Positions 1 through 42,063 of a DNA stretch of 42,063 nt are shown piece after piece. Both the position numbers and the translations under genes were made by a program. The notes beneath the pieces are model-generated. The model ran no database searches. It was not told the origin of the DNA and saw only the letters and a list, made by a program, of their open reading frames with translations. The stretch is taken from the NCBI GenBank assembly GCA_947627285.1, contig CANQVL010000022.1:1-42063 (forward strand), given 5' to 3'. The stretch is from an uncultured Oscillospiraceae bacterium (GTDB taxonomy: Bacteria > Bacillota > Clostridia > Oscillospirales > Oscillospiraceae). Within the stretch, counting starts at the first letter, position 1; the number at the start of each line of letters is the position of its first letter.

Positions 1-635
1 AGCACCTCTATCCGCTCCGAGGTCTTGTATGCTGTGGGAATTGCAAGCGTACTATGACACGTCGGCTTATGGCAAGCACCGGCAAATATATCTATTCATG
101 CACCCATTCAACACGGGACAGGAATACCGAGTGCGCCGTCCATGAACGATATGAGGAAGCGGGACTGGAACAGGTGGCCTACAACGCGATCCAACAGTTC
201 ATATCGCTGGCAGAGAAAGAGAACGTCCAGAACAGGAAAGTCAGCGCCTTGCGTAAAGATGCGATTAGTGACTGCATGACCCAGCTTCGGAAATTGCAGA
301 CACAGGCTGAACAGCTCAAAGGCTCCAAGCTCCGCTGGTATGAGAAATATACCAACGGTGACATTTCCAAGCCGGAGTACCTTAAATTCAAGGCTGACGT
401 TGACAAGAAGCTGGCAGAGAATGAGGAAGCCCAGCAGGAGGCAGAAAGCCGGATGGAGCAGCTCGATTCTGAGCGCACCTGTTCCGATGACCGGCTGGAT
501 GCCGCTTGCCGCGACTTTCAGAAATCCCGCCAGATCACCTACGAGCTGGCACACGCCTTTATTAAGGCGATCTACGTTTACCCTGATGAACGGGTGGAAA
601 TCGAATGGAAGTTCAAGGACCCTTTCGTGAAATGA
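1..635 (+). CDS. Large serine recombinase, C-terminal fragment (cut by window start)
   Basis: Open from base 3, with no start in the window, so the catalytic domain lies off the left edge. The visible part begins in a recombinase zinc-ribbon: LVCCGNCKRTM, then a second Cys pair in YSCTHSTRDRNTEC. A long charged coiled coil follows (roughly residues 55-160 of the visible part), then the short end typical of Tn4451/TnpX-like recombinases, with hydrophobic strands around IKAIYVYPDERVEIEWKF. Such enzymes excise and integrate mobile elements through a serine-DNA intermediate. The gene ends just before a hairpin terminator and, about 75 bp later, the truncated edge of another recombinase gene. Its 3' end therefore probably marks one end of an element extending leftwards. 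Family call is confident; the particular element is unknown. Confidence 0.85.
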   Translation, partial: HLYPLRGLVCCGNCKRTMTRRLMASTGKYIYSCTHSTRDRNTECAVHERYEEAGLEQVAYNAIQQFISLAEKENVQNRKVSALRKDAISDCMTQLRKLQTQAEQLKGSKLRWYEKYTNGDISKPEYLKFKADVDKKLAENEEAQQEAESRMEQLDSERTCSDDRLDAACRDFQKSRQITYELAHAFIKAIYVYPDERVEIEWKFKDPFVK

Positions 636-641
636 TTGCAG

Positions 642-676
642 AAGTCCACGGGGCAAGATAGCTACCGTGGACTTTT
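642..676 (+). terminator. Hairpin terminator after recombinase 1
   Basis: Perfect 10-bp inverted repeat, AAGTCCACGG and CCGTGGACTT, with a 13-nt loop, followed by TTTT and then a very A/T-rich tract to about 700. It sits 7 bp after the recombinase stop codon. The A/T tract abuts the truncated second recombinase and may contain the end of the element. Confidence 0.75.
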
Positions 677-709
677 CGCAAAAAATTTCAAAATTTTTTT
701 AGTTCCTAC

Positions 710-2164
710 TTGACACAAGAAGACCTGTCCCGACTTGGGAGAGATTACGTTTCCGTGGGAAATTACACGGACACCTACTTCCCCGACCACGGCATCCGCT
801 TCATCGCCGTGAACGACGGCATCGACAGCGAGGAGGGGGAGAGCGAGATCGCGCCGTTCAAGAACATCCTCAACGAGATGTACGCACGGGATATTTCCAA
901 GAAGATACGATCCTCCCACCGCCTGCGGGGAAACGCAGGCGAGCCGCTGTCCCAACCGCCCTACGGGTATAGGAAGGACCCGCAGAACAAGAAGAAGTGG
1001 ATCATCGACCCGGAGGCGGCGGAGGTGGTCAAAAGCATCTTCAAGATGTGCCTGGAGGGAAAGGGCAACGAGGCCATCGCCGGCATTCTTCAGGAGCAAA
1101 AGGTGCTGGTCCCCATGGCTTACTGGCAGAGCAAGGGCCTCCCACGGGGCGGGAAGAACACCCAGCCCAACCCCTACAAGTGGTGCAAGACGACGGTCCA
1201 GAAGATCCTCGCCCAGCAGGAATATTGCGGGGATGTTATCAACTTCAAGACCTACTCCAAGTCCTTCAAGAACAAGCGGAGGATGGAGAACGACCCGGAG
1301 AACTGGGTGGTGTTCAAGGATGTCCACGAGCCGATTATCGCCAGAGAAGATTTTGAGAGGGTGCAGACACTGATTGCCAAGACAAAGCGCCGCGCACCCA
1401 AACCGGAGAACGGCGGGAAGAGCATCTTCTTCGACCTCCTTTACTGCGGGGACTGCCACAAGAAGATGCACTACCACACCCTCTCCAACAACAGGAGCAT
1501 CCACTACTTCTCCTGCTCCAACAACGCTGTGGACTACCGCGGGAGCTGTCCCACACGCCACTACGTCCGGGCAGACGCCATTGAACAGGTGGTGACGATG
1601 GAACTCCGACGGATGGCCGAGATGCTCCGCCAGGACGAGGCCGCCTTTGCCGAGATGCTGGCCCAAAAGACCGACCGGGAGCTTACAAAGGAGCGGAAGC
1701 GGGACGAGGAGGAGCGTCAAAAAGCTATCGTACGCAACGACACCGTTTCCAGGCTCTACGAAAAGCTCTACGAGGACAACGCCACGGGCAAGGTCAGCGA
1801 CGAGTGGTTCATGCAGCTCAGCCACAAATACGAGTTGGAACGGATGGAGCTGAAATCCAAAATCTCCTCCCTCCGCAAAAAGCTGGCCGAATCCGGCCAA
1901 CACCAGCGGGAGCGAGACAGCTTCATCCGCGCCATCCGCCAATTCATGCGCATGGACCGCCTGACCTCGCCGCTTCTGCGGGAGCTCATCGACCACATCG
2001 ACGTCTACGAGACGGAAGGCACCGGCAGAAATCGCACCCAGCGCATCGTGATCTACTACCGCTTCGTAGGCTACATCGAGTGGCCCAGCCCCCGCGCCAA
2101 CTACAAGGCCGACACCCGCAAGGGCGTGGCGGTGGAGTACCTTACAAACAACATCCCCGCATAA
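710..2164 (+). pseudogene. Large serine recombinase lacking its catalytic N-terminus
   Basis: The 484-codon reading starts at a TTG with no ribosome site; the frame is open back to 662 but the upstream residues do not look like recombinase. The protein begins inside the resolvase fold (EDLSRLGRDY, then GIRFIAVNDGID). By family length this means about 70 residues are missing, including the catalytic serine. What follows is intact: the recombinase domain (PYGYRKD), the NFKTYSKSFKNK stretch, a zinc ribbon (YCGDCHKKM...FSCSNN), a coiled coil and a DUF4368-like C-terminus. It cannot be catalytically active as it stands. Its 3' end points at the tRNA-Pro gene. I infer that the element carrying recombinase 1 inserted into this gene, leaving the 5' part beyond the left edge; simple deletion is the alternative. 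Confidence 0.8.
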
Positions 2165-2188
2165 AAAACGAGCAGGCTCCGCCTGCTC
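2163..2188 (-). terminator. Hairpin terminator between recombinase 2 and tRNA-Pro
   Basis: GAGCAGGC-TCC-GCCTGCTC is a perfect 8-bp stem. Read on the minus strand it is followed by G and six T residues, so it stops leftward transcription from the tRNA. It may also slow rightward readthrough from the recombinase. Confidence 0.75.
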
Positions 2189-2203
2189 ATACATAAAACA
2201 AAT

Positions 2204-2240
2204 CGAGTGCCCACAAGGTCAAACACCTTATGAACACTCG
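2204..2240 (-). terminator. tRNA-Pro downstream hairpin
   Basis: CGAGTG pairs with CACTCG around an inner AAGGT/ACCTT stem. On the minus strand it lies directly after the tRNA CCA end and is followed by ATTTTGTTTT. This looks like the primary terminator of the tRNA transcript. Confidence 0.6.
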
Positions 2241-2243
2241 AAA

Positions 2244-2322
2244 TGGTCCGGGTGACAGGATTTGAACCTGCGAAATCTCTTGCTCCCAAAGCAAGCGCGA
2301 TACCAAACTTCGCCACACCCGG
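2244..2322 (-). tRNA. tRNA-Pro (anticodon UGG)
   Basis: Cloverleaf on the minus strand: acceptor CCGGGTG pairs with CACCCGG, then A and an encoded CCA. The D stem is GCGA/TCGC. The anticodon stem CTTGC/GCAAG encloses loop TTTGGGA, giving anticodon TGG. The T stem is GCAGG/CCTGT with loop TTCAAAT. The variable loop is 7 nt (AGATTTC) where tRNA-Pro normally has 5, making the gene 79 nt with CCA. The 5' half is duplicated 192 bp to the right, and recombinase genes lie directly 3' of it, the usual arrangement for an element inserted at a tRNA. It is probably functional; the enlarged variable loop may be a scar in its 3' half. Confidence 0.88.
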
Positions 2323-2327
2323 ATATT
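2282..2327. repeat. Direct repeat, copy 1: 5' half of tRNA-Pro plus 5 bp of flank
   Basis: These 46 bases recur at 2474-2519 with a single C/T difference. Identity stops abruptly on the 3' side of the anticodon stem, a place where tyrosine integrases often cross over, and a few bases beyond the tRNA 5' end. Confidence 0.9.
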
Positions 2328-2348
2328 TATTTTTCAGTTTTCACAGTT

Positions 2349-2368
2349 GTGGTCAACTATGTGGTCAA
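2349..2368. repeat. Pair of GTGGTCAA octamers upstream of tRNA-Pro
   Basis: The octamer GTGGTCAA occurs at 2349-2356 and 2361-2368 in direct orientation, 12 bp start to start. It lies in the stretch present in tRNA copy 1 but absent from copy 2. Short phased direct repeats next to an attachment core resemble integrase arm-binding sites; that role is inferred. Confidence 0.5.
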
Positions 2369-2390
2369 GCCCCTTTTTACGAGGACTTTT

Positions 2391-2440
2391 GCGGGGAGGG
2401 GAAACGGGAAAACGCTTAGAGCCATGCGGCTTTTGAAAGG
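2391..2440. repeat. Flank repeat, copy 1
   Basis: This 50-bp block matches 2540-2589 at 43 of 50 positions, beginning with the shared GCGGGGAGGGGAAACGG. With the duplicated tRNA half it shows that a unit of about 150-190 bp is tandemly duplicated, and that the copies have since diverged. Confidence 0.8.
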
Positions 2441-2473
2441 TTGAGGCTTAACAAACCCCCGTCAATGTTACAC

Positions 2474-2519
2474 GCTCCCAAAGCAAGCGCGATACCAAAC
2501 TTCGCCACACCTGGATATT
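2474..2519 (-). repeat. Truncated tRNA-Pro copy (5' half only)
   Basis: Contains the acceptor 5' strand (CCAGGTG, one change from the intact copy), D arm and anticodon loop, but breaks off after GGGAGC. No T arm or acceptor 3' strand follows, so it cannot be a tRNA. It is the second copy of the repeat at 2282-2327 and is probably a remnant of an attachment site or tandem duplication. Confidence 0.85.
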
Positions 2520-2539
2520 CGACTTTCAAGCCTCTCCTT

Positions 2540-2589
2540 GCGGGGAGGGGAAACGGCAAAGCGCATAGAGCTGTGCGGATTTTGAGAGG
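2540..2589. repeat. Flank repeat, copy 2
   Basis: Partner of 2391-2440 (43 of 50 identical), following the truncated tRNA copy with a shorter spacer than in copy 1. Confidence 0.8.
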
Positions 2590-2667
2590 CAAGCCTCGCG
2601 CTTTGCCAACCTCGCCGTATCTTCGCGCTCGGTGTGACCGGTTGCGGAGTTTACCGAGCACTGAAAA

Positions 2668-2696
2668 ATTATATAATAGTTTCGCCCTTTTTGCAA
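2668..2696 (-). promoter_or_regulatory. Leftward promoter towards the tRNA-Pro region
   Basis: On the minus strand, TTGCAA (2696-2691), a 17-bp spacer and a perfect TATAAT (2673-2668). It would transcribe leftwards through the truncated tRNA copy and then the intact tRNA-Pro. No coding sequence is seen between 2323 and 2772. A hairpin with arms GCGGGACC/GGTCCCGC at 2749-2770 lies just past the stop of the next gene. Confidence 0.65.
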
Positions 2697-2772
2697 GGGG
2701 TGAGGGCGGATTTTTTGCCGAGGCAAGGGCATTGCTGACGGCGGCCGGGCGGGACCGGTGACGGTCCCGCGG

Positions 2773-3975
2773 TCACTGACACGCCAGCGTGTCCCGGTAA
2801 AATTGATCCATCTCCTCCCGCGTGGGGAAGACGGCGATATACATCTGGTCGCCCATTGCCCCCGCGAGCACCTGCGGGATGCGGCCGACGAGCTTCATGC
2901 GGGCGCCGTATTTGCGCATGAGGTCCTCGTGCCCCATGGCGTATTTCTTGCCGTCACGCCTGCCGAGATAGGCGCAGAAGAAGCGGTCCTTTTCGGGGAT
3001 GCTCGTCTTGTCAAAGGCGACCATATCGGCCCAAACCTTGTATACGTTTGTGCCGTGGGCGTAGTCGATCATGTCAGGCGTGTAGCCGCCGCTGGGCCGC
3101 ATATTGACCTCAAGTCCCACCAGATCGCCCTTTTTGCCAAGCCCCTCCTGGTCCTCGGAGAGGCGGAAGAACTCAAAGTGTATAAAGCGGCTCTTGACAC
3201 CAAAGGCGCGGGCTGTGGCCCTTCCCGCCGCCCGGGTGTCCTCGGGCAGGTCCCGGAGGATATAGTAGATGGAGTTGTCCCCGTCGTTGACGATGTCCAT
3301 TATGGACACAGGGGTGACGTTACCTGTCTCAAACATCGGCTCACCGTGGGAATCATAGATCGCGTCGTAGGAGTTGACCTCCGCGTGGACATACTCCTCC
3401 ATTATATAGCTTACGCCCGGCTTGCGCTTTTCAAGAAATTTCGCAAGGTCATCCTCGCTCTTCAGCGCGTGGGTGTCGGAGGCACCAACGCCGTTGTCGG
3501 GTTTGACCACCACGGGCCAACCCACCTGGGCGATGAACTCCCTGCAATCCTCCAACCCGTCCACGATGTGGTAACGCGCCGTGGGTATACCGGCCCTTCG
3601 GTAGAATTCCTTCATCTTTGATTTTAGCTTGATGGAGGGCATATCCGCCTCCTGAAAGCCGGAGGTGATGTGAAATGCCGTTCGGAGCTTTGCGTCTCTC
3701 TCAAGCCAGTATTCGTTGTTGGATTCCAGCCAATCTATGGGACCGTGCTTGAATATGAGAAACGCCACGGCGCGGTAGACCGAGTCGTAGTTTTCCAGGC
3801 TGTCCACCTTGTAATACTCGGTCAGGTTCTCCTTGAGCCCGGCGCTCAGCCTCTCGTATGGCTCGTCGCCTATGCCCAGCACATTCATGCCGTCCGCCTT
3901 AAGCTCACGGCAAAAGAGCCAGTAGTTGGCGGGAAAGTTGGGTGAGATAAAGATAACGTTTTTCATTGCGCTCAT
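2773..3975 (-). CDS. ATP-grasp domain protein (carboxylate-amine ligase-like)
   Basis: 400 residues. An N-terminal pre-grasp Rossmann-like fold starts with KNVIFISPNFPANYW. The ATP-grasp core spans about 115-310: Lys158 in VVVKPDNGVGASD, the hinge IMEEYV (191-196) and the metal-binding Glu289/Asn291 in GLEVNMRPSGG. ATP-grasp enzymes join a carboxylate to an amine or thiol through an acylphosphate; the substrate here cannot be read. The start is fixed by AAGGA about 5 bp upstream of the first ATG rather than the one 9 bp later. It follows an esterase gene by 11 bp, so the two are probably co-transcribed and may act on the same product. Not a carbamoyl-phosphate synthase or D-Ala ligase by length or motifs. 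Confidence 0.82.
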   Translation of the reverse strand: MSAMKNVIFISPNFPANYWLFCRELKADGMNVLGIGDEPYERLSAGLKENLTEYYKVDSLENYDSVYRAVAFLIFKHGPIDWLESNNEYWLERDAKLRTAFHITSGFQEADMPSIKLKSKMKEFYRRAGIPTARYHIVDGLEDCREFIAQVGWPVVVKPDNGVGASDTHALKSEDDLAKFLEKRKPGVSYIMEEYVHAEVNSYDAIYDSHGEPMFETGNVTPVSIMDIVNDGDNSIYYILRDLPEDTRAAGRATARAFGVKSRFIHFEFFRLSEDQEGLGKKGDLVGLEVNMRPSGGYTPDMIDYAHGTNVYKVWADMVAFDKTSIPEKDRFFCAYLGRRDGKKYAMGHEDLMRKYGARMKLVGRIPQVLAGAMGDQMYIAVFPTREEMDQFYRDTLACQ

Positions 3976-3986
3976 CGTTTCCTTCT

Positions 3987-4757
3987 TTATTTTTCGTAGA
4001 GAAGTGTATTTATAAAAAATGGTATCTGCCGCTCCCAGCTCGCCTCGCGGTGCTCGCCGCCGGGTACGATACGGGCGGTGACGAACACGCCGCGCTCAAT
4101 GAGTATTGACGCGACCTTCGCGAAGCGCTTCGCCAGGACCGCGCCGGGCAGGTGCTTCATCTCCTGGGAGCCGTAGTCCATGTAAACCACGGTGCCCGGC
4201 TCAAGCGGCGCGGAGCGCAACAGCCCGTCCAGCTCCGATGGCGCCACCAGCACCGAGGGCGACAGCGCCGCCGCTTTGGAGAAGACGCTGTTGTACTCCG
4301 TGACGGCGTAGAGGCTCATGAGCCCGCCCATTGAGCTCCCCGCGATAAATGTGTGCTCCCGGTCCGGAATGGTGGGATAGCGGCTGTCAATGTGCGGCTT
4401 GAAGGAGTTTACGAACCACTCCATCGTCTCCCGCCCGCGCCCCGGCAGCTCCCCAAATTCCCGCACCCGGAAATCAAAGGGGGAATACTCCGAAAGCCTC
4501 TCGCCGTTGGCGCCGTGACTGCACTCCACCGCGGCGACGATAAGGGGCGTGCCTGTTTCCTCCAGGTATTCCTTCATGCCCCAGCTTTTGCCGTATGTGG
4601 CGTCGGCGTCAAAAAAGACGTTGTGCCCGTCAAACATATATAGCACGGGGAACCGTGTACCGGGATGCGTCTCCGCCTTTGGCGGAAGGTAGACGTAGGC
4701 ATTCCTGACCTCATCGCCGGAGAGCCCCGGCAGGGTCACCTCCCATTTAACGATCAA
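3987..4757 (-). CDS. Alpha/beta hydrolase, esterase D / enterochelin-esterase-like
   Basis: 256 residues from a TTG start, chosen because AGGAG lies 8 bp upstream; the longer reading has no ribosome site. The nucleophile elbow GSSMGG puts the catalytic Ser at about 142, and the conserved His is probably in GGEHREASW (about 236). FPVLYMFDGHNVF near residue 40 is typical of the putative esterase family (PF00756). Members hydrolyse acyl esters, siderophore esters or carbohydrate acetyl/feruloyl esters. No signal peptide, so cytoplasmic. First gene of a two-gene operon with the ATP-grasp protein. Specificity unknown. Confidence 0.82.
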   Translation of the reverse strand: MIVKWEVTLPGLSGDEVRNAYVYLPPKAETHPGTRFPVLYMFDGHNVFFDADATYGKSWGMKEYLEETGTPLIVAAVECSHGANGERLSEYSPFDFRVREFGELPGRGRETMEWFVNSFKPHIDSRYPTIPDREHTFIAGSSMGGLMSLYAVTEYNSVFSKAAALSPSVLVAPSELDGLLRSAPLEPGTVVYMDYGSQEMKHLPGAVLAKRFAKVASILIERGVFVTARIVPGGEHREASWERQIPFFINTLLYEK

Positions 4758-4877
4758 CCGTATCACTCCTCGCTTTGGAATACGTTCCGTTTCATGCCAA
4801 TAGTGTAGCACGGCGCGCTCAAAATTTCAAGTGCCGGGAGCGGCTTTTGACTAAATCATCAAATAATAAACATTTGG

Positions 4878-4929
4878 TTGGATTTTTTGGCGGCGTGTGG
4901 TACAATATTCGCAAAGCGAATATTATACC
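4878..4929 (+). promoter_or_regulatory. trmB promoter with overlapping palindrome
   Basis: TTGGAT (4878-4883), 17-bp spacer, TACAAT (4901-4906). A palindrome covers 4899-4929: the arms GGTACAATATTCGC and GCGAATATTATACC flank AAA and differ from perfect symmetry at one position. The right arm carries a TATAAT on the minus strand, so the site may also serve the leftward esterase gene, though no good -35 matches it. A close relative of this palindrome overlaps the promoter at 39989-40012. Confidence 0.65.
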
Positions 4930-4985
4930 TGATTTCAAGCCGTTTTTCTCCCACCCTGACGGGTGGAACCGAAAAACATGGCGAA

Positions 4986-5016
4986 TGTACCGCAAAATCT
5001 CTGATTTTGTGGTACA
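4986..5016 (+). promoter_or_regulatory. Leader hairpin upstream of trmB
   Basis: TGTACCGCAAAATC and GATTTTGTGGTACA form a 14-bp stem with one G-U pair and loop TCT. It ends about 30 bp before the trmB start, followed by an A6-C-T6 tract. It is part of the 5' leader; function is not evident. The rest of the leader holds only a small GC hairpin near 4950-4967. Confidence 0.5.
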
Positions 5017-5046
5017 ATGGAAAAAACTTTTTTGCGGGTGATAACT

Positions 5047-5685
5047 ATGCGAATGAGGAAAAAACCGAATCTTATCCCAAGGGTGGAGCGGTGCGCGGAT
5101 CTTTTGGAGCGTGAGCCGGAGCAATACAAGGGGCGCTGGCTTGAGGCCTTCCCCGGACACTCGGCGCTGCATCTGGAGCTGGGCTGTGGAAAGGGGCGCT
5201 TCACCGTGGGAATGGCGCGGGAAAACCCCGATGTGCTCCTTTGTGCCGTGGAGCGCGTGCTGGACGCCATGGTCGTCGCTATGGAGCGGGCAAGGGAGGC
5301 GGAGCTTGAGAACATACGCTTTCTCGACTTTGACGCCGTAAACTGCGAAAACATATTTGCCCCCGGCGAGGTCTCGCGCATCTACATCAACTTCCCCGAC
5401 CCCTGGCGCAAATCGCGCCAGTTCAAGCGGCGGCTCACGGCTCCTGCCTTCCTGAAAATATACGACAAGCTCCTGGCGCCCGGCGGAGAGATATGGTTCA
5501 AAACCGATAACCGCCCCCTGTTTGACTGGTCCGTGGAGCAGTTTAAGGCGGAGGGCTGGGAGCTTTCGGAGGTCACCAACGACCTGCACTCCGGCGGCGC
5601 GGGCGGCTGTATGACGGACTACGAGGCAAAATTCCGCGAGCAGGGCGTGCCCATAAACCGCCTTGTCGCGTCAAGGAGGCGCTGA
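5047..5685 (+). CDS. trmB: tRNA (guanine-N7-)-methyltransferase TrmB
   Basis: 212 residues, normal for bacterial TrmB. It transfers methyl from SAM to N7 of G46 in the tRNA variable loop. The SAM-binding motif LELGCGKGRF is at about 43-52 and the family signature INFPDPW at about 113-120, followed by the basic KSRQFKRRL and the C-terminal TDYEAKF. The start giving MRMRKKP was chosen because family members begin this way; an in-frame ATG 30 bp upstream lies just past the leader hairpin. The ribosome site is weak (GGGTG). A Nudix gene follows after one base. Confidence 0.93.
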   Translation: MRMRKKPNLIPRVERCADLLEREPEQYKGRWLEAFPGHSALHLELGCGKGRFTVGMARENPDVLLCAVERVLDAMVVAMERAREAELENIRFLDFDAVNCENIFAPGEVSRIYINFPDPWRKSRQFKRRLTAPAFLKIYDKLLAPGGEIWFKTDNRPLFDWSVEQFKAEGWELSEVTNDLHSGGAGGCMTDYEAKFREQGVPINRLVASRRR

Positions 5686-5686
5686 T

Positions 5687-6148
5687 ATGGGCTACATTTC
5701 CGAGCTTCGTAAGGCCGTGGGTCACCGCCCCCTCATCATGCCCTGCGCCTGCCTCATCATCGGCGACGGCGGGGGAAACGTCCTCCTCCAGAAGCGCGCC
5801 GACGACGGACAGTGGGCAAACCACGGCGGAGCCATCGAGCTTTGGGAGACGGTGGAGGAGGCGCTGTACAGGGAGATCGGTGAGGAGCTTGGCGTTCGCC
5901 CGGTAGAGCCCCGGCTCCTGGGCGTATACTCCGGTCCCGGCTTCCGCCACGTATACCCAAACGGCGACGAGGTCATGGTCGTGGACATCGTCTATTACTG
6001 CCGCGCCTTTGAGGGCGAGCCGCGCCTTCAGCCGGAGGAGGTGACCCAGCTGCGCTGGTTCCCCCTGAACGCCCTGCCGGAAAACCTCCTCCGCCACAAC
6101 CGCGTCGCCCTCTCCGATTACGCCAAGCTGCCCGAACTGAGCCAATAA
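5687..6148 (+). CDS. Nudix hydrolase
   Basis: 153 residues. The Nudix box at about 48-70 fits GX5EX7REUXEEXGU (GGAIELWETVEEALYREIG, then EELGV). It hydrolyses a nucleoside diphosphate linked to another moiety, using divalent metal. RHVYPNGDEVMVVDIVYYC after the box is common in ADP-ribose pyrophosphatase-like or MutT-like members, but the substrate cannot be named. Start chosen at the ATG 7 bp after AAGGAGG, which lies in the end of trmB; the genes are separated by one base and clearly co-transcribed. Confidence 0.88.
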   Translation: MGYISELRKAVGHRPLIMPCACLIIGDGGGNVLLQKRADDGQWANHGGAIELWETVEEALYREIGEELGVRPVEPRLLGVYSGPGFRHVYPNGDEVMVVDIVYYCRAFEGEPRLQPEEVTQLRWFPLNALPENLLRHNRVALSDYAKLPELSQ

Positions 6149-6153
6149 AACCG

Positions 6154-6193
6154 CAGCTTCACCTCCCCGGCATGAAAAGGGAAGGTGAAGCTG
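6154..6193. terminator. Bidirectional hairpin between converging genes
   Basis: CAGCTTCACCT and AGGTGAAGCTG form an 11-bp perfect stem followed by TTT. It sits between the Nudix gene (plus) and ahcY (minus), which converge here. Confidence 0.7.
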
Positions 6194-6230
6194 TTTCCGC
6201 AAGGCTTTATCGCGGCGCGGGACTTTAAAA

Positions 6231-7478
6231 TCAGAGCGCCCAGGAGTCGAGGTATTTTTTCTGCTCCTCGGTGAGGGTGTCTATGGTCATGCCGCAGGAG
6301 CGGAGCTTGCGGCGCGCCACGTCATAGTCGATGTCGTCGGGTATCTCGATGACCTTGCAGGGGATCGTGTCCCTGTGGTCGGCGATATATTTCGCGGCAA
6401 GCGCCTGGATCGCAAAACTCATGTCCATTATCTCCACCGGGTGCCCGTCGCCGGACGCCAGATTTACGAGCCTGCCCTCGGCGAGGACAAACAGCGTCCT
6501 GCCGTTTTTGAGGGTGTAGCCCCGTGTCACCGAGGTGCGCCCCTCCGAGGTTGAGACGGCGTTTTCCTCAAGCCAGTCCACGTCCACCTCCACGTTGAAG
6601 TGCCCCGCGTTGCACAAAATGGCGCCGTCGCGCATCTTCTCAAAATGGCGCTCCGTTATGACCTTGCAGCAGCCGGTGGAGGACACGAACAAATCCCCGT
6701 ACTCCGCGGCCTCGTCCATGGTCCTGACCTCATAGCCGTCCATCATCGCCTCCAGCGCCTTCACGGGGTCAACCTCCGTGACGGTCACCCTGGCGCCAAG
6801 ACCCTTAGCCCTCATGGCTATGCCCCTGCCGCACCAGCCGTAGCCGGCGACGACCACGTTCTTGCCCGCCACCACCAGGTTGGTCGCCCTGTTTATTCCG
6901 TCCCAGACAGACTGACCCGTGCCGTAGCGGTTGTCGAAAAAGTGCTTGCACCTGGCGTCGTTGACGGTGAGCATGGGGAATTTAAGCGCCCCCTCCCGCT
7001 CCATCGCGTGAAGGCGTATGATACCGGTGGTGGTCTCCTCGCACCCGCCGATTACGCCGGGAAGGAGCTCCCGCATACTCCTGTGTAGCATGGAAACCAG
7101 GTCCCCGCCGTCGTCGATTATGATGTTGGGTCCGAATTCCAGCGCCTTCGCCAGGTGCCTGTCGTACTCCTCGGGCGTGCAGTCGTACCAGGAAAACACC
7201 TCCGCGCCCCGGTTCGCCAGCGCCGCCACCACGTCGTCCTGTGTGGAAAGGGGATTGCACCCGGTTATCCTCAGGTCCGCGCCGCCCTCCATGAGCACGC
7301 GGCAGAGCACGGCGGACTTCGCCTCAAGGTGGAGCGACGCCGCCATTTTCAGCCCCCTGAAGGGCTTTTCCCGTTTGAATTCCTCCTCGATGTCCCGCAG
7401 AAGCGGCATATACCTGGCTGCCCAGGCTATCTTCTTCTCCCCGGCGGGCGCCAGTGAAATATCTCTTATCTCGCTCAT
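6231..7478 (-). CDS. ahcY: Adenosylhomocysteinase
   Basis: 415 residues. Splits S-adenosylhomocysteine reversibly to homocysteine and adenosine, with bound NAD, in the cytoplasm. Signatures: HLEAKSAVL (about 50-58), EETTTG (147-152), NDARCKHFFDNRYGTGQS (173-190), the NAD motif VAGYGWCGRG (about 210-219), and NAGHFNVEVD. It is the short bacterial form, without the insert of plant and parasite enzymes. Start supported by AAGGAGG just upstream. Divergent from the nucleoside phosphorylase/deaminase pair that can consume the adenosine it releases. A minus-strand TATAAT lies at 7510-7505 but with no clear -35; the leader is too short for a riboswitch. Confidence 0.95.
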   Translation of the reverse strand: MSEIRDISLAPAGEKKIAWAARYMPLLRDIEEEFKREKPFRGLKMAASLHLEAKSAVLCRVLMEGGADLRITGCNPLSTQDDVVAALANRGAEVFSWYDCTPEEYDRHLAKALEFGPNIIIDDGGDLVSMLHRSMRELLPGVIGGCEETTTGIIRLHAMEREGALKFPMLTVNDARCKHFFDNRYGTGQSVWDGINRATNLVVAGKNVVVAGYGWCGRGIAMRAKGLGARVTVTEVDPVKALEAMMDGYEVRTMDEAAEYGDLFVSSTGCCKVITERHFEKMRDGAILCNAGHFNVEVDVDWLEENAVSTSEGRTSVTRGYTLKNGRTLFVLAEGRLVNLASGDGHPVEIMDMSFAIQALAAKYIADHRDTIPCKVIEIPDDIDYDVARRKLRSCGMTIDTLTEEQKKYLDSWAL

Positions 7479-7555
7479 AATATCCTCCTTAAATGCGATT
7501 TGCGATTATAGGAGGATTTTATCACCGCCGCGCCGGGAAGTAAAGAGGATTTTTG

Positions 7556-7584
7556 TTGTGTTTACGGCGCGGATGTAGTAAAAT
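7556..7584 (+). promoter_or_regulatory. Promoter of the purine salvage pair
   Basis: TTGTGT (7556-7561), 17-bp spacer, TAAAAT (7579-7584), 42 bp before the PNP start. Moderate match. Confidence 0.5.
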
Positions 7585-7626
7585 AGCCCCATCAAGCACC
7601 GCGCGGCGGCTGAAAGGAGAGCAAAA

Positions 7627-8448
7627 ATGGCTTACACCTACGAATATTACAAAAAATCCGCGGATCATCTTCTGGAGCGCTTCGGCGGCGCGCCGGAGAT
7701 CGGGCTCGTCCTGGGCTCTGGCCTCGGTCACTTCGCCGGACACATAGAGGACCCCATAACGGTCCCTTACGCCGAAATACCCAACTTCCTCCGCTCCACC
7801 GCCATCGGTCACGCGGGGCAGATGATATTCGGCACAGTCAGCGGGAAAAGGGTGGTCTGTATGTCCGGCAGGTTCCACTACTACGAGGGCTATGACTTTG
7901 AGCAGCTCTCCATTCCCGTGCGTGTGCTGAAGCTTTTGGGCATCCGGGCGCTCATTCTCACCAACGCCGCCGGAGCCGTGAACAAAAGCTACAAGCCCGG
8001 CGACATCATGGTCATCTCCGACCACATAAAGCTCATGGGCGCCTCTCCCATGCGCGGCCCCAACATCGACGAGTTCGGGCCCCGCTTTTTCGACATGGGC
8101 TCTACCTACACTCCAAAGCTTCGTAAGCTCGCCCTGGAGCTCGCGGAAAAATCTCCCCTCACCGTCCACGAGGGCGTCTACTGGTTCACCCCCGGCCCCC
8201 AGTACGAGACACCGGCGGAGATACGCGCCATCCGCGCCCTTGGCGGCGACGCCGTGGGGATGTCCACCGTCACCGAGACGCTGACCGCCTCCCACTGTAA
8301 GCTTCCGCTCCTGGCCCTCTCCGTCATGACGAACATGGCGGCGGGCGTCCTGCCTCAGCCCCTCACGGCGGAGGAGGTCATCGAGACAGCCAACTCCATC
8401 GAGGCGCCCTTCACCGACTACGTGAAGGACATCATCGCCCACATATGA
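7627..8448 (+). CDS. Purine nucleoside phosphorylase (trimeric, inosine/guanosine type)
   Basis: 273 residues, the usual length of trimeric PNP. Phosphorolyses purine nucleosides to free base and (deoxy)ribose-1-phosphate. Phosphate-site glycines in LVLGSGLGHF (28-36), the loop GRFHYYEGY (81-89), NAAGAVNKSY, EGVYWFTPGPQYETPAE and the substrate loop VGMSTVTE are all present. AAAGGAG lies 7 bp before the ATG. Followed after 16 bp by the MTA/SAH deaminase gene; together they would turn adenosine into inosine and then hypoxanthine. MTA phosphorylase is the main alternative, but VGMSTV-E fits PNP better. Confidence 0.9.
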   Translation: MAYTYEYYKKSADHLLERFGGAPEIGLVLGSGLGHFAGHIEDPITVPYAEIPNFLRSTAIGHAGQMIFGTVSGKRVVCMSGRFHYYEGYDFEQLSIPVRVLKLLGIRALILTNAAGAVNKSYKPGDIMVISDHIKLMGASPMRGPNIDEFGPRFFDMGSTYTPKLRKLALELAEKSPLTVHEGVYWFTPGPQYETPAEIRAIRALGGDAVGMSTVTETLTASHCKLPLLALSVMTNMAAGVLPQPLTAEEVIETANSIEAPFTDYVKDIIAHI

Positions 8449-8464
8449 GGGGGGGGAAAACGGC

Positions 8465-9760
8465 ATGAAACGTCTTTACGCCAACTGCGACATTCTCAGC
8501 ACCGGCAAAAACGGCTTTGAGTATATAAAAAACGGCTTTCTCTCCGTCAACGGCGACACGATAGACTACATCGGCGCCGAAAAGCCCACGGACTTCGACG
8601 AGGTACGGGACATGACCGGCACTATGCTCATTCCCGGCCTTGTCAACGCCCACACCCACACGCCCATGACCCTTCTGCGCGGGGTGGGGAGCGACCTTCC
8701 GCTGCAAAGCTGGCTCTTTGACAGCGTATTTCCCATCGAGGACCGGCTCACCCCCTCCGCCATCCGCGCCGGCACGGAGCTTGCCCTGCTTGAAATGCTC
8801 TCCACCGGCACCACGAGCTTCACGGATATGTACATGGAGCCCCGCGAGACAGCCGAGGCGGTGCTGGCGTCGGGGATAAAGGCGAACCTCTGCCGCCCCG
8901 TCCAGTGCTTCGACCCCTCAGAGCCCGTTGAGGACAATTTCAGGGTGAGGGAGTCCCTGGAGCTCTTCAAGGCGTACAACAACGCGGGTAACGGCAGGCT
9001 GAAGATAGACTTCTGCGTCCACGCGGAGTACACCTGCACCGCCCCCGTGGTGAAATATTACGCCGGCTTCGTCCGTGAAAACGCCGGAAACCTCCACATC
9101 CATATGTCCGAGACGAAAAGCGAGCACGACGGGTGCGTCCAAAAATACGGCCTCACACCCGCCGCCTGGTTTGAAAGCCTTGGCGCCTTCGACTCCCGCG
9201 CCTTCGCCGCCCACTGCGTATGGGTGACGGAGGAGGACATGGAAATAATGAAAAGGCGCGGCGTCTCCGCCGTCCACTGCCCCTCCAGCAACTTAAAGCT
9301 TGGCAGCGGCGTCGCTCCGGTGCAGAAAATGCTGGATATGGGCATAAACGTCGCCCTTGGCACCGACGGCGCGGCGTCAAACAACAACCTCAATATGCTG
9401 GAGGAGCTCCACCTTGCCAGCGTCATACACAACGGCGTATACGGCGACCCCACAATTATGAAGCCGGCGGATACTGTAGCCATGGCGACTGTCAACGGCG
9501 CCAGGCTCCAGGGCAGGGGAGATACAGGCGAGCTTCGCGTGGGCAAAAAGGCGGACTTCGCCGCTCTGGACCTGACGGCGCCCCATATGCGCCCCAACCT
9601 TGACCCCCTGGCGCTTGTGGCATACTCCGCCCAGGGCTCCGACGTGGTCATGACCGTGGTTGACGGCAATATCCTCTACGACCACGGCAAATTCACCACC
9701 CTGGACCCCGACCGCGTATACGCCCACGTAGAAAAAGCCTTATCCGAGCTCTACAAATAA
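8465..9760 (+). CDS. mtaD: Amidohydrolase, 5'-methylthioadenosine/S-adenosylhomocysteine deaminase family
   Basis: 431 residues of the metal-dependent amidohydrolase superfamily. Metal ligands: His63/His65 in LVNAHTHTPMTLLRG, the later His of NLHIHMSETKSEHD, and the Asp of GTDGAASNNNLNM. FWLxxxI-type segments are represented by QSWLFDSVFPIEDRL. Such enzymes deaminate MTA, SAH and often adenosine at the purine C6. Ribosome site GAGGGGGG upstream; 16 bp after PNP, so one operon. Context (AhcY divergent, PNP upstream) supports a job in clearing SAM by-products. Guanine deaminase or a triazine hydrolase relative is less likely. Confidence 0.85.
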   Translation: MKRLYANCDILSTGKNGFEYIKNGFLSVNGDTIDYIGAEKPTDFDEVRDMTGTMLIPGLVNAHTHTPMTLLRGVGSDLPLQSWLFDSVFPIEDRLTPSAIRAGTELALLEMLSTGTTSFTDMYMEPRETAEAVLASGIKANLCRPVQCFDPSEPVEDNFRVRESLELFKAYNNAGNGRLKIDFCVHAEYTCTAPVVKYYAGFVRENAGNLHIHMSETKSEHDGCVQKYGLTPAAWFESLGAFDSRAFAAHCVWVTEEDMEIMKRRGVSAVHCPSSNLKLGSGVAPVQKMLDMGINVALGTDGAASNNNLNMLEELHLASVIHNGVYGDPTIMKPADTVAMATVNGARLQGRGDTGELRVGKKADFAALDLTAPHMRPNLDPLALVAYSAQGSDVVMTVVDGNILYDHGKFTTLDPDRVYAHVEKALSELYK

Positions 9761-9801
9761 CCCTTTTCCCATTTTTTCGCGCAAATAAAGCGGTAAAATC
9801 A

Positions 9802-9842
9802 AGGCGGCGGGCCCCCATATCCCCGCCGCCTCAACCTTTTTT
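9802..9842 (+). terminator. Rho-independent terminator of the purine salvage operon
   Basis: AGGCGGCGGG and CCCGCCGCCT form a 10-bp stem, followed closely by CAACC and TTTTTTT. Confidence 0.85.
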
Positions 9843-9860
9843 ACCAGCCCAAGCTTTAAC

Positions 9861-9889
9861 TTGACAAATCGCGGGATCTGTGATACAAT
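9861..9889 (+). promoter_or_regulatory. Promoter of RNase J operon with long leader
   Basis: Perfect TTGACA (9861-9866), 17-bp spacer, TACAAT (9884-9889). Transcription would start near 9896, giving a leader of about 183 nt before the GTG start at 10079. The leader holds a small hairpin (GTGCC/GGCAC at 9928-9941) and no obvious riboswitch. A long leader suits a nuclease that may control its own mRNA; that is inference. Confidence 0.8.
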
Positions 9890-10078
9890 ACGTAAAAAAC
9901 CGGGATTTTCCCAAAAACGGATTTATGTGCCAAAAGGCACTTGAATTTATAAACATACATACATATTCGGTTCAGCGGGAGGCTTGCTTTACGGCGATTC
10001 AGGGCCGGAAAAGCGTATCCTGTTGGGCTTTATGTGCGTGTGCCTGCGTATTTTTATTATTTTAAAGGAGATTTTCGC

Positions 10079-11746
10079 GTGTCAACAAAGGAAAAACTGA
10101 AGATCGTCGCCCTGGGCGGCCTCAACGAGATCGGGAAGAACATGTACGTCTATGAGTACGGTCAGGACATCATGGTGGTGGACTGCGGCATCGGCTTTCC
10201 CGACGACGAGATGTACGGTATCGACTCCGTCATACCCGACATCACATACCTTGTGAAGAACAAGACCCGTGTCCGGGGCATAGTCCTGACCCACGGACAC
10301 GAGGACCACATCGGCGCCATGCCCTTCGTCATGGACGAGCTCATGAACGTGCCCGTCTACGCCACACCCCTCACCAACGCCCTGGTGAACATCAAGCTCA
10401 CCGAGCACGGCACCGCCGACAAGGTGAAGCTCAACACCGTCCACGCGGGGGAGAGTGTGAGGATAGGCTGCTTCAAGGTGGAATTTATCCACGTCAACCA
10501 CTCCATCCCCGACTCCGTGGCCCTTGCCATCAAGACCCCTGTGGGCGTGGTCATACACACCGGCGACTACAAGATAGACACCACCCCCATCGACGGCGGC
10601 ATGATCGACCTTGCGCGCCTGGGCGAGCTGGGAAAGCGCGGCGTTTTGGCGCTGGTGTCCGATTCCACCAACGTGGAAAATCAGGGCTACTCCCTCTCGG
10701 AGAGCGTGGTCGCCGCCAACTTTGAGAACCAGTTCAAGGACTGCCACGAGCGCATAATCGTCACCACCTTCGCCTCCAACGTCCACCGCCTCCAGCAGGT
10801 CATCAACTGCGCCAGGAAGTACGGGCGCAAGGTCGCCGTCACCGGCAGGAGCATGGAGAACGTCCTGCGCGTGGCGACGGAGCTGGGCTATATGGACATC
10901 CCCCAGGGGATTTTGGTTGACATAACCCAAATCAAGGGGCTTCCCAAGGACAAGGTTGTAATAATCTCCACCGGCAGCCAGGGCGAGACAATGAGCGCCC
11001 TCCACCGCATAGCCTTCTCCGAGCACAAGCAGGTGGAGATCATGCCCGGCGACAAAATAATCATCTCCGCCTCCGCCATACCGGGAAATGAGAACTCCAT
11101 CACCGAGGTGATCGACGAGCTCTTCCGCAAGGGCGCCACGGTGGTATATGAGCGCAGCGCCCTCCTCCACGCCTCGGGCCACGCCTGCCGTGAGGAGCTG
11201 AAGCTCATGCTGGCGCTGGTCAAACCCAAATTTTTCATTCCCGTCCACGGCGAGTACAGGCACCTGAAGATCCACGCCGACCTTGCCAAGCAGATGGGTG
11301 TGCCGCCGAAAAACGTGGTGATCTCGGACCTGGGAAAGGTCATCGAGGTGGGCGCCCGCTCAATCAAGCTTGCGGGCGTCGTCCCCTCCGGCAAGATATT
11401 CGTTGACGGCACCGGCGTGGGCGACGTGGGGAGCGTTGTCCTCAGGGACCGCAAGCACCTGGCGCAGGACGGTATGCTGGTCGTGGTGGTCAGCCTTTCC
11501 AGCTATGACGGCTCCTTGGTTTCGGGACCGGACATCATCACCCGCGGCTTTGTCTACGTCAAGGAGGCGGACGAGCTCATGCAGGAGATGAAGGACGTGG
11601 CGCTGGACGCCATAGAGTATTGCGGCTCCCGCCGGATAAAGGACTGGGCTGGCATAAAGGGCGCCATGAAGACGCGCCTTTCCGACTACCTCTACAAAAA
11701 GACAAAGCGCAGTCCCATGGTCCTGCCTGTCATCATGGAGGTCTGA
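10079..11746 (+). CDS. rnj: Ribonuclease J
   Basis: 555 residues, the family's usual length. A beta-CASP metallo-beta-lactamase RNase with 5'-3' exonuclease and endonuclease activity in mRNA decay and rRNA maturation. It begins KIVALGGLNEIGKNMYVYE. The zinc motif THGHEDHIG is at about 71-79, further ligands lie in FIHVNHSIPDS and IHTGDYKID, and the beta-CASP part has STGSQGE and HASGHA, with the FIPVHGEYRHL signature. GTG start chosen because AAAGGAG lies 8 bp upstream; a longer reading from 10034 has no ribosome site. An ArsC/Spx-like gene follows after one base. Confidence 0.95.
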   Translation: MSTKEKLKIVALGGLNEIGKNMYVYEYGQDIMVVDCGIGFPDDEMYGIDSVIPDITYLVKNKTRVRGIVLTHGHEDHIGAMPFVMDELMNVPVYATPLTNALVNIKLTEHGTADKVKLNTVHAGESVRIGCFKVEFIHVNHSIPDSVALAIKTPVGVVIHTGDYKIDTTPIDGGMIDLARLGELGKRGVLALVSDSTNVENQGYSLSESVVAANFENQFKDCHERIIVTTFASNVHRLQQVINCARKYGRKVAVTGRSMENVLRVATELGYMDIPQGILVDITQIKGLPKDKVVIISTGSQGETMSALHRIAFSEHKQVEIMPGDKIIISASAIPGNENSITEVIDELFRKGATVVYERSALLHASGHACREELKLMLALVKPKFFIPVHGEYRHLKIHADLAKQMGVPPKNVVISDLGKVIEVGARSIKLAGVVPSGKIFVDGTGVGDVGSVVLRDRKHLAQDGMLVVVVSLSSYDGSLVSGPDIITRGFVYVKEADELMQEMKDVALDAIEYCGSRRIKDWAGIKGAMKTRLSDYLYKKTKRSPMVLPVIMEV

Positions 11747-11747
11747 G

Positions 11748-12080
11748 GTGAATATACAGATATTCGGCAAGTCCAAGTGCTTTGACACAAAGAAGGCCGA
11801 GAGATATTTCAAGGAGCGCCGTATAAGGTTCCAATCGGTTGACATAATAAAATACGGATTGAGCCCACGCGAGTTCGACTCCGTCCGCCGCGCCGTGGGC
11901 CTTGAGAACATGATCGACGAAAAAGCCAGTGGCGCGGAGCTTTTAAAATATCTGGCATACGACGATGCCAAAGCGGAAAAGCTCCTGGAGGACCAGTCCC
12001 TCATCAAAACCCCCATAGTCCGCAACGGCAAACAAGCCACCGTCGGCTACTGCCCGGATATATGGAAAAACTGGGAATAA
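11748..12080 (+). CDS. ArsC/Spx-family thioredoxin-fold protein
   Basis: 110 residues from GTG, with GGAGG 6 bp upstream inside the end of the RNase J gene. Thioredoxin-like ArsC fold: IQIFGKSKCFDTKKAERYF has one Cys in the position of the ArsC/Spx redox Cys, followed by Phe-Asp-Thr instead of a CXXC partner. The SLIKTPIVRNGKQATVGY stretch matches the ArsC cis-Pro region. One visible Cys fits YffB/arsenate-reductase-like members rather than redox-switch Spx. Coupling to RNase J is notable but unexplained; no arsenic genes are nearby. Function therefore open. Confidence 0.8.
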   Translation: MNIQIFGKSKCFDTKKAERYFKERRIRFQSVDIIKYGLSPREFDSVRRAVGLENMIDEKASGAELLKYLAYDDAKAEKLLEDQSLIKTPIVRNGKQATVGYCPDIWKNWE

Positions 12081-12135
12081 AACAAAAACCCAGAGGTATC
12101 CTGTTTAGACCGTCAAACCCCAAATAAAACACCGT

Positions 12136-12162
12136 AAAAAAAGGGGCAAAGCCCCTTTTTTT
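12136..12162 (+). terminator. Rho-independent terminator
   Basis: GGGGC-AAA-GCCCC flanked by A7 and T7, so it works in both directions. Ends the RNase J operon just before the copper-responsive promoter. Confidence 0.9.
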
Positions 12163-12166
12163 ACGC

Positions 12167-12222
12167 TTGACATATACCCCCTCAGGGTATATACTGTATA
12201 AAAAATACCCAAGGGGGGTATA
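12167..12222 (+). promoter_or_regulatory. Copper operon promoter with two CsoR-type operators
   Basis: Perfect TTGACA (12167-12172), 17-bp spacer, TATACT (12190-12195). Operator 1 (12172-12192) is a dyad ATATACCCC...GGGTATAT lying over the spacer and -10. Operator 2 (12205-12222) is ATACCC-AAG-GGGGGTAT over the start of transcription. C/G tracts flanked by TA-rich ends are the known CsoR operator type, so the regulator encoded next probably represses its own operon until Cu(I) binds. Confidence 0.88.
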
Positions 12223-12230
12223 TTAAAGAT

Positions 12231-12533
12231 ATGGAACAGGAATGTAACTGCTGCCACAAGACGAAGCAGCGCTCGCCGGAGGAGTACAGCTCCCTTGTCA
12301 ACCGCCTCTCCCGCATAGAGGGGCAGATTAGGGGCATACGGGGTATGGTGGAGAAGGACGCCTACTGCGCGGACATACTCACCCAGGTCGCCGCCGCCAG
12401 CGCTGCTTTGAACGCGTTTACAAAGGAGCTTCTGGCAAGCCACATCAAGACCTGTGTCGCCGACGACATCCGCGCCGGCAGGGACGGGACCGTGGACGAG
12501 CTGGTGGCGCTCCTTCAAAAGCTCATGAGGTAG
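12231..12533 (+). CDS. csoR: CsoR-type copper-sensing repressor
   Basis: 100 residues, all-helical DUF156 family. The Cu(I) ligand triad is in place: Cys46 (DAYCADIL), His71 and Cys75 (ASHIKTC). The N-terminal helix has RLSRIEGQIRGIRGMVE. An additional Cys-rich head (ECNCCHK) precedes the fold and is not part of the usual sensor site. It releases operator DNA on binding Cu(I). It overlaps no gene but ends 9 bp before the copA ATG, and two matching operators lie in its promoter. Confidence 0.93.
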   Translation: MEQECNCCHKTKQRSPEEYSSLVNRLSRIEGQIRGIRGMVEKDAYCADILTQVAAASAALNAFTKELLASHIKTCVADDIRAGRDGTVDELVALLQKLMR

Positions 12534-12542
12534 GTGGTCGAA

Positions 12543-15041
12543 ATGGTACAATACAACGTCACAGGCATGAGCTGCGCCGCGTGCCAGGCGAGGGTGGAGA
12601 AGGCCGTCTCCAAGGTCCCGGGCGTCGCCTCCTGCTCCGTGAGCCTTCTCACCAACTCCATGGGCGTGGAGGGCACGGCGTCGGAGGCGGAAATAATCAA
12701 GGCTGTTGAGGACGCCGGCTACGGCGCCTCCCGCAAGGGCGGGGGAGGGGAAAGGACCTCCCACGCCGCCGAGGAGGACGCGCTGCGGGACCGGGAGACA
12801 CCGGTCCTGAGGCGCCGCCTCATATGGTCCGTGGGCTTTGTGCTGGTGCTGATGTACTTCTCCATGGGGCACATGATGTGGGGCTGGCCCGTGCCGAAAT
12901 TCTTTCAGGGCAACCACGTGGCTATGGGCCTTGCGCAGCTGCTCCTCGCCGCCGCCGTAATGGTGATAAACCGGAAATTCTTTGTCAGCGGCTTCAAGGG
13001 CCTTATCCACCGCGCGCCGAACATGGACACCCTGGTGGCGCTGGGCTCCGCCGCCTCCTTCGGCTGGAGCACATACGTCCTCTTTATGATGACCCGCGCC
13101 CAGGCCGACGGGAACGCCCAGGCGGTCATGGACTACATGATGGACCTGTGGTTCGAGTCCGCCGCCATGATCCTCGCCCTCATAACCGTGGGGAAGATGC
13201 TGGAGGCGAGGAGCAAGGGCCGCACCACCGACGCCCTGAGATCCCTCATGCGCCTTGCCCCCAAAACCGCCAGCGTGGAGCGGGACGGGGTAGAGGTGAC
13301 GGTCCCCGTTGAGGACGTGCGCGTGGGCGACATCTTCCTCGTTCGCCCCGGAGAGAGCATACCCGTGGACGGGGAGGTGCTGGAGGGACACAGCGCCGTC
13401 AACGAATCCGCCCTCACCGGCGAGAGCATCCCCGTGGACAAGGAGCCGGGTGACCGGGTCAGCGCCGCCACCGTCAACGAGGCGGGACTTTTAAGGTGCC
13501 GCGCCGCCAGGGTGGGGGAGGACACCACACTCTCACAGATAATCAAAATGGTCTCCGACGCCGCCGCCACAAAAGCTCCGATAGCCAAGATCGCCGATAA
13601 GGTCTCCGGCGTCTTCGTCCCCACGGTAATCACCGTAGCCGCCGTCACCGCCGCCGTATGGCTCCTGATGGGCCAAACCGTGGGCTACGCCCTGGCGCGG
13701 GGGATATCCGTGCTTGTCATCTCCTGCCCATGCGCCCTGGGGCTCGCCACGCCCGTCGCCATAATGGTTGGCAACGGCGTGGGCGCCAAAAACGGCATAC
13801 TTTTCAAGACCGCCGTGTCCCTGGAGGAGGCGGGCAGGGTGGAGATCGTCGCCCTGGACAAGACCGGCACGGTCACCTCCGGCGAGCCCCGCGTGACCGA
13901 TGTGCTGCCCTCTGAGGACACCACCCGCGACACGCTCATAACCCTCGCGGCGGGGCTTGAGAGGGGCAGCGAGCACCCCCTGGCAAAGGCAGTCATGGCA
14001 TACGCCGAGGGGCTTAAAATAGACGTTCCCGCAACAGCGGACTTCCGCGCCCTGCCCGGAAACGGCGTCGCCGCCACACTGGACGGCGCGGCGCTCACCG
14101 GCGGGAGCCTCAAATTCATAAGCTCCAATATGGAGCTCGATCCGGAGACGGAGGAAACCGCCGCCCGCCTTTCGGAGCAGGGCAAGACGCCGCTGCTCTT
14201 CGCCAGGGACGGAAGACTCCTGGGCATCATCGCCGTTGCTGACACGATCAAGGAGGACAGCCCCGAGGCCATACGGCAGCTGCAAAACATGGGTATCCGG
14301 GTGTGCCTCCTCACCGGCGACAACGAGCGCACGGCACGGGCCATCGGCGCTCAGGCCGGCGTGGACGAGGTGATAGCCGGCGTCCTGCCGGAGGGCAAGG
14401 AGGAGGTCATCCGCCGCCTCAAAAAAACGGGCAAGGTCGCCATGGTGGGCGACGGGATAAACGACGCGCCCGCGCTCACCCGCGCCGACGTGGGCATAGC
14501 CATAGGCGCCGGCACGGACGTGGCGATAGAGGCCGCCGACGTGGTGCTGATGAAGAGCCGCCTCTCCGACGTCCCCGCCGCCATACGCCTGAGCCGCGCC
14601 ACCCTTCGGAACATACACCAGAACCTCTTCTGGGCGTTTTTCTACAACTCCATCGGCATACCCCTTGCCGCCGGCGTGTTCACGGGCCTGGGGATCACCC
14701 TGAGCCCAATGTTCGGCGCCGCCGCCATGAGCCTCTCGTCCTTCTGCGTGGTGTCCAACGCCCTGCGGCTGAACCTCATCAAAATTCGTGACGCCCGTCA
14801 CGATAAGAAAATAAAACACAAGGAAAAGGAGCAAAAAACCATGGAAAAAACACTTCATATCCAGGGCATGATGTGCCCGCACTGCGAAATGCGCGTCAAA
14901 AAGGCGCTTGAGTCGGTCCCCGGCGTCTCCGAGGCAGCCGCCAGCCACACCTCCGGCACCGCCGTCGTCACCCTCTCCGGTCCCGTGGACGACGCCGCGC
15001 TGAAAAAAGCCGTTGAGGACCAGGGCTACGAGGTCGTCTGA
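12543..15041 (+). CDS. copA: Copper-exporting P1B-type ATPase CopA with C-terminal CopZ-like domain
   Basis: 832 residues from the ATG that follows AGGTGG by 5 bp; a GTG 9 bp upstream is less well placed. N-terminal metal-binding domain with GMSCAAC (Cys11, Cys14), then eight membrane helices with the Cu(I) site CPC at about 395. The phosphorylated Asp is in DKTGT (about 438), TGES lies in the actuator domain, [10 protein letters not shown] near 634, and the last helices carry YN and MSLSS. It exports Cu(I) using ATP. After the last helix comes a basic linker and then a second full heavy-metal domain (GMMCPHC, near 773), an unusual C-terminal place for CopA. See the internal start entry. Confidence 0.95.
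14841..15041 (+). CDS. CopZ-like copper chaperone domain, possible internal translation start
   Basis: In frame within the end of copA. An ATG at 14841 has AAGGAG 9 bp upstream and would give a free 66-residue heavy-metal-associated protein with [15 protein letters not shown], the size and shape of CopZ. The same bases encode the C-terminus of CopA, so the cell could make both the fusion and a free chaperone. Alternatively, this was a separate copZ whose upstream stop was lost. The ribosome site and domain are visible; dual expression is inference. Confidence 0.55.
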
Positions 15042-15088
15042 GCAGCTTTTGGACGCCCTTTAGAGGGCGCTCAGAAGGAAAACCGAAC

Positions 15089-15124
15089 AAAAATCCCGTT
15101 TAAGAGCACTTAAACGGGATTTTT
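15089..15124 (+). terminator. Rho-independent terminator of the copper operon
   Basis: AAAAATCCCGTTTAAG and CTTAAACGGGATTTTT form a 16-bp perfect inverted repeat with loop AGCA, so it can act in both directions. Confidence 0.9.
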
Positions 15125-15209
15125 AACTGCTTTTTCAAACCTGACGCCATTGGCTTAAAAACCCAACGTGAAAAACTCACGTCAAAACGCTGAAAAACGA
15201 ATAAGGGGG

Positions 15210-15238
15210 TTGACTGTGTTTGTGCAATATGGTATATT
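15210..15238 (+). promoter_or_regulatory. Strong promoter of a short-ORF locus
   Basis: TTGACT (15210-15215), 17-bp spacer, TATATT (15233-15238). A dyad CAATAT-GGT-ATATTG covers the -10, with TGTGT and ACACA further out, so repression is plausible. An ACGTGA/TCACGT hairpin lies upstream near 15164-15180. Confidence 0.7.
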
Positions 15239-15265
15239 GTAGACACAGCAAAGGAGGGGATTCCG

Positions 15266-15313
15266 ATGTACAGTTCAAAGGATTCCGCCAAAGCTGAGAT
15301 CAAGGCGGAATGA
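15266..15313 (+). CDS. Possible 15-residue peptide (leader or small protein)
   Basis: ATG with AAAGGAGGGG 6 bp upstream, one of the best ribosome sites in the window, behind a good promoter. Encodes MYSSKDSAKAEIKAE, highly charged, no membrane segment. Its stop overlaps the ATG of a 31-codon frame. Beyond the stop the same frame is open for 22 more codons, then a TAG, then 22 codons ending KEHFKLDN, so it could also be the head of a decayed gene. Not recognised. Confidence 0.4.
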   Translation: MYSSKDSAKAEIKAE

Positions 15314-15405
15314 ACAAGCCATCCCGAAGTCATCATCCCGGAGCACAGACCGCAGCACCGTTGGCGGAGGTTACCGCAGTAGAGATTGCTGGGCAGGCTG
15401 AGTGA
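15310..15405 (+). CDS. Possible 31-residue peptide coupled to the previous frame
   Basis: Starts at an ATGA overlap with the preceding 15-codon frame, which would allow translational coupling. Composition (MNKPSRSHHPGAQTAAPLAE and onward) is rich in Pro, Ala and His, with no motif I recognise. Evidence is limited to the overlap and the strong upstream signals; it may be chance. Confidence 0.25.
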   Translation: MNKPSRSHHPGAQTAAPLAEVTAVEIAGQAE

Positions 15406-15469
15406 AAGAGTGAGAAGCAAGGGAAATTGGAAGGAGCATTTCAAGCTTGATAACTGAACAAGTGGCGTA

Positions 15470-15500
15470 GCCCCGCAATCGCGTTGGACGGTTGCGGGGC
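15470..15500. terminator. Hairpin ending the short-ORF locus and the converging gene
   Basis: GCCCCGCAATCG and CGGTTGCGGGGC form a 12-bp stem with one G-U pair. No clear T tract on either strand, so efficiency is uncertain. It separates the short-ORF transcript from the leftward gene ending at 15510. Confidence 0.5.
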
Positions 15501-15509
15501 GAATGCTGT

Positions 15510-16040
15510 TTATTGGGCCGTCTCCACCGTTTTTTCCCGCTCGCCGGCACGGAAAATCAGCCTGCCATTTTCGGCGCCGACCTCCAGGTCGTCAGGACTT
15601 GTCACGGAGTCGTCAACGGGCATATCGAGCGGTACGGTGTCCGGCTCAAAGCCGGCGTCCGTCAGCTCCAACGGCGCAACGCTGTAGCACAGCTCCGCCG
15701 GGTGGCCCCAATATTGCACAAGGTACATGACAGCCACCGTCGAGCCGTCAACAGCGCAGTCAACGGCAAAGGGCGTGTTGGTCAAATGAACTATCTTATC
15801 CCGCACGTAGTCCCACACCAGCGTATAGCCCCACTGACCGTCGTAGCAGGTCATGACAAGGGCGCAGTAGTCGTCAATGATTTTCGCCCAGCACTGCTCG
15901 ATACCGTTTATGACCTCCTCGGCGATAGGGGTGTCCGCGAGCCTGTCCGTCGGGAGGGACCTCTCCTCTCCTCCCGCCGTCCTTACCGTGCAGACAGTTT
16001 TTTCGTTGAGATCAAGTGAGATATTTACCGCGTGGTCCAT
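15510..16040 (-). CDS. Hypothetical acidic protein
   Basis: 176 residues, start set by AAGGAGGG about 7 bp upstream. Soluble and acidic, without signal peptide or membrane segment. The middle is rich in aromatic residues (YDGQWGYTLVWDYV, VMYLVQYWGHPAE) and the C-terminal end has alternating hydrophobic and charged residues suggestive of beta strands. I recognise no family. It has its own minus-strand promoter with an internal palindrome and sits back to back with the XRE/RadC cluster, from which it may be independent. Confidence 0.7.
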   Translation of the reverse strand: MDHAVNISLDLNEKTVCTVRTAGGEERSLPTDRLADTPIAEEVINGIEQCWAKIIDDYCALVMTCYDGQWGYTLVWDYVRDKIVHLTNTPFAVDCAVDGSTVAVMYLVQYWGHPAELCYSVAPLELTDAGFEPDTVPLDMPVDDSVTSPDDLEVGAENGRLIFRAGEREKTVETAQ

Positions 16041-16106
16041 AAGTCTGCCCTCCTTCCAAAGCTTCCGGTTCGCGCCGACCGCCCCCGACCCGGAAAATTT
16101 AAATTT

Positions 16107-16135
16107 ATATTACCACGGCAGCCGTGGAAAATCAA
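16107..16135 (-). promoter_or_regulatory. Promoter whose spacer holds a perfect palindrome
   Basis: On the minus strand: TTGATT (16135-16130), 17-bp spacer, TAATAT (16112-16107). Fifteen of the 17 spacer bases are the palindrome CCACGGC-A-GCCGTGG (16113-16127). It drives the hypothetical protein at 15510-16040. A spacer-filling dyad is the position used by MerR-type activators or by steric repressors; no such regulator is nearby. Confidence 0.6.
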
Positions 16136-16217
16136 TAGTTCAATTCAGCTCCCGCACGGCTGCGCTGTACACCCACAGAAAAAATCAAAGCGATTGATTT
16201 GATTTTCGCATAGGCCG

Positions 16218-16268
16218 TTGCCGGAAAAAGGGCTATTACGTATTATGGATTATAAAAACATTTTATAA
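16218..16268 (+). promoter_or_regulatory. Promoter and operator of the XRE/RadC cluster
   Basis: TTGCCG (16218-16223), 17-bp spacer, TATTAT (16241-16246), followed at once by the palindrome TTATAAAA-ACA-TTTTATAA (16250-16268). The dyad covers the expected start of transcription, a natural site for repression by the XRE protein encoded next. Another inverted repeat (AAAATCAAA/TTTGATTTT) lies upstream at 16181-16206. Confidence 0.65.
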
Positions 16269-16324
16269 ATAATACATATTTACCGTCACCTCAATTAAAA
16301 TTAAGAAAAAAGGAGATTGACGGT

Positions 16325-16579
16325 ATGAATGTAAAAAACGGTATATCAGACAAGCACAAGGACGAGCTTATTGAGACGGGGCTGAACATAGGGCATATAC
16401 GCCGCAAGCGCGGGCTCACCCAGGAGCAGCTGGCGGAAAGGGTGGGGATCTCCGCGGGTTTCCTGGGACAGATCGAGGCGCCCAACATGGCGACGAACAT
16501 CTCCCTGTCCACGCTTTTTGAGATCGCCGACGCCCTGGACGTACCGGCGAGCCGCCTCATCAGCTTTGAAAACATATAG
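16325..16579 (+). CDS. XRE-family helix-turn-helix regulator
   Basis: 84 residues. A Cro/CI-type HTH covers about 20-78: NIGHIRRKRGLTQEQLAERV, the recognition helix region SAGFLGQIEAPN, and the closing STLFEIADALDVPASRLI. No additional sensory domain. AAAGGAG 7 bp upstream fixes the start. Probably binds the palindrome in its own promoter. The RadC-like genes follow after 15 bp, so it may control them, and the arrangement resembles small mobile or defence-associated modules; that link is inference. Confidence 0.88.
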   Translation: MNVKNGISDKHKDELIETGLNIGHIRRKRGLTQEQLAERVGISAGFLGQIEAPNMATNISLSTLFEIADALDVPASRLISFENI

Positions 16580-16594
16580 CCCACGGAGGTATCT

Positions 16595-17338
16595 ATGGGG
16601 AGCCTGAAGCAGCACAGGAGGAAGGTCGGCGCGGCGCTGAGGCAAAGCGGCGCCGATTCCCTGCTTGACGAGGAGATTTATATGGCCCTGCTCTCCTTCT
16701 GCCTCAGGGAGGACAGGGCCTGGGAGCTGCGCGGTCTGGCGCTGAGGCTCAAGAGCGTCTTCGGGGGCTTTGCGGGGCTCCCCAAGGTCACATGTGAGGA
16801 GCTGGGCCGAATCATGGGAATGGACGCGGACACCGCGCGCTTTATGCGGCTTGTGGGCGAGCTGGCAAGACGCGCCGTTGAAGCCCGGGAGCGGTCGCTC
16901 TCTGTCGCCTCCCCGGAAGCCGCGGGTAAGCTCCTGACGGAAAGGCTTGGCGGGTGCGCATATGAGGTCACGGCGGCGCTGTGCCTTGACGAAAATCTCC
17001 GGTGCCTGTGCTTCAAGCCCCTTGCCGAGGGCGACGCCGTCTCGGCGGACCTGGACGTCTATGAGGTGGCGAGCCAGGTCTTCAGCTCCGGCGCCTCCGC
17101 CGTGATCCTGGGTCACAACCACCCGGAGGGCTCCGCCGATCCCTCGGAGGGGGACATGGCGGTGACGAAGGGCATAATGGACGCCTTGAGGGACCTGTCC
17201 GTACCGGTGCTGGACCACATAACCGTGTCCGGCAGCGCTTACACGTCCCTGGCGGAGCTGGGCTTCTTTGACGGCGAGGGCGAGCCCGTCAGGGCTGAAT
17301 ACTGTTCCGCCTCCGGCAGGGCAAAGGAGGGCGGCTGA
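16595..17338 (+). CDS. RadC-family JAB/JAMM protein (metal motif intact)
   Basis: 247 residues. The N-terminal helical part (about 1-100) is followed by an MPN/JAB domain. The zinc motif is complete: GHNHPEGSADPSEGD gives His174, His176, Ser184 and Asp187, with DVYEVASQVF and LDHITVSGSAYTSLAELG in the expected places. RadC-like proteins were once linked to DNA repair, but their biochemical role is not settled. Start by GGAGG upstream. Followed after 2 bp by a diverged paralogue. Confidence 0.85.
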   Translation: MGSLKQHRRKVGAALRQSGADSLLDEEIYMALLSFCLREDRAWELRGLALRLKSVFGGFAGLPKVTCEELGRIMGMDADTARFMRLVGELARRAVEARERSLSVASPEAAGKLLTERLGGCAYEVTAALCLDENLRCLCFKPLAEGDAVSADLDVYEVASQVFSSGASAVILGHNHPEGSADPSEGDMAVTKGIMDALRDLSVPVLDHITVSGSAYTSLAELGFFDGEGEPVRAEYCSASGRAKEGG

Positions 17339-17340
17339 GC

Positions 17341-18054
17341 GTGGGCGAGCACGACGGACACAGGGGCAGGCTCAGAAGGCTGCTGACCGAACAAAATCTG
17401 AGGACCGCGCCTGACAGCCTTGTGCTGGAGGGCCTTTTGTGCTTTGCCATGAGGCGCCGGGACGTGTGCCCCGTGGCAAAGAGCCTCCTTGACACATACG
17501 GCGACGTGGGGACGCTCCTTGACAAAAACGCGCGGGAGCTGGAGGATAATTTCGGCGTCGGCGCCTGTACCGCCGCGCTCCTGGCGCTGGTGGGCGAGGC
17601 GTCGAGGCGCGCCGGGGCCGAGAGGTTCAGGAGCGTTGAGATACGCTCTCCCGAGGACGCCCGTCGGTACGTCTATCCAAAATTCAAATTTTCCGCGTCC
17701 CCCTCGGCGTATCTCCTCTGCCTTGACGACAGGCTCCGCCCGGTCCGGTGCCTGCCCGTTACCGAGGGCGAAAAGCTCCACGCGGACATATGCCGAATGG
17801 CAGTTGCCGCGGGCTCCCGGACCGTTTTGCTGGCGCGTGAGCTCCCGGGGGATATGCACACCCTTTCGCCGGGGGACATCCGCCGCGCCCGGGAGCTGAG
17901 CGGGAGGCTCGCGGGGCTTGGCATTGTCCTGCTTGACTTTATCGGCGTATCCGGGGAGTTCTACTCCTCCGTCGCCGAGCGCGGCGTGTTCCACGACGCC
18001 CCCGAGACCCGCTGCCGTTACTCCGCATCCTATCTCGGCCTGTTAAGACGGTAA
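17341..18054 (+). CDS. RadC-like paralogue with degenerate JAMM motif
   Basis: 237 residues from GTG, 2 bp after the previous gene. The N-terminus has the RadC-type GHRGRLRRLLTEQN and a helix-hairpin-helix-like part (LYG-type turn as TYGDVGTLL). The JAB domain fold continues, but the motif reads LARELPGDMHTLSPGD (164-179). It aligns without gaps to the LGHNHPEGSADPSEGD of its neighbour, with both metal-binding His replaced (Arg166, Leu168) while Ser and Asp remain. Predicted inactive as a metallo-enzyme; perhaps a scaffold partner of the active copy. No frameshift or stop, so not a simple pseudogene. Confidence 0.75.
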   Translation: MGEHDGHRGRLRRLLTEQNLRTAPDSLVLEGLLCFAMRRRDVCPVAKSLLDTYGDVGTLLDKNARELEDNFGVGACTAALLALVGEASRRAGAERFRSVEIRSPEDARRYVYPKFKFSASPSAYLLCLDDRLRPVRCLPVTEGEKLHADICRMAVAAGSRTVLLARELPGDMHTLSPGDIRRARELSGRLAGLGIVLLDFIGVSGEFYSSVAERGVFHDAPETRCRYSASYLGLLRR

Positions 18055-18073
18055 AATATTTTTTCCAACCCCC

Positions 18074-18133
18074 TTGACATTCTCTTGGACCGGTGTTACA
18101 ATACATTTAACATTTAGGCTAAATGTTAAATGT
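18074..18133 (+). promoter_or_regulatory. Promoter with perfect 31-bp palindromic operator for the SdpR-type repressor
   Basis: Perfect TTGACA (18074-18079), 17-bp spacer, TACAAT (18097-18102). Directly downstream, 18103-18133 is a perfect palindrome with 15-bp arms (ACATTTAACATTTAG and its complement) around one G. It covers the transcription start, so the ArsR-type protein encoded next very likely represses itself here. Confidence 0.88.
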
Positions 18134-18163
18134 TGAATGTCAAATGAGAGGGGGCTGATACAT

Positions 18164-18448
18164 TTGGGCTTACAGGACACCATGCGGGCGTTGGCGGACC
18201 CCACGCGGCGGGAGATACTCAATATGCTCAAATCCGGTCGCATGGCGGCGGGGGAGATAGCCGAGAGGTTCCCCGTCACCGGCGCCAGCATATCCCGCCA
18301 CCTGTCGGTGCTCCGTGACGCGGGGCTCATACGCGACAGCCGGGAGGGGAAATTCATCTACTACGAGCTCAACGCCTCCGTTTTGGAGGAGATAATGCTG
18401 TGGATAACCGATCTGAGGGGAGGAAATGAAAATGATAAAAGAGAATAA
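18164..18448 (+). CDS. ArsR/SmtB-family repressor (SdpR-like)
   Basis: 94 residues from TTG, chosen because GAGGGGG lies 9 bp upstream and the product then begins MGLQDTMRALADPTRREIL, the usual SdpR start; an ATG at 18137 abuts the operator. Winged HTH: AAGEIAERFPVTGASISRHL is the recognition region, GKFIYYELN the wing. No Cys ligands of metal sensors are present, so it is not an arsenic or zinc sensor. Overlaps the following SdpI-like gene. In Bacillus SdpR is held at the membrane by SdpI; the pair here suggests the same logic. Confidence 0.88.
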   Translation: MGLQDTMRALADPTRREILNMLKSGRMAAGEIAERFPVTGASISRHLSVLRDAGLIRDSREGKFIYYELNASVLEEIMLWITDLRGGNENDKRE

Positions 18449-19085
18449 GCGCATAATAATCCTGACCACCCTGGTGACGCTCCTGCCCATGCTGGCGGGG
18501 CTCATACTCTGGGGCAGACTGCCGGAGAAAATGCCCATCCACTGGAACGTCTCCGGCGAGCTGGACGGCTGGGCGGGCAAGGCCTTCGCCGTATTCGCGA
18601 TCCCCGGCTTCATGGCGGCGATGCACCTTTTCTGCGTCCTCTGCACAAGCCTTGACCCCAAGGTGAAGAACCAGACGAGGAAGGTCCTGTGGCTGGTGTT
18701 CTGGATATGCCCCTTCGTCTGCGTGCTTGTGTGCGCCGTTATGTACGCCGCGGCGCTGGGGGCGGAGCTGAATGTCGCCTCTGTCGTCACGGGAATGTGC
18801 GGCGTCCTGTACACGGCGCTTGGCAACTACCTCCCAAAATGCAGGCGCAACTACACCGTCGGCATAAAGGCGATGTGGGCGCTGGAGGACGAGGCCAACT
18901 GGAACGCCACCCACCGGTTCGCCGGAAAGCTCTGGGCGGCTGGCGGTATAATAGTTATCCTCGCCGCCTTCATCCCCTCCACCCAATGGACCTTCTGCAT
19001 CCTCTTAGCCGCCTCGATCCTCCTGACCCTCCTCCCGGTGATATACTCCTACCTCTACTACAAAAAGCGCGGCAAGACGGATTGA
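18432..19085 (+). CDS. SdpI/DUF1648-family membrane protein
   Basis: 217 residues; ATG at 18432 preferred over 18426 because GGGGAGG then sits 8 bp away. Six or so hydrophobic helices. The DUF1648 signature LPEKMPIHWNVSGELDGWAGK follows the first helix, and the SdpI part has NYLPKCRRNYTVGIKAMWAL with the later WNATHRFAGKLW. Homologues act as immunity proteins against the SdpC toxin and as signal transducers that sequester SdpR. No toxin gene is visible next to it. Overlaps the repressor gene by 17 bp. Confidence 0.87.
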   Translation: MIKENKRIIILTTLVTLLPMLAGLILWGRLPEKMPIHWNVSGELDGWAGKAFAVFAIPGFMAAMHLFCVLCTSLDPKVKNQTRKVLWLVFWICPFVCVLVCAVMYAAALGAELNVASVVTGMCGVLYTALGNYLPKCRRNYTVGIKAMWALEDEANWNATHRFAGKLWAAGGIIVILAAFIPSTQWTFCILLAASILLTLLPVIYSYLYYKKRGKTD

Positions 19086-19104
19086 CCGCCAGCCCGACAA
19101 AAAC

Positions 19105-19140
19105 TCCGCCCACCGCGTTTTTCACGATGGGCGGATACTT
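19105..19140. terminator. Hairpin between converging genes
   Basis: TCCGCCCA and TGGGCGGA form an 8-bp stem, followed by TACTTTATTT. It lies between sdpI-like and the converging DUF1015 gene. Confidence 0.65.
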
Positions 19141-20357
19141 TATTTGATTTTCCTGCACTCCAAATAGTACCTCTTGTCCCTGGCGTGACCGATGGAGAAG
19201 GACTTTTTGGGGAACACTCCGTCGGAGATGACGGTGGAGAAAAGCTCCGATTTGTCCATGCCCGGGAGCAGGAAGCCCACGGTCCCCGGTTGACTTGTGA
19301 GCCTCAAAAGCGACTCCTCGTCGTGTATATAGTCCACCTCGCCCCCGTCGGACATGGCCACGTACTCCTCGATGAAGCTCTGGAGCATCTCGATCATTCC
19401 GCCAAAGCTCCTGCCGCGCACGCGCATTTTCCCCCGCCTCTCGCCGCCGACGCAGTATTCGATCTCCCGCCCGTCGGGTATCTCCAGCTTCTGGCGCATG
19501 AACTCCAAAAGCTTATCCGGGTCCACGCCGAAGACGACGCGGTGTATCGGCTCAAACTCGATCCCTGAGTCATATACGTTGTTGAGCTCCACCAGCGCGT
19601 ACCGCGCCGGGTGGTTCTCCGCCTCCTCGGGGGAGAGCGACGCCTTTGTCCTGTTCCACAGCTCCTTTGCCGCGGCAAGGGAGTGGTTGCCGTCGCCGAT
19701 GACTATCTGCACCGGGCGCAGCGTCATTGTGGCGAAGGCCTCCGAGACGCGCTCCGCGTCCGCCCCCGACACCTGCCACCCGGTGATGTGCCCGCCGTTT
19801 TCCATCAGGTCAAAGTCGTAAAGCCTCCTCATGGCGTGTGTGCGGGAGCGAAGCGGCTCCACAACGCACTTCTCCGGGTCGTCGATGAGCACCATTATGT
19901 GCGGAAGCTCCAGCGGGGCGTTCTCGCGTATCTTCATCCTGGGAGGCAGTCTATCCGCCACGGTCCGCTCGCTTGCGCGGACAGGGGAGGAGGAGTGGGG
20001 CGAGTAGTCGTATGCCTCCAGATCCAGCGCCCCCACAAGCCCCCTGCGGACCCCGGCGCTGACGTGCCGCTCCACATATACGTAGGAATCCTTAAGCGTC
20101 TCAAATACCCCGGCGTCAAGGCACCCGCGCATGGCGGCGTTGGCGCTCTCCGCCATATCCGGCGGAGAGACGGACCCCAGGTACGCCTCCGGCAGTATCA
20201 TGTGCAGTGTGGAGAGCTTGTCGGCGCAGCGCTCCTCCACCCGGTCCCAATACTCCCTCTCGGAGGTGAACTGGTCACAGGCGATGACGCTCCAATCCTC
20301 CATATCCCCCGTGACGGGAATAAGTATATCCGCGGGCTTAAACGCTGGCTGGGACAT
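19140..20357 (-). CDS. DUF1015 family protein
   Basis: 405 residues; start MSQPAFKPADILIP set by AAAGGAAG about 7 bp upstream, a longer frame lacks a ribosome site. Matches the conserved DUF1015 family: DWSVIACDQFTSEREYW at the N-terminus, VIGDGNHSLAAAKELW in the middle (the most conserved element, with a GDGxH motif suggesting a hydrolase or kinase-like site), YALVELNNVYD and later FEPIHRVVFG. Often placed near serine metabolism or signalling genes in Clostridia, but no activity is established. Lone transcription unit here. Confidence 0.85.
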   Translation of the reverse strand: MSQPAFKPADILIPVTGDMEDWSVIACDQFTSEREYWDRVEERCADKLSTLHMILPEAYLGSVSPPDMAESANAAMRGCLDAGVFETLKDSYVYVERHVSAGVRRGLVGALDLEAYDYSPHSSSPVRASERTVADRLPPRMKIRENAPLELPHIMVLIDDPEKCVVEPLRSRTHAMRRLYDFDLMENGGHITGWQVSGADAERVSEAFATMTLRPVQIVIGDGNHSLAAAKELWNRTKASLSPEEAENHPARYALVELNNVYDSGIEFEPIHRVVFGVDPDKLLEFMRQKLEIPDGREIEYCVGGERRGKMRVRGRSFGGMIEMLQSFIEEYVAMSDGGEVDYIHDEESLLRLTSQPGTVGFLLPGMDKSELFSTVISDGVFPKKSFSIGHARDKRYYLECRKIK

Positions 20358-20470
20358 TGTGATCTTCCTTTCGGGCAGGTAAATAAGTTTTATTATTTTA
20401 CCACTGCCGGCGGAAAAAGTCAAAGCCAAAACGCCGACGAAAATAAAATGAAATTTTCCCCTCAGACAGG

Positions 20471-20499
20471 TTGCAAAAAACGGAAATGCGTGGTATATT
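20471..20499 (+). promoter_or_regulatory. Promoter of the cytidylate-kinase-like gene
   Basis: TTGCAA (20471-20476), 17-bp spacer, TATATT (20494-20499), 66 bp before the start codon. Confidence 0.6.
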
Positions 20500-20565
20500 T
20501 ATATAAAGATATACGGACCGACACCCGAATATCTTGTCTATTTTGCCAAAAGGCGGTGAGCATTT

Positions 20566-21189
20566 ATGAAGAAGACCATCATTGCCATAAGCCGCGCCTA
20601 CGGCGCCCACGGCACCGTTGTGGGAAGCCGGCTGGCGGCGAAGCTGGGAATACCAATGTTTGACAGGAAGATCATCGACCTCGCCGGTGAAAAGAGCGGC
20701 CTCTCCCCGGATTACATAGGCAAGCTTGAGGAGAACGTCACCGGCTCCTTCCTCTTCAATCTGGCGGCAAGCTCCTACAATATGCACGGCTTCCACCGCA
20801 GCTGCGACGTGCCCATGAGCTACACCGCCTTCTCCGCCCAGGCCAACGTCATTCAGGAGATAGCCAAAAAGGGCAGCGCCGTCATAATCGGCAGGTGCTC
20901 CGACTACCTCCTCAGGGACGACCCGGACTGCGTGAGGGTGTTCCTCTACGCCGAGGCGCAGGACAGGCTGGAGCAGTGCAAGGCGGAGTACAAGCTGGAC
21001 GACAGAGCGGCGGAGCAGCAGCTCAAAAAGCTTGACCGCAGCCGCTCCAACTACTACAAGAACTTCACCGGCGAAAACTGGGGCGAGGCGAAATCCCACG
21101 ACCTCTCCATAAACGTCACCAAAATAGGCCCCGAAGGCGCGGTTGACCTCATCCTCCAATACCTGAAAATGGCAGGAAGATTAGAATAA
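20566..21189 (+). CDS. Cytidylate kinase-like family protein
   Basis: 207 residues. The N-terminus KKTIIAISRAYGAHGTVVG resembles the cytidylate-kinase-like family (PF13189), in which the P-loop is AREYGSGG-like; here AYGAHGT replaces the Gly/Ser-rich turn. FDRKIIDLAGEKSG and GSAVIIGRCSDYLLRD follow in the expected order, and DRSRSNYYKNFTGENWG is the family's lid region. Probably a nucleotide kinase of uncertain substrate rather than the essential Cmk, which is longer and has a different P-loop. Single gene with its own promoter. Confidence 0.82.
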   Translation: MKKTIIAISRAYGAHGTVVGSRLAAKLGIPMFDRKIIDLAGEKSGLSPDYIGKLEENVTGSFLFNLAASSYNMHGFHRSCDVPMSYTAFSAQANVIQEIAKKGSAVIIGRCSDYLLRDDPDCVRVFLYAEAQDRLEQCKAEYKLDDRAAEQQLKKLDRSRSNYYKNFTGENWGEAKSHDLSINVTKIGPEGAVDLILQYLKMAGRLE

Positions 21190-21336
21190 CCTCCCAGCAT
21201 AGGCGGAAATTTTGTAAACATTTAATTAACCGTCTCAGCGTACAGTAGATTTCTTCGCATTTTGGCAGTATAGTTTTAAATGTCGAGTGCGCAGCTGTTC
21301 GACAAATCACAATTTGATGAAAAAGAGTTGGAATAT

Positions 21337-21804
21337 ATGGAAATCAGAAAACTGACAGAATCCGATTATGAACAAGTCCTTGAACAATATGCAGCAGAGG
21401 ATGAGCTCCATGTACAGGCACGGCCGGACTTTTTTGTACACCGGGAAAAGGAGGAATCCTATCCCAGGGAGGCCTTCCTGGAGAACTTGACCAACCCCAC
21501 CGTGCTGCAACTGGGCGCCTTTGATGGTGAGCTTCTCGCGGGCGTTGTCCGGGCGACGCTTTGGGAAGAAAGCGGTATGGTCAAGGGGTTAAAGACCGTT
21601 TGCCTGGATGACATCTATGTCCTGCCCGCCTATCGCCGCAGAGGGATCGCGTCAAAGCTCTTTGCCAAGGTGGAGACCTGGGCAAAGGAGCAGGGAGCTG
21701 TTCGCCTGGATCTGTACATCTGGGACTTCAACAAGGGAGCTGTCGCCCTGTATCAAGCCATGGGCATGACGCCCCAGCAATATGTGTTTGAAAAGAAGCT
21801 GTAA
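21337..21804 (+). CDS. GNAT family N-acetyltransferase
   Basis: 155 residues. The acetyl-CoA motif A is LDDIYVLPAYRRRGIASKLFAK (Arg/Gly-rich loop RRRGIA), then the motif-B stretch LDLYIWDFNKGAVALYQAMGM. Start at MEIRKLTESDYEQV by family pattern; a frame 57 bp longer has no ribosome site either. The upstream 140 bp are A/T-rich and show no convincing promoter. Codon use is less GC-biased than its neighbours, so it may be a later arrival. Acceptor unknown (protein, antibiotic or small amine). Confidence 0.8.
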   Translation: MEIRKLTESDYEQVLEQYAAEDELHVQARPDFFVHREKEESYPREAFLENLTNPTVLQLGAFDGELLAGVVRATLWEESGMVKGLKTVCLDDIYVLPAYRRRGIASKLFAKVETWAKEQGAVRLDLYIWDFNKGAVALYQAMGMTPQQYVFEKKL

Positions 21805-21862
21805 TTCGGTTTTAACAGGCGGTAAATGACAAGAAAAAATGTTTTGTATTATGATTTGCTGT

Positions 21863-21898
21863 TTTCCCGTCAGCAATTATGCTGGCGGGAAATTTTTT
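21863..21898 (+). terminator. Rho-independent terminator after the GNAT gene
   Basis: TTTCCCGTCAGCA and TGCTGGCGGGAAA form a 13-bp stem (one G-U) with loop ATTA, followed by TTTTTT. Confidence 0.9.
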
Positions 21899-21983
21899 CA
21901 CTCCGTCGGATAAATTTTCACCCCACCCGTAGGCTCGGATACTCCGGGAACACAAAAGGGGATCGGGAGTTAAAAAATATTTC

Positions 21984-22034
21984 TACACAAATGTAAAAAT
22001 ACCTCTTGACATTTCTACACACATGTAGTAATAT
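21984..22034 (+). promoter_or_regulatory. BlaI-type promoter with two operators
   Basis: Perfect TTGACA (22006-22011), 17-bp spacer, TAATAT (22029-22034). TACA-N4-TGTA dyads occur at 21984-21995 (upstream of -35) and 22016-22027 (inside the spacer). TACA/TGTA half-sites are the known BlaI/MecI recognition elements, so the pair probably represses itself. Confidence 0.8.
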
Positions 22035-22077
22035 TGCAATATCCACAGTGGACGCACTGGGACAGGAGGATAAAAAT

Positions 22078-22458
22078 ATGGATCGATCCAAAAAAATGTC
22101 CGAGACGGAAGCGGAGATCATGGAGGTCCTCTGGGACTCCGAAACGCCCATGTCTGCCTCGGAGCTCATTGACTACTTTGCCGAGCACCGGAAAAAGGTA
22201 TGGAAGGCGCCGACCCTCGCCACGTTCCTCTCCCGCCTTGCCCAAAAGGGGCTCGTCGTCTCGGAGCGGAGCGGCAGGGTGCCCTATTACCGCCCCGCCA
22301 GGACGCGGGCGGAATACTCCGGCGACATGGCGCGGGAGCTTCTGGACACCATGTACCAGGGCTCAGTCGCCAGGTTCTTCGCGGCGCTGTGCGGCGACAC
22401 GCCCCTGTCCGACGAGGACCGCCGGGAGCTGAGGGCGTGGCTTGACAGGAAGGAGTGA
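22078..22458 (+). CDS. BlaI/MecI-family repressor
   Basis: 126 residues, start fixed by GGAGG 8 bp upstream. Winged-helix N-terminus: MSETEAEIMEVLWDSETPMSA and the recognition part KAPTLATFLSRLAQKGLV, then the wing RVPYYRPA. The C-terminal helices (YSGDMARELLDTMY and following) form the dimerisation part that the partner protease pathway inactivates by cleavage. Overlaps in operon with the M56 gene (4 bp apart). No beta-lactamase gene follows, so the regulon lies elsewhere. Confidence 0.92.
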   Translation: MDRSKKMSETEAEIMEVLWDSETPMSASELIDYFAEHRKKVWKAPTLATFLSRLAQKGLVVSERSGRVPYYRPARTRAEYSGDMARELLDTMYQGSVARFFAALCGDTPLSDEDRRELRAWLDRKE

Positions 22459-22462
22459 GGAC

Positions 22463-23695
22463 ATGAGGGAGCTGTTTCTTTCCGTCCTCTCCATGAGTCT
22501 GTCGGGCGGCGCGGCATACCTGCTTTTAAAGCTCCTCTCCCGCCTCGGAGGGGACAGGCTCACCCAGCGCTGGCGCTATACCGCCACGGCATACGTTGCG
22601 GCGCTCTTTTTACTGCCGGTCCACAGGCTGTGGTCCGCTCTGCCGGGAAGACCGCGGGTCTCGGTGCTTATCCCCGCGGGCGCGCTGTCCGCGCCCCGTC
22701 CGGCTGTCCCCGCGGCGGTATACGGGCGGTATATCGACCTTGCGGCGGCTGTGTGGCTTGCGGTGGCGGCGGTCCTCGCGTTGACGGACACCGTCAAGGC
22801 GATGCGTTGCCGGAGGCTCCTGATGACCGGCGCTAAAGAGGCCGGGGAGCGGGAGCGGGCGGCGGCGGAGGATGCCGCGAATACGGCGGGCGTGCGCCAA
22901 AGGGCGCGCATCTACGTCTCGCCGGCGGTCCTCAGCCCCATGCTGGTGGGATTTTTCACGCCGGTGATACTCCTGCCCGAGCGTGAGCTCTCCGACGGCG
23001 AGCTGAGGCTCATCATCACCCACGAGCTCATCCACTTCCGGCGGCTGGACCTTTGGAGGAAGCTGGCGTTCAGCCTCATACGCTCCGTACACTGGTTCGA
23101 TCCGGCGGCGTACCTCATGTGCCGGGATATGTCCGCGCTCATGGAGACGTCCTGCGACGAGCGGGTAGTCAGTGAACTTGACAGGGACGGGCGGCGCGAG
23201 TACGGGTATCTTCTCATCGACTGCGCTCCCACGACGCGGCGGGAGGGGGCATTTGTATCCTTCGCCTCCTGCCGTGAAAAGCTTGAAAGGAGAATTGAAA
23301 CAATGATGGAATCAAAAAAGAGGTCCCACCTGATATTCGGGCTCTTGCTCGCCCTGATCCTCGCGGTGGGATGCGTCGCTACCACGGCGCTTGCCGCCGG
23401 CTCCGAGCCGGTTGAGGTCAAGGTCATCGACTGCACCGACACCGAGGCGGTCATTACCGGCGAGATAGCCGACGTCAAGGTCGCCACGGTTGACGGCAAG
23501 ACCGGCGCCGTCTGGTACGACACCGTCACCGGCGAGCAGGTCGAAACCGTGACCTACGAGATAAACAGCGGCTGCGTCGCCGACATCATCAGCGGCGGCG
23601 ACCTGAAGGTCAACGTCGGCTTCGTCGACCTGGACGAAGGCGATTTCCGGGAAATTGATCCCGGCACCATCGTCATCAACTACGAGGCCAAGTAA
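22463..23695 (+). CDS. M56 (BlaR1-like) membrane metallopeptidase with a non-penicillin-binding sensor
   Basis: 410 residues. Several N-terminal helices, then the zinc protease site HELIH (about 187-191) with downstream ETSCDERVV, giving the second-shell Glu. A last helix (HLIFGLLLALILAVGCVATTALAAG) leads to an outside domain of only about 100 residues made of short beta-strand-like repeats (VKVIDCTDTEAVITGEIADV). BlaR1 proper carries a 250-residue penicillin-binding domain; here it is absent. The signal must therefore differ from a beta-lactam, perhaps a cell-wall or metal stress. Pairs with the BlaI-like repressor just upstream. Confidence 0.88.
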   Translation: MRELFLSVLSMSLSGGAAYLLLKLLSRLGGDRLTQRWRYTATAYVAALFLLPVHRLWSALPGRPRVSVLIPAGALSAPRPAVPAAVYGRYIDLAAAVWLAVAAVLALTDTVKAMRCRRLLMTGAKEAGERERAAAEDAANTAGVRQRARIYVSPAVLSPMLVGFFTPVILLPERELSDGELRLIITHELIHFRRLDLWRKLAFSLIRSVHWFDPAAYLMCRDMSALMETSCDERVVSELDRDGRREYGYLLIDCAPTTRREGAFVSFASCREKLERRIETMMESKKRSHLIFGLLLALILAVGCVATTALAAGSEPVEVKVIDCTDTEAVITGEIADVKVATVDGKTGAVWYDTVTGEQVETVTYEINSGCVADIISGGDLKVNVGFVDLDEGDFREIDPGTIVINYEAK

Positions 23696-23720
23696 CCGGT
23701 TTTACCCCCGGAAACCCGCC

Positions 23721-23743
23721 GCCCCGAGGTTATACCTCGGGGC
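23721..23743 (+). terminator. Hairpin after the M56 gene
   Basis: GCCCCGAGGT-TAT-ACCTCGGGGC, a perfect 10-bp stem 25 bp after the stop. No T tract follows, so a weak terminator or an mRNA 3' end stabiliser. Confidence 0.5.
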
Positions 23744-23778
23744 AGCACTGTCTCCAACAACTTGTGTACGTTAAATTA

Positions 23779-23807
23779 TTGCCATTTGCCCGAGAAGGTG
23801 CTATAAT
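23779..23807 (+). promoter_or_regulatory. Promoter of the GNAT/lipid kinase operon
   Basis: TTGCCA (23779-23784), 17-bp spacer, perfect TATAAT (23802-23807), 60 bp before the start. Confidence 0.75.
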
Positions 23808-23867
23808 ACCTGCCGGGGTCATAATTTCGGCCCTTAAACTTTCAGCACATAATTTCGGAGGCGCGAG

Positions 23868-24335
23868 ATGGAGATTCGCAGAGCCGAGGAGCGGGACCTT
23901 CCCGCCATCGGACAGCTTTTGGAGCAGGTGGAGCTGGTCCACCACCGGGGAAGACCCGACCTTTTCAAAAACGGCGGCAGGAAATATTATGACGGCGAGC
24001 TTCGCCAAATAATGAAGGACAGCTCCCGCCCCATATTTGTGTACGACAGCGGCGAGGGCGTCGTCGGCTACGCCTTCTGCGTTTTGGAGGACCACGCGGG
24101 GGAGAACGTGATGACCCCCATAAAGACACTGTACATCGACGACATATGCGTCCTTGAGGGCTCCCGAGGCTCCGGCGTGGGCAGGGCAATATACAGCTTC
24201 GTCCTGGATTACGCCCGCTCCATAGGCTGTTACAACGTGACACTCAACGCCTGGACCTGCAACCCCGGCGCCGTGGCGTTCTACGAAAAAATGGGAATGA
24301 AGCCGTATAAGCTTGGAATGGAGACGATATTATGA
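23868..24335 (+). CDS. GNAT family N-acetyltransferase
   Basis: 155 residues. CoA-binding motif A: LYIDDICVLEGSRGSGVGRAIYSF (loop RGSGVG), then VTLNAWTCNPGAVAFYEKMGM, the classic motif B end. N-terminal MEIRRAEERDLPAIGQLLEQ is standard. It is of the same subfamily as the protein at 21337. Its stop overlaps the start of the lipid-kinase gene (ATGA), so they are translated together. Acceptor not predictable. Confidence 0.87.
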   Translation: MEIRRAEERDLPAIGQLLEQVELVHHRGRPDLFKNGGRKYYDGELRQIMKDSSRPIFVYDSGEGVVGYAFCVLEDHAGENVMTPIKTLYIDDICVLEGSRGSGVGRAIYSFVLDYARSIGCYNVTLNAWTCNPGAVAFYEKMGMKPYKLGMETIL

Positions 24336-25213
24336 AAAAAGCCCTTTTGATAGCCAACCCAAAGTCCGGTAAGCAGAGGATACAGACGGAGCTTTTCACC
24401 GTCGTTGACCGCCTCACCTCGGCGGGCTACACCCCCACCGTGGCGCTGACCGCCCACCGGGGACACGCCACCGAGCTCGCCACAGGCGCGGGGGATTACG
24501 ACCTTCTCGTCTGCACCGGCGGCGACGGCACCCTCAACGAGGTTATAAGCGGCGTCATAGCGGCAAAGCTGAAAACGCCCATCGGCTATATCCCCCTGGG
24601 CTCCACCAACGACTTCGCGGGCTCCCTGGGCATCCCCTCGGACATAAACGCCGCCATTGACGGCATACTTGAGGGCACGCCCCACCCCGTGGACGTGGGA
24701 AGCTTCAACGGGCGCATATTCATGGACGTGGGTCTTTTGGGGATATTCTCCCGCACCTGCTACGAGACTCCCCAGGACATGAAGAACACCCTGGGCTTTT
24801 TGGCGTACGTCCTGGAGGGAATACGCGAGGTCCCCACCGTCCATCCCATACCGCTGAAGGTGGAGGCGGGGGATAAGACTTACGAGGGCGAGTACCTGGC
24901 GTGCGTGGTCAGCAACTCCAAAAAGCTGGGCGGCGTGGTGGATTTGAGCGGCGACCGGGTCAGCCTCAGCGACGGGCTCTTTGAGCTTTTGCTGGTGGAG
25001 AGGGAGAAGACCCCCATGCAGCTCCACGGCTACATCCACGCCCTCCGCACCGCCGAGCTCAACGCCGAGGGCATGACCTTCGTCTCCGTGCCCTCTGTGA
25101 GGATAACCTCCGCCGACAGCCAGCCCTGGACCCTGGACGGCGAGCGCGCCGACTGGCCGGGCGAGGCGGATATACGCGTTATCCCCGGCGCCGTGAGCCT
25201 TCTCATGAAGTGA
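24332..25213 (+). CDS. Diacylglycerol kinase-family (YegS/BmrU-like) lipid kinase
   Basis: 293 residues. The DAGK catalytic domain has IANPKSGKQR (8-17), the nucleotide loop CTGGDGTLNEV (61-71) and GYIPLGSTNDFAGSLGI. The C-terminal beta domain carries LSDGLFELLLVE and ends TLDGERADWPGEADIRVIPGAVSLL. These enzymes phosphorylate diacylglycerol or related lipids at the inner membrane face. Translationally coupled to the preceding GNAT gene by a 4-bp overlap. Substrate not certain: diacylglycerol, undecaprenol-like or sphingoid lipids are all possible in the family. Confidence 0.9.
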   Translation: MKKALLIANPKSGKQRIQTELFTVVDRLTSAGYTPTVALTAHRGHATELATGAGDYDLLVCTGGDGTLNEVISGVIAAKLKTPIGYIPLGSTNDFAGSLGIPSDINAAIDGILEGTPHPVDVGSFNGRIFMDVGLLGIFSRTCYETPQDMKNTLGFLAYVLEGIREVPTVHPIPLKVEAGDKTYEGEYLACVVSNSKKLGGVVDLSGDRVSLSDGLFELLLVEREKTPMQLHGYIHALRTAELNAEGMTFVSVPSVRITSADSQPWTLDGERADWPGEADIRVIPGAVSLLMK

Positions 25214-25247
25214 CGCGCCGGCGTAAGCCCGCTTTTTGTAAACCGGC

Positions 25248-25276
25248 TTGACAAATCCTCAAAATACCCGTAAATT
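25248..25276 (+). promoter_or_regulatory. Promoter of the phospholipase C-like gene
   Basis: Perfect TTGACA (25248-25253), 17-bp spacer, TAAATT (25271-25276), 31 bp before the start codon. Confidence 0.65.
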
Positions 25277-25306
25277 CGCGGCAAAAACGTGAAAGGAGGC
25301 GGCTGT

Positions 25307-26116
25307 ATGCCCTGCGCCTACGCCCACTTCAGACTCGGCAGGCAGGTTTTCGGAGCCCTGCCGGGAGATATGCTGGGTGCCATCTCTCCATTCAGGGAGC
25401 TTTTTGACATAGGACTTCACGGACCCGACATATTCTTTTACCACTCCCCCGTGATCCCCGACCGGGTGACAAAGCTGGGTCACGCCACCCACGACCTCAC
25501 CGGCGCGCAGGTGTTCACCCACGCCGCGTCGGTGCTGCGGGACCACAGGGACAACCCCATGTACAAGGCGTATGTCTACGGCTGTCTGTGCCACTTCGCC
25601 CTGGACTGCATGTGCCACGGCTGCGTCAACCGCTTCGCCAAGGAGCGGGGAGTGAGCCACAACGAGATTGAGATGGAGTTTGACCGTATGCTTGAGGTCA
25701 CCGACGGCCTCGACCCTCTGCGCCACGACACCGCCGCCCACATCGTCGCTTCCCGCAGGAACTGCGCCGTCATAGCCGCCTTTTACCCCGGCATCTCCCT
25801 CCATGACGTGGAGCGGAGCCTCAGGACCATGCCCGTCTGCCTCCACACCCTTTTGGCGCCGGATATGCGCGCCAGAAAGGTGCTTTTGACGGCGCTTCGC
25901 GCCACCGGGAGGTATTATAAGGACCTGTCCGGCCTTGTCATGAGCCTGGAGCCAAACCCCGTGTGCCGGGAGAGCAGTAAGCGCCTCATGGAGCTTTACA
26001 AGCTCGCCGTACCCCTCGCCATGAAGCTCATAAAGGAGTTCGACTCCGTGTCGGAGGGCCGCCTTGAGCCCGACCGCCACCTGGAGCTCAATTACCTCTC
26101 CAAGAAAGTGAAATAA
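25307..26116 (+). CDS. Zinc-dependent phospholipase C family protein
   Basis: 269 residues; ATG chosen 8 bp after AAAGGAGG. It begins MPCAYAHFRLGRQV and continues LFDIGLHGPDIFFY, the pattern of zinc_dep_PLPC domain proteins of Clostridia. Candidate metal ligands: His in YAHFR, the Asp of GLHGPDIFF, His in LGHATHDLTG, and CHFALDCMCHGC with DPLRHDTAAH. No signal peptide, unlike secreted clostridial alpha-toxins, so it is presumably an intracellular hydrolase. A single gene, possibly of lipid turnover alongside the nearby lipid kinase. Confidence 0.83.
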   Translation: MPCAYAHFRLGRQVFGALPGDMLGAISPFRELFDIGLHGPDIFFYHSPVIPDRVTKLGHATHDLTGAQVFTHAASVLRDHRDNPMYKAYVYGCLCHFALDCMCHGCVNRFAKERGVSHNEIEMEFDRMLEVTDGLDPLRHDTAAHIVASRRNCAVIAAFYPGISLHDVERSLRTMPVCLHTLLAPDMRARKVLLTALRATGRYYKDLSGLVMSLEPNPVCRESSKRLMELYKLAVPLAMKLIKEFDSVSEGRLEPDRHLELNYLSKKVK

Positions 26117-26134
26117 AATATAGCAAAAATAATC

Positions 26135-26160
26135 AAAGCGGTGGTCCAAACCACCGCTTT
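26135..26160 (+). terminator. Rho-independent terminator after the phospholipase-like gene
   Basis: AAAGCGGTGGT-CCAA-ACCACCGCTTT, an 11-bp perfect stem, followed by ATTTTG. Confidence 0.88.
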
Positions 26161-26205
26161 ATTTTGTGCAACCCTACAAAATATAAGCATTCAGAAATAT
26201 TTTAC

Positions 26206-26234
26206 TTGACTTTACAAAGCCTTTGCGGTATAAT
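26206..26234 (+). promoter_or_regulatory. Orphan promoter pointing at the hydrogenase 3' end
   Basis: TTGACT (26206-26211), 17-bp spacer, perfect TATAAT (26229-26234) on the plus strand. No plus-strand gene follows; the hydrogenase gene is encoded on the other strand from 26349. Confidence 0.75.
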
Positions 26235-26240
26235 GCGACT

Positions 26241-26340
26241 GTAAACAAAGCAAAGACGGCACAAAGACGGCGCAAACCCGCCGCCTTTGCGAAGCATACC
26301 CGAAAAAAATCCCCTCCGGTTTTCCCGGAGGGGAGGTAAG
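26241..26340 (+). ncRNA. Candidate small RNA
   Basis: About 100 nt between a near-consensus promoter and a GC hairpin. It contains a direct repeat of CAAAGACGGC and a foldable stretch (GCAAAG at 26250-26255 pairs with CTTTGC at 26285-26290, GGCG with CGCC inside). It ends at the CCCCTCCGG/CCGGAGGGG stem (26311-26333), which lacks a T tract on this strand, so the transcript may instead run on as antisense into the hydrogenase gene. No ribosome site or start codon of note. Confidence 0.4.
26303..26333 (-). terminator. Rho-independent terminator of the hydrogenase gene
   Basis: CCCCTCCGG and CCGGAGGGG stem; on the minus strand it is followed by A and seven T residues, 16 bp after the hydrogenase stop. 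Confidence 0.88.
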
Positions 26341-26348
26341 AGCGCGGG

Positions 26349-27869
26349 TCACTGAGGATCTCTCTCCTCGATGAGGGGCAGGTAGTGGAGGTATTTGCTC
26401 TCCAAAATACACTTGGCGTCGGTGCTGTCCTGGGCCTTTTTTACCTCGGAGGTGGAATACTGCACCGCCGCGATGGTGCCGGCTCCGGCGACGCACCCGC
26501 CGGGACAGCCCATGCCCTCTAAGAGGTAGCCGTTGTATTTGCCCGCCTTTGCCAATGTCAGCATCTTCTTGCACTCCGCAAGGCCGTTGGCGTGGGCGAC
26601 CTTTATCTCCCTGTCCGGGGCGAGCCTCGCGGCGGCGTTCACCACCGCCTGCGCCACGCCTCCGGCGACGGCGAAGCCGCGCCCGTCGGCGGTGGCCTCG
26701 TTCATGGGATCGGAGGGCAGCTCGGCGGGGTCGATCTCCTTTGCCTCGAACATACCCAGGACCTCCTCGAAGGTGAGCACGAAGTCCACGTCGGAGCGTA
26801 TCTCCTTGCGGCTCGCCTCCAGCTTTTTCGCGGCGCAGGGCCCTATGAAGCAGACCTTACAGCCGGGGTGGTCCTTCTTTATCATACGCCCGGTGAGCAC
26901 CATGGGCGTCAGCGCCATGGATATGTTGTCCGCCAGGGTGGGGAAGAGCTTCTTTGCCATCATCGTCCACGCCGGACAGCAGGAGGTCGCCATGAATGGC
27001 TTTTCCTCCGGCACCTCCCGCAGGAAGTCCTGTGCCTCCTGGAGGGTGCAGATGTCCGCGCCGATGGATACCTCCACAAGGTCGGTAAAGCCCAGGGCTT
27101 TGAAGGCGGGGCGCATCTTGTCGTATGTCATGTGCGTGCCGAACTGCCCGCAGAAGGCGGGGGCGATGGCGGCGTAGACGGGCGTGCCGCTCTTTATCGC
27201 CATTATCGTCTGGTATATCTGTCCCTTGTCGGCTATGGCGGCGAAGGGGCAGGAGACGAGGCACTGCCCGCAGGAGACGCACTTTGTCTGGTCGATCTCC
27301 GCCCTGCCGTAGGAGTCTGTCTTTATGGCTCCCATGCCGCAGACGGCGGCGCAGGGGCGCTCCTGCTTGACTATGGCGTGGTAGGAGCAGGCGTCCACGC
27401 ACCTGCCGCACTTGACGCACAGGTGCTCGTCGATGACGCTCCTGCCGTTCACCATGGAAATCGCCTTTCTTGGGCAGACCTCAAGGCATGGGTGCTCAAA
27501 GCAGCCCTGGCAGGCGTCCGTGACCGCCACGCGCTTCTCCGGGCACTTGTTGCAGGCGAATTTTATCACGTTTATCAGGGGAGGGGTGTAGTATTTCTCC
27601 GCGATGGCGCTCTCGTCAACGCCCTCGTTGAGCTCCACCTGCTCCGCCACGTTGCGTATCGGAAGCCCCATGGCGAGCCTGAGCCGCTCGCCCACTATGG
27701 CGCGCTCCAAAAAAATGCTGTCCCGGTATGTAGCCACCTCGCCGGGGATTATCTTGTAGGGCAGGCGGAGTATCTCCTTTGAGATGTCCGAGCCCTCATA
27801 GGCGGTGCGGGCTATCTCGGTGAATATCCTGTGGCGGATCTTCGTTTTGTTCGACTCAAGTCCTCTCAT
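26349..27869 (-). CDS. Monomeric [FeFe] hydrogenase (group B-like)
   Basis: 506 residues; ATG 7 bp after GAGGAGG, shorter than the longest frame. An N-terminal part with four-Cys groups (ACNKCPEKR, ACQGCFEHPCLEVCP) is followed by two ferredoxin-like clusters (CVKCGRCVDACSYHA and CVSCGQCLVSCPFAA). The H-cluster domain has motif L1 as TSCCPAW, keeping both the proton-relay and cluster-binding Cys. L2 reads GPCAAKKLE (Met of the classical MPC replaced by Gly) and L3 EGMGCPGGCVAGAGT. Gly in L2 fits group B enzymes of gut Clostridia. Catalyses 2H+ + 2e- to H2 or the reverse, probably with ferredoxin. Maturases HydE, HydF and HydG are not in the window. Confidence 0.9.
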   Translation of the reverse strand: MRGLESNKTKIRHRIFTEIARTAYEGSDISKEILRLPYKIIPGEVATYRDSIFLERAIVGERLRLAMGLPIRNVAEQVELNEGVDESAIAEKYYTPPLINVIKFACNKCPEKRVAVTDACQGCFEHPCLEVCPRKAISMVNGRSVIDEHLCVKCGRCVDACSYHAIVKQERPCAAVCGMGAIKTDSYGRAEIDQTKCVSCGQCLVSCPFAAIADKGQIYQTIMAIKSGTPVYAAIAPAFCGQFGTHMTYDKMRPAFKALGFTDLVEVSIGADICTLQEAQDFLREVPEEKPFMATSCCPAWTMMAKKLFPTLADNISMALTPMVLTGRMIKKDHPGCKVCFIGPCAAKKLEASRKEIRSDVDFVLTFEEVLGMFEAKEIDPAELPSDPMNEATADGRGFAVAGGVAQAVVNAAARLAPDREIKVAHANGLAECKKMLTLAKAGKYNGYLLEGMGCPGGCVAGAGTIAAVQYSTSEVKKAQDSTDAKCILESKYLHYLPLIEERDPQ

Positions 27870-27928
27870 GACACGCCTCCTCAATGTGTAATTTGCCGTT
27901 TCCCACGGCAAAAATATAGGTCAAATCC

Positions 27929-27958
27929 ATTATATCACACAAACGCGTCGGGATTCAA
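27929..27958 (-). promoter_or_regulatory. Hydrogenase promoter
   Basis: On the minus strand: TTGAAT (27958-27953), 18-bp spacer, perfect TATAAT (27934-27929), about 60 bp before the hydrogenase start. Confidence 0.65.
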
Positions 27959-28031
27959 GCATATTTTTTGCCCCGCGCCGTTTGCGGGCGGGGAAATTGT
28001 CACAGAAAAATAAAACTTTGTTAAAATATCT

Positions 28032-28223
28032 GTTTTGTTCATAAATATGCGTGTTTTGTCCATATACATAAAAACCGACATCATATATAATATTAGACAA
28101 AAGAGAGCCCGTTTTGTAGGCGTTTTGCACAAAAACCGCAAAAGCCTTTGGGCAAAAACATACAGCCGCCAACCCAAAACACCCGAAAAAGAGGGGATTT
28201 AGGGTTGTTTTAAGTGTGTTTTG
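28032..28223 (+). promoter_or_regulatory. A/T-rich leader of the ABC operon with repeated GTTTTG
   Basis: The hexamer GTTTTG occurs at 28032, 28053, 28111, 28122 and 28218, the first two 21 bp apart and the middle two 11 bp apart, i.e. close to whole helical turns. A TATAAT lies at 28086-28091 but without a clear -35. I see no riboswitch. This is the only plausible regulatory region of the 11.6-kb operon, and no regulator gene is linked to it. Confidence 0.4.
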
Positions 28224-28246
28224 ACGTAAAAGCCAAAGGGGAACCT

Positions 28247-28825
28247 ATGGAAAGACAGAGAAGCCTGGGCGAATATAAGGCCATCGACCTTATAATCTTC
28301 GCCGTAATCACAGCCGTAGTTGAGTACCTCACAACAGTCGCCGCCAGGGTCTGGTTCCCGGACCAGATCTACACCGTCTCGCCGGCGGCGATAATCGCCT
28401 CGGTGGTCTATATGCGCTGGGGCGCCTGGGGCGGGATACACGCCGCCCTCTCCGGATTTATCTTCTGCCTGTTTTCCGGCGCCGCGGGAGAACAGTACGT
28501 TATATACTGCGTGGGAAACCTCTTTTCGATGCTCTCCCTGATACTGCTCTTTGGGGTGGGCAAGGAGAAGGTGAGGACGGGACAGTTCCTCCCGTTCGCG
28601 TTTCCCCTTCTCGTGCAGGCGCTCATGCACGGCGGAAGGGCGCTGACGGCTATGCTTTTCGGCGAGCCGCCGGCGGTGGCGGCAGGCTTCTTCCTAACTG
28701 ACAGCCTGTCATACCTATTTACCCTTGTGATCGCGTGGATCGTCAGAAGGCTGGATGGCGTCTACGAGGATCAAAAACATTACCTTCTCCGCCTCCAGGC
28801 GGAAAAGGAGAAAAAAGGAGGTTAA
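28247..28825 (+). CDS. ECF-S-like membrane protein heading the ABC operon
   Basis: 192 residues, about six hydrophobic helices. Start by AAGGGG 6 bp before ATG; longer frames lack a site. The layout (AIDLIIFAVITAVVEYL, then SPAAIIASVVYMRWG, GIHAALSGFIFCLFSG) resembles ECF transporter S components, small substrate-binding membrane proteins. The C-terminus is basic and cytoplasmic. Followed after 2 bp by a permease gene, so co-translated. A substrate subunit or accessory to the LplB/LplC-type transporter is my inference; no ECF T or A genes are nearby. Confidence 0.7.
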   Translation: MERQRSLGEYKAIDLIIFAVITAVVEYLTTVAARVWFPDQIYTVSPAAIIASVVYMRWGAWGGIHAALSGFIFCLFSGAAGEQYVIYCVGNLFSMLSLILLFGVGKEKVRTGQFLPFAFPLLVQALMHGGRALTAMLFGEPPAVAAGFFLTDSLSYLFTLVIAWIVRRLDGVYEDQKHYLLRLQAEKEKKGG

Positions 28826-28827
28826 AA

Positions 28828-29886
28828 ATGAAAGTTAGGGCAGCGGATTTCCTCGTATACGACCAGGAAACGGGCGTATACAGAGAAGATCCGGAACAAG
28901 TCGTCCGGGACGATGTGGAAAAGCACTACTGGCTCCACGTTGTCAGGACGGTGGCTAAGGACTGGCGCCTCTACCTGATGCTGGTCCCCATGCTCCTGGT
29001 CTTCCTGTTCTGGCGCTACTTCCCGATGTATGAGCTCCTGAGCTGCTTCAAGGTCTACGACGGCGTTCTGCCGGTGTCAAAGCAGCTTTTCTCCGGATTT
29101 TCATACTTCAAGCAGCTGCTTGTGGGCGGGACACAGCTTTCGACGGACTTCTGGAGAGCCATGAGGAACACCTTTATCCTCAGCTTCTACGGCCTGTGCT
29201 TCGGCTTCCCCATGCCGATCATTTTGGCTTTGTTCTTCAACGAGGTCAGGTCAAACGCCGCCAGGAGCGTCTTCCAGGTCCTCACCTACCTTCCCAAGTT
29301 CATGTCCACCGTTATCATGACCTCTCTGGTGACCATGCTTGTGAAGCAGGGGTCCTCCATCGCCGGTATGGGCGTTATCAGCCGCGCGCTCGTGGGGCTG
29401 AAGCTCATCTCAACGGAGACCGGAAACGCGGGACTTCTCAACAACCCATCCTTCTTCCGTTCAATTTACCAGATCAGCGGCATCTGGGAGGGCGCGGGCT
29501 ATGACAGCATAGTGTTCTTCGCGGCTATCATCGCCATCTCTCCCACCAGCTATGAGGCCGCGCAGATCGACGGCGCAAACAAGTGGGCGCAGATGCGCTA
29601 CGTGGTCATCCCCAGCATACTCTCCACCGTGGTCATCATGCTCATAACCCGTATCGGCTCCCTGCTGAACGTGGGTTATGAAAAGGTATTGCTCCTTTAC
29701 AACACCGACACCTATGTGACCGCCGACGTGGTCTCCACCCTGTCCTACAGGCTGGGAATGCTGGGCTCGCAGACGACACAGGGCATAGCGTCGGCAGCCG
29801 AGATGATGAACAACGTGGTCGGGATGCTGCTGGTCATAGGAGCCAACACCATAGCCCGCAAGGCGTCCAACACGTCGCTCTATTAA
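28828..29886 (+). CDS. Carbohydrate ABC permease, LplB-type
   Basis: 352 residues; ATG 7 bp after AAAGGAGG. A cytoplasmic head of about 45 residues, unusually long and acidic, precedes the first helix (LYLMLVPMLLVFLFW). Five further helices follow. The EAA loop that contacts the ATPase reads SYEAAQIDGANKWAQMRYVVIP. Belongs to the LplB/YteP group of oligosaccharide permeases, which pair with LplC/YtcP and a large lipoprotein, as found next. Brings uronic-acid or other oligosaccharides across the membrane; substrate inferred from the linked GH28. Confidence 0.9.
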   Translation: MKVRAADFLVYDQETGVYREDPEQVVRDDVEKHYWLHVVRTVAKDWRLYLMLVPMLLVFLFWRYFPMYELLSCFKVYDGVLPVSKQLFSGFSYFKQLLVGGTQLSTDFWRAMRNTFILSFYGLCFGFPMPIILALFFNEVRSNAARSVFQVLTYLPKFMSTVIMTSLVTMLVKQGSSIAGMGVISRALVGLKLISTETGNAGLLNNPSFFRSIYQISGIWEGAGYDSIVFFAAIIAISPTSYEAAQIDGANKWAQMRYVVIPSILSTVVIMLITRIGSLLNVGYEKVLLLYNTDTYVTADVVSTLSYRLGMLGSQTTQGIASAAEMMNNVVGMLLVIGANTIARKASNTSLY

Positions 29887-29898
29887 TAGGAGGGTGCC

Positions 29899-30789
29899 AT
29901 GAAAAGAAAGCTTGAAATCACTGAGCTGATCTTCAAAATCATAAGCTACACCCTGCTGACCGTGTTCGCGCTGGCGTGCCTCTATCCCTTCGTCTTCGCC
30001 ATATCCTCCGCCATATCCGGGCGCGAGGCGGTGGAGTACGGCGAGATCGTACTGTTCCCGAAGGGGATACAGTTCCAGGCGTTCTCCCAGATGTTCAACA
30101 ACAATATGTTCTGGAACGCCTACTCCAACACGCTGTTCATCACCCTCTACGGTACGCTCTTCGCGATGTTCACCGCCATTCTTGGCGCTTACGCCCTGTC
30201 GAAGAAGAGGCTCCTCTTCAGGAAGACCTTTAACTTCTTCCTGGTGTTCACCATGTGGTTCTCCGCCGGCGTTGTGCCCCAGTATCTGAACTACATAGCC
30301 ACGAGGACGGTATTCAACGCTGTGGGCATCGTGGACGACAAGTGGCTGGTGGTCATAGCCATGGGCATGGCGGCGATGAACATCATACTTCTGAGGAACG
30401 CCTTCGAGGGAGTCCCCTCCGAGATCGAGGAGGCGGCGATAGTGGACGGCGCCACGGAGATGCAGGTGCTCACCAACGTCTACCTTCCCATGAGCAAGTC
30501 CACCATCGCAACGGTTGCGCTGTTCTTCGCCATCTCCCGCTGGAACGGCTACTTCTGGGCGCGCCAGATGATAAGGAACCAGTACGAGCAGCCCCTTCAG
30601 GTGTTTATCCGCCTGACGCTGGAGCAGTACACGGAGTCTGAGTTCCTCACTTCCTGGAACAGGCCCTACGCCGCGGACTCGGTCATCTACGCGCTGGTGG
30701 TTTGCTCCATAGTCCCCATACTTATAATCTATCCCTTCATCCAGAAATACTTCGCCAAGGGCGTGAACGTCGGCGGCGTCAAGGAGTGA
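29899..30789 (+). CDS. Carbohydrate ABC permease, LplC/YtcP-type
   Basis: 296 residues, starting 12 bp after the partner. Six helices, with the short N-terminal helix typical of this family. The EAA loop is EIEEAAIVDGATEMQVLTNVYLP, and the end PFIQKYFAKGVNVGGVKE is the LplC/MalG-type C-terminus. It forms the heteromeric channel with the LplB-type protein. GGAGG upstream. Separated by a 140-bp intergenic hairpin region from the binding protein gene. Confidence 0.92.
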   Translation: MKRKLEITELIFKIISYTLLTVFALACLYPFVFAISSAISGREAVEYGEIVLFPKGIQFQAFSQMFNNNMFWNAYSNTLFITLYGTLFAMFTAILGAYALSKKRLLFRKTFNFFLVFTMWFSAGVVPQYLNYIATRTVFNAVGIVDDKWLVVIAMGMAAMNIILLRNAFEGVPSEIEEAAIVDGATEMQVLTNVYLPMSKSTIATVALFFAISRWNGYFWARQMIRNQYEQPLQVFIRLTLEQYTESEFLTSWNRPYAADSVIYALVVCSIVPILIIYPFIQKYFAKGVNVGGVKE

Positions 30790-30802
30790 TTTCTGGCGTG
30801 GC

Positions 30803-30855
30803 GGTCGGTCGAGAGCAGAGGCCGGCTGCGTAAGCCGGTCGAGTGTAAACCGACC
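30803..30855 (+). promoter_or_regulatory. Intergenic RNA hairpin between permease and binding-protein genes
   Basis: Outer stem GGTCGGT/ACCGACC (30803-30809 and 30849-30855) around inner GCCGGCT-GCGTA-AGCCGGT; GGTCGAG also occurs twice. No T tract, so probably an mRNA processing or stability element that raises binding-protein output relative to the permeases. Remaining bases to 30929 are A/T-rich and end in a strong AGGAGG. Confidence 0.5.
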
Positions 30856-30929
30856 ACGGAAAAGCCTTTAATTATTTGTGATCCGTCCGGCGTCCGCCGG
30901 AGGAATATAAAAATTTTAGGAGGATCTTT

Positions 30930-33191
30930 ATGAAAAAGTTCAGAGCCATAATCGCTGTTGTGCTCGCTCTCGTGCTTGTGGTCGCGGTAGCCGCGTCCTG
31001 CAACAAGATCGAGATCCCCGACAATAATCAGGGCGATCAGGACAACACTAACACCAACACGAACAACAACAATCAGAACAACAACAACCAGAACGACAAC
31101 CAGAACCAGAACGACAACCAGGGCTCCGGCGACGACGGCAACGGCGGCGCTGAGGCCGACCCCACCGCCATCAACCACGTCTATGAGAACCCCGACCTTC
31201 CCTACGCGGAGGGCACCGAGATCCGCATGGCTGTCGGCTACAACAGCAAGCAGACCGGTCTTCTCTTCGACGCCGATATCGCCGAAGCTGGCGTCACCCT
31301 GGCTGACGGCGTGACCTATCACACCGGCGATTTGAAGCCCACTTGGGTGGAGATGCAGAACCGCCTCCACATCAAGTTCGACGGCTCCATGTACACCGGT
31401 CAGAGCGCGGAGAAAGAGTTCAAAAACTGGGTGAACCAGCTTGGCCTGGTGGACATGGTATCCGGCACCGTCGAGCTCCTCTCCGAGAACGGCGTGGCGG
31501 GCAAGCTCGTGAACATCGGCGAGTACCTGGACAAGATGCCCAACTTCAAGGCGTATCTTGACGCCAACCCCATCGTCCGCATGGCTATCGTCAGCGACAC
31601 CGACACCGGCGCCATCTACGTCAGCCCCTACTTCGACGGCGTGAGCGACATCGAGCGTATGCCCCTTATGCGCGTTGACTGGGTACAGAAGCTTCTTGAC
31701 GGCGAGGGCCCCTTTACCGCTGACGCCTGCGGCACCACCGCCACTCCCGCGTGGACGCCCTACATGCCCACCACCGGCAGCTACACCATCGACGTTGTGA
31801 AGCCCGACGGCTCCGGCGTTGAGCAGGTGACCAAGAACTATGACGCCGCCGGCAACATCATCGAAAAGATGAACGCCGCCGGCTCCATGAGCGGCGTTGA
31901 CGCCGTGAACATGCTCCGCGACTACATAGATACCGCGTACGACAGATATTACGGCGACACCCGTTCCAACCTCTTTATCGGTCAGAACGCCGCCTGGGAC
32001 GCCGACGAGCTGGTGGCGCTCCTGCGCTGCGTGGTCGCCAACGCCCAGACCCTCAACGGCACCGACACTGTGGGCGGCATAGTCTGCCGTGAGAACAACA
32101 ACAACCAGCGCCGCATCGATATGTTCCGCTTTGCCGGCACCCTTCTGGGCGTCCGCGGACTTGAGTCCCGCAAGGATTACCTCTATGTGGGCAGCGACGG
32201 CGCCATGCACGACGCCCGCCTTGAGGTAGACACCTACAAGGCGATGGAGAGGATGAACACCCTTGTCAAGGAGGGGCTCATCGGTGAGGACTTCGTGAAC
32301 AAGGCCGATCCCCAGGTCAAAGACCTGCTTGCCAAGGACTCCGCCTTCATGCACTATGACTACAACCAGACCCAGACCATTTACAACGCCACCGTTCTTG
32401 ACGAGGGCGAGAAGTACATGGCGGTCATGGTCCCCGTTGCCCGTTGGGACGACGGCACCGGCGAGAAGCTCATGCGGTTCACCGAGTCCTGGCGCTCCGT
32501 CAAGACAGACGGCTGGGGCATCTCCGTTGAGGGTATCAACGGCGACCAGGATAAGCTGAACGCCTGCCTCGCACTCATCGACTACGCCTACACCATGGAC
32601 GGCCAGATCCTTCTCTCTTACGGCCCCGACGCATTCGTGAAGATGGCTGACGAGAACCACTATGAGATGTTCGACTTCAACGGCGAGCAGTGGCCCGTCA
32701 TCTCCGACGCCTCCGCCGAGGACCTGTGGGAGTTCACCAACGGCAACTACACCGACTACGCCCGTAAGTACATCGGCTCCACCCTGAGCTTCCTCAAGAG
32801 CCAGTCCTTTGAGTATCAGTGCACTCATGAGGTGGGCAAGGAGGGCGCCGGGTACATCTCCAGGGCCATTGCCCTCGGCACCATCAAGCACCCCGAGAAC
32901 GCCATTACGGATAACCCCTGGTACACCAACGTTCCCACCCTGCTGCCTCTCACCGAGCAGGAGAACTCCCTCGCCAAGAGCTACACCGAGCTCAACGACA
33001 ACTTCAGCCAGAAGAAGGGCGAGGACAACATCCTCATCCAGCAGATCGTTTCCGGCTACACCGATTCCACCCGCACCAGCGCCGAGGCGACGGTTGATAC
33101 CGTTTTGAACGCCTGGAGCGGCAAGCAGTGGCTCAGCATCCAGCAGACCGGCTGGGAGAGGGCCCTGGAGTATTACAACAGCATTAAGTAA
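30930..33191 (+). CDS. Extracellular solute-binding lipoprotein of the ABC system
   Basis: 753 residues, larger than most LplA-type binding proteins (500-560). Signal peptide of KKFRAIIAV then a Leu/Val core, lipobox VAASC with lipidated Cys24. Residues 30-75 are almost only Asn, Gln, Asp, Thr and Gly, a flexible tether from the membrane. The binding domain follows. It has the family's general pattern (VDWVQKLLDG, then WGISVEGINGD, and a C-terminal WLSIQQTGWERALEYY) but I cannot match a closer subfamily. AGGAGG 8 bp upstream. It should deliver the sugar ligand to the LplB/LplC-type permeases just upstream. Confidence 0.88.
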   Translation: MKKFRAIIAVVLALVLVVAVAASCNKIEIPDNNQGDQDNTNTNTNNNNQNNNNQNDNQNQNDNQGSGDDGNGGAEADPTAINHVYENPDLPYAEGTEIRMAVGYNSKQTGLLFDADIAEAGVTLADGVTYHTGDLKPTWVEMQNRLHIKFDGSMYTGQSAEKEFKNWVNQLGLVDMVSGTVELLSENGVAGKLVNIGEYLDKMPNFKAYLDANPIVRMAIVSDTDTGAIYVSPYFDGVSDIERMPLMRVDWVQKLLDGEGPFTADACGTTATPAWTPYMPTTGSYTIDVVKPDGSGVEQVTKNYDAAGNIIEKMNAAGSMSGVDAVNMLRDYIDTAYDRYYGDTRSNLFIGQNAAWDADELVALLRCVVANAQTLNGTDTVGGIVCRENNNNQRRIDMFRFAGTLLGVRGLESRKDYLYVGSDGAMHDARLEVDTYKAMERMNTLVKEGLIGEDFVNKADPQVKDLLAKDSAFMHYDYNQTQTIYNATVLDEGEKYMAVMVPVARWDDGTGEKLMRFTESWRSVKTDGWGISVEGINGDQDKLNACLALIDYAYTMDGQILLSYGPDAFVKMADENHYEMFDFNGEQWPVISDASAEDLWEFTNGNYTDYARKYIGSTLSFLKSQSFEYQCTHEVGKEGAGYISRAIALGTIKHPENAITDNPWYTNVPTLLPLTEQENSLAKSYTELNDNFSQKKGEDNILIQQIVSGYTDSTRTSAEATVDTVLNAWSGKQWLSIQQTGWERALEYYNSIK

Positions 33192-33326
33192 ACCCACCCG
33201 ATTGACCCCACGCGAAATTTTTGAGACGACCCCCGGCGAAAGCTTTGGGGAAGTCAAAACGGATGCGCCGCACATTCCCGGAAGCTCCGGCTCCCGGGGC
33301 GGCGGCATCCCTGAGAGGAGGTCGTC

Positions 33327-33938
33327 ATGTACAAAACTCAGTTAAAAATCCAAAAATTCACCTGTCTGGCGGCTATCATTATCAGCGCGTTGGTGTTCGT
33401 CTACGCGCTGGGGATCATGACAGATATCTATGACAGCCTTTACCAGGCGGTGACCATCAAGACCGAGGCGGGTACGGGCAACAAATACGCCTCCGGCGAG
33501 AAGGTGGGAGGCGCCACCATTTACATGGATATGCAGGACTTCAACCAAAAGCTTCTCATAGGGAGCATTGTGATGATAGTTCTGGGCGCGTTCCTCTTTG
33601 TCACCAATACAAGCACCCGCAGGCGCTACTACATCACAAACTACATCGCCATTGGGCTCTACTCCGTGGTGGGGCTGGCCCTGACGGTTTACAGCCACAT
33701 TCAGATCCAGGCGTTCAGGACGCAGTTCCTCACCACCGTGGATTTTGAGGGGCTGAAGGAGTTTTCGGACATGTGGGGCACGCTGTACACCGAGTCAACA
33801 TTTGCCTTTGACATCCACTATCTGGTGTTCGGGCTGTTGGTGCTGGTCATTGCCGCCCTCATCGCCAATGTGGTGTGGAAGCTGAAGCTCGTGAGCGAGG
33901 AGAAGGCTCTCCTTGCCGGAAAGGGGGCAAAAGCATGA
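33327..33938 (+). CDS. Unassigned four-helix membrane protein
   Basis: 203 residues, AGAGGAGG upstream. Helix 1 FTCLAAIIISALVFVYALGI, then an outside loop of about 45 residues that could contact the binding protein, helix 2 KLLIGSIVMIVLGAFLF, helix 3 YIAIGLYSVVGLALTVYS, another outside loop, and helix 4 YLVFGLLVLVIAALIANVVW. No family recognised. Translationally coupled to the next gene (ATGA overlap) and in one direction with the whole transport operon. Confidence 0.8.
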   Translation: MYKTQLKIQKFTCLAAIIISALVFVYALGIMTDIYDSLYQAVTIKTEAGTGNKYASGEKVGGATIYMDMQDFNQKLLIGSIVMIVLGAFLFVTNTSTRRRYYITNYIAIGLYSVVGLALTVYSHIQIQAFRTQFLTTVDFEGLKEFSDMWGTLYTESTFAFDIHYLVFGLLVLVIAALIANVVWKLKLVSEEKALLAGKGAKA

Positions 33939-34432
33939 GCATGTCCAACGAGGACCGTCTCATCAAAAGAGACAGGATGAGGTACATCAAAAATAAGCCC
34001 TCAGCCAATCTTGCCTACCTTGCCATACTTCTGGACGTCATCTACTTTGTGAGCATCTACCAGTCCGACGTGGAGACCTGGTATTACAGGTGGATAATCG
34101 GCGTTTCCATAGTTTACAACCTGATATTCATGCTGGCGGCGTTTTTGAGCTCCGAGGGCGTGAAGAATTATCAGAAGAATTACACCTACATCGAGCTGGC
34201 GCTGGGAGTTATACAGTTCGTCAGGATATTTATTCTCCCTGTACCCGCCCACAACGCCACGCTCACCGTGGGGGATGTGACCATTCAGGTCATGCACTCG
34301 GCGCAGTTCACGCTGTGCGTGGTGTGCCTCATAGCCTCGGGCGTGTGCCTCATAGCCTCGGGCGTAATAAACTACATCAAGTGCAATGAGCTTGCCGCTC
34401 ATATGAAGACCCTTGAAAACCAGAACGCGTAA
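33935..34432 (+). CDS. Unassigned membrane protein with an internal 7-residue duplication
   Basis: 165 residues. Start at the ATGA overlap with the previous stop, GGGGG upstream. A basic cytoplasmic head (RLIKRDRMRYIKNK) is followed by four helices. The fourth contains a perfect tandem repeat of VCLIASG caused by a 21-bp DNA duplication. Outside loop near residues 100-120 (PVPAHNATLTVGDV). I recognise no family. It lies directly before the first ATPase gene (12 bp), a place where permease or coupling subunits are common. Confidence 0.75.
   Translation: MSMSNEDRLIKRDRMRYIKNKPSANLAYLAILLDVIYFVSIYQSDVETWYYRWIIGVSIVYNLIFMLAAFLSSEGVKNYQKNYTYIELALGVIQFVRIFILPVPAHNATLTVGDVTIQVMHSAQFTLCVVCLIASGVCLIASGVINYIKCNELAAHMKTLENQNA
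34322..34363 (+). repeat. Perfect 21-bp tandem duplication
   Basis: Two identical 21-base units, 34322-34342 and 34343-34363, in frame, adding seven residues (VCLIASG) to the last helix of the membrane protein. No base has diverged, so the event is recent or unstable. Confidence 0.95.
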
Positions 34433-34444
34433 GGAGATGAAGAC

Positions 34445-35518
34445 ATGGCTACGCTGAGCTTACAGCATATCGACAAGATATATGACAACAACGTGCAAGC
34501 CGTCTTTGACTTCAATCTGGACGTAAAGGATGGCGAGCTCATAGTTCTGGTCGGTCCCTCCGGTTGCGGAAAATCCACCACGCTCCGCATGGTGGCAGGG
34601 CTTGAGGACATCTCCAACGGCCACCTTTTCCTGGACGGAAAGGACATCACCCAGACGCCTGCCAAGGACAGGGACATGGCGATGGTCTTCCAGAGCTACG
34701 CCCTGTACGGGCACATGACAATTTATGAGAACATGGCGTTCTCGCTGACTCTCCGCAAGGAGAATCCCAACGTTATCCACAAGAAGGTGCTGGCAGCCGC
34801 CGAGGTCCTGGGACTTACGAGCCAGCTCAATAAAAAGCCCGCGCAGCTCTCCGGCGGACAGCGGCAGCGCGTGGCGATGGGGCGGTCCATCGTCAGGAAC
34901 CCCAAGGTGTTCCTTTTCGACGAGCCCCTCTCGAACCTGGACGCCAAGCTCCGCGGAGCGACGCGGCGCGAGATACTGCTCCTGCACAAGAGGCTCCAGG
35001 CGACCATGCTTTACGTCACCCACGACCAGACCGAGGCGCTGACCCTTGCCGACCGGATCGTGTGTATGTCCATGGGACACGTACAGCAGGTGGGCACGCC
35101 GCTCGAGCTTTACGATTCGCCCAACAACGTGTTCGTGGCGAGCTTCATCGGGCTCCCGCCCATGAACTTCTACGACGTGAAGGTGGTGGGCGGCGAGCTC
35201 CAGGGCAACGGCTTCAAGGTGGCGCTCACCGCCGAGGAGAAGGCGACGCTTGCCGGATACGAGGGCAAGGAGATCACCCTGGGCGTCCGCCCGGAGAACT
35301 TCACCGAGGGCAGCGACATCAAGGTGACGGTCACCAACAACGAAAACCTTGGAATGAACACCCTGGTTTACGGCTCCGTCGGCAACACGGGCGTGAAGGT
35401 CACCGCCAAGCTCAAGGGGTGGAAAAACTACAAGGTGGGGGACACCGCGTCCTTCTCCGTCACGAGAAAGCACTTCTTCGACAAGGAGACCACCAACGCC
35501 ATAAGGGGAGGTAAGTGA
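34445..35518 (+). CDS. Sugar ABC ATPase 1 (UgpC/MsmK/MalK-type)
   Basis: 357 residues. Walker A GPSGCGKST (37-45), Q-loop VFQSYALYGHMT, signature LSGGQRQR (135-142), Walker B VFLFDEPLSNLD with Glu160, switch His in YVTHDQTEA. A C-terminal TOBE/OB regulatory domain follows, shorter than in E. coli MalK. It powers import through the LplB/LplC-type channel. A second, different ATPase is encoded 3.3 kb downstream in the same operon. Start by AAGGAG upstream. Differs from ATPase 2 in KLRGATRREILLLHKRLQATMLY, so the copies are old paralogues. Confidence 0.93.
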   Translation: MATLSLQHIDKIYDNNVQAVFDFNLDVKDGELIVLVGPSGCGKSTTLRMVAGLEDISNGHLFLDGKDITQTPAKDRDMAMVFQSYALYGHMTIYENMAFSLTLRKENPNVIHKKVLAAAEVLGLTSQLNKKPAQLSGGQRQRVAMGRSIVRNPKVFLFDEPLSNLDAKLRGATRREILLLHKRLQATMLYVTHDQTEALTLADRIVCMSMGHVQQVGTPLELYDSPNNVFVASFIGLPPMNFYDVKVVGGELQGNGFKVALTAEEKATLAGYEGKEITLGVRPENFTEGSDIKVTVTNNENLGMNTLVYGSVGNTGVKVTAKLKGWKNYKVGDTASFSVTRKHFFDKETTNAIRGGK

Positions 35519-35520
35519 TC

Positions 35521-36474
35521 ATGACTAACAAGAAGGTTAAGATCGGCTGCATCGTTATGGCAGTGCTGCTTGTCGTCAGTGTCGTGGGACTTTTCCTGCC
35601 CTTCTCGGGACTTCTGGGTATTGACCTGTCCGCCGCGCAGTTCATGCAGTGGGCGGTGCAGGAGTACAGCATAGGCGGACTTTTCGCCGTGCCCATCGTG
35701 TACGTCACCATCGCGGTGCTGGTGCTCATAGCGGCGCTGGCGCTGGCTGTGGCGGGGATCGTCACCGGTAAGGGTGCCCTCCAGAACGTGAGCGGGCTTT
35801 GCGCGCTGGTCCTGGCGGTGGTCATGCTCGTGTGCAGGGGCAGCTTCACGGGCACTGACGGCGTTCTGGCGGGCTTTTGGGTCATATTTGCCGGCGCTCT
35901 GGCATCGTTTGTGTGCCTGTTGCTGTGCAAGATGGACCTGAAGGAGGTCTGCCGCAAGTTCATGGTCTCCATAAAGCGCAGGCCCCAGCTCATACCGCTG
36001 TGCGCCTTCGTGGTGACCTTCATCTTCTACTCTCTGAATCTGACAGCGGTTTCCAACACCACGGCAAAGATCCAGGCCACCGGAATGGGGCTGGCGGGCT
36101 TTGCCACCATGCTCCTGTCGATTTTGAGCATGGTGTGCTGTCTCAACGCCTTCCCGTACCGGAAAAAGCCCAATATCCCCATGGTGGTGCTTCTGTTCGT
36201 CATGGCGGGGATAGTGATATTCTCCGACGTATACTACTCCAACCTTGTGATCAAGGCAATCAACAACAGCCCGGACGCCGCGAAAATGCTGAGGGACACC
36301 CCGTCCATCATAGTGGCATACAATATGCTCCAGACGCACGTGGTGCTCCTTATTGTGAGCGTGGTGCTGACGGTGCTTCTGCCCGTTTACTCAAAGCTTT
36401 TGAAGAAGGTGAAGACCTCCGTTGAGGTCGAGGGCAACGGCGACATGAAGGCCATCGACATTTCGGGCGAATAA
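35521..36474 (+). CDS. Unassigned polytopic membrane protein
   Basis: 317 residues; ATG chosen 9 bp after GGGGAGG, a GTG 6 bp upstream is too close. About eight hydrophobic helices in pairs: VKIGCIVMAVLLVVSVVGLF, IAVLVLIAALALAVAGIV and so on. The middle (FMVSIKRRPQLIPLCAFVVTF) is a basic loop. C-terminus acidic and cytoplasmic. No ATPase, permease EAA loop or transporter motif recognised. Starts 2 bp after ATPase 1, so expressed with it. Perhaps a coupling or accessory membrane subunit. Confidence 0.8.
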   Translation: MTNKKVKIGCIVMAVLLVVSVVGLFLPFSGLLGIDLSAAQFMQWAVQEYSIGGLFAVPIVYVTIAVLVLIAALALAVAGIVTGKGALQNVSGLCALVLAVVMLVCRGSFTGTDGVLAGFWVIFAGALASFVCLLLCKMDLKEVCRKFMVSIKRRPQLIPLCAFVVTFIFYSLNLTAVSNTTAKIQATGMGLAGFATMLLSILSMVCCLNAFPYRKKPNIPMVVLLFVMAGIVIFSDVYYSNLVIKAINNSPDAAKMLRDTPSIIVAYNMLQTHVVLLIVSVVLTVLLPVYSKLLKKVKTSVEVEGNGDMKAIDISGE

Positions 36475-36489
36475 GCTTACGCCGATGTG

Positions 36490-36519
36490 GATCGGGAGGT
36501 ACGTAAGCGCCTCCCGATC
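36490..36519 (+). promoter_or_regulatory. Intergenic hairpin with loop complementary to upstream bases
   Basis: GATCGGGAGG and CCTCCCGATC form a perfect 10-bp stem. The loop contains CGTAAGC (36502-36508), complementary to GCTTACG (36475-36481) just upstream, so a pseudoknot or switch between two folds is possible. It ends 17 bp before the next start codon, near its ribosome site GAGGA. Confidence 0.5.
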
Positions 36520-36536
36520 GGCAAAGAGGAACATCA

Positions 36537-37175
36537 ATGAGCAAAAAGAACAAGAGGAAAGACCCGCACGACGATATACTCAAGCAGGCGGACTACTACA
36601 AGCTTAATACCAAGGCCGTGGACGACCTGGTAAACGCCAACGAGGAAAATTCACCGCCGGTATCGGAGAAGGAGCTGCGGAAGTACCGCTCAGGTCCCAA
36701 GATAAAGCTTGCGGAGTGGGTGGTATTCTGCCTCATAAAGTGGTGGTTCGCCGCGGCGTGCTGCTTCTTCTTCATGTGGGGACTGGGAAATTACGTCGCC
36801 GACCAGCTGGACCTGCTTTTTGTCACGTCCATCGGGCTGGGGATGGTGACGGACATTCTCACCAACAACGCCCTTCGGTTTTTCGAGCGGTCCGATAAAT
36901 CGGCGGATAAGTGGATAATGTGCTCAAAGCGCAAGAGCTTCGCCACCTTCCCGCTGAATATCCTCTACGCGATCGTGCTGATGTTCCTGGTATTCATGAC
37001 GTACAACGTGATAAATTTCGCAATCATCAGGATAGGCAACCTGACAGACGTATTGCCGCTGGGCGTTGAGCCCATAATGTTCGGGCTTTTCTATCTGGGG
37101 TGGGATCTGCTGTTTGTGGCGATGAGGAACACCCTGAAAAACGTCATCAGTGACGCGAGAAAGCCCAGCCATTGA
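36537..37175 (+). CDS. Unassigned membrane protein with charged N-terminus
   Basis: 212 residues, GAGGA 8 bp upstream. The first 65 residues are soluble and highly charged (KKNKRKDPHDDILKQADYY). Four helices follow: WVVFCLIKWWFAAACCFFFMWG, LLFVTSIGLGMVTDILTNN, ILYAIVLMFLVFMTYNVINF and VEPIMFGLFYLGWDLLFVAM. No known domain recognised. It is the fifth small membrane protein of the operon and is followed by the GH28 gene. Confidence 0.8.
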   Translation: MSKKNKRKDPHDDILKQADYYKLNTKAVDDLVNANEENSPPVSEKELRKYRSGPKIKLAEWVVFCLIKWWFAAACCFFFMWGLGNYVADQLDLLFVTSIGLGMVTDILTNNALRFFERSDKSADKWIMCSKRKSFATFPLNILYAIVLMFLVFMTYNVINFAIIRIGNLTDVLPLGVEPIMFGLFYLGWDLLFVAMRNTLKNVISDARKPSH

Positions 37176-37188
37176 GGAACGTGATATT

Positions 37189-38757
37189 ATGATCAAGATC
37201 CTTTACCGCGGCAGCACCTCCGCCTGCTTTGAGCTTCAGGGCACGGCGCCGCACTTCTCCAACGAGGAGTTTGAGGTACTTGTAAACGGCGAGGAGCGCT
37301 GCCGGTCCGCCACCAATGTCTTTTCCCTTTACGGGCTGACGCCCGAGACAAAATACAGCGTGGAGCTGCGGTTCGCCTCCGGCGCGAGCGAGAGCGCGGA
37401 GCTCACGACGGCGGGGGAGACCTGCTGTCTCAGCGTCCGGGATTTCGGCGCGGTGGGCGACGGGGTCCATGAGGACACCGCGTCAATACAGGCGGCGATA
37501 AATATGCTGCCCGAGGGCGGGAGGCTCTACTTCCCCGAGGGGACGTATCTCACGCTCCCGCTGTCGCTGAAAAGCCACGTCACACTGGAGATATCCCGCG
37601 GCGCGGTTATATTGGGCTCCACGGAGAGGGAGAGATATCCCATAATCACCGGCATCGCCCATGACGGCGTAACCGGCGGGGAGATACCCCTCGCCTCCTT
37701 TGAGGGGTTGGAGAGGCCCGCGTACCAGTCGCTTATCCAGGGCGCTTTTTGCGAGGACGTGGCGATCGTGGGACCGGGAGCCATAGACGGGAACGGGCAG
37801 AACGGCGACTGGTGGCAGGGCTTTGACAAATTCCCCGCGGCGCGTCCCAGGGTCCTGTTCCTGAACAGGTGCAAGCACATAACTCTCCACGGGGTCACGG
37901 TGAAGAACGGACCCACATGGCACATACACCCGTTCTTCTCCAAGGATGTCTCCGTTTTGGACTGCAGCGTCACGGCTCCAAAGGACAGCCCCAACACAGA
38001 CGGGTGCAATCCCGAGAGCTGTGACACGGTCAATATCATCGGCTGTAAGTTTTCGGTCGGTGACGACTGTATCGCCATCAAATCCGGCAAGCTGGAGATG
38101 GCCGTCAAGTACAGGGCCCCGGCGGATAAATACACCATCCGCAACTGCCTTATGGAGTTCGGTCACGGCGCCGTGACACTGGGCAGCGAGGCCTCCGGCG
38201 GCGTCACCAATCTTTCCGTCACCCAGTGCCTCTTCCGAGCCACCGACAGGGGACTTCGCATAAAGTCCCGCAGGGGCAGGGGGAAGGACAGCGTCATAAA
38301 CAACGTCCTCTTTGACAACATCAGGATGGACCGGGTTTTGACGCCGATAGTCATCAACCTGTGGTACAACTGCTGTGACCCGGACGCTCACGACGAGTAC
38401 GTCTGGAGCAGGGAGAAGCTGCCCGTTGACGACAGGACGCCCCACATGGGCTCCTTTGCCTTCCGCAACATGGAGTGTACCGGCGCCGAGGTCGCCGCCT
38501 GCTACATAGACGGGCTGACGGAATGTCCCATTGAGAGCGTAGAGCTGGAGAACATAAGCGTCTCCTTCTCCCCCGACGCCAGGCCCGGCAAGCCCGCAAT
38601 GCAGGAGTTCGCTCCCGACAGGTGCAGGCTGGGGCTGTATCTCGACAATGTGAGGAGAATAAGCGTTAAAAACGTGAGGCTCCGGGGGGTGGAGGGCGAG
38701 AAGCTCATAGCCGCCCACTGCGACAGCGTCGAGACAGAGGGATTTGATGAGGATTGA
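37189..38757 (+). CDS. Glycoside hydrolase family 28 (polygalacturonase family), cytoplasmic
   Basis: 522 residues; start MIKILYRGST after GAGGA. An N-terminal small beta domain (to about 80) is followed by a right-handed beta-helix. GH28 signature residues are present: NTDG (269-272), GDDC with the catalytic Asp pair (292-293), GHG (325-327) and RIK (357-359), with DFGAVGDGVHEDTASIQAAIN at the start of the helix. Family members hydrolyse alpha-1,4-galacturonan or rhamnogalacturonan, or release terminal galacturonate. No signal peptide, so it would act on sugar already imported. Linked to the ABC system. Confidence 0.92.
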   Translation: MIKILYRGSTSACFELQGTAPHFSNEEFEVLVNGEERCRSATNVFSLYGLTPETKYSVELRFASGASESAELTTAGETCCLSVRDFGAVGDGVHEDTASIQAAINMLPEGGRLYFPEGTYLTLPLSLKSHVTLEISRGAVILGSTERERYPIITGIAHDGVTGGEIPLASFEGLERPAYQSLIQGAFCEDVAIVGPGAIDGNGQNGDWWQGFDKFPAARPRVLFLNRCKHITLHGVTVKNGPTWHIHPFFSKDVSVLDCSVTAPKDSPNTDGCNPESCDTVNIIGCKFSVGDDCIAIKSGKLEMAVKYRAPADKYTIRNCLMEFGHGAVTLGSEASGGVTNLSVTQCLFRATDRGLRIKSRRGRGKDSVINNVLFDNIRMDRVLTPIVINLWYNCCDPDAHDEYVWSREKLPVDDRTPHMGSFAFRNMECTGAEVAACYIDGLTECPIESVELENISVSFSPDARPGKPAMQEFAPDRCRLGLYLDNVRRISVKNVRLRGVEGEKLIAAHCDSVETEGFDED

Positions 38758-38813
38758 GTCAAACCATTGTTTCCTGACCCCGCGGAAAAAATCATGTGTA
38801 AGGAGACAAATCT

Positions 38814-39893
38814 ATGTCATACTTGAGCCTTAAAAATATCAACAAGATCTACCCCAACGGTTTCCACGCGGTCCACGACTTCAATCTTGACATTGAAAAG
38901 GGCGAGTTTATCGTCTTCGTCGGACCCTCCGGCTGCGGAAAGTCCACCACGCTCCGCATGGTCGCCGGACTTGAGGACATATCCAGCGGTGAGTTCCTCA
39001 TAAACGGCAGGCGCGCCAACGAGCTGGGACCCAGGGAGCGGGAGGTGGCGATGGTCTTCCAGAGCTACGCCCTCTACCCGCAGATGACGGTCTTTGACAA
39101 CATCGCCTTCGGACTCACCCTCCAGGGCGTGGACGAGGACGTCATCGAGCAGAAGGTCAAGGACACCGCGAGGATACTGGGACTGACGGACTACCTTGAC
39201 CGGTATCCCAGGGCTCTCTCCGGCGGTCAGAGACAGCGTGTCGCCATAGGCCGCGCCATCATCCGCAAGGTGGGCGTGTTCCTCATGGACGAGCCGCTTT
39301 CCAACCTGGACGCCAAGCAGCGCGTGACCATGCGCTCGGAGATCGCCCAGATCCACCGGAACACGGGAGCCACCACCATTTACGTCACCCACGACCAGAC
39401 CGAGGCCATGACCCTTGCCGACAGGATAGTTGTCATGAAGGACGGCTATGTCCAGCAGGTGGGCACGCCATATGACCTCTACTATGAGCCGGTGAACGTG
39501 TTCGTAGCCGGGTTCATCGGCGAGCCGCCCATGAACTTCGTCCGTGGCACCCTCAAGGGCGGAAAGCTCGCCTTCGGAAAGAATGAGCTTGACGTGACAA
39601 AGAAGCTGGGCGACAAGGCGAAGAAGTACGAGGGCAAGGAGATCGTATTCGGCTTCCGTCCAGAGTCCATAGTCCTTGGCAAGCAGGACAACGCCTACGT
39701 TGTCCGAGCCGACGTGGAGCTCACGGAGATGCTGGGAGACAACACAAACGTCTACATCACCGCCGGTGAGGACAAGGCCATTTTGAAGGTCGATCCCCAC
39801 GACACCCCCGCCGTGGATTCCGCCATCGACTTTTCCATCCCCCTGAGCGAGGTGTACATCTTCGACGGGGAGACGGAAAGGGTTATAAAATAA
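38814..39893 (+). CDS. Sugar ABC ATPase 2 (UgpC/MsmK/MalK-type)
   Basis: 359 residues. Walker A GPSGCGKST (37-45), VFQSYALYPQMT, signature LSGGQRQR, Walker B VFLMDEPLSNLDAKQR and switch His in YVTHDQTEAMT, then a TOBE/OB C-terminus (FGFRPESIVLG). AAGGAG upstream. It is more canonical than ATPase 1 (YALYPQMTVFDNIAFGL). Both could serve the single LplB/LplC pair, as a heterodimer or alternatively, or this one may energise other sugar permeases as MsmK does. Last gene of the operon. Confidence 0.93.
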   Translation: MSYLSLKNINKIYPNGFHAVHDFNLDIEKGEFIVFVGPSGCGKSTTLRMVAGLEDISSGEFLINGRRANELGPREREVAMVFQSYALYPQMTVFDNIAFGLTLQGVDEDVIEQKVKDTARILGLTDYLDRYPRALSGGQRQRVAIGRAIIRKVGVFLMDEPLSNLDAKQRVTMRSEIAQIHRNTGATTIYVTHDQTEAMTLADRIVVMKDGYVQQVGTPYDLYYEPVNVFVAGFIGEPPMNFVRGTLKGGKLAFGKNELDVTKKLGDKAKKYEGKEIVFGFRPESIVLGKQDNAYVVRADVELTEMLGDNTNVYITAGEDKAILKVDPHDTPAVDSAIDFSIPLSEVYIFDGETERVIK

Positions 39894-39910
39894 CCGAAAC
39901 AACAAAATAA

Positions 39911-39951
39911 CTGCCGCGCCTGGGAGGAAACTTCCGACGCGGCGGTTTTTT
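39911..39951 (+). terminator. Rho-independent terminator of the ABC/GH28 operon
   Basis: CTGCCGCG pairs with CGCGGCGG (G-rich inner part also paired), followed by TTTTTT. Confidence 0.85.
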
Positions 39952-39965
39952 GCGGAAAATTTGGG

Positions 39966-40017
39966 TTGAAATGAGGGCGGGGGAGGGGTATAATATCCGC
40001 ATAGCGAATAATAGCGC
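39966..40017 (+). promoter_or_regulatory. Promoter of the YhaM-like gene with the trmB-type palindrome
   Basis: TTGAAA (39966-39971), 17-bp spacer, perfect TATAAT (39989-39994). GGTATAATATCCGC followed by ATA and GCGAATAATAG matches the minus-strand form of the palindrome at 4899-4929 at 20 of the first 24 positions, and sits at the same place relative to the -10. Confidence 0.75.
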
Positions 40018-40038
40018 GTTACGGAAAGGGGTAGGGTT

Positions 40039-40986
40039 ATGTACAGCGATTTGCGGGTGGCGGAGATGGTTGTGGGGAGTGAGTTTGAGGGGTATTACGT
40101 CCTCAAGGCCGCGGCGGGGAAGACGTCGAACAACGGAAGGCCGTATCTCACCGCCACGCTGTCGGATCGCACGGGGGATATTGACGCCAAGGTTTGGGAC
40201 TACTCCGGCCCCGTGGGACAAAAGGACGAGGGCAAGGTGGTGAAGGTCCGGGGCTCTGTATCCGAGTACCGGGGCTCGCTTCAGGCGACTGTGGAGCGGA
40301 TAAGGACGGCGGGGGAGAACGAGGAGTTCGACATATCGGACCTTGTGCCGACGGCTCCCATCGACGCGAAGGCGGCGTATGAGGAGCTCATGGAATACGT
40401 GGCGTCCATCGAGGACGGGGACTACCGGAGGGTGTGCGAGGAGATATATTCAACGCATGGGGACAAACTGAGGACGATACCCGCCGGAAAGAGCGTTCAC
40501 CACAGCTTTTTGAACGGGCTCCTCATGCACACGCTGAACATGGCGCGGCAGGCGGATTTCCTGGCGGAGCTGTACGCCGAGACGGTGGACCGGAGCCTGC
40601 TTTTGGCGGGGACCTGCCTTCATGACATGGGCAAGGAGTGGGAATTTGAGTTTTCGGAGCTGGGGCTGGTAACCGAGTATTCGGTGAAGGGCCAGCTCTT
40701 GGGGCACCTAGTCATGGGCGCGGGGGAGGTCGCGGAGGTTTGCCGCCGGCTGGGTGTGCCGGAGAAGAAGGAGGTACTGCTCACGCATATGCTGCTCTCA
40801 CACCACGGTGACCCGGAGCTGGGCGCCGCTGTGAGGCCCATGTGCGCCGAGGCGGAGCTTTTGAGCCTCATCGACATGATCGACTCCCGGATGGAGATAT
40901 ACGAGGAGAACCTGCGCAACGTCGCCCCGGACAGCTTCTCGGGGAGGATATTCGCGCTGGAAAAAAGGATTTATCGACATATATAA
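40039..40986 (+). CDS. yhaM: 3'-5' exoribonuclease YhaM family (OB fold plus HD domain)
   Basis: 315 residues, the length of YhaM. An OB-fold nucleic-acid-binding domain covers about 10-95 (EFEGYYVLKAA, RPYLTATLSDRTGDIDAKVWD), and the HD domain follows: HHSFLNGLLMHTLNMA (His154/155, His164), CLHDMGKEWEF with the His-Asp pair 195-196, LTHMLLSHHGDPELGA and the last Asp in SLIDMIDSRM. It trims RNA and single-stranded DNA from the 3' end with metal. Start chosen from the ATG after GGGG; the promoter is 45 bp upstream. A single gene just left of the right-edge recombinase element. Confidence 0.92.
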   Translation: MYSDLRVAEMVVGSEFEGYYVLKAAAGKTSNNGRPYLTATLSDRTGDIDAKVWDYSGPVGQKDEGKVVKVRGSVSEYRGSLQATVERIRTAGENEEFDISDLVPTAPIDAKAAYEELMEYVASIEDGDYRRVCEEIYSTHGDKLRTIPAGKSVHHSFLNGLLMHTLNMARQADFLAELYAETVDRSLLLAGTCLHDMGKEWEFEFSELGLVTEYSVKGQLLGHLVMGAGEVAEVCRRLGVPEKKEVLLTHMLLSHHGDPELGAAVRPMCAEAELLSLIDMIDSRMEIYEENLRNVAPDSFSGRIFALEKRIYRHI

Positions 40987-41108
40987 AAAGGTCAAATTAG
41001 GGCACCTCAAATTGAAGGGGTCTTAATTCTCAAAATATTTTTCCGACGCACCTGCACGTGGTTATAGGGAAACATTGTGAACCTGCCTAACTATAAATTT
41101 TTCCGGTC

Positions 41109-41136
41109 AGGAGCCTGTGGTGATGCACAGGCTCCT
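41109..41136 (-). terminator. Hairpin after the right-edge recombinase
   Basis: AGGAGCCTGTG-GTGATG-CACAGGCTCCT, an 11-bp perfect stem, 9 bp beyond the recombinase stop on the minus strand. The T tract is weak. The 120 bp between the YhaM-like gene and this hairpin hold no gene, but must contain the left boundary of the recombinase element if there is one. Confidence 0.75.
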
Positions 41137-41145
41137 TGGTTTATG

Positions 41146-42063
41146 TCATGCAATTTCCAGGTCCAGCTCTGCGACCTGTATGAGGATGTCCTCCAACTCC
41201 TGGGGCATGTCGTCCAGGATGCCGATGTCCCGGTAGTGGATGACGATCTCTTGGGGAGCACTGCGGGAATACTTCTTTGTGCGTTCGCCTACCTCAATGC
41301 GCTTGATGAAGGTGTGGAGGAGCTCCGGGGTCAGCTCGTTGATCTCCGTGTACTTGTGGGCGTTCTCCAGAAAGCGGTCGAAATTGGAGGTGGTGTCTCT
41401 GAGCTCCTGTAGGTGGGCGGTCAGGGTTGGAAGGGTGATACTGATGGCCTCCTGCTCCGATGTGTACTCAGCGGCGAGAACCCTGTACTGCTCGTCGGGG
41501 ATGCGGCCCAGGACGTTGTCCTCGTAGAGACGCTTGAACAGAGACATGAGTTCGCTTTGACGCTTGGACATGGCGGAGATTTGTTTTTCCAGAGACCGCA
41601 TCTCCTTTTGGGCTTCCTTCGTGCGCTTCATGCCGATGTACTCCGCGAACCGACGCTCGTTCTGCCTTGCGAAGTGGGTGACGCGGCGGAGGTCATCCAG
41701 GACGATGGCCTGGAGGTCGGATTCCCGGATGCTGTGGACCGAGCAGGCGGTTTTGCTGTTCTTCTGGTAGTTCGAGCATATGAACCGGGCCGCGGACTCT
41801 TTCGCCCCGTGGGTGCGATGGTAGGTCATCGCCGCTCCGCAGTCCTTGCAGTAGACGAGGCCGGAGAACAGACTCTGTCCGTCGAACTTGGTGTACCTCC
41901 GCTTGTGGCTGCGGTTCTCCCGCACGATGTCCCAGGTCTGCTTGTCGACCAGCGGCTCGTGGGTACCCTCGAAGCGATACTGCTCCGATTCCGGGCGTTG
42001 GACTGTCTTCTTGTTCTTGTAGGAAATGGTGGTCGTCTTCATGTTGACCGTCACACCCAGGTA
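41146..42063 (-). CDS. Large serine recombinase, C-terminal part (cut by window end)
   Basis: Open to the last base; visible part about 306 residues. The frame starts in YLGVTVNMKTTTISYKNKK, a stretch specific to TnpX/Tn4451-like recombinases, then FEGTHEPLVDKQTWDIV, a zinc ribbon (YCKDCGAAM...FICSNY...ACSVH) and a coiled coil. The DUF4368-like end has YTEINELTPELLHTFIKRIEVGER. The resolvase catalytic domain is off the right edge. Opposite in orientation to the left-edge recombinases and different from both in sequence. It probably marks the end of a mobile element that extends to the right. Confidence 0.9.
   Translation of the reverse strand, partial: YLGVTVNMKTTTISYKNKKTVQRPESEQYRFEGTHEPLVDKQTWDIVRENRSHKRRYTKFDGQSLFSGLVYCKDCGAAMTYHRTHGAKESAARFICSNYQKNSKTACSVHSIRESDLQAIVLDDLRRVTHFARQNERRFAEYIGMKRTKEAQKEMRSLEKQISAMSKRQSELMSLFKRLYEDNVLGRIPDEQYRVLAAEYTSEQEAISITLPTLTAHLQELRDTTSNFDRFLENAHKYTEINELTPELLHTFIKRIEVGERTKKYSRSAPQEIVIHYRDIGILDDMPQELEDILIQVAELDLEIA

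Follow-up and report, generated by a model that had tools for sequence, protein, structure and literature searches.

The window analysed here, that is, the whole stretch of 42,063 nucleotides forming contig CANQVL010000022.1 of an uncultured Oscillospiraceae bacterium (assembly GCA_947627285.1), contains a block of eleven genes, as shown in Table 1. All the genes reported in the preliminary description were recovered at the coordinates claimed and in a single direction. The M2 and M3 genes overlap by 4 bases, M3 ends 12 bases upstream of the ATP1 start, and M4 starts at the ATP1 end. Just ahead of the operon, on the opposite strand (26349-27911, -), lies the gene of a 520-aa iron-sulfur protein, which we take to be [FeFe] hydrogenase-like, and both contig ends (3-635 and 710-2164; 41146-42063) presumably encode recombinase-like proteins resembling large serine recombinases.

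Table 1. Genes and features of the operon, with positions in the window
Feature	Position	Strand	Description
M1	28247..28825	+	192 aa, membrane protein with predicted ECF S-component fold
LplB-type permease	28828..29886	+	BPD_transp_1 (Pfam); nearest solved relative AlgM1
LplB N-terminal extension	28828..28956	+	43 residues, RDDxEK-type motif
LplC-type permease	29899..30789	+	BPD_transp_1 (Pfam)
SBP (binding lipoprotein)	30930..33191	+	753 aa, predicted AlgQ1/AlgQ2 fold
M2	33327..33938	+	203 aa, four TM, no curated family
M3	33935..34432	+	165 aa, four TM, no curated family
ATP1	34445..35518	+	UgpC/MsmK-type, core ATPase of the system
M4	35515 (GTG) or 35521 (ATG)..36474	+	317 aa from the ATG, no curated family
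M5	36537..37175	+	212 aa membrane protein, no curated family
GH28 (polygalacturonase family)	37189..38757	+	Pfam; accessory
ATP2	38814..39893	+	Second UgpC/MsmK-type ATPase; accessory

The Pfam matches agree with the permeases and the GH28 enzyme proposed earlier, and the LplB profile matched AlgM1 (4tqu_M) at 1.6e-74 over profile positions 39-350, in keeping with a permease pair homologous to AlgM1/AlgM2 of the MalF/MalG superfamily. The binding lipoprotein was likewise confirmed as an ORF of the length claimed, with an N-terminus that is lipobox-like by eye; it has no Pfam or NCBIfam match above curated cut-offs, and its predicted structure adopts the fold of AlgQ1/AlgQ2, with about 190 folded residues beyond those aligning to AlgQ2. 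Both ATPases are of the type given to them, the NCBIfam UgpC model scoring 451 bits for ATP2 and 430.1 bits for ATP1, the latter 2 bits below the cut-off of 432. No signal peptide was seen by eye in GH28. In its ATPases the operon is comparable with the systems that share a multitask MsmK/MalK-like ATPase, since ATP1 and ATP2 are of the UgpC/MsmK type; it differs from them in that ATP1 is encoded in the operon at a fixed position. The window's genome also has two LplBC-SBP operons of the ordinary kind (L150 and L151), and next to these neither M genes nor such an ATPase were seen. Beside two other permease genes of this genome lies the gene of another UgpC-type ATPase, the third, which shares 55% identity with ATP2 (G000:C5:56617-57609, locus L183); either this ATPase or ATP2 could serve in common the Lpl operons that have none.

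None of M1 to M5 has a Pfam or NCBIfam match above curated cut-offs, which is in line with their description as proteins of no assignable family, and the well-known unrelated families that might have explained them away did not appear over the cut-off. Scans of the aligned members against Pfam, in tables that do not give the cut-offs, yielded scattered weak matches: among the matches listed for M2 members, the best were CD20-like (6.3e-6; 2/39 members) and Anthrone_oxy (1.5e-5; 4/39), the most widely shared family being TgpA_N (5/39), and MreD was matched by one of 42 M5 members (7.8e-4); for M2 and M4 these tables cover the best 25 of 35 families. Profile searches of the PDB with M2-M5 returned no credible match (best 0.057 for M4 and 0.38 for M5, none for M2 and M3), and viral contigs contained no relatives of M2 or M5. 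Hydropathy and charge suggest a topology of four helices with both ends inside for M2, for M3 and for the half of M4 that is conserved, and by charge the two long loops of M2 would lie outside. M5 shows two strong helices in a crude hydropathy scan, or four when read by eye, and about 57 residues at its N-terminus precede the first of them. The conserved part of M4 comprises about 180 aa with four TM at the C-terminal end, to which the short form found in some loci of the same genus corresponds. The long form, present in the window and in 5 of 14 further loci of the genus in which M4 occurs, has about 139 extra N-terminal residues, perhaps a second domain that some members of the genus acquired or lost. 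At one locus (L019:8304-9407, at the same place as L040:9386-10489), M2 and M3 are joined in a single frame of 367 residues, which is either a natural fusion or an assembly error. The idea that M2-M5 are mutual duplicates was rejected, as hhalign probabilities were at most 6.5% for M2/M3, M2/M4, M3/M4, M2/M5 and M4/M5, the five pairs compared out of six.

Among 25 genomes of the genus, the window's own included, 16 gave a match to M2, as against none of 15 genomes from other families of the order. The order M1-LplB-LplC-SBP-M2-M3-ATP1-M4-M5-(GH28)-ATP2 is kept in 15 same-genus loci as far as the contigs reach, and in locus L024 the five M genes are all present and GH28 is missing. Among more distant members of the genus, M2 retains 38-54% identity against 84-95% for ATP1. 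A profile scan with M3 over one genome per species (84,980 species) yielded 265 relatives, from which the best 80 loci were kept, and in all 80 the gene order is maintained as far as the contigs reach, with split frames in a few (for example, SBP in L079 and LplB in L056 and L081). Counting as testable the loci whose contig carries the neighbouring genes, we found M1 in 58/58, LplB in 60/60, LplC in 65/65, SBP in 71/71, M2 in 78/78, M3 in 79/79, ATP1 in 77/77, M4 in 77/77 and M5 in 73/73, the sole exception being ATP2 (69/70); since the loci were picked by M3, these counts are conditional on M3. In the 77 testable loci ATP1 always lies between M3 and M4. The relatives are labelled as MAGs or uncultured bacteria of Oscillospiraceae, Lachnospiraceae, Erysipelotrichaceae/Solobacterium, Christensenellaceae, Gemmiger, Subdoligranulum and others, and many of the MAGs come from animal guts, judging from record titles. 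The system is sparse, as M5 occurred in the window's genome only among 398 genomes sampled from the phylum.

The association was also examined from the side of the permease and the binding protein. Among 245 genomes of the order, 26 matched the LplB profile at 1e-60 and five exceeded 600 bits, and M3 was found in exactly these five; in G142, where LplB scored 467 bits, M3 was unmatched by the narrow profile, M1 lies on the LplB contig, which ends beyond LplC, and M5 lies on another contig. In a family sample (n = 150), LplB exceeded 680 bits in seven genomes, of which six have M3; in the seventh (G345, 65% complete), the LplB contig ends within SBP and M5 was unmatched. The SBP profile matched 4 of 391 genomes of the class, all four with M genes, in a search that scored two candidates per genome and so may miss distant ones. 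Among 34 genomes of the genus, LplB was found in 22 and M2 or M5 in 23, with both in 21 and neither in 10, so that 31 are concordant. The three discordant genomes are G1343 (LplB running off a contig end, no M gene), G013 (an M gene without LplB, the 6.2-kb contig stopping within SBP) and G011 (M5 close to a contig start, at a distance of about 1 kb, with neither a match to M2 nor LplB), and from the position of M5 the contig end probably accounts for the last. In these searches starting from LplB or SBP, related genomes carrying the permease and binding-protein set without the M genes, which would refute the earlier interpretation, did not turn up apart from the fragmentary G345 and G1343, where the LplB contig is cut, with G142 as a partial exception.

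A search with the M5 profile in another order gave matches in 9 of 200 genomes, and all nine loci (L160 and L175-L182) have LplB-LplC-SBP-M2-M3-ATP-M4-M5 in this order, the M4 of L182 being assigned by place only. Together with locus L144 (G333:C4), these loci fall into four clades. Clade I is of the window's type and takes in L175 and L176. Clades II (G585, G901, G889 and G937) and III (G864 and G847) contain M1 and GH28, and ATP2 was not seen in the stretches fetched, while in clade IV (L144 and L182) M1, GH28 and ATP2 were all not seen. Clade IV scores 43-93 bits for M5 and 12-24 bits for M2 and M3, and its M4 was recognized by position and a weak alignment, with no profile match. In the clade IV systems (L144:4810-16638, L182:1746-12724), the importer genes are followed by genes of DUF4962 and heparinase II/III type, one of which in L144 also has an alginate-lyase match; the clade IV importer probably serves another polyuronide. 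In the LplB tree, 14 members of the system form one clade, split with a support of 0.998 from the ordinary LplB sequences (17 rows, or 16 because L124 and L153 are the same gene). An ATP1-type ATPase was seen at its fixed operon position in the four clades, and ATP2 in clade I and G142. The pair of ATPases per permease pair, put forward earlier as a defining trait, does not extend to the stretches of clades II-IV, where one such ATPase is seen in the operon, and on the same ground an obligate heterodimer of ATPases that includes ATP2 was rejected as a general rule. GH28 occurs in 57 of the 80 loci, before, inside or after the block. ATP2 and GH28 are therefore accessory and not core parts.

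The suggestion that M1 looks ECF-S-like was upheld by fold comparison of its predicted structure, which has the six helices of an S-component: the best 23 rows are S-components, MreD and NikM/CbiM-type proteins, with 126-179 of 192 residues aligned. A profile search of the PDB (best 0.016) had first left M1 without a structural relative, a conclusion overturned by the fold comparison, and neither that search nor the Pfam scan gave a sequence-level match to S-components. An AxxxA motif in helix 1 is a feature of S-components; the corresponding alanines of M1 are A19 in 33 of 44 rows and A23 in 25 of 44. The C-terminal tail of M1 is conserved, with G171, E174, Q176 and R182 invariant. M1 thus has the fold of ThiT, RibU, PanT and FolT, and differs from these ECF S-components in having a Type I permease as neighbour, an operon in which no EcfT or EcfA gene was seen, and no match at the sequence level. 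One EcfT-family (CbiQ) gene lies elsewhere in the window's genome. As an alternative, M1 might be an ordinary group-II S-component that imports a monomer or vitamin with housekeeping EcfT/EcfA, its adjacency to LplB being a regulatory convenience. We consider this unlikely, as M1 stands directly upstream of LplB in 58/58 testable loci and goes along with the LplB extension, which accompanies it in 59 of 59 clade-I LplB sequences scored, one partial LplB being left out. In the preliminary description, the additional proteins were proposed as possible obligatory subunits. M2-M5 would fit this proposal, being constant partners of the permease, SBP and ATPase set, but M1 does not, as it is absent from clade IV and so cannot be required by every such permease.

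Every operon gene compared is under purifying selection (dN/dS 0-0.38, NG86, three pairwise comparisons), with values of 0.05-0.29 for M1-M5. The lack of a family match over cut-off would suit M genes that are ORF artefacts or hitch-hiking passengers; this selection and the conservation across orders and deep clades refute such a reading in substance and leave it almost no probability, and chance neighbourhood is excluded by the kept gene order together with the selection. The mean pairwise distance is 0.42-0.49 for M2-M5 against 0.14-0.17 for the permeases and the ATPase, and this faster evolution could fit subunits that are peripheral and not buried. The correlations between gene distance matrices across the operon (0.24-0.80) mainly reflect shared descent and were set aside as evidence of contact. 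Compared with close relatives, dS is about 0.2 in SBP (30930-33191) and 0.9-1.4 in M5 (36537-37175), as if parts of the operon had been exchanged by recombination.

Conserved membership in an operon does not by itself prove a complex, and the faster variation of M2-M5 and the absence of detected kinship in the five pairs compared would also suit a separate membrane complex, which might act as scaffold, as sensor or in organising the cell surface, co-expressed with the importer and standing outside it. This is unlikely, since the M genes are interleaved with those of SBP and the ATPase, with ATP1 between M3 and M4 in all 77 testable loci, M2-M5 persist in clade IV despite its different enzymes, and the M genes and LplB are jointly present or absent in nearly all of the 34 genus genomes. 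As M2-M5 stay while the enzymes change and ATP1 lies between M3 and M4 wherever this could be tested, we assign these four proteins to the importer rather than to catabolism. The same genomic evidence would be expected if M2-M5 were dedicated biogenesis or stability factors of the permease, absent from the working importer, a part that small helical membrane proteins could conceivably play; however, it would be out of the ordinary for a single permease pair to have as many as four different constant factors, and no assembly-factor family stands out among the Pfam matches listed, which makes this quite improbable.

From sequence comparison, the system is best placed as an importer of the AlgM1M2S/AlgQ lineage with a constant set of putative accessory membrane proteins, and the neighbouring genes and the AlgQ fold suggest that it is probably a sugar pump for pectin fragments. 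We regard it as fairly probable that it is a dedicated ABC importer of oligogalacturonides, with M2-M5 as accessory subunits and M1 docked on the LplB extension. In such an importer, the AlgQ-fold lipoprotein would capture an acidic oligosaccharide (an oligogalacturonide, probably unsaturated) outside the cell, the LplB/LplC pair would move it and ATP1 would power the transport, after which cytoplasmic GH28 and GH88/105 would degrade it to galacturonate and DHU, which would then enter the KduI/SDR/UxaC pathway. M2-M5 would most likely pack around the permease, with the outside loops of M2 directed towards the binding protein and the cytoplasmic tails towards the ATPase, and M1 would most likely dock on the N-terminal extension of LplB. 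The stronger form, an obligate super-complex of LplB/LplC/ATP1/SBP with four apparently unrelated four-TM subunits, M2-M5, joined in clades I-III by the ECF-S-fold subunit on the LplB extension, is tentative and, in our estimate, falls slightly short of an even chance.

Type I sugar importers have a textbook minimal machine of a binding protein, two permeases and two ATPases, and the pump described here may be a larger one. The Bacillus Lpl/Yte/Yes importers of rhamnogalacturonan, which are encoded near the small membrane protein YesL (DUF624, PF04854), are similar in their LplB/LplC-type permeases, pectin context and small membrane protein nearby; the present system differs in having four to five membrane proteins against one, and DUF624 is absent from the families listed (E up to 0.1) for 42 M5, 42 M1 and 30 M3 members. 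The nearest known system is AlgQ2/AlgM1-AlgM2/AlgS-AlgS of Sphingomonas sp. A1 (PDB 4tqu), and a relative of this alginate importer, Smon0123/Smon0121-Smon0122/Smon0120 of Streptobacillus, is also among the closest. In its published account (PMC5717064), the Sphingomonas alginate transporter is presented as four subunits plus AlgQ2, without the five membrane protein genes that the operon here adds. The SBP is also longer (753 aa against about 490 aa), and LplB has an N-terminal extension. Proposed earlier as a new type of importer, the system is better regarded as a new form within a known lineage of Type I importers, that of AlgM1M2S/AlgQ (Lpl). No description of the operon was found by title or abstract start in the literature searched, where subscription journals are mostly outside coverage.

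A single lineage has retained, across deep divergence, a fixed order of genes for another four to five membrane proteins, and if M2-M5 are subunits, it would be an exception to the composition rule of Type I importers. In that case, a role could be assigned to five unannotated protein families, and there would be a dedicated importer to test for how gut Bacillota take up pectin fragments. The super-complex, if true, would represent a class of importers for acidic oligosaccharides that has some 16-22 additional TM helices and, to our knowledge, the first case in which a protein of S-component fold operates together with a Type I permease. The system also provides a natural test of the reuse of the ECF S fold with another type of transporter.
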